Both the position numbers and the translations under genes were made by a program. A stretch of DNA of 64,000 nucleotides from Diaporthe sp. PMI_573 (Eukaryota; Ascomycota; Sordariomycetes; Diaporthales; Diaporthaceae). The notes under the pieces were generated by a model. The model was not told the origin of the DNA. It saw only the letters and a program-made list of their open reading frames with translations, and made no database searches. The stretch spans positions 806,001 to 870,000 of the forward strand of contig JAJTUP010000022.1 of the NCBI GenBank assembly GCA_021399435.1, read 5' to 3'. Positions 1 through 64,000 of this stretch are shown in pieces; the first letter of the stretch is position 1; the number at the start of each line of letters is the position of its first letter.

Positions 1-496
1 CTGCGATAGGGCAGGCTTTTCGTAGATCTTCGTTCACCAGGGAATCAGACTATACAACACACGTCATACGGTCGACTCTTGAGAGGTGACTAGGGTCATA
101 CTGCAAGCTGAACATGATCGAGTCATCTTATTAGTGATGAAATCTTCAACCGAACGGCAGTGCCTGACAAGGCTGGCTTATACCCACTTTTTAAGAATAA
201 AACAGGCATCCCCATAACGAACGTCGCGTCACTCCACCCGTCGGAACCATGAAATGATGATCTTTTATCTAAAAGATCGTGGCTTGGTGAACGGCGCATT
301 TGATTGCGGTCGTGACGACGCGTCACGGCTCGGAGCAAAAAGTAGGAGGTTCGGATTTCCGACAGACAGGGACATATATATACGTTGAATTTGTTTCTCT
401 TGGAACAGCGTTAGAACATTCTCTGCATCCGCCGAAATACATCTCATTCGCTGAGTGTTTCACACACGTTCTTTTGCCCTGCAATACAATTGCATC
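1..496. other. non-coding 5' flank of the carboxylesterase
   Basis: No supported gene. The short open frames here have no recognisable protein. The last part is probably the promoter and 5' leader of the esterase starting at 497; a run of TATATA lies near 375. Confidence 0.5.
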
Positions 497-2231
497 ATGC
501 GTTCGGCCTTCCCCGTCCTCCTTGCTGGGACAGCCTCAGCCGGTCTCCTGCCGCCCTCGAAAGTGGTCCGGCAGGAATCCGCACCCACGGTGACGCTCGA
601 CTACTGTACTCTAGCCCCTGCTGCCAGCAACACGACCGCGGGGTTGTACAAGTACCAGAACATCCGCTTCGCGGCCGTGCCCACCGGTGACCTGCGCTTC
701 GCCGCCCCGGAGTGGCCTCCGGTCGAGACCGAGGTAAACGACGGGTCACTCGTCGACTCCGATGTCGACTGTGCCAGCACCGAAGACTGCTTATACATGT
801 CAGTATTAATCTTCTCCTTCTACGGATCCCCATCTTTCATGCTTTGGAATGTTTCAGAACGCATCACTTCAGGACCCGTAGCAGGACTAACGTAAATATG
901 TAGGGATATATATGTCCCTGAAAACGCCGCGAACAAATCTCTTCCCGTGCTTGTGTGGACTTATGGCGGTGGTTTTACCGGCGGAAGCAAGTCAGAGAAC
1001 ACGCCTGAGGGCCTGGTGAGTTTGCATCAAGCCGGAGTCTGTGATATGAGCTAATCTCTGCCATCAGTTTGATCTGAGCAGTGACTTCATCTTTGTCTCC
1101 TACAACTACAGGCTCGGGATAACTGGTCTCGCCAATAGTCCAACCTTGCTGCACCAGGGCGGTTTAAGCAACGCAGGGCTCTGGGATGTGCAACACGCTT
1201 TCCAATGGGTCGGCAAATACATTTCCAACTTCGGTGGAAACCCGGACGATATCACAGCTATGGGTTTCTCTGCTGGTGGCTCTCAGGTCCTCTTCGAAAT
1301 AACCCGGTTCGCCGGCCACGCAGAGCAGCTCTTCAAGCAGGCATACGTCATGTCTCCCGGATTCGTTCCAGGAGCCGGCCACGAACACGCCGAGGCCTTC
1401 TTCCTCAACGTCTCCTCGGCTGTTGGGTGCGATGGGGGTGACCTGACCTGCCTGCGCTCCGTCAACTTCACCACGCTCCAGGACGCATCCGACACTCTTG
1501 TTGACACCTATGCCTTCCAGATGCAGCCTCGTGTCGACGGTGACTTCGTCGCCGACACCTATGAGGCCCAGTTCTACCAGAACCGCTTCAACTTCACCGG
1601 CCCTGCTGTCATCACCCACGAGGAACACGAGGCCAACAGTCAGGCTTACTCCGGCGTTAACACCAGCGAGGACGTGTCGACGTACCTGCGCATTTTCTTC
1701 CCCGCCATCACCGACACCCAGGTGGAGGAAGCTCTCACCTTGTACCCCGAGGACGACTACGAGAGCCCTGGCCTGCGTTTCTCTGACATGAAGCAGCACT
1801 TCGATCTCACTGCGCACAACATGGCTTTTACACATGCCATGTCGAACCAGACATGGAACGGGATGGTCCAAATCGACCAGGCTACCCATGGTACTGACCA
1901 AAGCTACTATTGGTACAGCACCTGGACGCTGTCCTCAGACTCTACCACCACCACCTCAAACTCCTCTAGCTCTGCTGGTGGTGGTGCTGGCGGAGGCTTC
2001 GGAGGCGGATCCTCCGTGGACACTGCGACTGCAATCAAGATGCAGAAGTATCTGTTGTCCTTTGTGCTCACTGGCAACCCAAACACTCAGTGGCCGGATG
2101 ACAAGATGGAGTGGCCCCTGTACAGCGAAGGCGGACAGGACCTCGTTTTCAACACGTCTGGACTGTACACCCAGGCTTCCGACTTGGAGAACGCGAAAGT
2201 TGCGTTCTGGAACAAGGCTCTTTGGTACTAA
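497..2231 (+). CDS. secreted type-B carboxylesterase/lipase (cholinesterase-like)
   Basis: Exons 497-798, 904-1015 and 1068-2231 join in frame to a 525-residue protein. It begins with a signal peptide (MRSAFPVLLAGTASA). The type-B esterase landmarks follow in order: EDCLYMDIYVP formed across intron 1, WTYGGGF as oxyanion loop, VSYNYRLG, and the nucleophile elbow GFSAGG with Ser206. The acid is probably one of the glutamates near 323-326 and the catalytic His is His412. The family should hydrolyse carboxyl esters outside the cell. Two oddities are visible: the elbow has Phe where GESAGG is usual, and a Ser/Thr then Gly-rich low-complexity insert (CDS 1942-2015) sits near the C terminus. The substrate cannot be told. 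The next gene, DUF5672, lies on the same strand about 1 kb away with no evident link. Confidence 0.88.
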
Positions 2232-3291
2232 GGGCAATATGTAGTTATTTAAATGTTGCATGGCGAAACGGCGTTGGGGTATGGTTTCACGACAAAAGAA
2301 ACAGGGGCAAATATTCACATGTTAATTACCTGTTGATTCACAACGTCGTACAAAATAAGACTTAGCCGCTCTTGACATCAAGTCACTCTGTTTTTGACCC
2401 AGTAGTAGTAGTCTGCCGAACGCCCCGCTAATTTGTGTTGCAAACAACCAACAATCGCCCATACCGAGTGCCTGAGCATGCGAGCAAGCCATTGTATAGT
2501 GGATGCAATATCGGCGTGTTGCAGTACAGCCAGTCCGCAGCCGTCTCAATAGTCGACTGAGCTCGAATAGTGAGCTTGTACTTTTTGCACGCTGCAAAAG
2601 CAGTCCTGGATTTAAGCCACACGTGTGGCTGTCTCTGGGTGGACATGACAGGACAAAGTTCAGATGTGGTCTTGGCAGGGGCTGTGGATGGCACACTCTA
2701 TCTACCATTTCTCAAAGAGACATGTTTCAGTAATTCTCGTCCCGTCCCGACCCAATTTGCTGAATGGGCCACCATCAATCCGGATGGGCCGGTAAATGCC
2801 AGGCGGGCACGTTCTCGAAATAGCATGGGTGCACCAAGATGTTGCAGGATCTGGAGGATCCAGGATTATCACTGCGAGAATTTGCCTCCTTGTTCCTTGA
2901 ACGCGTGAGGCGCCGACCACATTCGGCTTAATAGAGAACGCCCCTAGCCGCAAACATACTTTATTGGCAGGCATAATGAGTTTGATTCAAACCAAAGCAT
3001 CACCTTCTTGGGTCTTGGAAGCTCGGCAGTTTAGTTGTCCCCGTAAAATTAACCTTCCTGCCTGAATTCCCCCATGCTCGTAAGACACAAAGTCTCGGGT
3101 CCCAAGACCACGACAAAACTTGATCGCCTTTCACCTCTGCCATTTGTAGTTTTCTGCATAGCGAATACTTTTTCCGCTTCCGAGGACAGCTCTTCGCAGG
3201 TGACAGCTTCCCGCACTAGGAGGAGAACGCCCAGCCATTGATCAGTTCACACGTAAAGTCTTCAGCGCCACAAGTACAGACGGCGACCGAC
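2232..3291. other. intergenic, no gene seen
   Basis: About 1 kb between the esterase and the DUF5672 gene. Open frames on both strands are short and have no recognisable domain. It should hold the esterase 3' UTR and the DUF5672 promoter. Confidence 0.5.
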
Positions 3292-4388
3292 ATGGCGGGC
3301 AAAGCGCCTTCCTCGTCGGCGATCCGGCAGTTATGGAATCGGAGGACGACAACCGCAGTGGCATTCGCTGTGGTGCTGCTGCTGTGCTGGACTCTGGGCC
3401 CTGCATCAATAGTAAGCTTCACCGCGGTCACATTCTCTTTTCTTCGTACCGGATCGGTATCGTTGACGCCTCTCTATAGCAACAACTGAAGACCACAGCT
3501 CTCCAATACGGAGGCCAGCGGCCAGACGCCGGCCAGACTGTCCAGCCTGGAGACGCAACTGCAACAGCCCTCGAAGTCTCTGGAGACAGAGAAGACACTG
3601 ACTTTCCCGGTTCTTTTACGGGAAATGTCGCCTTACTAATGGAGGAGGACCCGATGGCAATCTCGAACTTCGCATCGGTATTGCTGCACTTCCGCGGCAT
3701 GCTCGGCCCACACTGGGAGGTCGTGATCCTCACGCGCAGGGGCTGGAGGATACCGGACAGCCTGATACTACGACAATTCCTGAGCGACGGCAAGATCAAA
3801 GTGCGATTCCTGCCCGACGGCGTCTCGTTCCCAACACACCCCTCCGTATCCGTATTCCTTACGGACCCTTGGCTGTGGGAGACTTTCGAGAAGGTCAACC
3901 GCATCCTGATGTTCCAGGCGGACTCCATCCTGTGCAGCAACTCCAAGGCCCGCGTCGACGACTTTCTCGAGTGGGACTTTGTCGGGGCGCCCGTGCTGCC
4001 GGCCTACGTGGACTCGAAACGGCCGAACGCCCGCTCCTTCAACGGTGGACTTTCGATTCGCAACCCTCGCATCTTTGCCGAGGTCGCCCGTAGCGTGAAC
4101 TTCACCGCAGACCTCTACTCGGGCCCATACAAGGAGCTCCCAAATAACATGCGCTTCGAGGACCACTGGTTCATGTGGAGGATAGACGACCGGCCGGACC
4201 TGGAGGCGAAGATCCCGCCACCCGAGGTCGCTGGCCAGTTCTCGGTTGAGACGTGGTACTTCGACCACCCATTGGGCTACCACCAGCCGCACAGGTGGCA
4301 GGCGGAACGATACGGCGAGATCGTGGACTGGTGCCCCGAGGTCGGGATTATATTCAATCAAGAGGCGCCGGATCAGAGGTGGAATTGA
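3292..4388 (+). CDS. DUF5672 family type II membrane protein
   Basis: Exons 3292-3411 and 3480-4388 (68-bp intron, ATA|GTAAGC...CTATAG) encode 342 residues. Residues about 19-37 are a single hydrophobic segment after a basic N terminus, so a type II membrane anchor is likely. The rest matches the fungal DUF5672 pattern: EVVILTRRGW, a phenylalanine-rich FLTDPWLWE, ILMFQADSILC, then FLEWDFVGAPV and a C-terminal histidine-rich segment. DUF5672 proteins are thought to be glycosyltransferase-like; QADSILC could be a DxD-type position, but that is inference. Its 3' end converges with the oxidoreductase gene on the other strand. Confidence 0.85.
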
Positions 4389-4889
4389 TTTTGGTCAGTA
4401 TCAGCAAGCTGTTTGAATGTATTTCTATAGACTGCATATTCTCGGCGTCTGATTTGAATGCAGCATCAAAAGCCCTTTGCTTAAGACTTAAGAAATACAT
4501 TTGGGAAGGTCGATCTTGGGAGGCAGTCAGAGCACAAAACACGAATCACGTTGAAGCAAGCCAGCTTGTGATCAAACAAACGAGTTGCGTATGGCTTGAA
4601 AATAAACTCGAACATTATTCCAGAAGCCCACTAGGATTGCCTGAACCCTAGTCCTGATTTGCATTGAACCTCTTGACAATGACGACTCCCAGCCCCGATT
4701 CAATCAAGAGCAATCCTTTTCCCAAAGACCGTAAATTGCCACGCCAAACCATGCCCACCCTTGTACAGTAAAGCGCAGACTATACCAAGTATATTCCAGT
4801 AAAACCAGGAAAACTTAAGCAATCAGAAAATACATGCCGAGTGAAGAGCACAAATGAGGAAGGAAGCCATGCGTGATGCCGCCATTCAC
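4389..4889. other. convergent intergenic region
   Basis: About 500 bp between two convergent stop codons. It probably holds both 3' UTRs; nothing else is seen. Confidence 0.5.
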
Positions 4890-7800
4890 CTAGTAAATCA
4901 GCTCACCAGTAGCCACCATCCTCTTGAAATCGTCATCCGGCTCATGAAATCGATAATCCTCACCCCGACACACTCGGTCGACCTCCTCCCTAACGAAGGG
5001 GTAGACGTCCTTCCACGCATTGCGGCCCATCCAACAGTCGAGGTGGCCGTAGCCAGGCACGACGCGGCGGCGGTACTCGATGCCGTCGCCGTCGTGTGGT
5101 CCCGCCTCGCCCTGGACGCCGTTGGCGATGCCGCCGGCCCGCGTGCCGAACGTGTCGCAGAGGATCTCGTACGTCCTCTCCGTGGACTCGGGGCTGAGGA
5201 CGGCATTATCGCGGCCGACGAAGAGCAAGAAAGGGACGCCCCGAAGGCGTGAGATGTTCTCACGCGTGGTGAGCGGCTCGAACAGCGGGTGGTTCCCCAT
5301 CACATCGCCCGCGGCGCCCATTCGCATCAGCAGGCCCAGCAGGGTCATGTTGACGCCGCCGAAGAAGCGGTCGATCTGTCGGTGCGTCGCCTCGTTGAGG
5401 TTATTGTGGTTCCAGCACCGGCCAAAGGTCAGGCTGATGCGGTGGCAGCTGGCGCTGTTGCAGATCTCGCGCCGCGCGTCCGGCATGAAGCGCAGCACCT
5501 GGTTAAGCGCCCGCTGCACCAGGCTGTCCTGGCGGCTCGTCGAGCAGCTGAACCAGGACCCGGCCAGTGCGCGGTACAGCTTGTCCAGCGGGACGGGCCC
5601 CGCCATCGCCTTGATCATGTTCATCGTGTTCCAGATCGGGTTCATGAACACCTGCGAGCACGTCACGCCTCGGATCCACGACGACGGGATGGTCCCGTCC
5701 AGCAGGCCCGATGCGAAGGCGACGCTGCCCATGCAGTGTGCGATGGTGTAGATCTTGGGTGGCTGCCACTTCTTGACCTCTGCCGAGTCCCGGGGAAGAT
5801 TTTTCTTGTCTGCGTACTCGTGCCGGTTGATTTTGCGAATGTACTCGAGGCACGCCTTGATGTCCAGCCGCGCGTCAAAGGTGGTGTAGTCTCTCTCTGC
5901 AACCATGAGCTGGCCGATTCTGTGGACAGTCACAAAAACGCGGTATCCCGCGCGCGTAAAGTAGTTGATTGCGTTGTAGGGGATTGTCGGGAGGGAGAAG
6001 ATCTGGTGGTCGACGCTTGCACCGGGAATCATGAAGAGATCAATCACACCGCCCTCGGGTTCATGAGTCGCATTCCACATGTGCATCTTGGTGCAGACAG
6101 CGTCTGGGCCCTTACTGTCCCAGATGTCGAAGGAGTCGTCGGGAACGGTGTTGTTGATGTAGCCGCTGTATGTAGTTGACGGGTACTGAAGAGCTGTCAA
6201 GGGAGCTAGGAAGAGAGACGCGGACCTGCGTGTGAAGAAGGTCATGAAGCTGGCCGCACTCCAGATCTTCTGCAGGATTGACGAGCCAGTGGGCGTCATG
6301 GTCATAAGCTCCGATATGAAGTCGCCCGGTTGTATGTGCATCATGCCCTTGGCCACGACTTGCAGCTTACGCCAGGCATCGTCGTCGTGCTCGTCGTCCT
6401 TGATGGGACCCATCGCAAGCCGCTTGCTGACAGTGCAGTACAATGTCGTCGTCGACCGCCAGAACTGCCAAGGCGCAAGGGCAACGGAAGAATCGACAAC
6501 TTTGTATCCGTGGAAATGAAGTAGCTCGCCGTTGATGCCCGTCATGTCGAAGTCATATGTCAGGTTGCGCGTGCCTGGTGCTTTTAGGTCGAGTTTGAAC
6601 AGATTGAACTCGCCTCTTTGCACCATAAAGGGAGACCCGGGGATCGTCGGACAGACAAAGGTACCGGTGAGCATGCCACGGTGAGCAGGATCCTTGATAA
6701 TGCTCTTGGTGTTGAAGGCCTGAACACTCAAGAAGAACCTGGCGCTCTCGCACAAGCTCTTGGCGGTTCGATAAGCCAGTTCATAGTTGGGTCTCTTGTC
6801 CTCTTTCATCCCATCTTCGTCATGGTGGATAAAACCAGACATGACCTCTGTAAAGCCAAAACCACTGGCCCTGATGGCATCTGCCTTGCTGATCACGTGG
6901 GCGGCGCCGTTGACACTTTCGATCTCAGAGCGTGCAAGGGCCATTTCTTCCATGGTCTTTCTGCGGCGTCTTTTGGGGTGATGTGCTGGCTTGCCAAAGA
7001 GATTGAGGATACCATTGCCCTCGCGGTCAATATCCAGGCCACGTTTCTCACAGTACGCTTCAACCGAGCGCTCGGCAAGCGCCGTGATGGTCGCGAATGG
7101 ATTTGCTCCGAGTGCGGCGGGGATAACGGCGGCGTCCGTGACAATCAGACCCTCGTGGACTTCATTGCTGTCCATGTCCTTGCCCACGAAGACCTCGCCG
7201 TGATGATTAGTCACTCCCGTCATGGGCGTGCCGTCGCGGGCCATGCTTGCGCCGCCAATAGGATGAACTGTAACTTGTTGCTGGCCCAGCAGCGCGAAGA
7301 ATGGATTTTGCACAAGCGTTCCGCCAACGGCTTTGGTGGCCTTGGCAAGTATATTGTTGAGTTTTTTGACGTGGTCACTTCGACCAACGCCGAGGAACTC
7401 AAGCTCAGGCTTGTCGTCCTTGAGTGTCAGCATGGCTTGGTTGCTGTCGTGAGACATGATGAGATAGACTTGCGTCCTCTCTATCGCGCCATTCTTGAAA
7501 TAAGGGCCGAGGAGGCGGCTGCCCCATCGAGCCAACTTTGCGTGAGCCTTATCAAGTAAGGTCTCCTCGTTAGAGATACTGCCAGGCATCAAGTCCAGCA
7601 TGGCCTGCATGAAGGGGGCAAGTGCACTTGGTATGGTGCCTTCTTCTATCACATAACCGTCCAGGGGATTGTCATGACCATCGCGGTTGTCAATGATTCC
7701 GGTGATACACGGTCCAACCGGGGCATGTGCCGGAGGGGATGGCTTGCCAACACCATTGACGTGTTCATCTGTGTTGTATCTGCGGTAAAGAAACAGATCA

Positions 7801-9418
7801 ATCAAACTGTGTTTTCTCCAGTAGGGCGGCAGAGAATATCCAAGGGAGAAGGAAGCGTGCCATGGCTCAAGCTTACCCGAATGCCAGAATGTCCCCGTTG
7901 CCACTCATGTTCTGCCCAACCTGATGGCTCATACTTAGGCCCAGCTGCTTGCTCCGCAGCATGATCTCCGTGGTACCAATCGCGCCGCCACCCAGGAAGA
8001 CAGCGTGCTTGGCATGAACCCACATCAGGTCGCCATGGAGGTTCGCTTTGAAGTGACCTCGGTTGCGCCCGTGCCAGGCAAAATACACGTTGTAGCCACC
8101 GCGCTCCGGGGAGCACTTCTCGATATATCGGACCTCACATTCACAGAACATCTCTGCACCCCAGTTCCAAGCATCGGCGAGGTAGGTGACTAGGGTGGTC
8201 GTCTTTGACCCGTCATTGACGCCCGTGGGGTCCTGTCCGGTCAGGGCAGACGGTACCATTTCCACTCCGCAGCTGTTTGGCCCGTTGCGGAAGCGGGTTG
8301 TCTGCTCAACACGGGAGAACTTATCGGCCATCCCAAGGTATTCGGCTTGCTTCTTGAGCAAGGCAAGTTTCGGCAACATGGGCCAGTCAGACGGGTATTT
8401 CTTGGGGTCGAGGACCTTTCTTGCTTTCTCATAATCTGCACGAGGACCAGTCAGCCGCCGTTGTTCCCTTGTGTGTCATGAGAAATGAATTCTTACATTC
8501 GTCAAGGCACTGAGGATTGTTCCGTATCTCTTTTGGCCATGCTTTCATGCTCAAGGCATCGTGGTTTGCTTCCAGGAAGACGTTGGCATTGATCAAGCTG
8601 GTACCGCCGAGACCTAGACTGGTGTCAGTAATTTGATGGTGGAATGGCGGTCTACCAGGGGCGGATAACTAACCATTGCCCACAACCGCGTTCTGTCCTC
8701 TCCCAAAGATCAAGTGGTACATTCCCGTGGGATCTCCACCATCGATTGGGATACCATCACCAAGGCTGTGGGGCGCGAGGTTCCCTGACCAGTGCAGTTC
8801 ATCGGCAGCCTGTTTTGTACCGCTGGGATACTCGCCGGGCCACTTCTCCCGTCCCCTTTCCAGCACGCAGACGCTCTCGCCTGCTCTGGCCATGCGGGAC
8901 GCTGCCACGGCCCCGCCATAGCCGGACCCTATGACCACGCAGTCATAGCTCCTGCGTAGAAGCTCAACAGGCCTTGAGAGACGAGGATATTCGTGCTCTA
9001 TGCGGCTATCGTCTGTGTACGTCTGGATGTTGGCGTACGCGCGTGATCTTGGACCTCCAGCCTCGCCCTCGTGAGGGCCATAGGAAGGGATGGGGCCGCT
9101 GACTCTTGGCTCTGAGGCATCGGCCTCTACGTGTGGTGATGGGGTGCGCGGCCAAGTGCCTCTCCTGGGTGATAGTCGGGGGAACTGTTCTGTCGTCGAT
9201 TTTGAGTCATCGGGACCGTAAGAAACTCTGTGCTCTGAGATACTGGAGGCGTTTCGTGGAGTTGAGGCGACACTGTTGGTGCCATTGGTGCTGTAGCCGT
9301 TCACGTACGGGCCATTGGGCAGCTCCTGAACAGGGCCGCCTTGGAAAAGGTCTCGTGGTGGTGGTCTCTTGCCCTCGGCACGGGGACGAAACTTGAGGTC
9401 TCCGTCTGTGTCTGACAT
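4890..9418 (-). CDS. GMC (cholesterol-oxidase-like) oxidoreductase fused to alpha/beta-hydrolase
   Basis: Exons on the minus strand are 9418-8674, 8613-8497, 8435-7877 and 7779-4890 (introns 60, 61 and 97 bp). They join in frame to 1436 residues. 9418 is the first ATG; the open frame runs further only through a GTG. Residues 1-155 are low complexity and probably disordered. The FAD motif GSGYGG is at 164-169. The cholesterol-oxidase type C-terminal signature follows: HPIGG with His646 and NPFATITALAER with Asn700. From about residue 950 an alpha/beta-hydrolase follows, with elbow AHCMGS (Cys1156), acid Asp1331 and GYGHLD (His1386). Each half alone resembles a complete enzyme. A two-step oxidation and hydrolysis of a sterol-like or lipid substrate is inference. 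Cys in place of Ser at the nucleophile position is unusual. Confidence 0.85.
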
Positions 9419-12400
9419 GGTGTCTGAATTGTTGATTGTCTTGCGTGTGACTGGTATCAGAGCAGTCACTTCACGACTGGGGTATTTATATCTATATAAT
9501 GAGGTGAGCGTGGTGAGAGGAGATGCGCTTGAAGACTAAGTAAGCGCTGTCGGTACCGTGTACCGTCACGGAAACAAAGACGAGGTGGATTATGGCTTGC
9601 TAGGACGTATGCCTAGTCTCGCGAGCAAAGGACAAAGCGGAATGGGTATCATGAGGAGAGTGAATAGGGACGGGGGACTAGTCGTGGCTTCATCGACTAG
9701 GAGATATATAGTTTCAACGGCGTAGTGGTGTTGAAGGGGCGGACGAGATGTGAGCCCCGACTCATCCTTGCAGGATGTAATCGTAAGGTAGCATCGAGAT
9801 GGGATAGCGTGGGGAGGCTGAAGGTATCTGGCGGAGGTGATCGGAGAGAAAACACGGGTGCCGGGGCAGTGGAGTGGAACATATCATCTAGGAAAGCCAC
9901 CCGCATGCACGCAGACGAGAAGGACTATCTTCGAAAAAGTGACGGGGGCGTGGATCGGCTGAAAACCGGGGCGTTGATCAAAGGGTGGGTGTTGAGGTCC
10001 TGCACAAGCGCGGTACCTCCGTACCCGGGGTCTCTGTCAACTGCCTCTCGTTCAACAGTAAACGGCTGGTCTCGTTTGCTGGGCCAATGCTGGCCTCAGG
10101 CGCAGCTGACAGCTTTCCGCTTTTGACGTTAGCCCCGGCTTAGGCTGATGCCTTGCTGCAGATCGTTGAGGCAGGAGAGTAAAATTATCACCGGAAAGAC
10201 CACAGGACCTACCCCGGCACCGATCCTCATTGGCCATGTTGCTAACGTCGAGCCACTATTGGAAGGAGGGTGTAGGTCGAGTCAATGATCGATCGCAGAA
10301 GCCGCAGACGATGAAAATGTAAAAATTGGGCCTCCAGAACGGACGCCGTCTCGCTCAAACAGGTCCAAAATATCCAGATCTTTTCTTAGTGAGAGCAATC
10401 TGTTCGTGGGTCTCGGCGCATCCTTGGCCCCACATCAGCAACGATACTACGGCCTGTAGCGTACAATGATGCTACGGCTTCCTTCCCGTCCGCGGGTTTG
10501 CGTGCGTGACGAATGATGCCCAATGGCCTTGCTCTCTACGTCTACTGTCAACTTCAGATTGATGACTGAGAGCGTCTCGAGAGCCGAAGCCAAGATCTGG
10601 TCGGGAGGCATTCCTGCAAGGAACCCCAATAGAGGGGGCATGGCCTCGATGTCAAGGACGCCACGAAGCAGGAAGCCGTTCTCGATTCTCCGCCAAAGTG
10701 TGGTGGTTGGAGAAGCTGTAGCCGTTATTTTTTTTAGGCGACTCAGGTCCTACCGAGGCTTGGGGCGGTGCAGAGAGGTGGGCAGCACAGATTTTCAGGA
10801 AGGGGTCGGTGAGGTGGTATCTCTATCGATCCTTCGGACCCTGGAGAAAGCCATTGAGAGCTGCGAAGTGAAAGTGAGGCCATCTTTTCTGACCTGGAGG
10901 GCGTCATCTGTGTCAGGATTGTGCGGAGTACTGCGGCGCCAATTTCACCAATGGCAGGCAGCAATCCATCATGGTGGAGTGGGGGTGTGTGAGTCTAGTG
11001 ATGATGTGAGATTGGTCAGACCCCATTGTCGACCCCCGAGCCGGAAGCCCAGACTCTCAGCATTGGGGCCGGGAACACCTTTCCAGAGGGCTGATCGGCC
11101 GTGCACGCCCAAACAGGCTATGGGCAACAGCAAGGCTTTCCTAGGAGGCAAGCGGGAGAGGGAATAACCACCCTGAAATCGGGACAGGGATCGATCTTGG
11201 TGGGGCTTGCAGGGGAAGTGAGACAGAAGTGTCTGTCATTGGGCGGAATGCGACGTGCCCGGCGACACCTAGGTCTGCTACCATGATAGACGATGCACGT
11301 CTGCTTCTGGCTCCTGCGACCGTTGATATCTCTGGCAGGGCAAGATCTGCCTCCGATCTCCGATTGCTCGACCGCTAGTTAGCTAACAATGAAGTCGGGC
11401 CGGACTGGGGCTGAAGTGGTGGTGGTGGTGGTCGAGAGGGTCGAAAGTGGTCAGCCGGCCGGAGGAGGAATGAGCCAGCCACGGGAGGAGCTCCCAATTG
11501 AATGGCACGACTGCTCGTATGTCTGGACCCCTAGCGTTCAGCGCCTGCCGCTAATTAGGCCACGCCTCGAGGTTGCTGCGGAGCTGCGAACTCCCGGCTG
11601 GGGAGTTCGGGGACTCGTCGAGGACTCGATCTGCAGGCCGTTGCACGCCAACGCCATGCACGGTTGTGCCATCATGACGGATGTCGAAGCGCGAAGGGGT
11701 GGTGTCGTCAAAGGGGGAGGCCAAAGAGTCGTGACGCCGCCGCGGGGCTAATGCAATGGCAGGTTCCATGCATATTCCTTCGACTGGCACAGCCGAGGTG
11801 TGCCAAATGACTGGAGACGAAGCAGATTGCCGACCGCTTGTGACATCCAATTGAAGCCCCAGGACGGGCTGTCAAAGGCAGGAACCTCGGGGCGACAGGT
11901 AAGGCTGATTGCAGGCAGAAACATCTGTCTGCCAGTCTGCCAGTCTGGCACTCTGGCTGAGCATGTGTGGGCCCCAGGTGCAGGTGCCGCGTGGGCCAGG
12001 CAGGATCTCGGTGAACCGTGACAGGCGATTTCTCCGTGGCCAGCCGGTCGGGTCTGTCGTGTGTTTCTCGTCGCACGAGCCAGGAACACAGGACGGAATA
12101 AGCCGCACCCCAGGGCTGAAGGAACAAGGCAAGCGGACCCTTCAGACGAAAATCGAAAATGCTGAAACACCTGAGCGTACCTGCTGATTAGGTTGACGTC
12201 CCGCTCGAGTTGCACCGACAGTCTCCCCACCTGTCAAAAGAGAGATGCGCTGGGGGTTTGGGGGCTTGTCCGACCCTGGAAACACATCGCGAGCATGCAT
12301 TGTGCAACCAGAGCGTTCCAAATATATCTACATCTTATACGTTCGACTTTACACAAGGAGGTTTCTTGTCTAATTCTAGTTTCGGCTCCATCAAGGAAGC

Positions 12401-14205
12401 CATCGCCGTCCCGTGTCACATGCAAGTCGTCATTGTGGCTTACCAATAGTCCGTCCACGTTCAGGTGTGCTCAGCTGACTCAACCCTGCGTGCAGGAGGG
12501 CTGAAAGGGGGGAGGGGGACTCACCACCAGAATGGAGCAGCCTCCGTTATCTGCACACAAATTGAAACATATGAGGCTAGCAGTTTCGAAGTCGACACAT
12601 TAGTGGAGTACTGATCTGTGTTGAGGGCCAGGCAGTCATCAATTCTGCTGCCTCTGCTGCAGACGCAAAATATTTTCAGGCATAGGTTGATGATGTTCTT
12701 GTTTTCCCTCGCCAGCGGTTGTTCCCTCCAGACAGATAGTGATCATTGGCCCACAAAGTTGTATGTAGTTGAGAGATCTAGGAGCCTCATCTAACCAACA
12801 GAGGTTATTAGAATCCGGAACCCGTTCCCTTCGGGCCGGGCCTCACCAGCCAGGACCATCGAGGGCCCCGGTCCCAACAGCTCGATCGAGCCAACTGTTC
12901 TTCGGCGCATCTGATGAGGTGGAGGGCCCCGTTGGTCCGCAAAACACCCCGGACCAACAGATGTGATCAATTTTCCGGGTATAACAGAGCCATGCCTTCA
13001 AGGAAATGTACAATAACAAGTTGTCGGTCCTAACGGGGCTGAATAAGGGCAAATTAGATAGGTACTGAACATGCTGGTCTCACTTGTTCGATTAGTGCTC
13101 ACCATACGACAGCGCGGACTAAGGCTTAGTGAGACTTCAAACATCAGATTGTCAGCATTGTAAGGCATCAGGTTGCTGTGACAGACACAAGCTTGCTATA
13201 CCATCGGAGGCTGGATGCGAGATCCGCCTCAGGCTCTCCAGTCAATTCGCAACTAAAACGCGGATCTTCGAATTTCGTGCCACAAAATCCTCGCGATATG
13301 AATGACCCAGTGGTAATATGGAAATAGCCACTGCATTTGCTTCGACTCACTAACCATCAAGTCTCTGCCCTGCCAATAAGGCAACTGAGCAAAGCCACGC
13401 TGGATAGACCAAATGCAGTCTCTGTACCGCCACAGCTGAATGGGCTGCCAATATCAAATTATTGAAGTTGTGTGGCCCACCTGCAATCAACTTACGCTCA
13501 CTGCAATGGTAATAGGTTTTACTTCTTGACTGACTATGCAAAAGACGCCAGAGGAAGATTGGCCACCTGCATGAAAGCTCGTGGATCACATTTCAACAGT
13601 CGGTTGAAATCCTGCAAACAAACAAGCCGAAAGATTTATTACGGTGAAATAAACTCAGATTTACCACACGTTATTCTGTCCAGATTTCTCAATGGGGCCT
13701 GCCTGTCTTACCTTGGTTTGAGGTTCCCCTCCCATCAGCAAGATAATAGCGGTCAGAAATTCAGGTCCCAATTGGGTGCTGATGCTCACACTATTGTTGA
13801 GGCGGCTCACGAGATATTCCCTCAGCCCACCATCTCAGAATGGGCAGCAAGGCTTGGGTTGCTTTTTAAGCGCCATTCTCAGAAGGGGTCGCTGATTAAG
13901 ACCGATCTGACGACAGCAAAGGCAAAAAAGAAAGGTGAGGAATTCGCGGGAGAAATGAATTCGCTCTATCCCACACCGTCTCCCGACCAGTGCATGGTTG
14001 ACATGTAGTTAGCCAAGTCATCCCACCCGGATAACCAACTCATCGTGCCAATGATGTCAACCGTCGACCCCCACATCGGCACCGGCGTGTCGTATTCTAT
14101 GTGGTAAGCAGATCCTCAACTCGGACCTCAAGAACACAACCAACTCGGCACCGAGTATCTGCTTCAACACCCCGTCTTCACTCTCATCCAAACTCAATAC
14201 CCAAA
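9419..14205. other. 4.8-kb stretch with no supported gene
   Basis: Nothing here looks like a conserved protein. The longer open frames (for example near 10523-11167 and 13472-14008) are arginine/serine rich, or lack an ATG at their start. The first few hundred bases should be the oxidoreductase promoter, with TATA-like text near 9485-9500. A GTG/GGT microsatellite lies near 11415-11432. No tRNA-like structure was found by eye. Confidence 0.45.
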
Positions 14206-14970
14206 ATGACACCCAAGGTCCTAGGCGATCCGGCCATACTCGAGCCCCTGGACAAGCTCGCAGACGCCTCGAAGAGGTCGACCATCATTTTCCTGCACGG
14301 CCTCGGCGACGACGGCCACGGAACCGGGTACGGACTCGGCCAGCAGTTTCAGCGTTTCCAGAAGCTGCGATACACCAGGTGGGTGCTGCCCACAGCCCCT
14401 GTCGACCCGCAGGTCGGGCAGCGATGCTGGTACAAGCCGCACGACCTCCCTTCCGCGCTCAAGCCGCGCGTGCCCGGCCGGGAAGGCGATGCTGCCGGTG
14501 TCGACGGGTCCGAGGACGAGGAGGGTCTCCTGAGAACTGTGTCCTATATCGATGAGCTCGTCAAGGCCGAGGTGGACCGGGGGGTTCAGCCGGGGAAGAT
14601 CGCGGTCGGCGGATTCAGTCAGGGATGTGCGGCGTCCATGGTTTGGGGGTTGAAGGGCGAGTGGAAAGACAAGGTTGCTGGGGTTTTTGGGCTGAGCGGC
14701 TACTTGCCTAATATCAATGCGCTATCCGAAGCAGGGAAGGCATCAGAGGGCAAGGGGCAGCATGCACAGAGGTGGTTCTTTGGTCACGGCATGGATGACG
14801 GCCTTGTCTCGGTCAGCTTGTTCGCGGAAGGGCAAAAGCGGCTTCAGCAGTACGTGGAAGAAGAGTACATCGAAGGCCACATCTATCAGGATCTGGGTCA
14901 TGATGTTGGGACATCGGAAATTCGGGATCTATGGCTCTGGTTCAAGCAAGTCTTGAACGACGACAGCTAA
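14206..14970 (+). CDS. acyl-protein thioesterase 1 / lysophospholipase family
   Basis: A single-exon gene of 254 residues. The ATG at 14206 has a good context (CAAAATGAC); the open frame extends upstream, but those residues do not look like the family. Motifs in order: IIFLHGLGDDGHG, the LPTAPV segment, nucleophile GFSQG with Ser138, the acid in HGMDDG (Asp198) and GHDVG with His232. APT1 enzymes are cytosolic serine hydrolases that remove palmitate from cysteine in Ras and G-protein alpha subunits and also hydrolyse lysophospholipids. It is slightly longer than usual because of an acidic insert after the KPHDLPSALKPR region. It converges with the small gene on the opposite strand. Confidence 0.92.
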   Translation: MTPKVLGDPAILEPLDKLADASKRSTIIFLHGLGDDGHGTGYGLGQQFQRFQKLRYTRWVLPTAPVDPQVGQRCWYKPHDLPSALKPRVPGREGDAAGVDGSEDEEGLLRTVSYIDELVKAEVDRGVQPGKIAVGGFSQGCAASMVWGLKGEWKDKVAGVFGLSGYLPNINALSEAGKASEGKGQHAQRWFFGHGMDDGLVSVSLFAEGQKRLQQYVEEEYIEGHIYQDLGHDVGTSEIRDLWLWFKQVLNDDS

Positions 14971-15188
14971 ACACTACAACAACTACGCAGGCAGCGGATC
15001 ATCAAAATCATATTAGAAGCATCGCAGCCATTCGATCGAATGAAGTTAGATGGAATTCATTTAGACACTCTGAATCAAATATTGTTTGCGTCTCCGCCAA
15101 CAACGAGCCACTATTTTGGCCACCGTGACCTTCCTACTCGTGACACCTTCATCATCTGTAAAGTGCCACCAGCTAACCCCCAGCAGCT

Positions 15189-15452
15189 TCAGCCTTTCTT
15201 CGAGTCGGCTTCCCGGAAGGCATCCATAATTTTATTGCCCTCTTCAATATCCTCAGGAACCATCGATAAGCCATGAGAGGCCTGAAAATTGTGTCGATCG
15301 CCCCACGACTCCTTGATTATCTGGTGATTGGAACCGGAAGACCAACCCTGGTCCGATCCTGTGGCATTTGACCCCGTTGAGGATGACTTGGAGTCCCCAG
15401 ATCCGGAGCCGGAGCTGGCGCCTGTGTTTTTGGAGGCTGATGGTGATGGCAT
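15189..15452 (-). CDS. small serine-rich protein, function unknown
   Basis: An 87-residue frame starting at ATG 15452. The first half is Ser/Gly/Thr rich and probably disordered. The second half is more structured, with SWGDRHNFQASHGLSMVPED followed by an acidic, probably helical end. That pattern resembles small fungal proteins of unknown function that I have seen in related genomes, so I judge it real; no domain is recognised. Its 3' end lies 218 bp from the thioesterase stop in convergent orientation. Confidence 0.6.
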   Translation of the reverse strand: MPSPSASKNTGASSGSGSGDSKSSSTGSNATGSDQGWSSGSNHQIIKESWGDRHNFQASHGLSMVPEDIEEGNKIMDAFREADSKKG

Positions 15453-16643
15453 GTTGATCGAGAAATTCGTCGTGAGCAGGCAATTTTGGCTTGGGTTACC
15501 AGAGCACAACCAAAGCCGCTAACTTTTGTAGGTGACTCTGTTACTTGAAATTTGAATTCTGGAAGGATTTAAACTCTACTGGAAACATCCAAAGGCGCTG
15601 GGGAGAGCTTCATATATTCATGTGTACAGCACTATGGAGTCACACTTCCCAACTGAGTCAACACCGTTTGTTGAAAACCTGGGCATCTGTTATGTGATGG
15701 GCAAACTAAGCTACCCGATCTGGTGTCCGTTCGTGTTCTGTGTCAACTGGTCAGCATGTGCAACCGCCTAGGATGGTCATCGTCATGAGACAACGCATCC
15801 GTCATGATCAAGCCAGGGCAATCACGCGTAGCATAATGAAATTGTTCAACCTGGCTGGGCTGGATAACAGCTTCAGATACTGCAGGTTGATGTTTGCGAG
15901 TTTAGACACGCTGCGTATTAGTTTTTGAGCTCCTAATATTATTGTCTTCCAAGGTTTTCGCGCCTTCGGTGCCAACTACGATATCGGCTGCACTTCTTGA
16001 TACCCACTTTTCTCTAATCATAGCAGCACCTTAGGTTTCAGATGTGAAAGTTCCAGTTTCATGATATTAGTCTGTGTCAAGGTGCCTCAAGCATGAGAGG
16101 AGTTGGGTGAAAATATCTGGTCTAGCATAGTCCAGGTCTCAAGCTATAGTACAACGGACTGCTCAATACAGGCAATTTATAGGTTTAAATTTTATCTGCA
16201 CTGGTAAGATGGTTTATGATCTGCGTATGGTGTGGATAAGTGCTGTAGAGAATTGGTCAATTTCACAAGTTAGCTCAGAATAGACCGTGTTAGTCCCTCA
16301 TGGTTACCCAGCCATGGGTAACGCGAATTCCATCAAGGCCCTTTTTCTGGCAATAAATCACAGTACGGTATTATATTCGAAGCATTTTTAAGCCCCCTGA
16401 TGTAATTTCTCATTCAGGCGCCCCTTGCTCCTTCCATCTTCAATCTGAAGTCCTTGACGCCTTCCCTTCAACGACACAAAACTCATCAAGAACACAACCC
16501 GCAAACCACGACTCAAACACACAAAACTTCTATCTCTGCTTCCTTATTCTCGATTCGGCCCTTTGTGGAAGCCCCGGAACTTCACTCCCGCCACTTCGTA
16601 CGAAGTAATCAAGCAGCCATCCTCAGCCAAACAAATCGCCAAT
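15453..16643. other. intergenic, no gene seen
   Basis: About 1.2 kb, AT-richer than the flanking genes, without credible coding frames. The CA/AC-rich stretch at 16440-16560 looks like the 5' leader of the next gene. Confidence 0.5.
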
Positions 16644-17570
16644 ATGGAGGACGACTGTGGTGATCTCGAATCCATAATCCGATTCGATGGATCTTCTCCT
16701 GACATAGCAGACGGTGCAACTGGTACTGCCCTTTGGAGCTGCTCTTGCGGCTATGATGGCCTTTGCCACTGCTTTCCTGGGCAGCGATGCTCGTGCTTTG
16801 ACGCCTTGGAAGACAAATCCCGTTCCCCGTTCATATTTGGTGCCGTCGAGGAGTGCGGTGTTGGAGAGGAGACCACCTCCGGTGTCCCCGAGGAAACGGC
16901 TGCCACCGAGAACAACAAGCCCATTCCCGCCGAGGGGAGCGATGCCACCGAGCAACACCTCGAAATCAAGGAGCTCCCTGGCGTGGGCAGGTTCCGAATA
17001 GAAAGCACCAGCAGCCAAGATAACCTGTGCGGCATGTTCGCGGTTGAGATCAGTACCGACAAGCTGCTCGGCTCCCCTTTGGCCCCGGAAAGCTTTCTGG
17101 ATATCTTCTTCAAGGACCCAGAGATGCGAGCTTTCAATAAGCGAAAGAATTACCAAAACGAGGATAACTTCTTCGACGATCAGCTCGCCCGCGTCTTGGA
17201 AATCCGGGCCCGCCGATGGGGCTCTGACAAGATCCAGCTCGGCGTGATTGTCGAGAAGGGGCTCCCCTACATCATAGGAGCGGACAATAAGCTTGTTCTC
17301 ATTTCTTCGGAAGCGGACATGGCGAATGAGCGTGACTTCGTAAATATCTGGATCCACAACGACAACAAGATGGTGCTTGAGGGGGCAGCAATGAACCACT
17401 TCTCTGGTATCACGTTGCTTGGGACGAATGAGGAGCAGGAGGAGCCTAGGAGCAAGGAAGTAGCGAAAATGAAGGAGCCCGCACGGAAGCCGGCAGTGCT
17501 ACGGGGACGCGTGGAAAAGAAACACAGACAGCATGAGAAGTGGAGGACGGCAGCCCGGCTTGGAACTTGA
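16644..17570 (+). CDS. OTU-like cysteine protease candidate with CxC cluster
   Basis: An uninterrupted 308-residue frame starting at ATG 16644. Near the N terminus six cysteines form three CxC pairs (33/35, 41/43, 49/51) within 19 residues, a possible metal-binding or disulfide knot. After an acidic linker, residues 112-130 read GRFRIESTSSQDNLCG, with Asp126 and Cys129 in the DxxC arrangement of OTU deubiquitinases. LEIRARRWG follows at 185-193, then hydrophobic strands, and His252 lies in MNHFSGI, where OTU enzymes carry the catalytic His. The C terminus (about 261-308) is basic. I infer a papain-like/OTU fold; the identity is not certain. No intron is needed. Confidence 0.6.
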   Translation: MEDDCGDLESIIRFDGSSPDIADGATGTALWSCSCGYDGLCHCFPGQRCSCFDALEDKSRSPFIFGAVEECGVGEETTSGVPEETAATENNKPIPAEGSDATEQHLEIKELPGVGRFRIESTSSQDNLCGMFAVEISTDKLLGSPLAPESFLDIFFKDPEMRAFNKRKNYQNEDNFFDDQLARVLEIRARRWGSDKIQLGVIVEKGLPYIIGADNKLVLISSEADMANERDFVNIWIHNDNKMVLEGAAMNHFSGITLLGTNEEQEEPRSKEVAKMKEPARKPAVLRGRVEKKHRQHEKWRTAARLGT

Positions 17571-19785
17571 AGCGCAAGTAGGTATTCATGGACTACGGCC
17601 GGGGAGTGTGAGTCCAAGAGGGAGGATTCGTAAGACAGCACCAATGCCATCTGGCCGTTCTGAATTGGGATCCTTTGAAACCGCCGAGTCATTTTCGCGT
17701 TGGTGGAAATAGTCACTTACCACAGATAGACCGGGAGAAAAGAAAATGTTTGGCTGCTGATAGAAGTCTGCACTGACAATCTGAGGGCGAATTTGTATTT
17801 ACTTTCCTTTCCTGTAGATAATAGCATCATTGAAACCTAGAAGATAGAACAAGAGTCTTCTCATCATTCTCTTCGTGATCAAAGATGTTCATAGCCTTTC
17901 TTGCCTCGACAATTTAGAGGGTGAACAACAATATCACAGCACCACTGAAGCTTTTGTGACATGAATCCTCGGCAACCTTGAGAAGTTCACCTCAGACTAG
18001 CCAGTTGCCTTTTCTACACAAGTCGCCTGGCGAGTAAGAAGCGGTTTCAAATATAATCTTGATACATCGGAAAACAAGAACTGCAGATATGGAGGGGGAA
18101 AAGAAACCGTTTGGTTTTTGTCTACGACCGCAGGCCCGGAAAAAAGAACCAGCATATCCAGAGTACACATGTATGCGTAGCATGCGCTTTTCGTCCGCAA
18201 GATCCCACATTCCTACCACTGTCCTCTGGCCGCCGCAATGCATCTCGCATACTGCATGTTTGAATGAATACCCAATGTCAGTTCGAGCTGCTTTCATAGG
18301 GCTTGCCATCTTTGCTGTTGCTTTTGACAGGGTTACAGGTAGCCCCTACCTCAGCCACTGGCATACTTGGCATTGTAGTTTGATGGCCAGAGACGTACTT
18401 TTCAGAGAAGCGGCGGCTGAGAGTTGAAAGTCGTATTCCGTTTTGTCGCCTAGGGACGGAGGGAAAATGCAACTGTATCGCGTGTCCGGGATGTTGATAT
18501 GTGTACGTGAGAGGCTGTTCATGCCTCCTTAGATGCTCCTGAAGAGGGTAGGCACTGTGTGCTGACGGACAACGTGACCGTGCATCAGGGAAATGATGAC
18601 CGCGAAGATTTGATTCTGTAGTGGCCTAGAAAGCCACGTTCTAGGAGGCTTGGTCCTATTCACCTCAAGTCGCGATGCTTGCAGGGTTATGCTACTCTCT
18701 GTTAAAGGATGCATTTACCACTGATTTCGCTTGTCTGGATAACTGTGCAGATTCTAGGAAGCAACTGACGGCAAGGACGAGCTCACACGACTTAGAGAGG
18801 GAAACATCTCTTGGTTGAGATTCGTGTTTGCATTCACTGGTGTTCTCGCAAGAAAGTTATCTAGACCATCAGCCTGCTTGCTCTACCTAGGTCAAGGCCA
18901 TTGTCATTGCGACTTCACTGATAAGACTAGAGTTGTCCGTGGAACGCGCAAGTACAACAAGTTGAACTATCTCGCTCACCTAAATACTCCTGACGCTGGT
19001 GGCCTTTACCTGCATTTCCCTGAGCAGGGGATCAGTGGCCGTTGCCGTGGCAGAACTTAGAAAGGAATCTGTCCCAGACTGTCTCGAAGTGAATTATGGT
19101 CCATGTGGACTGCTTTGGTACAGGGTGAGCACCGAGATTGATCCTCCAGGAGCCAAGGGTGATCATCTTAGAGGGCAAGGGGCCAGCCCAAAATAACACG
19201 GATGCCAGGGCAATAACACAGCCCAACCCCTCTATTGATCGCACTGCAGAGCATCATTTCGCATTTGGCCTTCTCCCCGACAAGGTCCAGCATCCAACGG
19301 GGGAGTCTTGTCTGTTCAACCGACCCCCGAGGCCAGAGACGTCAATTGGAGAAGGCGAGCAGCACGCCTCTTTCACAGCAACCAAGTCGATGCTTGGCCT
19401 GCGACCCAGGTTGAAGGCCCGGCCGTCGCTGGTGGAGCTGCTGTTGCGCTCTAACAGGGACGCGGCGGTCCCCACACCAGCCACTGTTAGCGTCGACAGG
19501 CGTGGGAACACGGCCGCGGCCTCAACGACATCACCACTGCAATTGCCAGCCGAGCTCGACCTTGACCGGGAGGTCCAGATAGCTTCCCAGCTGCCTCTGC
19601 CAGACACCCCGTCAACGCCAATCCTGCCGCCGCACTCCACGCACTCCACGCCATCCTCGCCTTTACCCTCCGCACCCTCCACACCCTCCACACCTGCCCC
19701 GATACATCGAGTTCCTACCATCGCCCTGCAAGAGTCCACACCGCCAGCTAAGCAGAACCCCAAACACTTGGTCACGCCGCCCACC
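17571..19785. other. intergenic region upstream of VMA1
   Basis: About 2.2 kb without a supported gene. From 19138 an uninterrupted frame runs towards VMA1; it is proline/serine/threonine rich and in the wrong phase for the spliced VMA1 reading frame, so I treat it as leader or chance. Confidence 0.5.
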
Positions 19786-22056
19786 ATGCCTCCGGTAAGC
19801 AAGCTGCCCGCCAATCTGGAATTCGCTCAGGTGCAGCGACACCCGCCCGCCGCGCCGCACAAGCTGACCAGAGCTGCCTCCTCATCCAGAAAGCCCAACA
19901 AGATGGCGCCAAGGAGGGTGAACACTATGGTAAGGGCCCTCGAACCTGTCCTGCAGTCTTGTGTCGTGCTGTCTCATGCTGACGTGCCATCTATCCTACA
20001 GGCAAGATTTACTCCATCTCGGGGTACGTAACGCCATCCACAGACCCAGCTGCCTCACCGCGCCTCCCTTGCGAGCCCGACTGCTAACACGATGGACAAT
20101 CCAGACCCGTCGTGGTCGCCGAGGACATGATCGGTGTTGCTATGTACGAGTTGGTATGACATAAACGAGAAAGTGGCCGCGTGTGGAAGGCAGTGGACTT
20201 ACAGATTACAGGTGAAAGTCGGCCACGACCAACTAGTGGGAGAAGTCATCCGGATCAACGGCGACCAGGCCACCATCCAGGTCTACGAGGAGACAGGTTC
20301 GACGCCCGCAACCCGCCTGCCTGTATCGCTACGCACAAAATGACTGACACGAGAAACAAATAGCCGGTGTGACGGTTGGCGACCCCGTCCTGCGAACCGG
20401 GAAGCCCCTCTCCGTCGAGCTGGGCCCCGGTCTGCTCAACAACATCTACGATGGTATCCAAAGACCCCTCGAGAAGATCGCCAGCGCCGCCCAGAGCATC
20501 TACATCCCCCGCGGAGTCGCTGTTCCCGCCCTCGACCGCACCAAGAAGTGGGAGTTCGAGCCCCAGATGAAGGTCGGCGACCACATCGCAGGCGGTGACA
20601 TCTGGGGTATCGTCTACGAGAACTCGTTCATCTCGAAGCACAAGATCATCTTCCCCCCGCGCGGCCGCGGAACCATCACCAGGGTCGCCTCCAAGGGCGA
20701 GTACACCGTCGACGAGAAGATCCTCGAGGTCGAGTTCGACGGCAAGAAGACCGAGTACGGCATGATGCAGACATGGCCCGTTCGTGTCCCCCGCCCCACC
20801 ACCGAGAAGAAGTCGTCCGATGGGCCCTTCATTGTCGGCCAGCGTGTGCTCGACGCCCTCTTCCCCTCTGTCCAGGGTGGTACCGTTGCCATCCCAGGCG
20901 CTTTCGGATGTGGCAAGACCGTCATTTCGCAGTCCGTTTCCAAGTTCTCCAACTCGGATGTGATTGTCTACGTGGGATGCGGAGAAAGAGGCAATGAAAT
21001 GGCCGAAGTCTTGAAGGATTTCCCCGAGCTGTCCATCGAGGTCGACGGCCGCAAGGAGCCCATCATGAAGCGTACGACCTTGATTGCGAACACATCCAAC
21101 ATGCCTGTCGCTGCTCGTGAGGCTTCCATCTACACTGGTATCACGGTCGCAGAGTACTTCCGTGACCAGGGTATGAATGTTGCTATGATGGCCGACTCCT
21201 CGTCCCGTTGGGCAGAGGCTCTTCGTGAAATCTCCGGTCGTCTGGGAGAAATGCCCGCTGATCAAGGTTTCCCGGCCTACCTCAGTGCCAAGCTGGCTTC
21301 CTTCTACGAACGTGCCGGTAAGGTCCAGTCCCTTGGATCACCCGAGCGTCTGGGCTCTGTCTCTATCGTGGGTGCCGTCTCACCGCCCGGTGGTGATTTC
21401 TCCGATCCCGTGACATCTTCGACCCTCGGTATTGTACAGGTGTTCTGGGGTCTCGACAAGAAGCTCGCGCAGCGCAAGCACTTCCCGTCCATCAACACTT
21501 CTGCCTCGTACTCCAAGTACACCAATGTCCTGGACAAGTGGTATGAGAAGAACTACCCAGACTTCCCTCGGCTGCGTGACCGTATCAGGCAGCTGCTGTC
21601 TGACTCCGAGGAACTGGACCAAGTCGTCCAGCTGGTCGGCAAGTCTGCGCTTTCTGACCCGGACAAGATCACCCTGGACATCGCCACACTGCTGAAGGAG
21701 GACTTCCTCCAACAGAACGGATACTCCGACTACGACCAGTTCTGCCCTATCTGGAAGACCGAGTGGATGATGAAGCTCATGATCGGCTTCCACGACGAGG
21801 CCCAGAAGGCGATCGCCCAGGGCCAGAGCTGGGCCAAGGTCAAGGAGGCGACGCAGGACCTGCAGGGCGAGCTGAGGAGTTTGAAGTTCGAGCTGCCCAG
21901 CGACGGCGAGGAGGCTGTCTCCAAGAAGGTATGTCCAATCTCAAGGTCCCCTCATGTTTTACCCGCACTTGGCGAAGACTAATGTTGCTATTTTCTTAGT
22001 ACGAGGGTATACAGCAGGACCTGCTCGACAAGTTCGCGTCTGTGATGGATGACTAA
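19786..22056 (+). CDS. VMA1: V-type H+-ATPase catalytic subunit A
   Basis: Seven coding exons: 19786-19794, 19890-19929, 20002-20023, 20105-20153, 20212-20296, 20364-21928 and 22000-22056, giving 608 residues. All phases close. The first coding exon is only nine bases (ATG CCT CCG). The N terminus then reads [20 protein letters not shown], followed by [12 protein letters not shown], both typical of fungal subunit A. The Walker A loop GAFGCGKT is at residues 247-254. [20 protein letters not shown] and the C-terminal [14 protein letters not shown] are also as expected. The subunit hydrolyses ATP in the V1 sector to acidify the vacuole. The VDE intein site of yeast ([12 protein letters not shown]) is uninterrupted, so there is no intein. 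Confidence 0.97.
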
Positions 22057-23414
22057 AAGGTCCACAACCATGGTGACTGGCCTGTGTACAGTTCTTGTAT
22101 GACGAGCAGGTGGCAGAGGAGAAGCAGCCTAGACATGTCCAAGGGGAAAGTCGCCGAGATGTGGTCGTCATTTTTGCATGCATGGTTCCGTTCCCGGCAC
22201 GAGCATAGGTATACGTCGGCGGTGGCGGCTTTTCATATATAGTCAAATCGAATGCATACATCGTTTAGTACTTGGCTCGCGTCTCCTATAAAAGCAGACC
22301 TCAGCAGCTTTGTCCTGTAATCAGTGATGAGGAGTCGGGGAAAGCATTCGAGCGCCCCGATGTACGTCCATGCCGCGGAGTTGAAATTATGTGAGATGAT
22401 GCCAGGCCATGTCTTGACATTCTGAGCCTATGGGTCAACATGTATTTACTATGAGCAAGGCCAGAGAAACAGAAAGGGAGGGTGAGACACACACAGAAGA
22501 TGGGAATACTACTATTGAGGTACCAAATATCTCCCCAGACTCACGGACTCTGCAGTACTCATACACACACAAGACATCGGGCAATTCTTTACTGATTTAC
22601 ACTATGCTAAAGCTATTTATTGTTCTGTTCATTTCCGTCATGATGGGTCATTATCATTACACAATATTGACACACCGTTCCGCGTCGACTCCAGGTTTTA
22701 GGCGCCTTTTGTTGAGATGCAACAGGACCCGCTCACCCGACCATGTCCAGAGCTCTGGGGCAAGGGAGAAGGTATCCTCTGGTATATACACCCCGAACCA
22801 CCTGGGGCTTCCTTTCGGCTTCCTGCCCTATTTTCCTCTTAGTCGCATAGCGTAGTACAACGATGCGTGTCTGAGGCCATGTGCGATTGTCCGTGCCTTC
22901 TTCTGATGAACTGTTCATGTCCTTAATCTGACGAGGCGTGCCTTCTGGGTGTCATCCCTTCCGGCATTTATACAATTCGAGATGCCTCGCGGACTGCGAG
23001 GGCTTTTCGGTGATGTCACCGGGGTGATGGGCAGGTCTCAGTGGTCTCTCCATGCACCTCTTCAGTGCCTCACTATCGTCGGTCGAATGAGATCCCGGAT
23101 GCCTCCTTCTTTCCTCTCTCATTCTCCTTCCCTGCGCCACCCACTTATTCAGTGTTTCCCAACTTTAACATGCCTTGTTCTTAAGCGGGGTCACAGGCTC
23201 TCCAAGGTTCCTCAGCTTGTTGATAACATTTAGCGACAACTCCTCCAGCTTCAGTGCTGATGGCGAAGGGGAGAGGGGAGGCTCGCAGTCGCTCGATGCC
23301 GCGGTCTCGTCCTTGCTGTGGGCGGGACAGTAATTAGTCTTGGGCGCTTTGAGTAAGCAACCAGGAAGCAAACCAGACGAGGGGGGCGGACGAGATTGGA
23401 GGGTGGAGGGCGTC
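22057..23414. other. convergent intergenic region
   Basis: About 1.36 kb between VMA1 and the DUF4048 gene, whose 3' ends face each other. Open frames are short and unsupported. Confidence 0.5.
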
Positions 23415-24740
23415 TCACAGTGGCGGGTCGTTTTCGTCGCCCTTTTCAGGGATTGGCGTGATCATATCGCCGTTGACGGTGCTGCCGCTCCATCGGGGTG
23501 ACGAAGACACAGGGCTGTCCCAGTTTGACCAGTCGCTGTCGTCGAAAGAGTCGACGCTGAGGGGCGTCCAGGAGAAATGCTTCGTCCGCTTGGAGTTGGT
23601 CCGTCTAGGACGTCCTAGGTTGGCCGTATCCGATTCCTTCAGGGGGTCCGAGAATCTCGACGTGGGGGTAGGGGTAAGGTCGCTGAACGTGCTGCTCAAG
23701 CGCGGCCGCGCAGAGGTGACGGATGCTCGGATCGTGTCACCGTCCTTGTCGCCGTCACTCATTCTGTTGGAACCTCTGCGTTGGACCCCTCCGCCGTTGA
23801 TGGGCTCGTCTCCAACAGCAACCTGACGCAAATCATCTACGAAAGTCCACAGGCCAGCCTTGAAGTCCTCCGCCATCTGCTTCACGCCATTGTTTGAATT
23901 GGGACTCGCCGAGCGAGGCTGCCAAGACGAGCGCTTGTTCAGTTGAGCCATAGTGATTGGCGAGGAGCGGCCGAGATGTTGAAGGTGAGGCTCGGAATTC
24001 TTGACTGGTGGCTTATGAGCGTCTAGAGGGTCGTCAAGGTCGAGAAGATGGAATTCCTGCGGCTTCGTGGGAGACAGAAGCGACAGAGCCCGAGTATGCC
24101 CGCCGCGAATGACGCGCCGTCTCCCTGAATTAGGCGTACCCTCCTTATTGAGCTGCTGGCTCATCATCATCGTCCTCCTGCGATCCAGCTCGATACTCCG
24201 TCGCGTGGCCTCGACATCATCAGCAGCAGGCGAGTTGTGCACGGATTGGGATGTTCGCAACGGCTCCCCATTGACCATGGCGTTGCGTTTTCTGACCGAG
24301 TCGAACGCGCCCCACTGCTTCTTGAGTCGTGTCAATTCCGCCTCTGCGTTTTTCAGTTCCTCGCGGATTTCCAACACACGTCTCTCTTGAGCAGCAATGG
24401 CATGAATGAAGTCATTGGCGTCTGTTGGAGACCGAACAACAGGAGTATCCCTTGGAGTTGGGGGGAAGGATGGGGCATTCGTGTTGATCGGAGTCGGACG
24501 CGACGGACAGTTTGATGGGGGTGCGATTGGCAAGGTCAATGAGAGTCTGTTTGAGTTCCGAGACGTGGTGGACAGTGAGCGTGTAGATCGCGCGCCAAAC
24601 GAGGACGCGGGTGACCATAGGGCATCATCTGCTGGCGGCGGCGGCGGCATCGTGTCTGGTACCGAGGCCCTTGAGCTTTGTCTTTTGTGGCCGGACAAAG
24701 TTCTGGAATGAACGACTCGCTGAGGTGTCATATCGTCCAT
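23415..24740 (-). CDS. DUF4048 domain protein
   Basis: A 441-residue single-exon frame with ATG at 24740 in a good context (GGCAACATGG). The open frame continues upstream, but that part is arginine-rich and unlike the family. The first 110 residues are Ser/Pro rich. A coiled-coil segment (about 112-150) has AQERRVLEIREELKNAEAEL followed by TRLKKQWGAFD. A later conserved block reads FKAGLWTFVDDLRQVAVGDE. This combination is the fungal DUF4048 pattern; the function is unknown. The many Ser/Pro stretches suggest phosphorylation. It is divergent from the Crb2-like gene, with a 2.1-kb space between them. Confidence 0.8.
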   Translation of the reverse strand: MDDMTPQRVVHSRTLSGHKRQSSRASVPDTMPPPPPADDALWSPASSFGARSTRSLSTTSRNSNRLSLTLPIAPPSNCPSRPTPINTNAPSFPPTPRDTPVVRSPTDANDFIHAIAAQERRVLEIREELKNAEAELTRLKKQWGAFDSVRKRNAMVNGEPLRTSQSVHNSPAADDVEATRRSIELDRRRTMMMSQQLNKEGTPNSGRRRVIRGGHTRALSLLSPTKPQEFHLLDLDDPLDAHKPPVKNSEPHLQHLGRSSPITMAQLNKRSSWQPRSASPNSNNGVKQMAEDFKAGLWTFVDDLRQVAVGDEPINGGGVQRRGSNRMSDGDKDGDTIRASVTSARPRLSSTFSDLTPTPTSRFSDPLKESDTANLGRPRRTNSKRTKHFSWTPLSVDSFDDSDWSNWDSPVSSSPRWSGSTVNGDMITPIPEKGDENDPPL

Positions 24741-26886
24741 GTTGCCGAGTGACACGCGACGGACGGTGGTCAAAGACCTCTTAAGAGGCTGCTGGCAAAG
24801 AGGGCGCCCGTGGGACGGGGTTGAATGACTGTGGATAGAAGAGAAGGGTGACACGTGCTGGATGGGGCGGGTTCGACGTCTCCTGGTGGTGATAATCTTA
24901 TCCAAATGACTGGACGGAGCGCGATGAGCGCGCCGATGGCGTTGCCTATGAACAAAAGCCTTGTACTCAAGACGGCTCAAGCGCGGATCGTGCAAAAGAG
25001 CGTGGGAACAAGCCGTAAGAAAGCAAATTGCAAAGAGAGGAGCGGTCATGGGCAAGAATTGAAGATTTGTTCCAGACTCAGGGGCATCGGGTTGGCCAGG
25101 TCAATCCCCAGCCAAGCCACAACCATTGGGTGGTATCGGCTCGCTTGACCCTGTTCCTGGAACCCCGGAGCTAGCAGCTTGAGCCAGGGAAATCTCCCGG
25201 GCTGAAGAGTGGACCGCGGGCTGGGTTGCGACGTAAGTGCGAGTGGAAGCGGTAAAGTCAGTCAACCGGGCTGGCGAGGGGTCGTCGGTGAGCTGTGCGC
25301 CGCTGGATCCGGTGGTTGCGAGTGATGGCAGTGGGTTCTGCTAATCACTGGGCGGTGCTCGGAATGAGCGTTGAAGCATGGGCTCGTGGGCTTCGTGACC
25401 CTGGCAGAGAGACGGGTATATGAGTTCAGCGGGATTCGAAATAACGTGGCAATCTCCGGCGGGCCTGTAGACGCTTTCTTGCTCGGGCGGGACCCCCAAA
25501 GAATGTTGCCCGCGCTGACAGCGGGCTGTTTGTTGGCTTTGGCCTTGACCTGACCAGCCGAAGGTTCGAAATGAAGGACAGTGGATTGGCGGAGTGGAGA
25601 CGACAATGCGGTAAAGGGGAGATACGTGGGTAAGGGGTGGAGGAGCCTAGTTGACGTGCAGAATCGCGGTCGAGGTCGAGGGTGGAGGCCGGCCAAGGCA
25701 AGAGAATGGACGGTCCTGGAATGTGACAGACGAACCGAGCTGGTGGAGAGGAGAGCAAAAGAAGAAGGCCGTCCCATCAGCACGGGTGGCGGGCGCACCT
25801 ATCTGGTTATTATGTGCACCGATTCCGAAGGGCCGCATGATGGTGCGAGACTCATTTCCCACCATGCAAATGTTTGTGTCCAGCAGGACTTAGGACCCTT
25901 GCACTGATCTGAGGATCCACTTTTGCAAGTGTCAGGGCAACGGCGCCGGGGCCATCAAACAAAAGCTCAACCGCTGATGAGGGCCAAGAAGACGAGAAGC
26001 TACATCAGACAAGAGGAGCAAAGCAATATGGGTTGACCGACTACTAAGATCAAACAAGCCGCAGATGTTTCGACGATGATTTCCCAAACTGGGAGTCTAT
26101 ATCTTCAGACCGAGACCGATAATACTGGGCTGCATAGCTGGGAGAGAAGGCGCAACGGCCGTCGACTGCCAGCTTCCAAGGCACGAGGGCAGTACCCTGG
26201 TGCAGGCAAGCACATACACATGTGCATCCTCCTGCGGGATATTTCTCCTATGGGATACCCTCCTGTCCTCCCATATCATACCCTTCCATCCTTGCTGTTG
26301 GATGACAGCTGTCGAAAGAGAGGACAGGATGACTGGTAAACGGATGACTGGAAAAACACGTCAACATGGGCGTCAATGCAGGGAAACATTCGAACACGAA
26401 CATTGGCCCCCAAACAAACCGAACGATGCAGGGGGGCCCTCGAAGCTGTTCCCCTGTCTCGGCTTGAAACCAACCAGCTCCTTCCCCGCAGAAGTCCAAT
26501 CGAACAAATTCGAACATTTGGACGACCCCAACGAGGGTTAGGGGAATGTCTGGTACTCCGTACCACGTGCTTTCGCGTTCCGGACTAGGACAGCGCGGCC
26601 AAGAGTCGCGCCAGGCTCAAGGTGGTCATCTAGTAAGTGCGATCATGCGCGGCTTCCGCTCTTGACGACGGTCGGCTCCATTTTCTCTGTTTTTACCGTC
26701 TCATCGGCATTGGACCCCAGATCGCCGCCACATCATCAAAACATGTTGGAAAACACCCTGATTTGTTCAAACCGCAAGCGACAAGACCGCGTCGTCGTTA
26801 TCTGAAGCGGATTCACACCCCTACCTGCAACCCGAACCCCCTGCCCGACCGTGACGATCGATCGCTATGAACGGTGATTGCCCACG
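24741..26886. other. divergent intergenic region, no gene seen
   Basis: About 2.1 kb between two divergent starts (DUF4048 minus, Crb2-like plus). A minus-strand frame at 25261-25798 looks like a protein only by length and is not supported. The region presumably holds both promoters; several CCAAT/ATTGG pentamers are visible near 25090-25130. Confidence 0.45.
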
Positions 26887-29800
26887 ATGCGGTCGCCGAA
26901 GCAAGCTCAGCAAGCTCAGCAAGCTGCGCTCTCCGGCGAGGCTGAGAGTCAGGACACCCAAGAAGTATTGGGTATCTATCACCAACAGTTCGGCGTCGGC
27001 TTCAGGAGCAGCTCTCCATCCCAGCCCATACCGGCAGACGAAGTGCTGGTCGAGGTTCAGCGATACCCGAGACCGCCGCCCAAGGTCCACCAGAAGTTCG
27101 CCGGGGCCAACAATTCGGCACAACCGTCGACGACCTCATCGGGACGGAATCCAAATGCGCCAAAAACAGGGGGCAATACAGGTGCAAAAGAAAAGGTAAA
27201 TGCAAAACCGCGGGGTAGAACGGCCAGAGAGGACCCCACCATTGCTAGCAGCTGCAAGGGGGGCAAGGGCAAGGGTCAGGGCGCCGATGAGGGTAGCATT
27301 GCAGCAAAGCGACCAGGGGGCGTTGGGACCAATTCGAACGCGTCCAACAGTCGCGCTTCTTCCCCATCTCATCATACCACACCAGCCCGCTCTCCCAAGC
27401 AGGCGACACCCTCTGAAGCTGCGGGGGTATCTGAGCCTGTCGCTGGGTCTCAAGGCGGCGGTGAATATGTTCAACAGCGAAATGACCACACTGTCATACG
27501 CTTGACTTCCCAGACAGCAACTCTGCCCGGAACAGTCAATCCAGCACAATTGACTGCACCCAACGACGATGCTAACGGCCCGGCGTCATTGTCAGCCAAG
27601 CAGCCAAAGCCACGACGGCGCAAGATGGATCCGTCTCAATCGCCAACCCAGTCCAATGATGGGCGCAGCTACGAACAGTACATCTCTCGCGGGGACGATC
27701 TGATTCCGACCGACCCCGTTGAGAAGCCCGAACTCGCCTCACAGCAGAGCTCCCAATCTGGTGATGGGGACAAAACCCTGCAGGAAGACGACACTGGTGC
27801 TGTCAACTTCTGCCACATCGACGAATACAATGACAATTTATCCGCCCCAGACTCGCTTGGTATAGGCAGACCGTCTCACGGCTCGCCTGATCGTTTCCCA
27901 CGGAACCCTGAGACTCCAGCCACGCATAAGAACCCGTTTGCCGGAAGCAAGGCGCACTTGCTACCTGCCTCACAGATGTTTGGTCAAACTCAAGTCTCGT
28001 CGGCTTACAAGGTGGCCAGTCCGACGTCCTCGCGGCCATCACCTGATGTCTTCCGACCGCAAAACTCAATCTCCCCAAACCTTTTCATCTCGTCGCCGTT
28101 GAAGAACCTAGGCACAGGGCAGCAGCCGCTCCATGGTGCCGTCTCAAGCCCTCAGCTGTCCATTCCTTATGATACATCACCACAACACCACAGCGACGGA
28201 CCGGTGGATTCAACAGGCGCCGCAGTCGACTCAACTCCTTTGCACTCAGCGCGCACATTCCCGAGAGGCCCGGCGGAAAGATATGAGCCACTGTACACAT
28301 CTCAGCAACAACACGAATCATCACCCCAGCATTTTCTTGAAAACGAGTCCGATGGGGATGCAAGCGAGGATGATGCAATACGCAGACATTACCAGGCAAG
28401 GCTGAAGAAAGCCAAGGTGGATAAGAAACTCGAATCTATTAAGTACGAGCGCCGATCTCACCTGGAGGAAGCTGTAGTCCCTTCGACAAACACGAGGCAA
28501 CGTGACAACCAGGAGACAGACCCGCAACAGTACCGTGATCAATGTGAGGGCAGAGCCGGCAACTACTCTCAGATTACTGTGGAGGACTCACAGGGCCGCA
28601 TTGTGATCCCTTCCGGGGGGGATTCTGACAGCCAGGACGCAGTAATTGATGATTCTCAGGAGGGTGTCATGACACGTCCTGCCGAGCATGCTGTTCATGT
28701 GTCAAGCAACGACGCCGTGGTCATGGCAACTTTGCCGAACACGGCACGAAGTGCTACCGGATCTCCTGCTGAAAACGCAGATGGCTTGCCCAAATTACCA
28801 CCGGAATCACCACCCAAGTCACCACCCAGGAACAATGAACCAGGAGAGGTTGGCACGGATCCTGTTCCAGAGACGAGTCCTGCTATGCTACAACCAAGGC
28901 CTTTCGGCGAAATGCAGCCATTGTCGTCTGGTGGAAGTTCGAAACAAGACTCTTTTACTACCCTCTTGCGCAGTAGCTTTCGGGACAATTCCCCGTCAGG
29001 GGGCCGTCAAGCAGTTGATTCCATGTCTCCAGGGAAACGGGATCGTCCATCTTCACAGGCCCGCCAGCCGGCTGTGCACCGTGATAGAACAGCGTTCGAC
29101 GCCCAGGGTGCCATATCTCGAGCGACTCGCAGAGCCCCGGCTTCAAGGAGGTCTGTGGATCAAAGTTTGGTCGAGGTAGCGGAGACGAGCGCTATTGTCG
29201 GGTCTCGCCCAGCCGTCCCGGCGTTGAATACCAGGGCAAGGCTCCGTTCTTCACGTAACCAACCCCACAATACGAGCCCGCCAGTTCCCGGCAGCTCAGG
29301 TTCCTCTCTGAGCGCATTAACTGTGACGCCCAATGTCTCCAGCAAGACGACTCCTCTGACGGAGGACTCGCCAGATGTCGGCGGAGACACGGCGCTCTCC
29401 CTGGCTGCTGACCCCCACACATCTCCCACTGCCGCTAGAGCCGGCCGCAGTAGAGGTAAAGGGGCGGCAGTCAAGCCCAAACCCGCTGCGGCTGCCTTGA
29501 GGAGTCTCCGCACGTCAACAAGGCGATCCGCCACATCTTTTGGCCGGGAGGCTTCTGTGTCAACAGACGAGCTGGCAAGATCACCGCTATCGTCAGCACC
29601 GACAACTTTTGAGCAGAGTGCAATGCTTTCGAGGCTCGGCAGAAAGTCGCTCAGAGAGAGTCCAGTTTCTCGGGAACCTAGTCGTGGTGGCGGAGCGAAC
29701 TTGTTTGCAGGAATGACATTTGCCGTCTCGTTCCAGGCCAAGCATCCAGGGGAGAAGGACAGTAAATACAACTCAAGAATCGGCCTATCATCCAAGGTGG

Positions 29801-30597
29801 CCGACCAGATCAAGCAGGGAGGCGGAAGAATTCTGCCCAATGGGTTTGACCAACTTTTTGAGTCCGGAGCAATAAAGAACGCCGAAGTGGCTTCCTCGAC
29901 GCCTCCGCCAGACGACGAAATCAAACTCACCACCGCTGCGAAAGAGACCGGCTTTACTGCTCTTATTGCGGACGGTCATTCACGAAAGGTCAAATACATG
30001 CAAGCGCTTGCCCTTGGCCTCCCTTGCATCCACGAAAGGTGGATCACAATCTGCACCGAGAAACAGAAGCTGGTTGACTGGTCCGACTACCTTCTCTGCG
30101 CGGGCAATTCGTCGTTTCTCGGGGACGCCATAAGGTCGCGCAACCTGCGGATCTACGACGCGGCGTCGGCGAAGCTGAGTGAGGTGATCGGCAGCCGACC
30201 ACGGCTATTGCGTGGGTCGCGGATTCTCCTCGTGCTGCGGAAGCAAGACGAGAGCAAGAAGATGGCGTACGTTTTCCTCACACGTGTTCTAGGTGCATCT
30301 CTGTCTAGGGTCTACACGGTCGACGAGGCTAGGAGGCAGCTCAAGGAGAGTGAGGATACTGGCCACCCATACGATTGGGTCTATGTTGACGAGAAGATGA
30401 CTGGCAGAGCAGCTCTCTTCGCAGACGACACGGCGTCGACCTCCACGGCACCCGCTGCCATCAGGAAGCGGAAGCGGAAGAGCACTACTGACGCCGGCAG
30501 TCCTGCGCCGAAAAAGATCCGGACCTTGAGCAACGAGCTTGTTATCCAGAGTCTCATCCTTGGGAGGCTGATTGAGGAAGACGAAGACATTGGATGA
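26887..30597 (+). CDS. DNA-damage checkpoint adaptor, Crb2/Rad9/53BP1 type
   Basis: A 1236-residue single-exon frame; 26887 is the first ATG of the frame (upstream only a TTG). The first 900 residues are low complexity with many SQ/TQ sites (for example ESQDTQEV, DDSQEGV, EDSQGR), the targets of ATM/ATR-type kinases. Residues from about 945 carry a structured block starting GANLFAGMTFAVSF, then GGGRILPNGF, TALIADGHSRKVKYMQAL and LPCIHERWI. A second repeat carries LLRGSRILLVLR and ends with WVYVDEK. This is a tandem BRCT arrangement as in fission yeast Crb2 and budding yeast Rad9. The role is to bind damaged chromatin and activate the Chk1/Rad53 kinases. A basic KRKRKS nuclear signal lies near the end. 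Confidence 0.85.
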   Translation: MRSPKQAQQAQQAALSGEAESQDTQEVLGIYHQQFGVGFRSSSPSQPIPADEVLVEVQRYPRPPPKVHQKFAGANNSAQPSTTSSGRNPNAPKTGGNTGAKEKVNAKPRGRTAREDPTIASSCKGGKGKGQGADEGSIAAKRPGGVGTNSNASNSRASSPSHHTTPARSPKQATPSEAAGVSEPVAGSQGGGEYVQQRNDHTVIRLTSQTATLPGTVNPAQLTAPNDDANGPASLSAKQPKPRRRKMDPSQSPTQSNDGRSYEQYISRGDDLIPTDPVEKPELASQQSSQSGDGDKTLQEDDTGAVNFCHIDEYNDNLSAPDSLGIGRPSHGSPDRFPRNPETPATHKNPFAGSKAHLLPASQMFGQTQVSSAYKVASPTSSRPSPDVFRPQNSISPNLFISSPLKNLGTGQQPLHGAVSSPQLSIPYDTSPQHHSDGPVDSTGAAVDSTPLHSARTFPRGPAERYEPLYTSQQQHESSPQHFLENESDGDASEDDAIRRHYQARLKKAKVDKKLESIKYERRSHLEEAVVPSTNTRQRDNQETDPQQYRDQCEGRAGNYSQITVEDSQGRIVIPSGGDSDSQDAVIDDSQEGVMTRPAEHAVHVSSNDAVVMATLPNTARSATGSPAENADGLPKLPPESPPKSPPRNNEPGEVGTDPVPETSPAMLQPRPFGEMQPLSSGGSSKQDSFTTLLRSSFRDNSPSGGRQAVDSMSPGKRDRPSSQARQPAVHRDRTAFDAQGAISRATRRAPASRRSVDQSLVEVAETSAIVGSRPAVPALNTRARLRSSRNQPHNTSPPVPGSSGSSLSALTVTPNVSSKTTPLTEDSPDVGGDTALSLAADPHTSPTAARAGRSRGKGAAVKPKPAAAALRSLRTSTRRSATSFGREASVSTDELARSPLSSAPTTFEQSAMLSRLGRKSLRESPVSREPSRGGGANLFAGMTFAVSFQAKHPGEKDSKYNSRIGLSSKVADQIKQGGGRILPNGFDQLFESGAIKNAEVASSTPPPDDEIKLTTAAKETGFTALIADGHSRKVKYMQALALGLPCIHERWITICTEKQKLVDWSDYLLCAGNSSFLGDAIRSRNLRIYDAASAKLSEVIGSRPRLLRGSRILLVLRKQDESKKMAYVFLTRVLGASLSRVYTVDEARRQLKESEDTGHPYDWVYVDEKMTGRAALFADDTASTSTAPAAIRKRKRKSTTDAGSPAPKKIRTLSNELVIQSLILGRLIEEDEDIG

Positions 30598-32080
30598 GAC
30601 ACTTGTTCACGAGACCATTGCGTGGCTTGGGTCAGGTTTACATACTGGACGAGCCGCAATTGATAATGTTTACGAACCGACATTGTACGATACGGCGACT
30701 AGTGAAAAAAGTGCTTGGTAGAAGCAGCTGAGGACCACTGCGGCCTGGAGTTGGGGGTGATGGTTGCCTATTTCGAACAAAAGGGGAAGAGCAAAGCAGT
30801 ACGGATGCTGTGGGGCTAGTGCCAGGCTTGAGATACCTATGTGCATCTGAAACGGATGCCTGGACCGGCGTTTATTTGGTATGCACCTAATAATCTACAC
30901 AGTCTCGCTGCCTTGCTTTCTTGTGCAGAAACATACCAATTCTCTATTAGACTGCCCGTTTTGTGATGCCTTCGAAGTAGGTGACATGGCGATCTTGATA
31001 TCCACGACGGGCACAGTAAGCAGCTGTCGGCGGAAATTGATTCAGACGACCACCTGCCGACTTCTTTGTGCCTGACTTGCCGTCTGTCCTCTGTTCCTCG
31101 GCAGCAAGGGCGAAAACCAAATAGCCTCTCGAGCAGGCCCATCACATACATTATGGCAGTAACATAGCCACATCAAATCGCCTGTTGTAGTTGTATAGCC
31201 CCTCTGGCTTGCTCCTCTAACCCATTTATCCTCTGAAGTTTCCCGCATGAGGCCACTCCTACAGGAGGCTGCTCCATAGGAGGTCATTCCATGGGAGGTT
31301 GTTCCAGAGAAGATTATACCATAGGAGAGTATTTTACAAGAGGTTGTCCTATAAGAGGCATTCCTCTTCCACTTGGGAGGTTTATCCCACAGGAGTTTTG
31401 GCAGTGAGCACTGTAGATGCTGTGGCCGCGGAGCGGACACCCGAGCAAACTTGTTCCAGTTCCTGATGGACGCACCCTGTGCAAGGAGTGTAGCAATGAA
31501 GCGCAGCCATCCGGCTGAGACCGGTCTGGCTGACAAGGATGTGTCAACGAGAATTGTGAAGTGTTTGACTGTCTCATATTTCACAGTAATTACCGCCTAC
31601 ATAAAACCGAGGCGTCATGGCCACGAAGGGGGCAGGGGGGTCTATTCATCAACCACTGACCAAGAGTGGGAACCATCCCCTCCCCCCTTCCATCCTCGTT
31701 CCTGCAAGCAAACACAAAGACAAAAAGCCAACCATATTTTCTCGGTAACGCCTGCTAAACTCCTTTGGCCGCAGCCGCCGCCGATCGATAAGCCAGGCTG
31801 GCCGAGGGGGCCTTTTTGGGGGAATTCTATGAGTTCCCGCCCCTGCTTTGGGGCATCCCGCCGTGAAACGCCTTCGCCGGAATATATATTCAAAGCCATT
31901 GATACCCGTTCCCGTTCCCCGCGAGGCTTGCTTGATTTCCCGTGACATAAGGAATGACAGTAATAGCAGTAATAACAAAAAAAGACCGAATTAATTTCTT
32001 CGTGTATGTGAGCGGACTGTGCCGAATGAACGAGAGTCGTGATTTGGTCTTGGTTTGCTTCGGTTGGGTAGTTGGCGCTG
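30598..32080. other. intergenic region with degenerate 15-bp repeats
   Basis: About 1.5 kb with no supported gene. A degenerate 15-bp tandem repeat lies at 31264-31368 and is listed separately. Confidence 0.5.
31264..31368. repeat. degenerate 15-bp minisatellite, seven units (locus A)
   Basis: Seven consecutive 15-base units start at 31264, 31279, 31294, 31309, 31324, 31339 and 31354. The first three are GGAGGCTGCTCCATA, GGAGGTCATTCCATG and GGAGGTTGTTCCAGA. Later units are more diverged but keep the period. The unit is close to that of the repeat at 38741. Confidence 0.75.
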
Positions 32081-32314
32081 TCATGAGGAGTCACGGCGCT
32101 TCAGGCTGATGCGTACCCGCCGGGGGGACGTGGAGGAGGAAGAGGTCGAAGAAGACGATGATGAAGACGTTGACAACCGAGACGCCTCCCGCTCGCGTGC
32201 CTCCTGGTTCTTGTACCAGCGCATCTTGTCGGCCGAGATGCGGATAAAGAGCTTCCTGGGCTGGTCTGCGGCGTTGTGGCGGCTCGAAGGCCTGGGCGAG
32301 GTGACGCGGGCCAT
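32081..32314 (-). CDS. small basic protein, function unknown
   Basis: A 77-residue frame whose ATG at 32314 sits in a good context (CCACAATGG). The middle part, QPRKLFIRISADKMRWYKNQ, followed by EAREREASR, looks like a genuine folded or helical segment. The C-terminal half is a serine run followed by a basic tail ending SLKRRDSS. No family is recognised. It may be a complete small protein or one exon of a longer one; no convincing splice partner was found. Confidence 0.45.
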   Translation of the reverse strand: MARVTSPRPSSRHNAADQPRKLFIRISADKMRWYKNQEAREREASRLSTSSSSSSSTSSSSTSPRRVRISLKRRDSS

Positions 32315-33678
32315 TGTGGGGGGGGGGGAGAGTGTGTTGGTTTGGTTGGTGTTTTGGAATGCAAGTGTTGGCTGAGGGTAGGGAGAGATGCCTGCGTAGC
32401 CTCCTGGCGAGGTTGCGGAAGCTTTTTGGGCTGGTTGTTGTATCTATGGTAGATTGTTAGCTGGAAGCCCAGAGAATTGTTGATTTGACGGGCAGAATGT
32501 CATATTGTGTTTGGCTCGGGGCAGTCTTCCGGGCATGTGAATCGTCCATGATGGAAACGTCCGGATTGAATTTCACCCGAGGACTGGAATTGGTGATAAC
32601 ATGCGCGCGGGCAGAAAGTCCGCCGGGGTGATGGTATTGAGATGGGATGATAATACAGTGATTAAGTGAGTACTTACGCAGGGGACCCGGCCGGGGGGTG
32701 CTTGCAGATTGGAAGGCGCGCGCAAGGTGGTTTGACGTGAACGACAATGACTCTTGCTCAAACGCCTGGAGACGAATCGGGCAGGCTGACTGGGGAGTTG
32801 ATTCTTGCGTCAAGAAGAATCGGGACCGGGAGTGCTTGACTGAGTCCCTTGAAGATGGGTGATAGGGAGAGGCAAGGCAGGGCAGGGCGAAATATAGGGG
32901 AGATTTTTCCCTTTTGCAAGCAGCTCGGCGGTCGTGGTCACTGCTGGGTAATAAGAGTCGCCCCTTTTCGCTCGCCGTCCTTCGCGGTTCGTATGTGTGG
33001 GTATGTGTGATTCTAAGCCGCTTGACAGGTGGGAATGGGGGACAAAGCGAGTCAAATCAGTGCTGATGACAGGTGAACTGTGTGGGCAAAGAAGATGATC
33101 AGCGTCTGTGCTACGGTTCTGCCCCGGAACATGTTTCCTGACATGCCTTGCTGACTTACGGGTGCGATGGCCGTGGCGACAGAGAGAAGTCAATGTCCCG
33201 ATGCCTCTGGGAGGATTTCGGGCGCCGAACTGGGATGGTGCGGTAGGGGGGGTTCCTGGGCGGGAGCGACGAAAGCAGCGCTGGAGTGTAGCTTGCGAAA
33301 GACAAGGCCCGGCGCGGAACGGCTGACGGAGCTATTATAGCTCGGGAGGAGGGCGAGGAATGAGGGATGATGGGATGATTTGGGCTCAGGGTCAGATCCG
33401 GGTCCGAGTTTCTTGAGGAACATGAGAGATCGGGGAGAACAAGGCAGCCTCCAGCTCGGTGATAAGGTGTTTTCTGGAAAAAAGGGATATCTATATTTCT
33501 CTCTACCCTCGAGGTTGCTGCAGCACGGACACCGGGGGCACGGAGATTGGCAATTGAATGGAGATTCTGATTCTGGGCTTCTAGAGTCAGGGCCCGGGGG
33601 CAACCAGGGCTTCAAAGAATGCCCGAGCCAGTCGGCACTTTTGCTACACAATGGTGCGGCTGCTTCTGCTGCAGTCTG

Positions 33679-33793
33679 TGGTTGGTTGGTTGGTTGGTTG
33701 GTTGGTTCACTGAGTGGGCGAGTGAGTGGGTGAGTGGTGAGTGGGTGAGTGAGGAGTGAGGGAGAGGCTGCTGCTGCTGCTGCTGCTGCTGCG
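33679..33793. repeat. GGTT, GAGTG and CTG microsatellites
   Basis: A run of about seven GGTT units at 33679-33707 is followed by imperfect GAGTGAGTGGGT copies to about 33755. A run of about nine CTG triplets follows at about 33767-33793. GTTGCA copies continue to 33830. Confidence 0.85.
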
Positions 33794-34622
33794 GCTTTGC
33801 CTGTCACACTTGCGGTTGCAGTTGCAGTTGCAGCAGCGAGGCCGGCCTTTGTGGCCTCGTAAGGCTGAGCCTCAGCCTGCGGTGCAATGGCCGGCTGGGT
33901 CGAGGCTTGGGCGGCCTTTGAGGCTCGTCCCCTTTGCGGCAGGTGGATGATCAAAGAGAGCAAGGTGAAACCAAAAGCGGAGAAGCACCGAGGGCTGGCA
34001 CCTGTTTCCTTTGAGGCTCAAGCCATGCTGCACGCTTACATTAGGGGTCTCGGGGCCGCAGGGCCGGTCTGGACATTTGCTTCCTTTGACCAGCACGTGG
34101 AGTGGAGTCGGTGCTGTGCCGGGTGTGTCTGGCTTCAAACGTGGACGTATTGTAGACTACGGGGCTGTTGCAGTGTTCGCACCGAGTCGTGCGGTCGGGA
34201 CAGGTATCGGATGTTGATTAGGGGAGACATGTCAGTCTGGATATCATCGAGGAGAGACGAGACACCTACCACAAAATTACCATGACCTTAAACAGAAGCA
34301 AAGCACCGCCTGGGCCGGAGCTATGCTCCCGGCAATAAAAACGGCGGGACGGATACGGCACTTGGCTCACCTGCGGCCAGCGCTAACAGCAATTGGGCTG
34401 GGCCATCTTGCCTGTCCAACCTGGGAGAATCTCAAACCAGCCGGGCCTGGGACGCGGGCCGGCACCCAAGCTCGAGCCAATCCTGTTGTTTCAGGATCAG
34501 GACCACGGCCAGTGGCAGCTAATGAGCCTCGGAGGTGGACGACTAATCCCCTTTTCCTCTCACAGACAGACAGACTGGCGGGTCAATCGGGTCAGGTCCA
34601 GCCCAAATCTAGGCTTCGCTGC

Positions 34623-34650
34623 CCATGCCATGCCATGCCATGCCATGCCT
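34623..34650. repeat. CATGC pentanucleotide microsatellite
   Basis: About five tandem copies of CATGC, the last one altered, in non-coding sequence. Confidence 0.85.
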
Positions 34651-35691
34651 TGCCACGGCAGTAGGCACAGACAGTCAGACAGTCAGTACAGTAAGGCAAG
34701 GGGGCCCTTTTGGGTTGTGCCTGTGTAGGCCACCCCCTGGTCGGGGAATGCAACTGGAAACAGGAACACATCTCACATCTAAAACACACATCCTCGAGAC
34801 GTGAGGCTCTTCTACTCATTCTAGCGTGGAATCTATATGACTTTCTAAACCCTTGCTCCCCGTCTCCTCCATCCCGCCCAGCTCTCCTCCTCTACCGCCT
34901 TCTCTGCGACAGACAGTCAACGCTCAACGAGCACGGTCATTCCATCCTGCTGCACCTGCTGCAGTGCACTTTGCTGTTGTCATACTCAGTCTATAATACC
35001 CATCATATCCCATTGACTGACTGGGCTGTCCCGTGTCTCAGTCACACACACACAGCCAACACAACCTGGCATTCGACTTGGAACGCCAGAGAAGTGACTG
35101 GCCAATCAGTCGCAGAAGACCAGTCCTAACCGCCGAGACTGGCCACCCAGTGAGGAAGCAGCTTGGATGGTTTCCTGACCACAAAGCCAGCTAGCAGGTG
35201 TACTATGCATGCGTAGTACGATCTTGCAAGTAATTCCTGACGTCTATTGCTGGGCCCCCCTTTACCAGGACCCCACAGCTCCTCCTTCCCCTCCATCAGT
35301 TGATCTCCGTCCCCTGCACCCTGCAGCCTGCCGTACAGACAGCCCTCCATTCCCGTGTGCTGGCGGCCGTGGCGACCTCGACCGGACCTGCAGACCACCC
35401 CCACACACCACCTACCTACATACACCGTACCCGGACGAACACCAACACCGTCGTGCCGTGCCTCTCTCTCGCTTATTACGCACCTCACACCATCCTGCAC
35501 CTCTCTGCACAACTCCATCCCAGTCGACTACAAGGACGACAAAGGCGAACCTCCCGGAACAGGAACTTGGAAGCCCATCAACACGGCCCGCTTTGTCCAC
35601 CAGTCCTCCTCCCAGCCGGCGACGCCTCCCACGCCTCCCCCTCCATCCAACTGCAACATCCTCTCGACTCCTTCCCGGAAGACCTGCAGCC

Positions 35692-36731
35692 ATGGCTTCA
35701 AGACCGAGTTTGAGCATGTTCACCCGCGGACTCTCCAACCTGTCCCAGTCTTCGGACCCGAGCTCGCCCAACGTCAACTCCCCCGCGGAGCAGCGGGCCG
35801 ACTCCAAGCTGGGATTCCTCAAGGCGATGCGCCCTCTGCCTACCCAGCACTACTGGAACGTCTACTTTGACAGGTGCGCCCTTCAGGTCCCCCGTCCCCT
35901 CCTCTACTGGCCTGGTCGAAGCTAACCTGGGCCTATCCAAACAGACAGCAAAAGGAGCAGAAGAAGACGGACGATGGCCAGGAGTACCAGGCCCAGCTCG
36001 AGCAGCTCGGCTCCCAGATCGAGTCCGTCCAGGACTTCTGGCGCTACGCCAACAACACCCCCGTCGACCAGATCAAGATGCGCGAGTCCCTCTACCTGTT
36101 CAAGCAGGGCTTCAAGCCCATATGGGAGGACCGGCGCAACATCATCGGCGGGAGTTGGACCTTCCGCGTGGGCAAGAACATCGGGCCCGACTTCTGGACC
36201 CGCGTGCAGCTGATGGCCATTGGCGAGCAGCTTCAGGCTGCTCTGGAGGAGGGTGAGCACTCTCAGCAGCGACCGCCCCCCGTCCCGGTGCTACGCTACA
36301 GGGCAGCAGGCTGACCGAATATGACAATTCTAGGTGACCAACTCTGCGGTGTTGGACTCTCCGTACGCTTCAACTCTCACCTAATCACAATCTGGCACCG
36401 CGACTCGTCAAAACAGAAGTCCATCGACGGCATCATCGAGTGCGTGCTGACTGACATGCCGGCGGAGCTGCGCCCCAAGGCGGACAACTACTTTTACAAG
36501 AGGCACTGCGACCATCCGGGCTTCAACCCCCCTCCGGAGCTGAAGCTGGTGCTAGACTCGCACAACGCACGGATAGAGGCTGCCAAGGCGGCGGCTGAGA
36601 AGTACGTCGCCGAGAAGACAGGCCAGTCAACCCCATCAACGGCCACAGAAGACTCCAAGGAGTCGGCAGAGGGCACTGCCCCAGTGGTTGCAATCTCCGG
36701 GGCTCCGGCTGCTGAGCCCATGCAAGCATGA
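35692..36731 (+). CDS. translation initiation factor eIF4E, class II (4EHP-like)
   Basis: Exons 35692-35873, 35945-36252 and 36334-36731 (introns 71 and 81 bp) encode 295 residues. The core runs from HYWNVYFDR (51-61) through DFWRYANNTP, KPIWEDRRNIIGGSWTFRV (119-136) and GVGLSVRFNSHLITIWHRD (169-187). These are the eIF4E strands and the WED cap-binding loop with Trp121. Where canonical eIF4E has the first cap-stacking Trp, this protein has Tyr75 in QEYQAQLEQLGSQIESVQDF, as in class II eIF4E2/4EHP. It should bind the mRNA cap with lower affinity and could act as a translational repressor. The last 70 residues are an Ala/Glu/Thr-rich tail. The 5' leader is long and pyrimidine rich. Confidence 0.9.
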
Positions 36732-38003
36732 AATTATTGATGTGTATGACGATTTCTTTGGCCTGATGTTATCCATTCACTCAGTAGCCAACATAGGGAC
36801 ACGGCATTTTGGATCACAAAATTGGATCTCGTCCACATTTACCAGAGCACAACAGCAACAACAACAACAACAACAATAACACAAACAGGCTCGACGGGGT
36901 GGGGTTGCATCTCTCAGGCGTTACTCGAATTACCTCAACCTGCGTCAAATAGCATCAACATAACTTAAAGAATATTATGAACGTAGCATATCATAGCGTA
37001 ACCCGTCTACCGTCACACGGGGAGTAAGTGAGTGGGCAGTCCAGGAGTGGGAAGATCGAGCTTGGACCTGTGCGTGGGGAGGAGGGGGGGGGGAGAGAGA
37101 GAGTTTGGTGGGTTCGCGGGGGCCACCTCAATTGGCTTATTACTCGATCCAAGGATCAGATGAATCGAATGAGCTACATCAACCAGGCATAGCTGTTTCG
37201 TCTGATGTCTGACCTGCAGCATGGGTCCCTGTGAGAGTCGCGCTTCCGATGTCAAGGGCCTACCGCCTACCCCCGGCCACGAGGTGTCATCTCTTTCTGC
37301 TGTGGTGTGATGACCGGCAATCGAAACAGATTCTCCGTTTCCCTCGCCCTGCCCTGCCCTGCCCTGCCCTGGCCCGACCTCGACGCTCTTAGGGCTGGAT
37401 TGGAGAATACGCGTAGTCGTGCGCCGCGTGTGTGTTTGAGACGTAATGGGGTGGCCGTGGAGGTAGAGAGCGTTCCACACAACTGGGGAGGCTAGGTCGA
37501 AGAGCGCCATCAGGGCAACCCTGAAGCTTGAAGAGTGACGACTACTTAGCCTGTATACATGGATGAGACCACCCGGCCAAGTGCCAACACGGCACATAAC
37601 TGCACGTCGGAAAGCTAGCGAGTCGCCTCGCTGCAGGAACCAGAGTGGCAGGTCCAGGTATCCTGGCTCTGCCCCTCAGGCTGAGCCGCAGAGCCGGACC
37701 AGGACCAACAGAGACAACCAACCCAGTGGGCAGGCGGGAGCTAGAATCGACCGAGGGAAAGTGCAAACGCCCGGCGTGTTATTGTCGTGCCCTCCCTTAT
37801 CAGCAAGCTTGCAAGCCCGACCGAAGACAGCTGCACACGCAATCACGGGTTTGGGACTTTCAACTCGGAAATGCCATCTGCGTCACCCGAGAGAGTGTGG
37901 AGTTGTGCCCCTTGTCGTGACGGTCTCGCCAGATACTCACACACGACAACGCTCACTTACACCCGCCGTCTACCCTAACCCCAGAACTCTCCTCGAGCTG
38001 GCG
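36732..38003. other. intergenic region with CAA and CCCTG microsatellites
   Basis: No supported gene in 1.27 kb. A CAA-type run at about 36849-36878 follows the eIF4E stop, and five CCCTG units lie at about 37346-37371. Confidence 0.5.
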
Positions 38004-38693
38004 ATGGCCACCCGGATCGATGGTGGGGGAGGACCCCAGCAGCAGCAACAACGAAGACAACAACAGCAACAACAGCCACCGCAGCACCGTCCACAGCAGC
38101 ACCACGCGGCCCTCGGTTTGAACTGGCCGCCGCCGATCGAGTCGACAAGGGAGATAGACGAGCGCATTGGACGAGCGCCCACATCCGCCATGGTAAGTAA
38201 ACTCGCCTTTCCCATCGTCACCCCCCTCCAACCTACCAGACACGCCCCAAGACGATACAAAATAACCCCACCCTACCCCCCAAGTTGACCCTCGGCTCTT
38301 GCACCAAAATAACCAACACACGCCACCCAGAACAAAGACGCCCACTTCACATCGCTACACCTCCACCGCGCGCGAGACGCCGACCTCCTCGAGGCCTTTG
38401 CCAAGGACCGCCTCCCCGCCGACGACATCTACGTGCCCGCGCACCACCAGCCCGTGAACCCGGAGGACGAGGACGACGTTGTGCCCGACCAGCACGCCGC
38501 GTTCGGCATACAAAAGGCCACGGCGCTGCGCCGCGAGCCCGCCTGGCGCGACTTTGGCCTCGCCGAGCTCATGGCCAAGGGGCCTGAGCCGGGAGCGTGG
38601 GGGAAGGGCGGTCCCGGTGGTGCGAGGGGGGCAAAGGGCGGTGGTCCTGGTGGTGCTGCTGGGAAGAAGGGTGCTAGTCGGTTGCCTAGGTAG
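38004..38693 (+). CDS. conserved-looking Q- and G-rich protein, function unknown
   Basis: Exons 38004-38192 and 38331-38693 (intron of 138 bp, ATG|GTAAGT...CCCAG) join in phase 0 to 183 residues. The N terminus has glutamine runs (residues about 12-35). The centre looks structured: NWPPPIESTREIDERIG, then HFTSLHLHRARDADLLEAFA and DRLPADDIYVP across the intron. DEDDVVPDQHAAFGIQKAT and EPAWRDFGLAELMAKGPE follow. The last 40 residues are Gly/Ala/Lys rich. The clean splice and the continuous structured part support a real gene. I recognise no family. Confidence 0.65.
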
Positions 38694-38740
38694 GGGATGG
38701 GTGCTGTGGTGTTTGGACCTCTATTGGGGGGGGGCAGACG

Positions 38741-38845
38741 GGAGGCTTTACAATGAGAGACTGTAAAGCAAGAAGCTATCCAGTGACAGGCTGTCCAGTG
38801 GGAGGCTGTCCAGTGGGAGGCTGTCCAGTGGGAGGCTGTCCAGTC
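38741..38845. repeat. 15-bp minisatellite, seven units (locus B)
   Basis: Seven exact-length 15-base units at 38741, 38756, 38771, 38786, 38801, 38816 and 38831. Units five and six are identical (GGAGGCTGTCCAGTG) and unit seven differs only at its last base. Units one to three are progressively more diverged. The array starts 47 bases after the stop of the upstream gene, so it may lie in its 3' UTR. Confidence 0.92.
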
Positions 38846-39232
38846 TACCAGCCGGACGTCTTGTTCGACCGTACTCGCTGTGTCCATCGGATGCTAGGCA
38901 CACCGTTGGACGGTGTTCTGTGGGTTGTGGCGCTGGAATTTGCACATTTTGATACCCGCGATATCACCCGCCACAGGTGAGGTGGTCGCCCAATTGCGAT
39001 ACGCGAGCCGTATTTCATATTTTTCTATCCCATCACCAATCATGCGTCCCGATGTGATCAAGTCTTTCTAAAACACTAACTGCCAAGCCGTAAATTCTCT
39101 CCGAGTTCCCCATAATCCCCAACGCCAGGCCATGCAAGATGTAATAAGACGTAGAAGCCGTTGACCACCGTCACGGCGTTGCTCAACCTCACCAGGTGCC
39201 CGATTCCGTTGTAGTTGTTGTTAGAATTGTCC
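38846..39232. other. convergent intergenic region
   Basis: About 390 bp between the minisatellite and the Trs31 stop codon; nothing seen. Confidence 0.5.
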
Positions 39233-40044
39233 TCACTTGGCTACACCAAGATACGCCTCCCTCTCAAGCACCTCCCCGGCAAACTTGACCAGGAACACCG
39301 TCTTGCCAGGCCACATCTCCTGCACGGCACCCGCGGCAGCAGCTCCGGCGCCAGCCTCACCAGCCGCCGCACCATCGCCCCCTGTCGCAGCGGCCTGGCC
39401 CCCGACGCTGTGGGCAGTGACGCGGGCGGGGAATCCTGCGCCGTCGCAGACGCCCTCGATCATCCCGGCCACGTAGGCGGCGCAGTTGAGCTGGGACATC
39501 TCGCGGGGGACGCTGACGTATGCGTTGACAAGGGGCTCGTTGTCGATGATCATGTACTCATCCGGGGTGTCCGGGTTGCTCGACCGCTGGATCTGGTCGG
39601 CCTGCCTGCCGAAGAGGTGCGTCCACAGCTGGATCTTGATCAGGTGCAGCAGCGTTATGATGTCCCTGGGCCGCACCTGCTGCCGCGGGGGCTCGCGGTA
39701 CAGGAGGAGGTCGAGGAGCTTGAGGCCTATCGGGTGGCCTTGGACGTTGAGCCTGTGACGGTGTTTGATCAGCTGGTTGTCGTCGAAGCGGAAGGCGGGT
39801 GGAGGTCGGAGAGCTGGACGTACCTCTTCTCTAGGTCCTGAATCCCCGTCACCCTGCGCTGCGCATAGCTGATCATCTCGGCGAACAGGTATGCGAAGCT
39901 GGCCTGGCTGAGCTCAGACGTGCGCGACCGGTTCAATGGGCGGTGGTATATGGTCTTGCCGCTCGTGGGGTATCGCAGCCCGCTGCCCGGCGGCGGCAGG
40001 GCATCTTTGCTTGCCGCTGACTTGTGTGTTGGTATGCTGGACAT
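39233..40044 (-). CDS. TRS31: TRAPP complex subunit Trs31/TRAPPC5
   Basis: Exons on the minus strand are 40044-39824 and 39752-39233 (71-bp intron), joined at EKR|LNVQGHPIG, giving 246 residues. The protein shows the Bet3-family layout: TSELSQASFAYLFAEMISYA, then GHPIGLKLLDLLLYRE, IITLLHLIKIQLWTHLFGRQ, then DEYMIIDNEPLVNAYVSVPR and LNCAAYVAGMIEG. TRAPP is a Rab (Ypt1) exchange complex in ER-to-Golgi and endosomal traffic. An alanine/glycine-rich insert (about residues 196-220) interrupts the otherwise standard C-terminal region, a common fungal variation. Next to it on the same strand is the Sec14-type gene, 429 bp away. Confidence 0.92.
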
Positions 40045-40473
40045 TTCGTGTGTTCTTGTCGGTCCTCTCTTATGCTGTGATCTTCACAAGCCGGGAGCGG
40101 TCTAATGGCGGGCTTCAAGATGTTGCTGGCGTCTTCGTGGGGGTAGCGATGATGGGTTGCATGTGGGAAGTTGGTGCTAGAGCTGCCAGGAGCCTTATCC
40201 ATGATAGAGCAGGGGGAATGTGGGTGCTGGACACCGCAGCAGAAGGAACTTCCCCAACCTCCGGAGAGGACTGGTATCGACACATATGTCTGCACCAAGA
40301 CTCCCGAGAAGAAGAAGAAGAAAATATTCTAATTACGGGAGAGGTATCTATTGTGCTTTGTAGATTTGCTGCATCAGTTTGCAGCGAGCATATTACATTT
40401 TATGCAAAGGACGTATCCTTGACGAACAGTTGTACCGGCCCCAGTCGACGCAGATAATCTCGGCCTCAACCTC
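40045..40473. other. intergenic, no gene seen
   Basis: About 430 bp between two minus-strand genes. It holds the Trs31 promoter and the 3' end of the Sec14-type gene. Confidence 0.5.
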
Positions 40474-41550
40474 TCACGCAGCACTGCCCACTGCTGCAGG
40501 CTGTTCCTCAACTAAACCATTACCAGCTGCTTGCGCATCGCCCTCTCCAATGGCAAGCTTCTCCTTTACAGCATCGGCTGCATCGTCGACGGCACTCTTC
40601 ACGCCCTTCTCCGTCGCGCCCTTGAGGTACAGTTCTGACTCCCCGATGACGCTGCCGCCCTCGGCCCACCTCCGCTTCTCGGCCTCTTTCCTCGTCTCGC
40701 ACAGCTTCAGGAGCGCCGGCCAGTATACGGCGTGGTCATACTCGAACTTGAGAGCGCCGTCGCTGAACTCTGTCCACAGCTGCTCCGAGGGCACGTACTG
40801 CTTCATGTCCTCGTTGAACTTCATCTTCTCCTTGGTGACAGGGTCCAGGAACGGCTTGATGAGCTTGAAGAAGCCGTTGACCAGGAACGGCACGTTGATG
40901 ATGAGCGCCTTGCCCAGGCGCTCCGGGTAGTGCGTCTGCAGGATGTTCAGCACCTCCTTGGACTGGCTCAGCGGCGGCGCGGTGTAGGACCGGGTGGCAC
41001 TGGTCTTGAAGTTGATGAGCAGCGCCAGCATCTCCTGGCCCGGCGGCATGAGCTCGACGGTGCGCTCGAGCATGAAGACGAGGTGCTCGACCTGGCGGTG
41101 GCTGGGCTCTGTGTTCTGGCGGCCTGGTATCAGGTACTGGCACGGGTGGCCCTCCTTGTCGTAGCCCAGGATGAGCTGCTTGCCCGTCTCGTTCTCGGGC
41201 GAGATGTGGTCCGGCGTCAACTTCTCGTAGACTCCAAACTCGCGGCGCCAGAGTAGTGTGGAAATAAGACGCTTCTCAGAGTGTTCTTTGGCCCACTTTG
41301 TTGCGCGGAGGTAGCGGAGAAGGCATTCCCTTGTGAGCCAGCGCTTCTCGTCATCTGTGAGATCTTTTGGCGCGTCCTTGGGCACAGTGACACCCGAGTC
41401 TGGTTGGGACCAGTGCTTGACCTGGTTCAGAAGCCATTCATACTTCTGAAGCTGATCGTCGGTGAGTTCACTAGCCGGCTTGGGCTTACTTGACTCCAGG
41501 GGATGCTCGATAGGCGTTTTCAGAATAGTGGTATCTGCTGAGTCTGCCAT
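40474..41550 (-). CDS. Sec14/CRAL-TRIO phosphatidylinositol transfer protein (Pdr16-like)
   Basis: A single-exon gene of 358 residues with ATG at 41550; the frame extends upstream only to a TTG. After an N-terminal helical CRAL-TRIO-N region (LTRECLLRYLRATKW), the lipid-binding domain has KQLILGYDKEGHPCQYLIPG, VFMLERTVELMPPGQEMLAL and LLINFKT. It continues with LNILQTHYPERLGKALIINV and PFLVNGFFKLIKPFLDP. The LMPPG element and overall length point to the Pdr16/Sfh3 branch, which moves phosphatidylinositol and sterol between membranes and affects azole tolerance. The C-terminal 40 residues are an acidic Ala-rich tail. It is divergent from POL12 over 602 bp. Confidence 0.88.
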   Translation of the reverse strand: MADSADTTILKTPIEHPLESSKPKPASELTDDQLQKYEWLLNQVKHWSQPDSGVTVPKDAPKDLTDDEKRWLTRECLLRYLRATKWAKEHSEKRLISTLLWRREFGVYEKLTPDHISPENETGKQLILGYDKEGHPCQYLIPGRQNTEPSHRQVEHLVFMLERTVELMPPGQEMLALLINFKTSATRSYTAPPLSQSKEVLNILQTHYPERLGKALIINVPFLVNGFFKLIKPFLDPVTKEKMKFNEDMKQYVPSEQLWTEFSDGALKFEYDHAVYWPALLKLCETRKEAEKRRWAEGGSVIGESELYLKGATEKGVKSAVDDAADAVKEKLAIGEGDAQAAGNGLVEEQPAAVGSAA

Positions 41551-42152
41551 ACTGACTTGTGATACGGAACTTGCTCTGCAAGAAGACGCTTTGTTTGCCG
41601 TGGACTTGACCGATAAACAAAAAGATAGCAACCAGATCGGGGGCAGGAGGACAGTCCTGACGAGTGACAAATATGGCGTGCTGAGATTTCACCAACACAT
41701 GCAGGAAAGGAATATGTTGCCAGGCCAGTCCGGCCGTCAAGCAGTCATTAAAGGGGTGGAATGAATCGATGTGACCTGTCGGTGAATGACCCGAGCCATG
41801 TGGAAATTTCATTCCCGGATCTTCGGGGCGGGCCACTAAATCTCGCCTGATCTTGGTAGCGGCTTGGCCCCTGGCGGCGCATGCTATCGATAAGATCTCG
41901 GTGCTGCTCCAGGGGCGCACAGGGAGGGAGGGGGTTGATTGCCTGGTGAGAAGGGACCCCTGCTCAATTAAAGCTGTTTTCCAGAAAGCGCGTCTGGACG
42001 CGTCTCCCAAATCTCATCCACTCTGAAGGACGCCGAGACGGAGATATTGGGTCTGCACCACGACCACGCCGACAAGCAGCCAAATTTAAAAGTTGGTCAA
42101 TAAGAGAGAGACGACGCTTTGCATCCAGAGACGGCAAGGAAATAACATCGTC
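41551..42152. promoter_or_regulatory. divergent promoter region, Sec14-type gene and POL12
   Basis: About 600 bp between divergent start codons. I see no gene. An MluI-type ACGCGT near 41998 could be an MCB-like element for S-phase expression of POL12; this is inference from the motif alone. Confidence 0.35.
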
Positions 42153-44324
42153 ATGGCAGACACAACAGTGTCCGAGCTCAACGAGCTCTTCGGAGCCGGA
42201 GACAAGGGCTTGGGTCAGGACGTCGTCGTCGAGATGCAGTCCATCATGAGGCTGCACAACCTGGCCCCTCAGGACCTCTTCTTCAAATGGGAATCTTATT
42301 GCATCAAATTGGACATCGAAGCGACACAGCCGTCTTATGAAAAAATGAGGGGCTTCAAGCAGGACCTACAGGATGCCCTGGAGAAAAGCACCCGCACTCA
42401 ATCCCACACGAAGCCAGAGAAGCACCGGGCTGGTGCTACCCCGAGGGCAGGCGCCAAGGGTGGAGATGTATTCGGCATGTGAGTTGTGTCAAAAACAAAC
42501 AACTCCTCAGCATGTATTGACAGGAACCAGGATCGATGGTCTGTTGCCAAACACTCCTGCGGCACGGAAGAGCGCCATCAAGAAAAGGGAGACACCAACG
42601 TCTCGCATCAAGTCAGAACATGCAGCAAGCTCACCAGACCAGAGGTCCACGGCCAATTTGAAAGACCAGCTGGACTCCATGGGGGCGATGCCGTAGGTTT
42701 ACGTGCTGCCTCCTGACAAGGCAAGATTCGCTAACTTGGCCGGTAGCCCGTCGTCCTTCAATGACCGTTCGAACCCGGGCGAGGTTCTTGAAGTTCTGAA
42801 TAGCCAACTTCCGGCAGCAGAGCCTCCAATAGCTCCCTTTGGAGAGTCTCGCGTCAAATTGACAGCCGCATCAGACCTGAAGAAGCTGGCTTACAGGCCA
42901 TTGGGCATGAAATTATCAGAAGCGTCCGAGATCCTGGACGACCGGATAGACGACTTTCTCAATATCGTCATGGATCACCACAAGCTGGACCCGTCTGCTT
43001 TCGGCAGTGCAGCGTCTCAGAGTACCACGGAGATTGTAGCAGTCGGCCGCATTGCATCGGACTCTTCAGAAGGCAAGCTCAATGCCGCCTCCCTAGTCCT
43101 CGAGACCTCAAGGAGGACGGGTGGTGGCCTACGCGTGCCCTTGGGCATGGAGAAGATCCAGAATTATCAATTCTTCCCGGGCCAGATTGTCGCCTTGAGA
43201 GGAAGCAACGCATCGGGGCACAATTTCACTGTCAAGGAGATACTTGAAGTCCCTCTCCTGTCCAACGCGGCGTCTACATCAGCAGCCCTGCAGTCCCACC
43301 GGGAGAAACTCCTCGGTGGCCCTGACACAATGGAAACGGACGGTGAACCTCTCCCTCTGAATGTCCTCTACGCATCCGGCCCATATACTGCAGACGACAA
43401 CCTGGATTTTGAACCGCTCCACCAACTTTGCACTGTCGCAGCCGACACATACGCCGACGCTCTCGTACTGACGGGTCCTTTCATCGACATCGACCACCCG
43501 CTCATCGCATCAGGCGACTTCGACCTGCCGGAGGACGCGAACATCGACCCCGACCTGGCGACCATGGCCAGCATGTTCAAATACATGATATCCCCCATCC
43601 TCAACCGGCTCGTCGCCGCCAACCCTGCCGTGACAGTCCTCCTCGTCCCGTCGACGCGAGACGTAATCGACAAGCACGTCTCGTGGCCGCAGGACTCGTT
43701 CCCCAAGAAAGACCTCGGCCTCCACAAGACAGCCGTCAAGATCGTGGGCAACCCCATGACACTGTCCATCAACGAGATGGTCCTCGGTGTGTCCTCGCAG
43801 GACGTTCTGTGGGACCTCAGGGGCGAGGAGTGCACGAGCCGGCCGCCCGTGCCGGACCTACTCGCGAGGCTGTCGAGGTACCTGATCGAGCAACGACACT
43901 ACTTCCCCGTTTTCCCGCCCTCGGACCGCAGCAAATACCCCAAGACGGGCGCCGAAGACGGGAGGCCCGTGGGGCCGATGCTGGACGTGAGCTACCTCAA
44001 GCTGGGCGAGATGGTGGGTGTCAGGCCGGACGTGCTGGTCGTTCCGAGCGCGCTGCCGCCTTTTGCGAAGGTATGTCCCTGAACATCGTCTTGCGATGAC
44101 TGAATACATGTTTTAGAGCGGATGACTGACTGGCCGAAAATACGCAGGTTGTTGAAAGTGTACTTGTAGTCAACCCCGGCTTCCTTTCCAAGCGCCGAGG
44201 CGCGGGCACGTATGCCCGGATGACGCTGTATCCACCCTCGCTATCGGACATTCAAGAAGCGGGTGAAGGTATGCTGGGACACAAGGTCTTTGACAGGGCG
44301 AGGGTGGAGATCACTAGGGTATAG
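42153..44324 (+). CDS. POL12: DNA polymerase alpha subunit B
   Basis: Exons 42153-42478, 42531-42692, 42747-44070 and 44148-44324 (introns 52, 54 and 77 bp) encode 662 residues. The joins restore expected family text: DVFGM|IDGLLPNTPAARK and GAMP|PSSFNDRSNPGEVLE. The N-terminal helical domain (1-75) binds the polymerase-primase partners. A linker with KKRETPTSRIKSE follows. The OB-fold region has FFPGQIVALRGSNASGHNF. The inactive phosphoesterase domain has VLYASGPYTADDNLDFEPLH, TGPFIDIDHPLI, VLLVPSTRDV and the C-terminal VVESVLVVNPGFL. The subunit tethers Pol alpha at replication origins. MFAP1 on the other strand converges 395 bp downstream. Confidence 0.94.
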
Positions 44325-44719
44325 ACTTGGACACGTCGTATTTATTGTACATTGCATGAGGGCACCCTGGAGTTTTGATTTCTCATCGTTGCGTCGAGGC
44401 CAAGGGCCAGTGCTTTATGATCGAACGCCATGTGCTGTTGTGACCGCTGAAATCTTCAGCGGGATTGTCTAGCACGTCTGTACACTGGCTTCGGATGGAA
44501 CGTGACGAACCAGTTTGTAGGCTGGACACTGTCTGATCAGCAGAATAGGATAGCTACGAACTCTGCGTTCATCCCGCAACGCATCGAAGGATTGAGCAAC
44601 GCTTAGATCACTGCTTGCCTAGTCTGCGCACTTTGCGTCGACTAAGACGGGGCAGACAAATTGAACCAGGCAGTGATGGTATGAATGTGCCGCCCAGAAG
44701 GAATCCCTAGATAGTCCGC
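44325..44719. other. convergent intergenic region
   Basis: About 395 bp between POL12 and MFAP1 stop codons; nothing seen. Confidence 0.5.
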
Positions 44720-46000
44720 CTACCTAGAGTCTACTCTCCTCCGCTTGTCATCGCCGTAGCGGTCCCTCTCCCTGGAGTATTCTCTCTTTCTATCTCTGTG
44801 ATCATCACGGTCCCGTCTCGGCGACCGCGACCTGGACCGCCTCCGACCCAGTGGCATGGCATTCGCACCCTTCCCGCCGTAGTCGCCGCCCCTGTCCCCC
44901 TCCCTTTCCCCGTCCCGGTACTGGTCCCACTCGCTCCTCTTCCGCCTGGGATCGTCGTACCGGCCCCACGCGCCCGTGTCCTCGCTCTTGAGGTCCTTAT
45001 ACTTGGTGGCGCCTTTCTTGCCCAGCTTGGTCATGTCGCGCATCTGCAGCGCCTGCGGGAGAAGCTCGCGGTTGCGCACGTCGTCGGCGAAGCGCGCCCC
45101 CATGATGTCGCGCTTGTCGAGGCCCTGCGCGGCCGCCTCGTCCTGGTAGAAGGCGCCCTTGTGGAAGTACTTCTGCATGTAGCCCATCTTGCCGCGGGAC
45201 TCCTTCTCCTCGCGCTGCCGCGCGACGAGCGCCTCGTCCTCGGCCGCCCGCTCCGCCTCGCTGAGGTTCTGCCGCCGCTCCTTCTCCGCTATCTCGGCCT
45301 CCTTGGCCTCGATCGCCTCGCGCGCGCGCTTCAGCCGCTTCAGCTCCCGCAGCTTCCACGCCGCGTACTCGGCCGCCGGATCCAGGTCGTCCGTGTCGTC
45401 CACCTCCTCGTCGGACCCCTCGTCGTCGTCCCAGTGCTTCTTGCCCGCGGCCCGCGCCGCCAGGTCCTTCTGGATCTGCTCCTCGACAATCGCGTCCGCC
45501 TCGGCGCGCCGCTTGGCCTCCTCCTCCTCCTCTTTTTTTGCTGGGTCCTCTTCTTGTTTCGAGCGGTTGGCTTTGGATATGAATTTAGGCCGCACCATCA
45601 GCCGCCTTGGGGCCTCCTCCTCCTCGCTGCTCTCCTCCTCTGATGAGGATTCATCCTCGCTGCCGCTTTCTTCTTCCTCCTCCCCGCTGTCTCCGTCATC
45701 GTCCTCGGTGACGAAACCCTCCTCTTTTGCTTTGCGCTCGATCTCGGCGCGCTGTTTCGCTGCTGCTAGCTTCTTCGCCTCGTCGCTTGCCCTGTTGGCG
45801 CTGCTGTTTGTGCTGATGATGCGCCCTGCGCTGGGCACTTTTGGCGGTGGCGCGATGGCGCGCTTCTTTGGTGGTTCGGGCTTCACTTCTTGTTCGGCGC
45901 CGCTGTCGTCGGAGTCGGAGGATGATGATCCTCCCGCTGCTTTGCCGGCGAAATGGCGTCCCGGCCGGACGGGGTTCGCAGTCATGCGTTTTGGAGGCAT
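44720..46000 (-). CDS. MFAP1-type spliceosomal protein
   Basis: A 426-residue single-exon frame with ATG at 46000 (MPPKRMTANPV). It is highly charged: acidic Ser/Glu runs at about 100-145, then a long Ala/Arg/Glu/Lys coiled coil. The conserved C-terminal MFAP1 core follows with RGKMGYMQKYFHKGAFYQDE, LGKKGATKYKDL and SEDTGAWGRYDD. The end is arginine/serine rich (RRRSRSRSPRRDRDD), as expected for a splicing factor. MFAP1 is a component of the spliceosomal B complex, next to the tri-snRNP and Prp38. The frame runs further upstream without a good start; I used the ATG that begins family-like sequence. Confidence 0.9.
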   Translation of the reverse strand: MPPKRMTANPVRPGRHFAGKAAGGSSSSDSDDSGAEQEVKPEPPKKRAIAPPPKVPSAGRIISTNSSANRASDEAKKLAAAKQRAEIERKAKEEGFVTEDDDGDSGEEEEESGSEDESSSEEESSEEEEAPRRLMVRPKFISKANRSKQEEDPAKKEEEEEAKRRAEADAIVEEQIQKDLAARAAGKKHWDDDEGSDEEVDDTDDLDPAAEYAAWKLRELKRLKRAREAIEAKEAEIAEKERRQNLSEAERAAEDEALVARQREEKESRGKMGYMQKYFHKGAFYQDEAAAQGLDKRDIMGARFADDVRNRELLPQALQMRDMTKLGKKGATKYKDLKSEDTGAWGRYDDPRRKRSEWDQYRDGEREGDRGGDYGGKGANAMPLGRRRSRSRSPRRDRDDHRDRKREYSRERDRYGDDKRRRVDSR

Positions 46001-46487
46001 TTTTGGAGTGGTGGTTTCGGTGAAGCGGGTGGGTGGGTGGTGAGGACCGCTTTCCAAGCCTTGAGGTTTGATGTAGAAATGTAGAAGCACTGTCACAGTG
46101 GCAGGGGTGGGAGCAGGGTTCCTAACAGCCCTGGAGCAGGTACGAAGGTACCAAGGGACCTGGCACCACGCAGTTGCTAGCGGGCATTTCAGCAACCACA
46201 TCTGTGCTCGGCCTCAGCCGGCTCAATACATGCATCTCAAAATGCTACAATTTCCTTCTTCTGTTTCAAGCGGTATCCGGGCGGTACCGGACTGAAATTT
46301 CAGGAGCATCAAAATCGCGAATGCGTGTGTCTTGTGAGTGAGTGGTGCTGCAGTACGACTCGAGAGCGTTCCGCGCATTTGGCTTGTAAGTGCAGGATTT
46401 AAGCATCAAACAAGGCCTTCGCCATTGGAGTATGTATAACAAAATACCTTGAATCTGCTGATTAAATACAAGCATTAGGAGTCTATT
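46001..46487. other. intergenic, boundary between core and accessory genes
   Basis: About 490 bp with no gene, between MFAP1 and the first P450. Housekeeping genes lie to the left and accessory genes to the right. Confidence 0.45.
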
Positions 46488-48340
46488 CTATGATGAATCG
46501 GACACTATGGCACTTTTTGTGGCTTTGACCATCAAATTGGATTCGATGAAAGCCCCGTAGCTGAGAATCTCGCTCGGACGCCAGGGTTCTCGTAGCTGCA
46601 TGTCGAAAGCTCGGAAAACCTTCGAGATGTCCTGTGGTCAGCATCAAGTCACATTAAGTTCTGCTGCTTACAACTGCTCAAGGAGTGTGGAGAGATACAA
46701 GCTAGTGGAACGACTAACCTCGAAGACAACCTTATTAATCTCCATAAGCGCGATAGACTTGCCGAGACACATCCACTGCCCATAGCCGAACGCGAGTTCT
46801 ATGTCACGCTCCATCTGCTTCCGGCGCTTGTCGTCTAGCTCCATGAGTCGCTCTGGGCGGTATAGCTCTGCGTCCGGGCCGAAGAGCTTCGTCGAGCGTG
46901 TGATGGCGGAGAGGTTGGTTCCAATGGCGGTGCCGCCGGGGACGTACTGACCCAGGATGGTCTCGCCTCCCTTGGGTACTACCTTGGGTATGAAGCCCAG
47001 GAGGGGAGGCCGCATACGAATCGCCTCATATATGACAGCCTGGGACCTGTATTAGAACTAGTACGTATCGCCCCTCGAGGACGGACATCTGCTTGGGCCA
47101 GCTCTCACCTGGAGATAGGGGAGCTTTTTGGATTCGGAGAAGGTTATGGGGTTTGAAACCCTGCCTTCTCGCACGGCTGTGTGAATCTCATCCTTGAGTT
47201 TCTGATAGACGAGTGGGCATGTCATAACGTGGAGTAGGGATGATCGGATTACAGATGCTGTGGTCTCGGTTCCGGCAACGATCATAAATAGACCCTCCGT
47301 TTCGCACTCAACCTGATTGAGCCCGTGCTTAATCATTGAGCCCTCGTGTCTCGTCAGCATCTTCTTACTCCGGCAGTGACGGTCAATTGCTTACAAGCAT
47401 GTCCTGCTGAGGCTTGGCGTCGGGACGAAACCGCAGACCAACGTAGTGGTTAGCAACGCTGTCAGCCAAGGGAATTAGCCTTTGATCTCTGGGAAAACAC
47501 GCTCAGGAAATGTTTCGTCCCTGTTACTCACCCCATCAGCGCACCAAAACCAGCCTTGTCCGTCGGCTTAGGACCGAGCAACTTCAGAAAGAGCGGCGAG
47601 AACAACGTGTTTCTTATCCATGGGATATCCGCACACGTCGACATCTGGGGCCACAAATCGTGCAGGCTGCGCAGAAATCCATAATGGTCCTTTTCCTCCC
47701 TTAGGTACCCGAATTCCTTTCCAAAAGCAAGACGCGTGATGACATCTAACGTGAAGTAGTTGCTTGTGTGCCCAAGATCCAGCAGAGGCGGCACCGGTGC
47801 GTCTGGAGTAGCAGTGGTATATCTAGTCTCAAGAACGTCGAGCAATGTCTTGAGCACGCTGTTTATGCCCTCCTCGAGATCAGGTGTCTCCCGGCCGCTG
47901 TACGCGGATATAGTCCGAGACTTGGCTCGCTTGTGCTCTTGGGGGTCCAGAAGGCTGAAAAGATCGTCATGATACGGGTTGAACTTTCCAGTGATGTAGA
48001 ACGGATCCCGATGCCAGGTGCTGTTTGTGCCGTTGACCATCCTCATAACCTCCACATCGTCTGAGACCAGTTCATTGGGGCCAACGCGAACCAAGGGTCC
48101 GCGACTTTTGTGCAGCTCCCTGTGTATCCAGTATTGCTTTCCCGAGTACGTTGTCTTTCCGAGCCACAAGTAAGAGAAGTGGGCTGTCCATGACGCAGCT
48201 GGAAAGGCCCTCAGGCGGTTCCAAGTGTAAATTGCCGTGACGACGTACGAAAGTGTGCAGAACACAGCGCCAACAAAGATCACCGTTGTCCAGCTCGTCG
48301 TCGAGAGGCTCGACGCGATCTGCTCTCGGAGTGAAGCCAT
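46488..48340 (-). CDS. cytochrome P450 (pisatin-demethylase-like), candidate ABA-cluster enzyme
   Basis: Exons on the minus strand are 48340-47532, 47458-47395, 47342-47109, 47039-46719 and 46631-46488, giving 523 residues with all phases correct. The N terminus has a membrane anchor at about 17-39. The joins rebuild family text: DML|GSMIKHGLNQ and LPYLQ|AVIYEAIRMRPP. The I-helix is MIVAGTETTAS, the K-helix ExxR is EAIR, PERL follows, and the heme loop is FGYGQWMCLG with Cys460. P450s of this group oxidise small hydrophobic substrates at the ER. It is divergent from the ABA3-like gene over 1.13 kb, which suggests co-regulation. Unusually, the heme loop has Gln-Trp where an arginine is expected at one of these two positions. 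Confidence 0.9.
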
Positions 48341-49470
48341 ACTGCCAATGGTGCAGACTTACGCAAGGATGCGAGAGTTAGGACCGGCGTCTAAGGTCAC
48401 TCTGGCGACAACAATGTCCACATATAGTATATTTAAAGCTATAGAATCACAGGCCCACAATACGTAGAAGATTATTATAAAGTTGATTCATCTCTCAGAA
48501 TTAACAGTATGTGCTACAGTCGTTGTATAAAAGTGTATTCCATATTTAAGAATTCAGTCTAGGTTTTAGTTCCATATCGATGAAGGGGCTGTCGTCGACT
48601 GACCATCTAGGGCTCAGTGACCACCTTGGGTCGGCCAGTAAAACCATACTGAGAGCGTACGGATGATGGGGCCCCTGGGAGTGCCCTTGGACCCGCAGCC
48701 GCAGGCTCCGACTTGGAGCACCCGGGCCGGGCTACGTTACAGCCCCGACTGGCCCCCGATTGGGTCCTGTGCAGACAGAAGTAGCTTCGCTCCTTTCAAA
48801 GCCGCTACAGACCCCTGAAGAGGAAGCAATGACTTTACGCCAGGATAAATATGGAGGATCCACCAGAGAAGGGTGGCCTTGAATGGATTAGAGCGGAGGA
48901 AGCTGACGACTACAACTCGCTGCACTGACAGCTTCGGCTTACTGTCAGTATCGACAAGACGTAGGCTCGGGTGTAAGAGGGACTTGGCGGAGTAACTAAT
49001 TACTTGCTTAGCGCACGGCTCGGGGTTTGCTAAATGGAGAGGACGGCTGAACCCAATCGGCCTTTTTCCTCACCTCGCATCTATCACACTGTCCTTCTTG
49101 TTCATCTCGTCGTTAGCACAGACAAAGTAACTTCCTCCTGCGAGCTCACGGACAGTATTCCTTGACTTATGCAACTGAAGTTGCTTTCACTAGCAGCAGA
49201 TTGCCCATAGTTGACCTGGTCCGTTTGAACTTGGTAATAACGATTGACATTCAATTTTCTAATCCCGGCACACGAGAAGTTTGAACCGAGAGCCCGTAAT
49301 CTCTGATGACGCAGTGAGGAGTTACAAGATGTGTACAAGCCTCGCATACGTAGGCAGCCACGTAACCGTGGTTCCTTCACTTGACATAGTATAAGTTGCG
49401 CAATCCAAAAGTTGAGTGAACCCACTCCGATCATCAATATCTTGTAACAAAACCTTCATCGTTTTCCACA
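48341..49470. promoter_or_regulatory. shared divergent promoter, P450 and ABA3-like gene
   Basis: 1130 bp between the two start codons. A TATA-like ATATAGTATATTTAAA lies at about 48423-48438, placed for the P450. A GC-rich CCCGGGCCGGGC lies near 48721-48732 and could be a zinc-cluster factor site; that is inference. No gene is seen here. Confidence 0.45.
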
Positions 49471-50766
49471 ATGCGGTCGGAAACAGTTGACAAACCAAAG
49501 CGAAACCCTCGCGTGCGTGATTCATGGTACTATCCGCCTGATATTGCACACGATCTTGATGGAATTGATTTGCCGGAGCACGTCAAAGGGGAGGTCCTCG
49601 CAACGGCGTGGGAGTACACGCGTACGGTCATTCCCCATTACACCAACTGGAATCGCTATGTGGCATTCATGCGTATCATCGTGATGGGAATCATAGCCGA
49701 GTTCAAGGGAGACCTGGTAAGTGTCCTGTCGCACGTTCCAGGCTGCTACAGCTGCCACAGTAGACTGATTGGAGGTCGTTAGCTCGACGTCACACAAGGT
49801 GACAAAGTCCTGAATTATAGCCTGGACGGCATTCTGTCAGACATGTTCAAGGGAACGCCAGGTCACGCCGAGATGGCACGCGAGTACAAGACGTTCCTGC
49901 TGGTATCAGGGGACAAGTCGAGCGGGCGGCGGGATGGGGAGCTGTTCCGAAGATACGTCAACTGTCTGGCGCACTCCCCACAGCGCTACTTCCGCATGCG
50001 TGACACCGACGCTCTGTGCCGCTTCACGATCGCCGTAGCGCTCGCGTGCCAGGACCTAGACGACGTGTGGTTCACGGATGAGCAGTTCGACTTCCTCGCC
50101 GAGCTTGGCGACACCATGTACGACGCCGTGTCCTTCTTCAAGCACCGCAGCGAGGGCGAGACCAACAGTACATTTGCGTACATGCCGCAAGACCTGCGTG
50201 TGGCGGCCTACAGGCAGTGTCGCGAGGTCCTGTGGGCACTGGATGCGGCATGGGCTGAGCGTGGGGAGTTTGCATGCGTGACGAGCTTCCTGCGATACTT
50301 CGGCGGGCCGCTCCACTTGATGATGCGGCGGTACCGCTACGTTGAGGAGGACTTGACCATGGGCCGCGAGGAAGATGTCGGTGTCGTGGACCAGACGCGC
50401 CAGCACTACAAGCTCTGGAACCGCATCGATGCCAACAAGCAGCGCAACGCGGACGACGAGGACCTGAAGAGGTATGCTCTTGTCATCGCCAACGAGAAGA
50501 AAATGCTCTTCCCACAGTGCGCAGAATGGCTGGTCACTGGTGGCGAAGGCCACTGTGACTCATGCCTATACAGATCGTCGTACGGGGCTGAGGCCACACA
50601 TCGCTTCGGTGGAGTCGAGTTGTGTGACTCCTGCAAGCCCCAGTGGCGCGAGTTTTTGCTGAGCTTTCCTGAGCGTGCCGCCAAGGTGTTTCCCGAGTTG
50701 GCGGCAACCTACAACGCGGCTATTGTCAACGTGGAAGTGCCCGTGATCAAGCCGTTGGTAGTGTAG
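49471..50766 (+). CDS. alpha-ionylideneethane synthase-like protein (BcABA3 family)
   Basis: Exons 49471-49716 and 49783-50766 (66-bp intron) encode 409 residues. Text I recognise from the BcABA3 family includes WYYPPDI (19-25), TAWEYTRTVIPHYTNWNRYV (45-64), GTPGHAEMAREYKTFLL (106-122), RRDGELFRRYVN, DLDDVWFT (173-180) and GETNSTFAYMP (207-217). Further matches are LWALDAAWA and YFGGPLHLMMRRYR (254-267). BcABA3 of Botrytis converts farnesyl diphosphate to alpha-ionylideneethane, the carbon skeleton of abscisic acid, and lacks classical terpene-synthase DDxxD motifs. Near the C terminus Cys340, Cys343, Cys363 and Cys366 form a zinc-ribbon-like CxxC...CxxC pair. Two P450s flank it, as in the ABA cluster. 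Homology is from memory of the family; the product here is inference. Confidence 0.78.
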
Positions 50767-52543
50767 GAGTACTGTGGGTTGGTGGGGCTTTCAACGTGTG
50801 GAACGGCACTTCGACACTATACATACTTATACTGTAGTACATTGCCAAGATCATTTCTGATAAAATCTACTAGAGCTATTCACGCTGCTTATGAACACAG
50901 AGGTTGATTTCCTGCAGACGTACCTTGTACAAAACAGATCCTGCTTACACCATGTTGATACCAACGTAGAGAGGGCCTTGGTCCCCTTGCTTGGCTACGG
51001 CTATAGCATAATAGGTTGAGCATTCCATATAACAGTCTGAAAAAAACAATGATGGTCTCATATCTGAGATGGTCACCAGCGTGGAACAGTGAGAGTTGCG
51101 CCCTTCTCGACCCTCCGTTTCGCAGCGCAAATTTCTCCACCATGCAATACCCAGGCTTAGAGGGTGCATTAAAGTCCACTTCTAAATAATCGATCCCACT
51201 GATACCAGGACAATTTTGTTGGCGATAACATGTATTGGTAGAGTTCCCATCCAGCCTACATGACATCAGTCACACCCACCAGGCTGCTGGATGGCTTGGT
51301 CAAGGGCTCAGGCATGTGCAGCCGACCTGGACATCGTCCGGGCACTTCGCCCGGGCAATTTACGAGTTTTTTGCTCGGGAACAGGCCACCCCCATGCAAA
51401 ATCTCTCTGACGACGCACAAGCTTGAACAGTGATCAAGGCCGAGTAGTCACAGGGATTAGCCGTTCAGGCTGGTCACCCGTCAAATGCCCGATGACCCTT
51501 TGGGTAGTTCGGGTTCTTTCGAACAATCAGGCACCTCGATCTTTATAGAACTTTTCTTAGGAAATATACTCTTTCCCTATCTGCAACTTTGAATCCAGGC
51601 ACCCAATGGCCACCGGTTTGGTAAGCGCTTGAGCCCGGATCCGAAGACCCGAAACATGAACTTTCGGTACCGGTGGCTCTCCAGTTGGTGGGTGATTCCT
51701 GGCCTCGAGTCCGGGTGTGCTAAAGTCGACAACGCGTTGGATGATTTCAAAGAAACGAGTTTTTCGGGTTTGTCGGCTGACAATAGCTGGGTCAATAGAC
51801 TCTGCACCACACAATCCATGCCTCAAGAAAGTTCCCGGGTGCTGCCAAGACATAGGAAGCTAAGGCTGGGAAGACGTACTCTACACAACAGGGCTTTGAG
51901 ACTGTCCTGCAAGATGTACGTTTTTATAGCTTACGGAGATAAGCTGTCCATCACACCCGACATAGCTGGGTACCGTGGCGGCAGCGGCCCTGCTGGTTCG
52001 TCACGGGGTGGTGCAACTACCAAAGTTACTCCGAGCCGGTTGAAAGCTGGGTGCTGAGTTACTCGGGCATCCGCATGATGACTCGCGTCACCAAGGGAGT
52101 ATAATTTAAAAAACAATAAACTAGATTCTATTTCCGAAAATCTATGTACATCAAGAATTATTTGAATAAACGTGTCCATATGTGAAATATTGAATTCAAG
52201 CCTTTTATTTTATGAATACTTTGAAGTTAGTACTGTTGTGAAGGAATTATTCAAACTCCCCGCTTGTGAAGCATGCTTGTATAAGAATTACCAAACAAGA
52301 AAGCTCCCGAGCACCCTTACCGGTATAGACCGGGCAAGCAGCAGAAGAGACTGATCAAGTTCCAATCCCGAGCAGTACCAATCGATGTGGACTTGAATAC
52401 GCATAAACAGCTCCTCGTCCTTATTTCGAGCCAGGGCGCTTTCGTAGGGCTTGGTCACTCTTGCATTGTCTTCGTCCAATGTTATCGCCCACCTTTACAA
52501 AATATCGACGGGAGCCTCCACCATCGTCACCACCGGTATTAAG
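50767..52543. other. 1.8-kb intergenic region inside the cluster
   Basis: No supported gene. Frames such as 51629-52057 are unsupported. The stretch at 52090-52280 is AT rich. It should hold the 3' UTR of the ABA3-like gene and the promoter of the second P450. Confidence 0.45.
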
Positions 52544-54418
52544 ATGGCTACCTCAAGTTCGTCTTCGTCTCTCCTCTTGGGTAGACTACCTGCAGTATTG
52601 CCTGTGGCTTCGCTCCCTCTGCTTGCAGAGACGTTTGTAGTCTTGGTAAAGACCCCGCCATGAAAGCGACAGATTCATAAGACACAGAAAACTGAATGTT
52701 TATTGCAGCTTCTCCTCAGCTTGGCTTCCCGAATTGTTTACGCAAGATTCTTTCATCCTCTAGCCAGGTTCCCGGGGCCTTTTTTCAACAGTGTGACCTC
52801 TATTCCAGCTGCCTATCTTGTGTACAAGGGCAACCAGCCCCAGGAGTTCAAGAAGCTTCACGCCAAGTATGGTTCGTTTCGCTGCTCTCTATCGCACTCA
52901 TTGTTCCAGATCGAACCCAAAAACCACCATGCTGACCTGAATTCGTGAGCGTCTAGGCCCGGTTGTGCGGACAGGACCGAATGAGCTGAGCTTCATCGGG
53001 GCGGACGCGTGGGAGGACATCTATGGTGTAAAAGTGGGATATTTTCACACCTGGAATCCGAGAGACAGGATCGAGTAGCCTTACTAACTGAGCTGGCGCT
53101 TCAGAAAGACGGTCTAAACTTTCAGAAAGATCCGGCCTGGCTCGCAGTTGTCTCACCCAAAGATGGCCAGACCGGTGTCAGTATGGCGCCTCCTGAGACG
53201 CACTCGCGTCAGCGGAATGCCTTGGGTGCTACCTTTACCAACGAGGCTCTTCTGACCCAGGAAGATATTCTTCAGCTACATACGGACAGATTAATGGAAG
53301 TGCTAAAGACACATGCCAAGGAGAACAAGGCCATTGACTTTTCCAGCTGGTGTAAGCTCTCCCCACGACGCAACCTCGTACGCAGAGCAGAAGCGACTGA
53401 CTGACCTTTCATTGCAGTCACTTACGCTACTTTCGATGTTATTGGCGATGTCATCTTCGGCGAGCCGTTTGGCTGTCTTGACAGGAGTGATGCATGCAAA
53501 TGGGCGGATGCAATCAACTCAATCTTCCAGTCAGGCGCTTGGGAGCAAGCCTTTGGTCAAATCGCGGGAGTCGGCTCGCTACTGCATAGAGCCATGGTTA
53601 AGACACTCATCCCCAGTGAGCCGAAGCAGTGGCGCCAGAAGCACCTCCAAGGCGCCATTGACAAGACAATGCGGCGGATCAAAGACGGCACTCGTTCTCA
53701 CCCTGACATGGTGGGACACATCCTCAGGAACAATAGCGTCAGGAAGGCACGCCTGTCCGAGATGGAATTGCTGCTGAATATGGTCCAATTTATCAGCGCC
53801 GGCAGCGAGACGACCGCAAGTCTGCTGACGGGCTGGGTGTACTTCCTGCTGGCCAACCCAGCGTGCTACGAGCGAGTCAAGGCAGAGGTGCGCGGTGCTT
53901 TTAAGACAAAAGAAGAGATCACCTGGGCCAGTGTTGGAAAGCTCAAGTACCTCGAGGCCACCGTCCACGAGTCCCTCCGCCTGACCTCGCCAGCTCCGTG
54001 CAACCAGCACCGTGTCGTCCCTCCCCAGGGCCAGGGCAACGTCATCGACGGCCACTTCGTGCCCGCCGGCACGACCGTGGCCGTCGCGCCTTGGGTTGCC
54101 GAGCGTCACCCGGACAACTTCACGGACCCGGAGAAGTTCGAGCCCGAACGCTGGCTGGGCAACCCGCGGTACAAGAACGACAAACTGCACGCCTCCCAGC
54201 CGTTTGGCCTGGGCGTCCGCGCCTGTGTCGGCAAGAACCTGTCGTACTTTGAGGCCCGCCTCATTATGGGCAACCTTCTGTGGCGGTTTGACTTGGATTT
54301 TGACCAGAGCGAGTTCGCCAAGGCGGAGCGCAAGAGGTGGGACGACACGGACATGTTGGTTTGGCATGTGTGGGTCAAGCCGGCAATGCTTGTCCAGTTG
54401 AAGGAGCGCAAGGTTTAA
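52544..54418 (+). CDS. cytochrome P450 (CYP65-like), candidate ABA-cluster enzyme
   Basis: Exons 52544-52645, 52709-52871, 52957-53033, 53105-53351 and 53418-54418 encode 529 residues. The third intron was placed at AAA|GTGGGA because it gives DIYGVKKDGLNFQKDP and a 71-bp intron with a CTAAC branch site; a GGT|GTAA-type donor eight bases earlier breaks the frame there. Family text includes FPGPFFNSV, GPVVRTGPNELSF, FDVIGDVIFGEPFG, the I-helix ISAGSETTAS, the K-helix ESLR, EPERWLG and the canonical heme loop FGLGVRACVG with Cys466. The N terminus carries a membrane anchor. It resembles CYP65-type sesquiterpenoid hydroxylases (trichothecene C-15 hydroxylase-like), fitting oxidation of the ABA3-type product. 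It may instead belong to another pathway. Confidence 0.88.
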
Positions 54419-54828
54419 ATGATAGAGACTGGCCTGTCGAGTTGCCGAAGGTAAACCCAGCCAGGTCAGAACTGTTGCCCGATAACCGAAGGCGCGCTTG
54501 TGAAGTGATTGTAAACGTCAATAGCATTACTGAAATCCCAGGTGATGAATCCTAAATGGCAAGTAACTAGACTTGCGGTAAAAGAGAGATTAACCAAGTC
54601 GCCTGCATCATGTCGGGCATTCAGAAGCTCGATCGTGTATCGAGATAACATTACCAAGATAGGTATGTATATTGATCAAAACATGGTGCATTTCCGATCA
54701 TTCAAATCCGAACTTTTTGTGCAGTAGTGACTGGTGATTTTAGCTGACTTCCGAGACTGGTTTTCACTGCGTCAGAAATGGCCGCGCAAAACCCCCAACC
54801 TCCAACCCCCACACCCAGCCGTGTTGCT
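54419..54828. other. intergenic up to the copia-derived element
   Basis: About 410 bp, no gene. The last five bases (54824-54828, TTGCT) are the left copy of the target-site duplication. Confidence 0.5.
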
Positions 54829-54921
54829 TGTTGGAATATTCTAGACTAAGTGTATTATTAATGTATTAATAATAGGGAATATCTTTATCCCTATAACTCG
54901 AATATATATAGGGGGCCTCTC
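54829..54921. repeat. left terminal inverted repeat (93 bp, inverted LTR start)
   Basis: Identical, as reverse complement, to 56307-56399; identity ends at CCTCTC, after which the two copies diverge. It encodes the last residues and stop codon of the gag frame on the minus strand. Confidence 0.92.
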
Positions 54922-55749
54922 TGAATCTTCTGGAGACTCAATACTAGCTAAAGCAGCCAGTAGTTTCTCTTGAAGTTTCTCTCTTTTCTCACGAGAGAGA
55001 TTCTTGAGGTTATAGTTGTTTTTCTTTTCTTTTTCCCTTTTCTTTATTCGCCAGCTCTGAGGAGCTTTTTCAGGGAAGAGAAAATAACAACTTTCTCGAG
55101 TGTGTCCCCTCAGTTTACAGTGAGGGCATATAGTAGAGTTTCCAGCTCCCTTTTTACCCTTTATATATAGGGCTTTTTCAGAGGGCTTATTTAGTCTCCC
55201 TCTGCTTTCGTCTAAAAGACTCGTGAAGAGAGATTCTAGGGTATATGCCTCTGGGTCTTGTCTGAGAGACTGGGTTATATTCTGAATAAATCCAGAATAC
55301 TCGTCGTCTAGGCTATTTAATACCCAGCTTATAGTAACTTGTTTTGGAAGCTCTATTTTGTTTCTTTTCAGCTCTTCGAGAAGAAGCTTTATTTTAGTTA
55401 TATAGGCTTCCATAGACTCAAAGTCTTCAAGTCGAGTGTTAAAAAACTCTCGGCAGACAAGAAACTGGCTAGTAAAACCAGAAGGGTTATAGTGGGCTTT
55501 TAAAGCTTCCCAGGCTTCTTGGGCACTATTAAGGTCCTTTATAAACATAATAGGACCAGGCCCACACATCAGCTTAATATTGCTGATAGCACGCTTATTC
55601 TGGGTAACATTTAGGCCTATAAAAGGCAAATCTGTATTTCCAGAGGTAGCGTTATCTCTCTCCATCCAGGCAAGGAGTTTAATACTCCAATAGACATAGT
55701 TATCGGCCCCAGAAAGGATAGGGACACCAAACTTGTCAGGGGTAGCCAT
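54841..55749 (-). CDS. Ty1/copia Gag-like protein
   Basis: A 302-residue frame with ATG at 55749. The N-terminal part has GADNYVYWSIKLLAWMERDN and SAQEAWEALKAHYNPSG, the UBN2/copia gag pattern. The zinc knuckle is CPHCKLRGHTRESC. After a lysine-rich stretch, the final 26 residues are encoded by the terminal inverted repeat, so the natural end of Gag has been replaced. No protease, integrase or reverse transcriptase follows. The frame is intact with no stops, and the element shows no sign of RIP. It could supply coat protein only. Confidence 0.85.
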   Translation of the reverse strand: MATPDKFGVPILSGADNYVYWSIKLLAWMERDNATSGNTDLPFIGLNVTQNKRAISNIKLMCGPGPIMFIKDLNSAQEAWEALKAHYNPSGFTSQFLVCREFFNTRLEDFESMEAYITKIKLLLEELKRNKIELPKQVTISWVLNSLDDEYSGFIQNITQSLRQDPEAYTLESLFTSLLDESRGRLNKPSEKALYIKGKKGAGNSTICPHCKLRGHTRESCYFLFPEKAPQSWRIKKREKEKKNNYNLKNLSREKREKLQEKLLAALASIESPEDSERPPIYIRVIGIKIFPIINTLIIHLV

Positions 55750-56246
55750 AGTGGAGGTTTTGAGGAGGATAGAGGTAGGTAGTGTTTGTAGTGGCTTGAA
55801 AATTCGGAGAATGGTACTTTTCAAGATTTGAAAATAGGAGGATAAAGAGCAGAAGAAGGGCTTTCGAATGGTATAGTTTATGTGTGTGTAGGATGGATAT
55901 TCGTTGAGAAACGGCTGAGTGTTTTGGTTGGCGAAGGTGGTGTTAAAGGGCAGTCACAGGGCTTGGAGACACGTCTGACGAGGTGACGTTGAATCGAGCG
56001 ATCTGGTTGGTCGAGAGCTTATCGATTAGCCCAAAAGGGTAATTCCGTAGGATTCCTCGGGTCGTTCGGCTCTTCTGGCTGTGTTGGGTCGTTTTGCGTG
56101 GTGGACTGGGTCGTCGAAGGTTCGAGAAGTGGTGTAAGTCAGGGGTGTCACGTGACTAGAGATTCTTCTGATTGGGTGCAGCGTTGGAAAAAGTGGGGCA
56201 GATGGTCTGTGCTCAGGGGCTTTCGGAGCAGCCGGAGGTCATAACC

Positions 56247-56399
56247 TGTTGAATTGTATGCCAATAGTGCTTATATTCAGACTATTCTAGCTCCGTGTAA
56301 GTGGGCGAGAGGCCCCCTATATATATTCGAGTTATAGGGATAAAGATATTCCCTATTATTAATACATTAATAATACACTTAGTCTAGAATATTCCAACA
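56247..56399 (-). repeat. copia-type LTR, 153 bp
   Basis: Read on the minus strand it starts TGTTGGAATATTC at 56399 and ends TTCAACA at 56247. GGTTATGACCTCCGG follows, resembling the copia-class primer-binding site (half of initiator tRNA-Met in Drosophila copia). About 500 bp of leader then precede the gag start. Confidence 0.7.
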
Positions 56400-56477
56400 T
56401 TGCTGATACCAAGATCCTCCACTTACAGCTTCTGGGTTCACAAAACCATCGGAATCAGGCGACATTTCTCGAGAGAA

Positions 56478-57881
56478 ATGTCCGACAAAACCCAGGCTGG
56501 CTCGCCTGAGTCCAGCCATATGACGGCAGGGGAGGAAGTAAACGTTCTCGATGATGCCCTCCCATCGCTTGATTACGATGAACTTGCCCACGCACGGGCA
56601 ACTTCTCATGGCACATACCTAGACGGCATCAACGAAGGCCTCGAGCCCTTGGAAGAGTATCAAGAAGTGGATACCATCCCGTCCATCTCGGTGATACGCT
56701 CGGATCGTCTGGTAGGTACCGCGTCATTCATAAGCTAGGCCATGGCGGCTTCGGAACGATGTGGCTCTGCCGCGACTTGCACGATCCCGGTTACGTTGCT
56801 GTCAAGGTTATGGCTGGAGATGTGGCTCCAGAGACGCTTCCAGATCTGAAATTGACTCAGTTGGATCAATCTGCTCCTGGTGCTGAATTTGTTGCCATAC
56901 CGCTCGATACTTTCGCAACTACAGGACCAAACGGATCACATCAATGCATCGTCCTCCCCGTTCTAGGCCCATGCGTTTCACCTCATCTCTGGTTAAGCCT
57001 CGACGATCCCGTGCCTGTCCCCCGCGGAATGGCCTATCAGAGCGCTGTGGCTATGAGCTTTTTCCACAAACAGGGCCTCTGCCACGGAGGTAAGTATTTC
57101 AACATGACTCTGTCTGAAGCCGCCAGAAACTAATGGTATTTTAGATTTTCGCCCTTCAAATATTCTCGTGAAGCCGGCTGACCTCAATCAGCTTTCTGAG
57201 GATGAGTTACTCTCTCTTCTAGGCCAGCCTGAGAAAGCCCATATGCGCACCGAGTTTGGTGAGGACGTTCCAGAATCCTCACCAAGCCACTTCATATTTG
57301 CTGCCGATACCTCCTGTCTGAGTAACAAGTACCTGATCGACAAAATTTGCGTCATCGACTTCGGCGAGTCTTTCCCAGCATTATTGCCTCCGGCCGACCT
57401 AGGTATCCCAAAAAAACTACCTTCTACCAAAGGTTCTCCTGGACAAAGGGAACGCCATTTCTCAAGCCTGCGATATATGGGCGCTTGGTTGTACTTTGTC
57501 CGGGATCCGAGAGCAGATAGCGCTCTTCTACATGCTTATTGACAGGGTTGAACTGTTGGCAGAAATTGTCTGGTTCTTCGGCAAGCCGCCCCTGGAGTGG
57601 TGGGACAAGTGGGAGGCCCGGGGGGGGGATTCTTTGATGAACAGGGAACATGGCTACGGCGTGGAAAGGAGGAAGAATGGTCACTTGATGTGGCGTTGAG
57701 CAAGCCCACGGAGATGCTCCTTCTGGGAGCCGATAACCAAGAAGAAGCGCAGAAATCGTTGGTCACCCCCAAGGCCGAGCAGGAACTGATGGCGGATCTG
57801 TTGTACAAAGTGTTCCGCTATGAACCTGAGAGCCGCCCATCGGCAGAGGGAGTGTTGGCGCATGAGTGGTTCAGAATGTGA
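56478..57881 (+). pseudogene. SRPK-like protein kinase, frameshifted
   Basis: Conserved kinase text is spread over three frames. Exon 1 starts at ATG 56478. A 55-bp intron (57090-57144) rebuilds LCHG|DFRPSNILV. Kinase features present: glycine loop KLGHGGFG, VAVKVM, HGDFRPSN as catalytic loop, and VIDFGES as DFG. Later text includes DKGNAISQACDIWALGCTL and FRYEPESRPSAEGVLAHEWF at the end. Frame changes are needed near 56712-56720, at an A7 run (57410-57416) and at a G9 run (57620-57628). Two of the three lie in homopolymers. This may be a decayed gene or sequencing error. Fungal genomes often carry expanded SRPK-like families. The copia insertion ends 78 bp upstream of the ATG. Confidence 0.8.
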
Positions 57882-58410
57882 ATCGAGACTGTCGGACAAT
57901 ACACTGGGGCAAGTTTAGGACCTGGATAAGTGAATTGACAGGCGAACCGTTCTACCCGAGGAAGGCTAGATCGTGACGTTTCACGGAGGCTCAGCGTCAA
58001 TATGTCACTGCGCTGAATATTACATCGGTATTGCACTGCAACGAAAAATTCAAAGGGCATTCGTGAACAAGAATCGGAACCGCAATGCTTCATGCTCTAC
58101 TGGAATGTACAACGCCAACAGGTCCCTCCTCCGCCACTGCACAATGTATCATTAGACATACCGGTATTGGCCAGTAAACCGTTGCCATGTGGATTACTGG
58201 ACTTCAAAGAAGTATCCCAGATTACCTGGGACTGATCAAAGATAAGAGAGCGTAACTAGATTTGGAATTCCGGATCATTTAAGCGGAGCCAGCACGTATA
58301 CGTCAACGTCTTAGTCACTTTCCTGCTACTTAAGTAGGCTTAGAACAGCAAGGGCGAATTAGGCAGACGGGCCCACCTGGTTTTAAACCCATCAATTTCA
58401 AAATTCGTAC
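57882..58410. other. intergenic, no gene seen
   Basis: About 530 bp between the kinase remnant and the next frame; nothing supported. Confidence 0.5.
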
Positions 58411-59388
58411 ATGTTTGAACAGCCCGAGCACGACTTCAATCAAGGCCACAAGATGTGCCTGGTGTGCACCCGTTTGGGATTATCTAAGGATGATGAGGGA
58501 TGGATGTCAGAACAAGACCACCAGGAGGAGGAGGAGGAGAAGGTGGTGGTAAACGTGCCACAACCTCGGCGGCCCCGCGAGCAAATGGCTAGTCGGGCCC
58601 CGAGATACGAGACAGTGGTTGAGCCTGCCCCAAGCCACGATAACATTCCTGCCTTCGCCGCATACTCTGTCCTCGAGGGTACAGCGCCTGCAGACCGCAT
58701 GGAACAGCGTTCTCCCTACGGTCTATGCATCTACGACGTCACGCCAGATGCCAACCCGTCCCGCGCCGAGCAGATGGCGCGCTTAATCTTTGAACGCACC
58801 ATGGACTACCGCAGGGGGCCGGACAACGATGAGGACCGAGTCGAGGTCGTCGTCGTGCCGCTCCCTACTGTGGAAGCACCGTCTGCCGCAGCAGACCGCG
58901 AGCTCGCCGAGCACTGCATGAGCCACTTCAAAAGAGAAAGGGCCAGCCGCCTGATGATGGGGGATCCAGCAGTTGCTCGATCATGGTACCTACCCGAGTT
59001 GCTCTCCGACAGATGGTACACCATGGGTATCTTGGTCATGTCTCGCGTGACCGATCGCTGGGAAGAGGGCCTGGACTGGAGAGATAGGCAACCGGAGGCG
59101 GACCGCTTCGAATGTTACACAGAGGGGGAGGCTTACAACAGCCAGTTCGGGACCTGCCTTTTTGTCAAGTGGCAGCTCCGTGAAGGAATCTGGCGAGAAT
59201 GGGAGGCAGAGTGGGAGGAGACTATCACTTCTGAGTCACAAGCGCGAGTGACTGCCTACAGCCTGGAAGCGCTCAAATCAGCAGTGCTAGAGTTATACGG
59301 ACCGGGAGTGCGTAGGTTCTATGAGCACCTTTTACCAGACGGGATCCTTGATCTGGAATTGGCCGTGGCTAGATACAAAGGGTCATGA
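58411..59388 (+). CDS. unknown 325-residue acidic protein
   Basis: An intron-free frame starting at ATG 58411. Near the N terminus there is a CLVC pair and an acidic glutamate run. The centre reads SPYGLCIYDVTPDANPSRAE, then RVEVVVVPLPTVEAPSAA. The C-terminal half looks folded, with WYLPELLSDRWYTMGILVMS and FGTCLFVKWQLREGIWREWE. No signal peptide or membrane segment is seen and I recognise no family. The length and even composition make it likely to be coding. It lies among accessory genes, so a lineage-specific protein is plausible. Confidence 0.6.
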   Translation: MFEQPEHDFNQGHKMCLVCTRLGLSKDDEGWMSEQDHQEEEEEKVVVNVPQPRRPREQMASRAPRYETVVEPAPSHDNIPAFAAYSVLEGTAPADRMEQRSPYGLCIYDVTPDANPSRAEQMARLIFERTMDYRRGPDNDEDRVEVVVVPLPTVEAPSAAADRELAEHCMSHFKRERASRLMMGDPAVARSWYLPELLSDRWYTMGILVMSRVTDRWEEGLDWRDRQPEADRFECYTEGEAYNSQFGTCLFVKWQLREGIWREWEAEWEETITSESQARVTAYSLEALKSAVLELYGPGVRRFYEHLLPDGILDLELAVARYKGS

Positions 59389-60494
59389 GGTTGAGAGCAA
59401 GGGACAGAGCGGATACATCACCTACATCTGGCTGCTCGAAAGCATTGTTAAAATTGGTAGAGATGCTAGCGCCGGCAGTCCAGTACTTGTACTTAAAAAG
59501 GGTGTTCAGGAGCTGCGAATCCCCTGAAAGGACCAGACGACCCAACTGGTCCCTTCGAACAGACCAGTGAAGATGTTTCAGGAGAAGAGCTATGTCATGA
59601 CAAGTTAGTGCCTCTTGTCTCTCACATCATTTGGCCAGACGAGATTTCAACACATAGCTATGTGACGTAGTTGTAACATACAGCACTGATGTGAGATCTA
59701 CTGCCATGGATATCCCCGGGTAGATCGAACTTGCCCTGCTTATCCCTGTTGATGCTTTGTATGAATTCAGACTCTGATTACGAAGGTAAAGTCTAATTCC
59801 AGCTCTCGTACTACAGATTCACAAGTGCTCTTCAAGAAACCAATTTTATTGCAAATTGTTAGATTGAAGAAGTCCAAGGCGAATTCGCCTTCATATATGG
59901 CTTAGCGCCAAATGAAAAACACCACGAGATGTCGATAAGAGTGGACACGTTGCTATCGTCATATGGCCAGGCAGCAGCGTTGAACAGGCCATCTGCCACA
60001 CCGCTACCGGTCTTTCAAGGTCGTCCGGCGCCGAGGAATGACACATCCGAAAGACAGAGGCGGCCAGTATTTGTCTTCATCAGTCTTCAGTCCTCCGCAT
60101 TCTCCGAAGCTTCGAGGGAGGAAACAAAACATTGACCAAGCCTAATCTCACATGTTGATTCCTGTCTGCAAATAGGCACAACGACCGTTCGTGCTTTGGA
60201 ATGAGACTAGTGGATCCAGCCAGACTCTGGCTCAGTGGGGCCGTTCAGCTTAATCCTGGCGCCAACAGTCCTCAGGAATAATTACGTCGCCAATCGGCAG
60301 ACGAGATTTATCCCCTGCCAAGGAAAAAATTCGTGGTGTGCTTACTGTCGCCGGTAAACGGCGGACGGCTTCACGGCATCTTCGTAGCCTAAATAAGCTG
60401 AGTATACTTTGTTGACCCGCGTCCCCAGCTTCACCTTCACTTCAAATCCTCGCGTTTCGTCAGCTCCATTCATTCTCTCTCAAATCCAGCCGCA
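59389..60494. other. intergenic, no gene seen
   Basis: About 1.1 kb without credible frames. The last 100 bases are pyrimidine rich and probably form the leader of the next gene. Confidence 0.5.
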
Positions 60495-61505
60495 ATGAGA
60501 ATGGTTCAACTCGGGAGCCTCTTGTCCAATTTCCTGGCCTGGGCCATCATCTCTGGCGAGTCACGAGTCACCGCTTACGTCCTACTCGTAAACATCCCCC
60601 AAGGCACTCGCGGATATACAGAGACTTGTCGCAGAGTCTTGAATCAGCCCGTGAAGTGCGACAAGTCTCTTAAATGGGTCGATGGAACTACAAACTTCTA
60701 CGATGAAGACACCATCTCCAATGTCTGCACGGTGTCTTGCAAGAGGTCTCTTGACAAGTACTTGGATCAGGTCAAAGCAGCCTGCGACACGAGTCGTTAC
60801 GATGGCGATGACGGCCTGAGCTATCATGGCGGTTACAAAGTGCAACAATTTTGGGAACGGTTCAATATGTTATGCATGAACAATTTGTAGGTCACTACTA
60901 ACACCCGTGGACCATTTGCCTTCAGAGCAGCACCCTCACAGAGAAACTTGACGTGCTAACAGTGATTACCAACGTTCAGGGCTGGCGAGAATTGCAACCA
61001 AGTTATGGGCAAGCTGATGGGGATTAACCCCAGAAACCAACGGGTGGCTTCACCAGCTGACGCAAACGTGAACTGTAACGAGTGTGCCTTGTCTGCTATG
61101 AAGATGCAACTCGAGATGCCCTCGGTATCTTACATGCAGGCGGACCTTGTAGAATTTGTCAGCCGAATTGCCTCATCTTGCAAGACTACCGTGTCTATCT
61201 CCCCCGTTCCGTCGGCAAGCCCTCCGTGGGTGATGCTGGCGGCCCAGACGGCGACTTCGACGGCCCCAGGCGGCGGTCAGGCTGACACTCATCCTGCTTC
61301 CACAACTACTGGGCCAGAGCCAACGACTTTGGTAGAGTGAGTTGGAAACAACTTGAATGCAATTTCCCTCGCATATTGTGGCAGAATATACTAATGGTAC
61401 CATTGCTTCAGCACCGTCTATACCAATTCTTTCGCTCCGACTCCGATGGACAACGCCTACCCAGAGCTATCTGTGATGGCCATTTGGGCCGAAGATGAGT
61501 TGTAA
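60495..61505 (+). CDS. secreted cysteine-rich protein, LysM-effector-like scaffold
   Basis: Exons 60495-60886, 60980-61336 and 61412-61505 join to 280 residues (joins NNL|AGENCNQ and LVD|TVYTN). Exon 3 is less sure; without it the protein stops at 61340. An N-terminal signal peptide ends near residue 27. The spacing of cysteines (ETCRRVLNQPVKCDKSLKWV, NVCTVSCKRSLDKYLDQVKA, ACD, FNMLCMNN, NCNQV, VNCNECALSAM, SSCK) matches the non-LysM region of fungal LysM proteins. In those proteins it precedes chitin-binding LysM repeats. No LysM repeat follows here; instead there is a Ser/Pro/Thr-rich tail. With exon 3 the C terminus is EDEL, resembling an ER-retrieval signal. An apoplastic effector role is inference. 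Confidence 0.68.
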
Positions 61506-62963
61506 AAGTACAGGAGGCCACACAGATTTCTGGAGATCTAATCCATACTCACCTCATAGTATTATCTTGGTTCTTGGAATTAGGAATCAAGATTATGCGA
61601 GCTTTGCTCGGGTATCCGCTGGGTGGCCACAGCATCTAGTATATATAGTACATACTACTATTAGTCTTGGGCTACTTGTGTCGACGGTTCTAGTCTATGG
61701 CGCCGCCAGAAGCGGTTCTCACTAGCCTTGTCTGTGCGGCTGTCACAAGGCTGTCTATGTTTTCTGGGCCACGTGCCACAGACAATCGTATTCTAAACCC
61801 ACTCTTTTCGGCATTGTTTTTTTTTTTTTTAAAAAAACAAAAAAAAAAAAAAAAACGCTGGGGTGTTTAAGCGTTTACCACTGTATGAAGGGACCGCCTA
61901 CATACTGCTTAAGAAGCGTACGTACACGGATTAAAAACGAAACCACCTTGTCTCTGTATCCCCTCTAGTGACAGCATCAATCCATATATGCATGGACACA
62001 ATCAAGGAGATGAAAGTGTTCCCTCCAAAGACCAGGATCCATTTAGATCGTGTTTAAATGGTGTCAAAGTCAATTCCGAATCAGGTTGCGGTTCCCACGT
62101 CACAAAAAGACATTGTAAATGTCTGTGGTGCATGATACTCCCATCAACCGCCACTCAACGCCACCATGCCCTAAAACGACGAATTTGAACAACCAATACA
62201 TCCACTTCTACTAAGCAAGGCTCTAGCTATCTGTTCGCCGAGTAAGTCAGACATAGGTATGGAGACCATGGCAGCCTACTTGTGACATTTGACCCGTGAA
62301 CTGTGGGTCCCGAGCTCTCTGCAGTTCGACCACAATTCGGTACTAGCACTCACAATCTCCACATCTGTGCTGCCTGGCTGTGTGCTGCCTAGCCCCTTGC
62401 AGAGCTACAATATGGCTTGACGGATACGGAGCATGACAGCACACACAGGAAGGCCAGCGCAATGCATATTCACATGAGATCTGAACGGAACTTTAGCTGT
62501 GACAGGTTCTTGAACTCGATAACTGATTGGTCGAGATCCTTGGAGTCAATTACTCTACTAATTTACTCTTATTACTAAGTAATATAGGTGGTGGGAGTAC
62601 GAGAATAGGTGTAGGAGTAGGAGGGAAGGCAGCATAGAGGAGGGGTGCGGCTTTCCACAAGGTATTTACATACGCAGCGGGTAACAAAAACCGTGATTCG
62701 CTGGTTTGCACAGATCGATGCACTAGTTCAAGGCAGACCTCCAGGTTGGGGCGCACGGCTCCCGGCAGGAACAGCAGGCAACCAACTGCCACCCGACCGA
62801 ATTACTCACGCTCTTCCCAGCCTGCCCAAATTCTGATGATTCCTCCGAATATAAATATGATCACATTTCGAGTGTTGTCTTCAAAGTATATGTTCCCTCA
62901 TCATTCCTTCTATCCACAAGCACAATCCCAAAAGTCTAGAGATTGATCTGCGAAGACTTCACG
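61506..62963. other. intergenic, no gene seen
   Basis: About 1.46 kb with no supported gene. It contains the T14/A-run fold-back at 61817-61855. The open frames are short. Confidence 0.5.
61817..61855. repeat. poly(T)-poly(A) fold-back
   Basis: Fourteen T are followed directly by seven A, one C and seventeen A. The two arms are complementary and could form a hairpin. It could mark an old insertion or a polymerase-slippage site. Confidence 0.85.
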
Positions 62964-63958
62964 ATGGGCTCCGTGGGAATTGATGTCACAACCACTACAC
63001 CTCTGCCTGAGGCGGTGGAGAATGCAGTGACGACATTGTATCGGCATGATTGCGCGAATGCAGGCAACTATGGAGACGAATGTCCCCAAAGGTGGTCGAA
63101 GTTTGCGAGCCATGAGGATGACCAAGCTCACCTCAAGAATTCGATACAGAGGGATCCCATCATCCATCGTCATTGCTTCAACAAGGATGACAAGAAATGT
63201 TTGTATTCCTATTCATTTACTCATCCTTTAACCTCAAGTCTTCCTGCACACAAGTGGACAGCCAGTTATGTCTGGGCATCAAGACCCGAGATACAGCTAG
63301 TGTTTGATGCTAACTGGCAAATGGACTATTTGCATTCTTTGATTTCCTCTCCTAAGCCGGAACGACAATGAGTGTCCTATAAGGACAAGAGACAATGTAT
63401 CTTAATGGATGATTACATCGAGGCTAACTGGCATATTGAAGGGGTGACCGAGTCCTTCACCGTCCAGCACTCGTTGATGCGCAGTCACCTTCGTGTTGCG
63501 CTGGCCAACTACCAGGATTTCGACCTAGAGCTTAAGAACTGGACATTCAAAGAGCCGTTCTCGCCAATCGTCCACCGCTGGGACCGTCTCAATGCTCTGT
63601 GCGAGAAAACCACCGACTTCGCGTCGAAGAGAGCCATCGACCAGCTGATGAGCTTCCTTGGACCTATCCTCGCTCCTTCCATTGGATCCCTGCTTCAGAC
63701 CAAGGCAACGGGCAAGGTCGACTTCGATAATGTTTGGCAGATCTTCCCACCGGGAGAGCTCGCGGTCACGTCATTCTTCGGTATTCAAGCGGTCACCCGT
63801 ATCCTCCGTTATGAGTTGATTCGGCCACGCTGCGATCCGCCGTACTGGCAGGTTGAGTTTGAGTACCTTGACTGGAATGGTGAGCATTGCGGGTATACCT
63901 CAGCCAAGTCTAAGATCAGGTACTTTGATGGCATGAAGTTTGTTACTAGCCTCGGAGT
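62964..63958 (+). pseudogene. DUF7025 AAA-ATPase N-terminal part, in-frame stop, runs off the window
   Basis: From ATG 62964 one frame runs to a TGA at 63369-63371 and continues in the same frame to a GTAAGT donor at 63959. Before the stop: WTASYVWASRPEIQLVFDAN and WQMDYLHSLISSPKPE. After it: SYKDKRQCILMDDYIEANWH, then RSHLRVALANYQDFDL and the DUF7025 text FDNVWQIFPPGELAVTSFFG. The segment ends with YLDWNGEHCGYTSAKSKIRY. Family members have this region before an AAA domain, which would lie beyond base 64000. The TGA falls between two conserved stretches, so an intron there is unlikely. It may be a nonsense mutation or a base error. An intron near 63196-63240 is possible. Confidence 0.7.
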
Positions 63959-64000
63959 GTAAGTCCAGTCTAGAAAGACGACATCTGACGCAACAGAGAC

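Follow-up and report, generated by a model that had tools for sequence, protein, structure and literature searches.

A putative abscisic acid-type gene cluster of ABA1-, ABA2- and ABA3-type genes in Diaporthe sp. PMI_573

Introduction

In Botrytis cinerea, published accounts of the abscisic acid (ABA) pathway describe four steps: ABA3 makes alpha-ionylideneethane from farnesyl diphosphate (FPP), ABA1 takes this to alpha-ionylideneacetic acid, ABA2 leads on to 1',4'-trans-ABA-diol, and ABA4 oxidises the diol to ABA (PMC6876084, PMC11210036). The same accounts describe bcaba4 as not essential, its deletion leaving the diol and traces of ABA, so a cluster of ABA1-ABA3 should yield the diol. 1',4'-trans-ABA-diol is itself described as active on plants. 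In higher plants it reportedly does not serve as a precursor of ABA (PMC11210036), so that its conversion there cannot be assumed. Similar gene sets are already known beyond grey mould, from some anthracnose fungi, and a relative is reported in Diaporthe: the ABA-BOT clusters of Colletotrichum tofieldiae, C. incanum and Diaporthe helianthi are described as holding ABA1-ABA3 without ABA4 (PMC10482981).

Results

The window, meaning the whole 64,000-nucleotide stretch analysed here, spans positions 806001-870000 of contig C133 in the 83.7-Mb genome of Diaporthe sp. PMI_573. A sequence-only reading, silent on the ABA4-less clusters already described (including that of D. helianthi; PMC10482981), had placed a P450, a BcABA3-like synthase and a second P450 at 46488..54418. 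All three genes are found there, so that ABA1-type, ABA3-type and ABA2-type genes lie inside 8 kb.

The synthase gene (49471..50766, plus strand) encodes 409 residues in two exons, 49471-49716 and 49783-50766, separated by a single 66-nt intron; one of the ten AG acceptors tried keeps the frame open. Its product is the NCBI protein 'BcABA3 [Diaporthe sp. PMI_573]' (P0001; 100% identity over 100% of the length). It is 63% identical to BcABA3 over 388 residues, a homology spanning most of the length, with E 1.8e-173 in the protein database search, and it falls in the ABA3 family tree, as the likeness to BcABA3 first suggested from sequence would have it. Neither of the two pieces searched matches a Pfam family. 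The protein matches the fold of the solved ABA3 enzymes (8ZAC-8ZAG: RuABA3, BcABA3 and bacterial SkABA3), with identities from 35% (SkABA3) to 64% (BcABA3). Tree and solved-structure matches together support its assignment to the fungal ABA3 family. All 61 family-invariant residues are common to the synthase and BcABA3, a partly circular count because both proteins are in the alignment. Compared with most of the other members listed, the clade of the window synthase is distinct at 12 positions, including residues 161, 199, 250 and 259 near conserved motifs, so an identical product to that of BcABA3 is not assured. Conversion of FPP to alpha-ionylideneethane is a putative activity, carried over from the B. 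cinerea enzyme.

To the left of the synthase and divergent from it lies P450-A (46488..48340, minus strand; 519 aa), which runs from an ATG at 48340 to a stop at 46488 through five exons (48340-47532, 47458-47395, 47342-47109, 47039-46719 and 46619-46488) and four introns. To the right, 1,777 bp from the synthase and on the same strand, lies P450-B (52544..54418, plus strand; 527 aa; exons 52544-52645, 52709-52871, 52957-53027, 53105-53351 and 53418-54418). For its first three introns we picked splice sites by judgement among 160 open combinations, which makes the N-terminal third of the protein less sure. This arrangement, a synthase divergent from one P450 and followed by another, is that first read from the letters. 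Pfam p450 matches two pieces of P450-A (E 5.7e-6 and 8.3e-16) and the last exon of P450-B (E 9.7e-57), and both proteins keep a heme-binding motif. The exon numbers agree with those described for B. cinerea strain TB-3-H8, where bcaba1 has five exons and four introns and bcaba2 five exons (PMC4227169).

P450-A is 69% identical to a Cryphonectria protein, 67% to C. incanum and 60% to the 509-aa B. cinerea protein P0127, which has the reported length of BcABA1 (E 2.3e-204, the query being a 529-aa draft model of P450-A). P450-B is 73% identical to C. incanum and 51-52% to P0250, a Botryotinia calthae protein of 527 aa, the reported length of BcABA2. These B. cinerea and Botryotinia references were picked by length, rank and the names of neighbours rather than from a reference record. 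No database protein is at least 90% identical to either P450 among the best 120 of 521 matches for P450-A and the best 120 of 229 for P450-B, from a capped set of candidates, where identity peaks at 68% and 87%, respectively; the two gene models therefore stand without independent support. Chance resemblance is ruled out by the E-values, among them those against BcABA3 and P0127.

The 1,130 bp between P450-A and the synthase (48341..49470), defined by position only, may be a shared promoter region. To the left, an MFAP1-type gene outside the cluster (44723..46213, minus strand, a stop-to-stop frame; Pfam MFAP1 E 5.6e-67) is among frames beyond P450-A with MFAP1, DNA polymerase alpha subunit B, CRAL-TRIO and TRAPP domains. 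Transporter, transcription-factor and dehydrogenase families are absent from the 15 window pieces scanned with Pfam, out of 124 frames listed. To the right, also outside the cluster, a copia-type retroelement piece (54829..56399), recognised by domain match, repeat family and inverted arms, starts 410 bp past P450-B and carries a gag-like frame (54844-55953, minus strand; Retrotran_gag_2 E 6.6e-17). Its 93-nt arms are perfectly inverted, one end resembles part of an inverted LTR, and TTGCT flanks both sides as a target-site duplication would; related sequence lies at many genome sites (85 matches listed). An element so close behind P450-B would suit a cluster that is silent or decaying and makes no product. 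We regard this as very improbable: each of the three frames is uninterrupted and has usable splice sites, both P450s retain the heme-binding motif, and close homologs of all three genes occur in several fungi.

In B. cinerea the set is completed by ABA4. Our ABA4 query was a short-chain dehydrogenase (SDR) that a C. tanaceti protein carries joined to its ABA2 part, a putative ABA4 by position only. None of its 102 genome matches falls in the window, and none of the 15 window pieces scanned with Pfam has an SDR domain, in agreement with the earlier remark that the window holds no ABA4-like dehydrogenase. The genome search for an ABA4-like SDR, also proposed then, did return SDRs, all of them elsewhere, at about 35-48% identity over longer pieces and up to 62% over short ones; the top two-exon match is C163:703601-704234 (44-48%). 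The locus therefore lies outside the four-gene ABA1-ABA4 type of B. cinerea, no ABA4 short-chain dehydrogenase having been found in the cluster. It also differs from ABA-BOT clusters in that no botrydial-type class I terpene synthase adjoins ABA1-3: none of 23 genome PF19086 matches is in the window, and the closest one listed on its contig is about 0.78 Mb off. A terpene synthase piece on contig C13 finds terpene cyclase 6 (7w5f) as its best solved structure, with presilphiperfolanol synthase second (E 9e-5).

Maximum-likelihood trees place the window ABA3, ABA1 and ABA2 proteins in corresponding clades, each supported at 100/100, and the P450s are thereby tied to ABA1-type and ABA2-type enzymes, as their assignment to the ABA pathway had anticipated. 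All three clades hold Aureobasidium, Colletotrichum liriopes or incanum, and Fulvia and/or Dothistroma; Zasmidium joins in ABA2, Cryphonectria in ABA1 and two unnamed database rows in ABA3. The window ABA3 is 76% identical to that of C. liriopes. Because the clades correspond, the three genes appear to travel as a unit, although branching within the clades is weakly supported in places and varies between genes. The trees sample 52, 39 and 33 of the 120 listed matches for ABA3, ABA1 and ABA2, mostly rows with species names, together with rows from the same genome and, for ABA3, one bacterial locus. The ABA3 bootstrap is not quite settled, and the intended outgroup of the ABA2 tree did not form one group. 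Two relatives are likely misnamed: P0029, an ABA3-type protein of Gnomoniopsis labelled 'Molybdenum cofactor sulfurase', and P0247, an ABA2-type P450 of Cadophora labelled 'Zeaxanthin epoxidase'.

ABA3 and ABA1 relatives are apparently on the same contig in at least ten fungi, read by eye from the matching longest contig: C. cereale, Plenodomus, Dactylonectria, Cylindrodendrum, Gnomoniopsis, Pyrenophora tritici-repentis, Pseudocercospora fuligena, Parastagonospora, Apiospora hydei and Apiospora sp. TS-2023a. A shared large contig is not proof of adjacency. Better evidence comes from C. cereale, with all three genes on a 27 kb contig, and from consecutive or near locus tags in Plenodomus, Cylindrodendrum, Apiospora TS-2023a and Gaeumannomyces. 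These groupings support P450-A and P450-B as predicted relatives of ABA1-type and ABA2-type enzymes that are apparently ABA3-linked in other fungi.

The membership of the clades also bears on the product. Fulvia, Dothistroma and Zasmidium share a family or order with Cercospora. That genus is described as producing ABA through a gamma-ionylidene route, with no gene known for it (PMC12001456), and the 12 clade-specific residues, four of them beside conserved motifs, would fit a cluster that makes another ionylideneethane-type compound, such as the Cercospora gamma isomer or a side product, with P450s adapted to it. We consider this improbable. The family-invariant residues are retained in the window synthase, and a Cercospora name is absent from the 120 ABA3 matches listed, many of them nameless. 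For the gamma route of Sanghuangporus, a non-ABA3 cyclase, AncA, is proposed (PMC12001456), and C. tofieldiae ABA2 and ABA3 are described as affecting host ABA responses (PMC10482981), its relatives C. liriopes and C. incanum being in the window clade.

The genome contains three ABA3-type synthase loci: that of the window, C1:1571241-1572445 and C2:396268-397353. On C1 (1562-1575 kb; L027, L028) an ABA2-like P450 (minus strand), an ABA1-type P450 (minus strand; NCBI P0158) and an ABA3-type synthase (plus strand) form a second ABA-like cluster, adjoined by a DUF3425-domain gene and a GRE2-like reductase gene. The latter, of the NAD-epimerase type (L027:8148-8981), differs from the classical SDR used as ABA4 query in matching the Epimerase family; its nearest solved relatives include GRE2-like reductases, and it could replace ABA4. 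On C2 (396-400 kb; L030, L031) a third ABA3-type synthase has as its neighbour an ABA1-type P450 with 89% identity to D. batatas. Of the 61 invariant residues this synthase retains 57, and two of the four exceptions fall at the cut end of the model; its 'DLDD' stretch is unlike that of the other copies, so its product may differ. Further P450s lie on contigs where no ABA3 match was found: an ABA1-like one at C163:1339317-1340835 and ABA2-like ones at C90:1041201-1042857 and C199:216800-217816. The genome P450 search, scored for best candidates only, listed P450-B and missed P450-A, so the counts from that search are lower bounds. Of the listed frames, 10 of 62 at C1 and 10 of 40 at C2 were scanned with Pfam.

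Single-exon identity to the Botryotinia ABA2-type protein is 59% for C1, 58% for the unlinked C90 copy, which is absent from the ABA2 tree, 53% for the window and 50% for C199. As the C1 and C90 exons are closer to the reference than P450-B, a strict one-to-one ABA2 reading is weakened. C1 pairs with Gnomoniopsis in the ABA3 (82%) and ABA1 (78%) trees, but its ABA2-like P450 falls together with Lizonia, Pyrenophora teres and the C199 P450, and these placements do not establish simple vertical descent for C1. In a 22-row set, grouping the window with C1 and Gnomoniopsis, as a recent duplication of C1 would require, was rejected (AU p 3.8e-5, an indicative value because the group was chosen with a first tree already in view and the C1 row comes from a joined model). 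In the same set, the 11 Sordariomycete rows were rejected as one group (AU p 4.5e-40).

A history without transfer between fungal classes would make the window clade an old ABA module that descended vertically beside other types and disappeared from most lineages. In the ABA2 tree the Dothideomycetes Zasmidium, Aureobasidium, Dothistroma and Fulvia form one group (95/94) that excludes Diaporthe and C. incanum, the pattern expected of vertical descent, and Cryphonectria, a member of the Diaporthales, has an ABA1 of the window clade. Against this, the window ABA2 is about 74% identical to that of Aureobasidium, nearly the value for C1 ABA1 and its counterpart in Gnomoniopsis, which is of the same order as Diaporthe, in an uncalibrated comparison. 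Published ABA-cluster trees already indicated transfer (PMC10482981). Vertical descent is in our judgement a real possibility, if not one to count on.

ABA3 homologs also occur in bacteria (L022-L026: Umezawaea, Actinoplanes, Amorphoplanes and a deltaproteobacterial MAG). P450 sequence lies just upstream on the same strand in L022, L023 and L024; in L026 a P450-like stretch lies on the opposite strand, and in L025 no P450 sequence was found and a terpene synthase-type frame is nearby. Two P450 frames precede the synthase in Umezawaea (L022), recalling the fungal set at only about 25-30% identity to fungal P450s. Pfam scans covered 10 frames from three of these five loci.

Discussion

We consider it likely that the window holds an ABA1-ABA2-ABA3 cluster of the C. 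tofieldiae / C. incanum type, without ABA4, that makes the diol as proposed, and at the level of gene families the comparisons support reading it as a putative ABA-type cluster. It shares with B. cinerea bcaba1-4 an ABA3-type synthase and ABA1- and ABA2-type P450s. In contrast to that cluster, ABA3 is divergent from ABA1 and followed by ABA2, no ABA4 was found, and the proteins, at about 52-63% identity, form a separate clade. With the ABA-BOT clusters it has in common ABA1-ABA3 without ABA4, and clades that also take in ABA1 (67%) and ABA2 (73%) from C. incanum and the ABA3 of C. liriopes (76%); C. tofieldiae, D. helianthi and C. incanum ABA3 are likened by described composition.

By transfer from the B. 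cinerea enzymes, the ABA3-type synthase would cyclise farnesyl diphosphate to alpha-ionylideneethane, and P450-A (ABA1) would oxidise this to alpha-ionylideneacetic acid. P450-B (ABA2) would lead on to 1',4'-trans-ABA-diol as the cluster's own end product, from which ABA could arise through an unlinked dehydrogenase or by non-enzymatic oxidation. The three-gene set very probably builds ABA or its immediate precursor. The three genes may be co-regulated and the product may act on plants.

The Diaporthe genome has two related sets in addition, of different ancestry as judged from their sequences. A broader proposal is that the window carries a three-gene module portable across fungal classes and ABA4-less throughout, its end product being not ABA but 1',4'-trans-ABA-diol or an isomer of the gamma type, plant-active itself or after oxidation, in a strain with two ABA3-type loci of other descent. 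We offer this tentatively and think it rather unlikely as a whole; if true, one fungus may make several ABA-like signals.

Published work on C. tofieldiae strains links a putative ABA-BOT gene set to a switch between harm and benefit toward the plant (PMC10482981), and fungi can steer plant responses with ABA-type hormones. Three ABA3-type loci of different descent in one Diaporthe genome would allow a direct test of whether ABA4-less clusters release ABA-diol, and of whether different loci serve different lifestyles.
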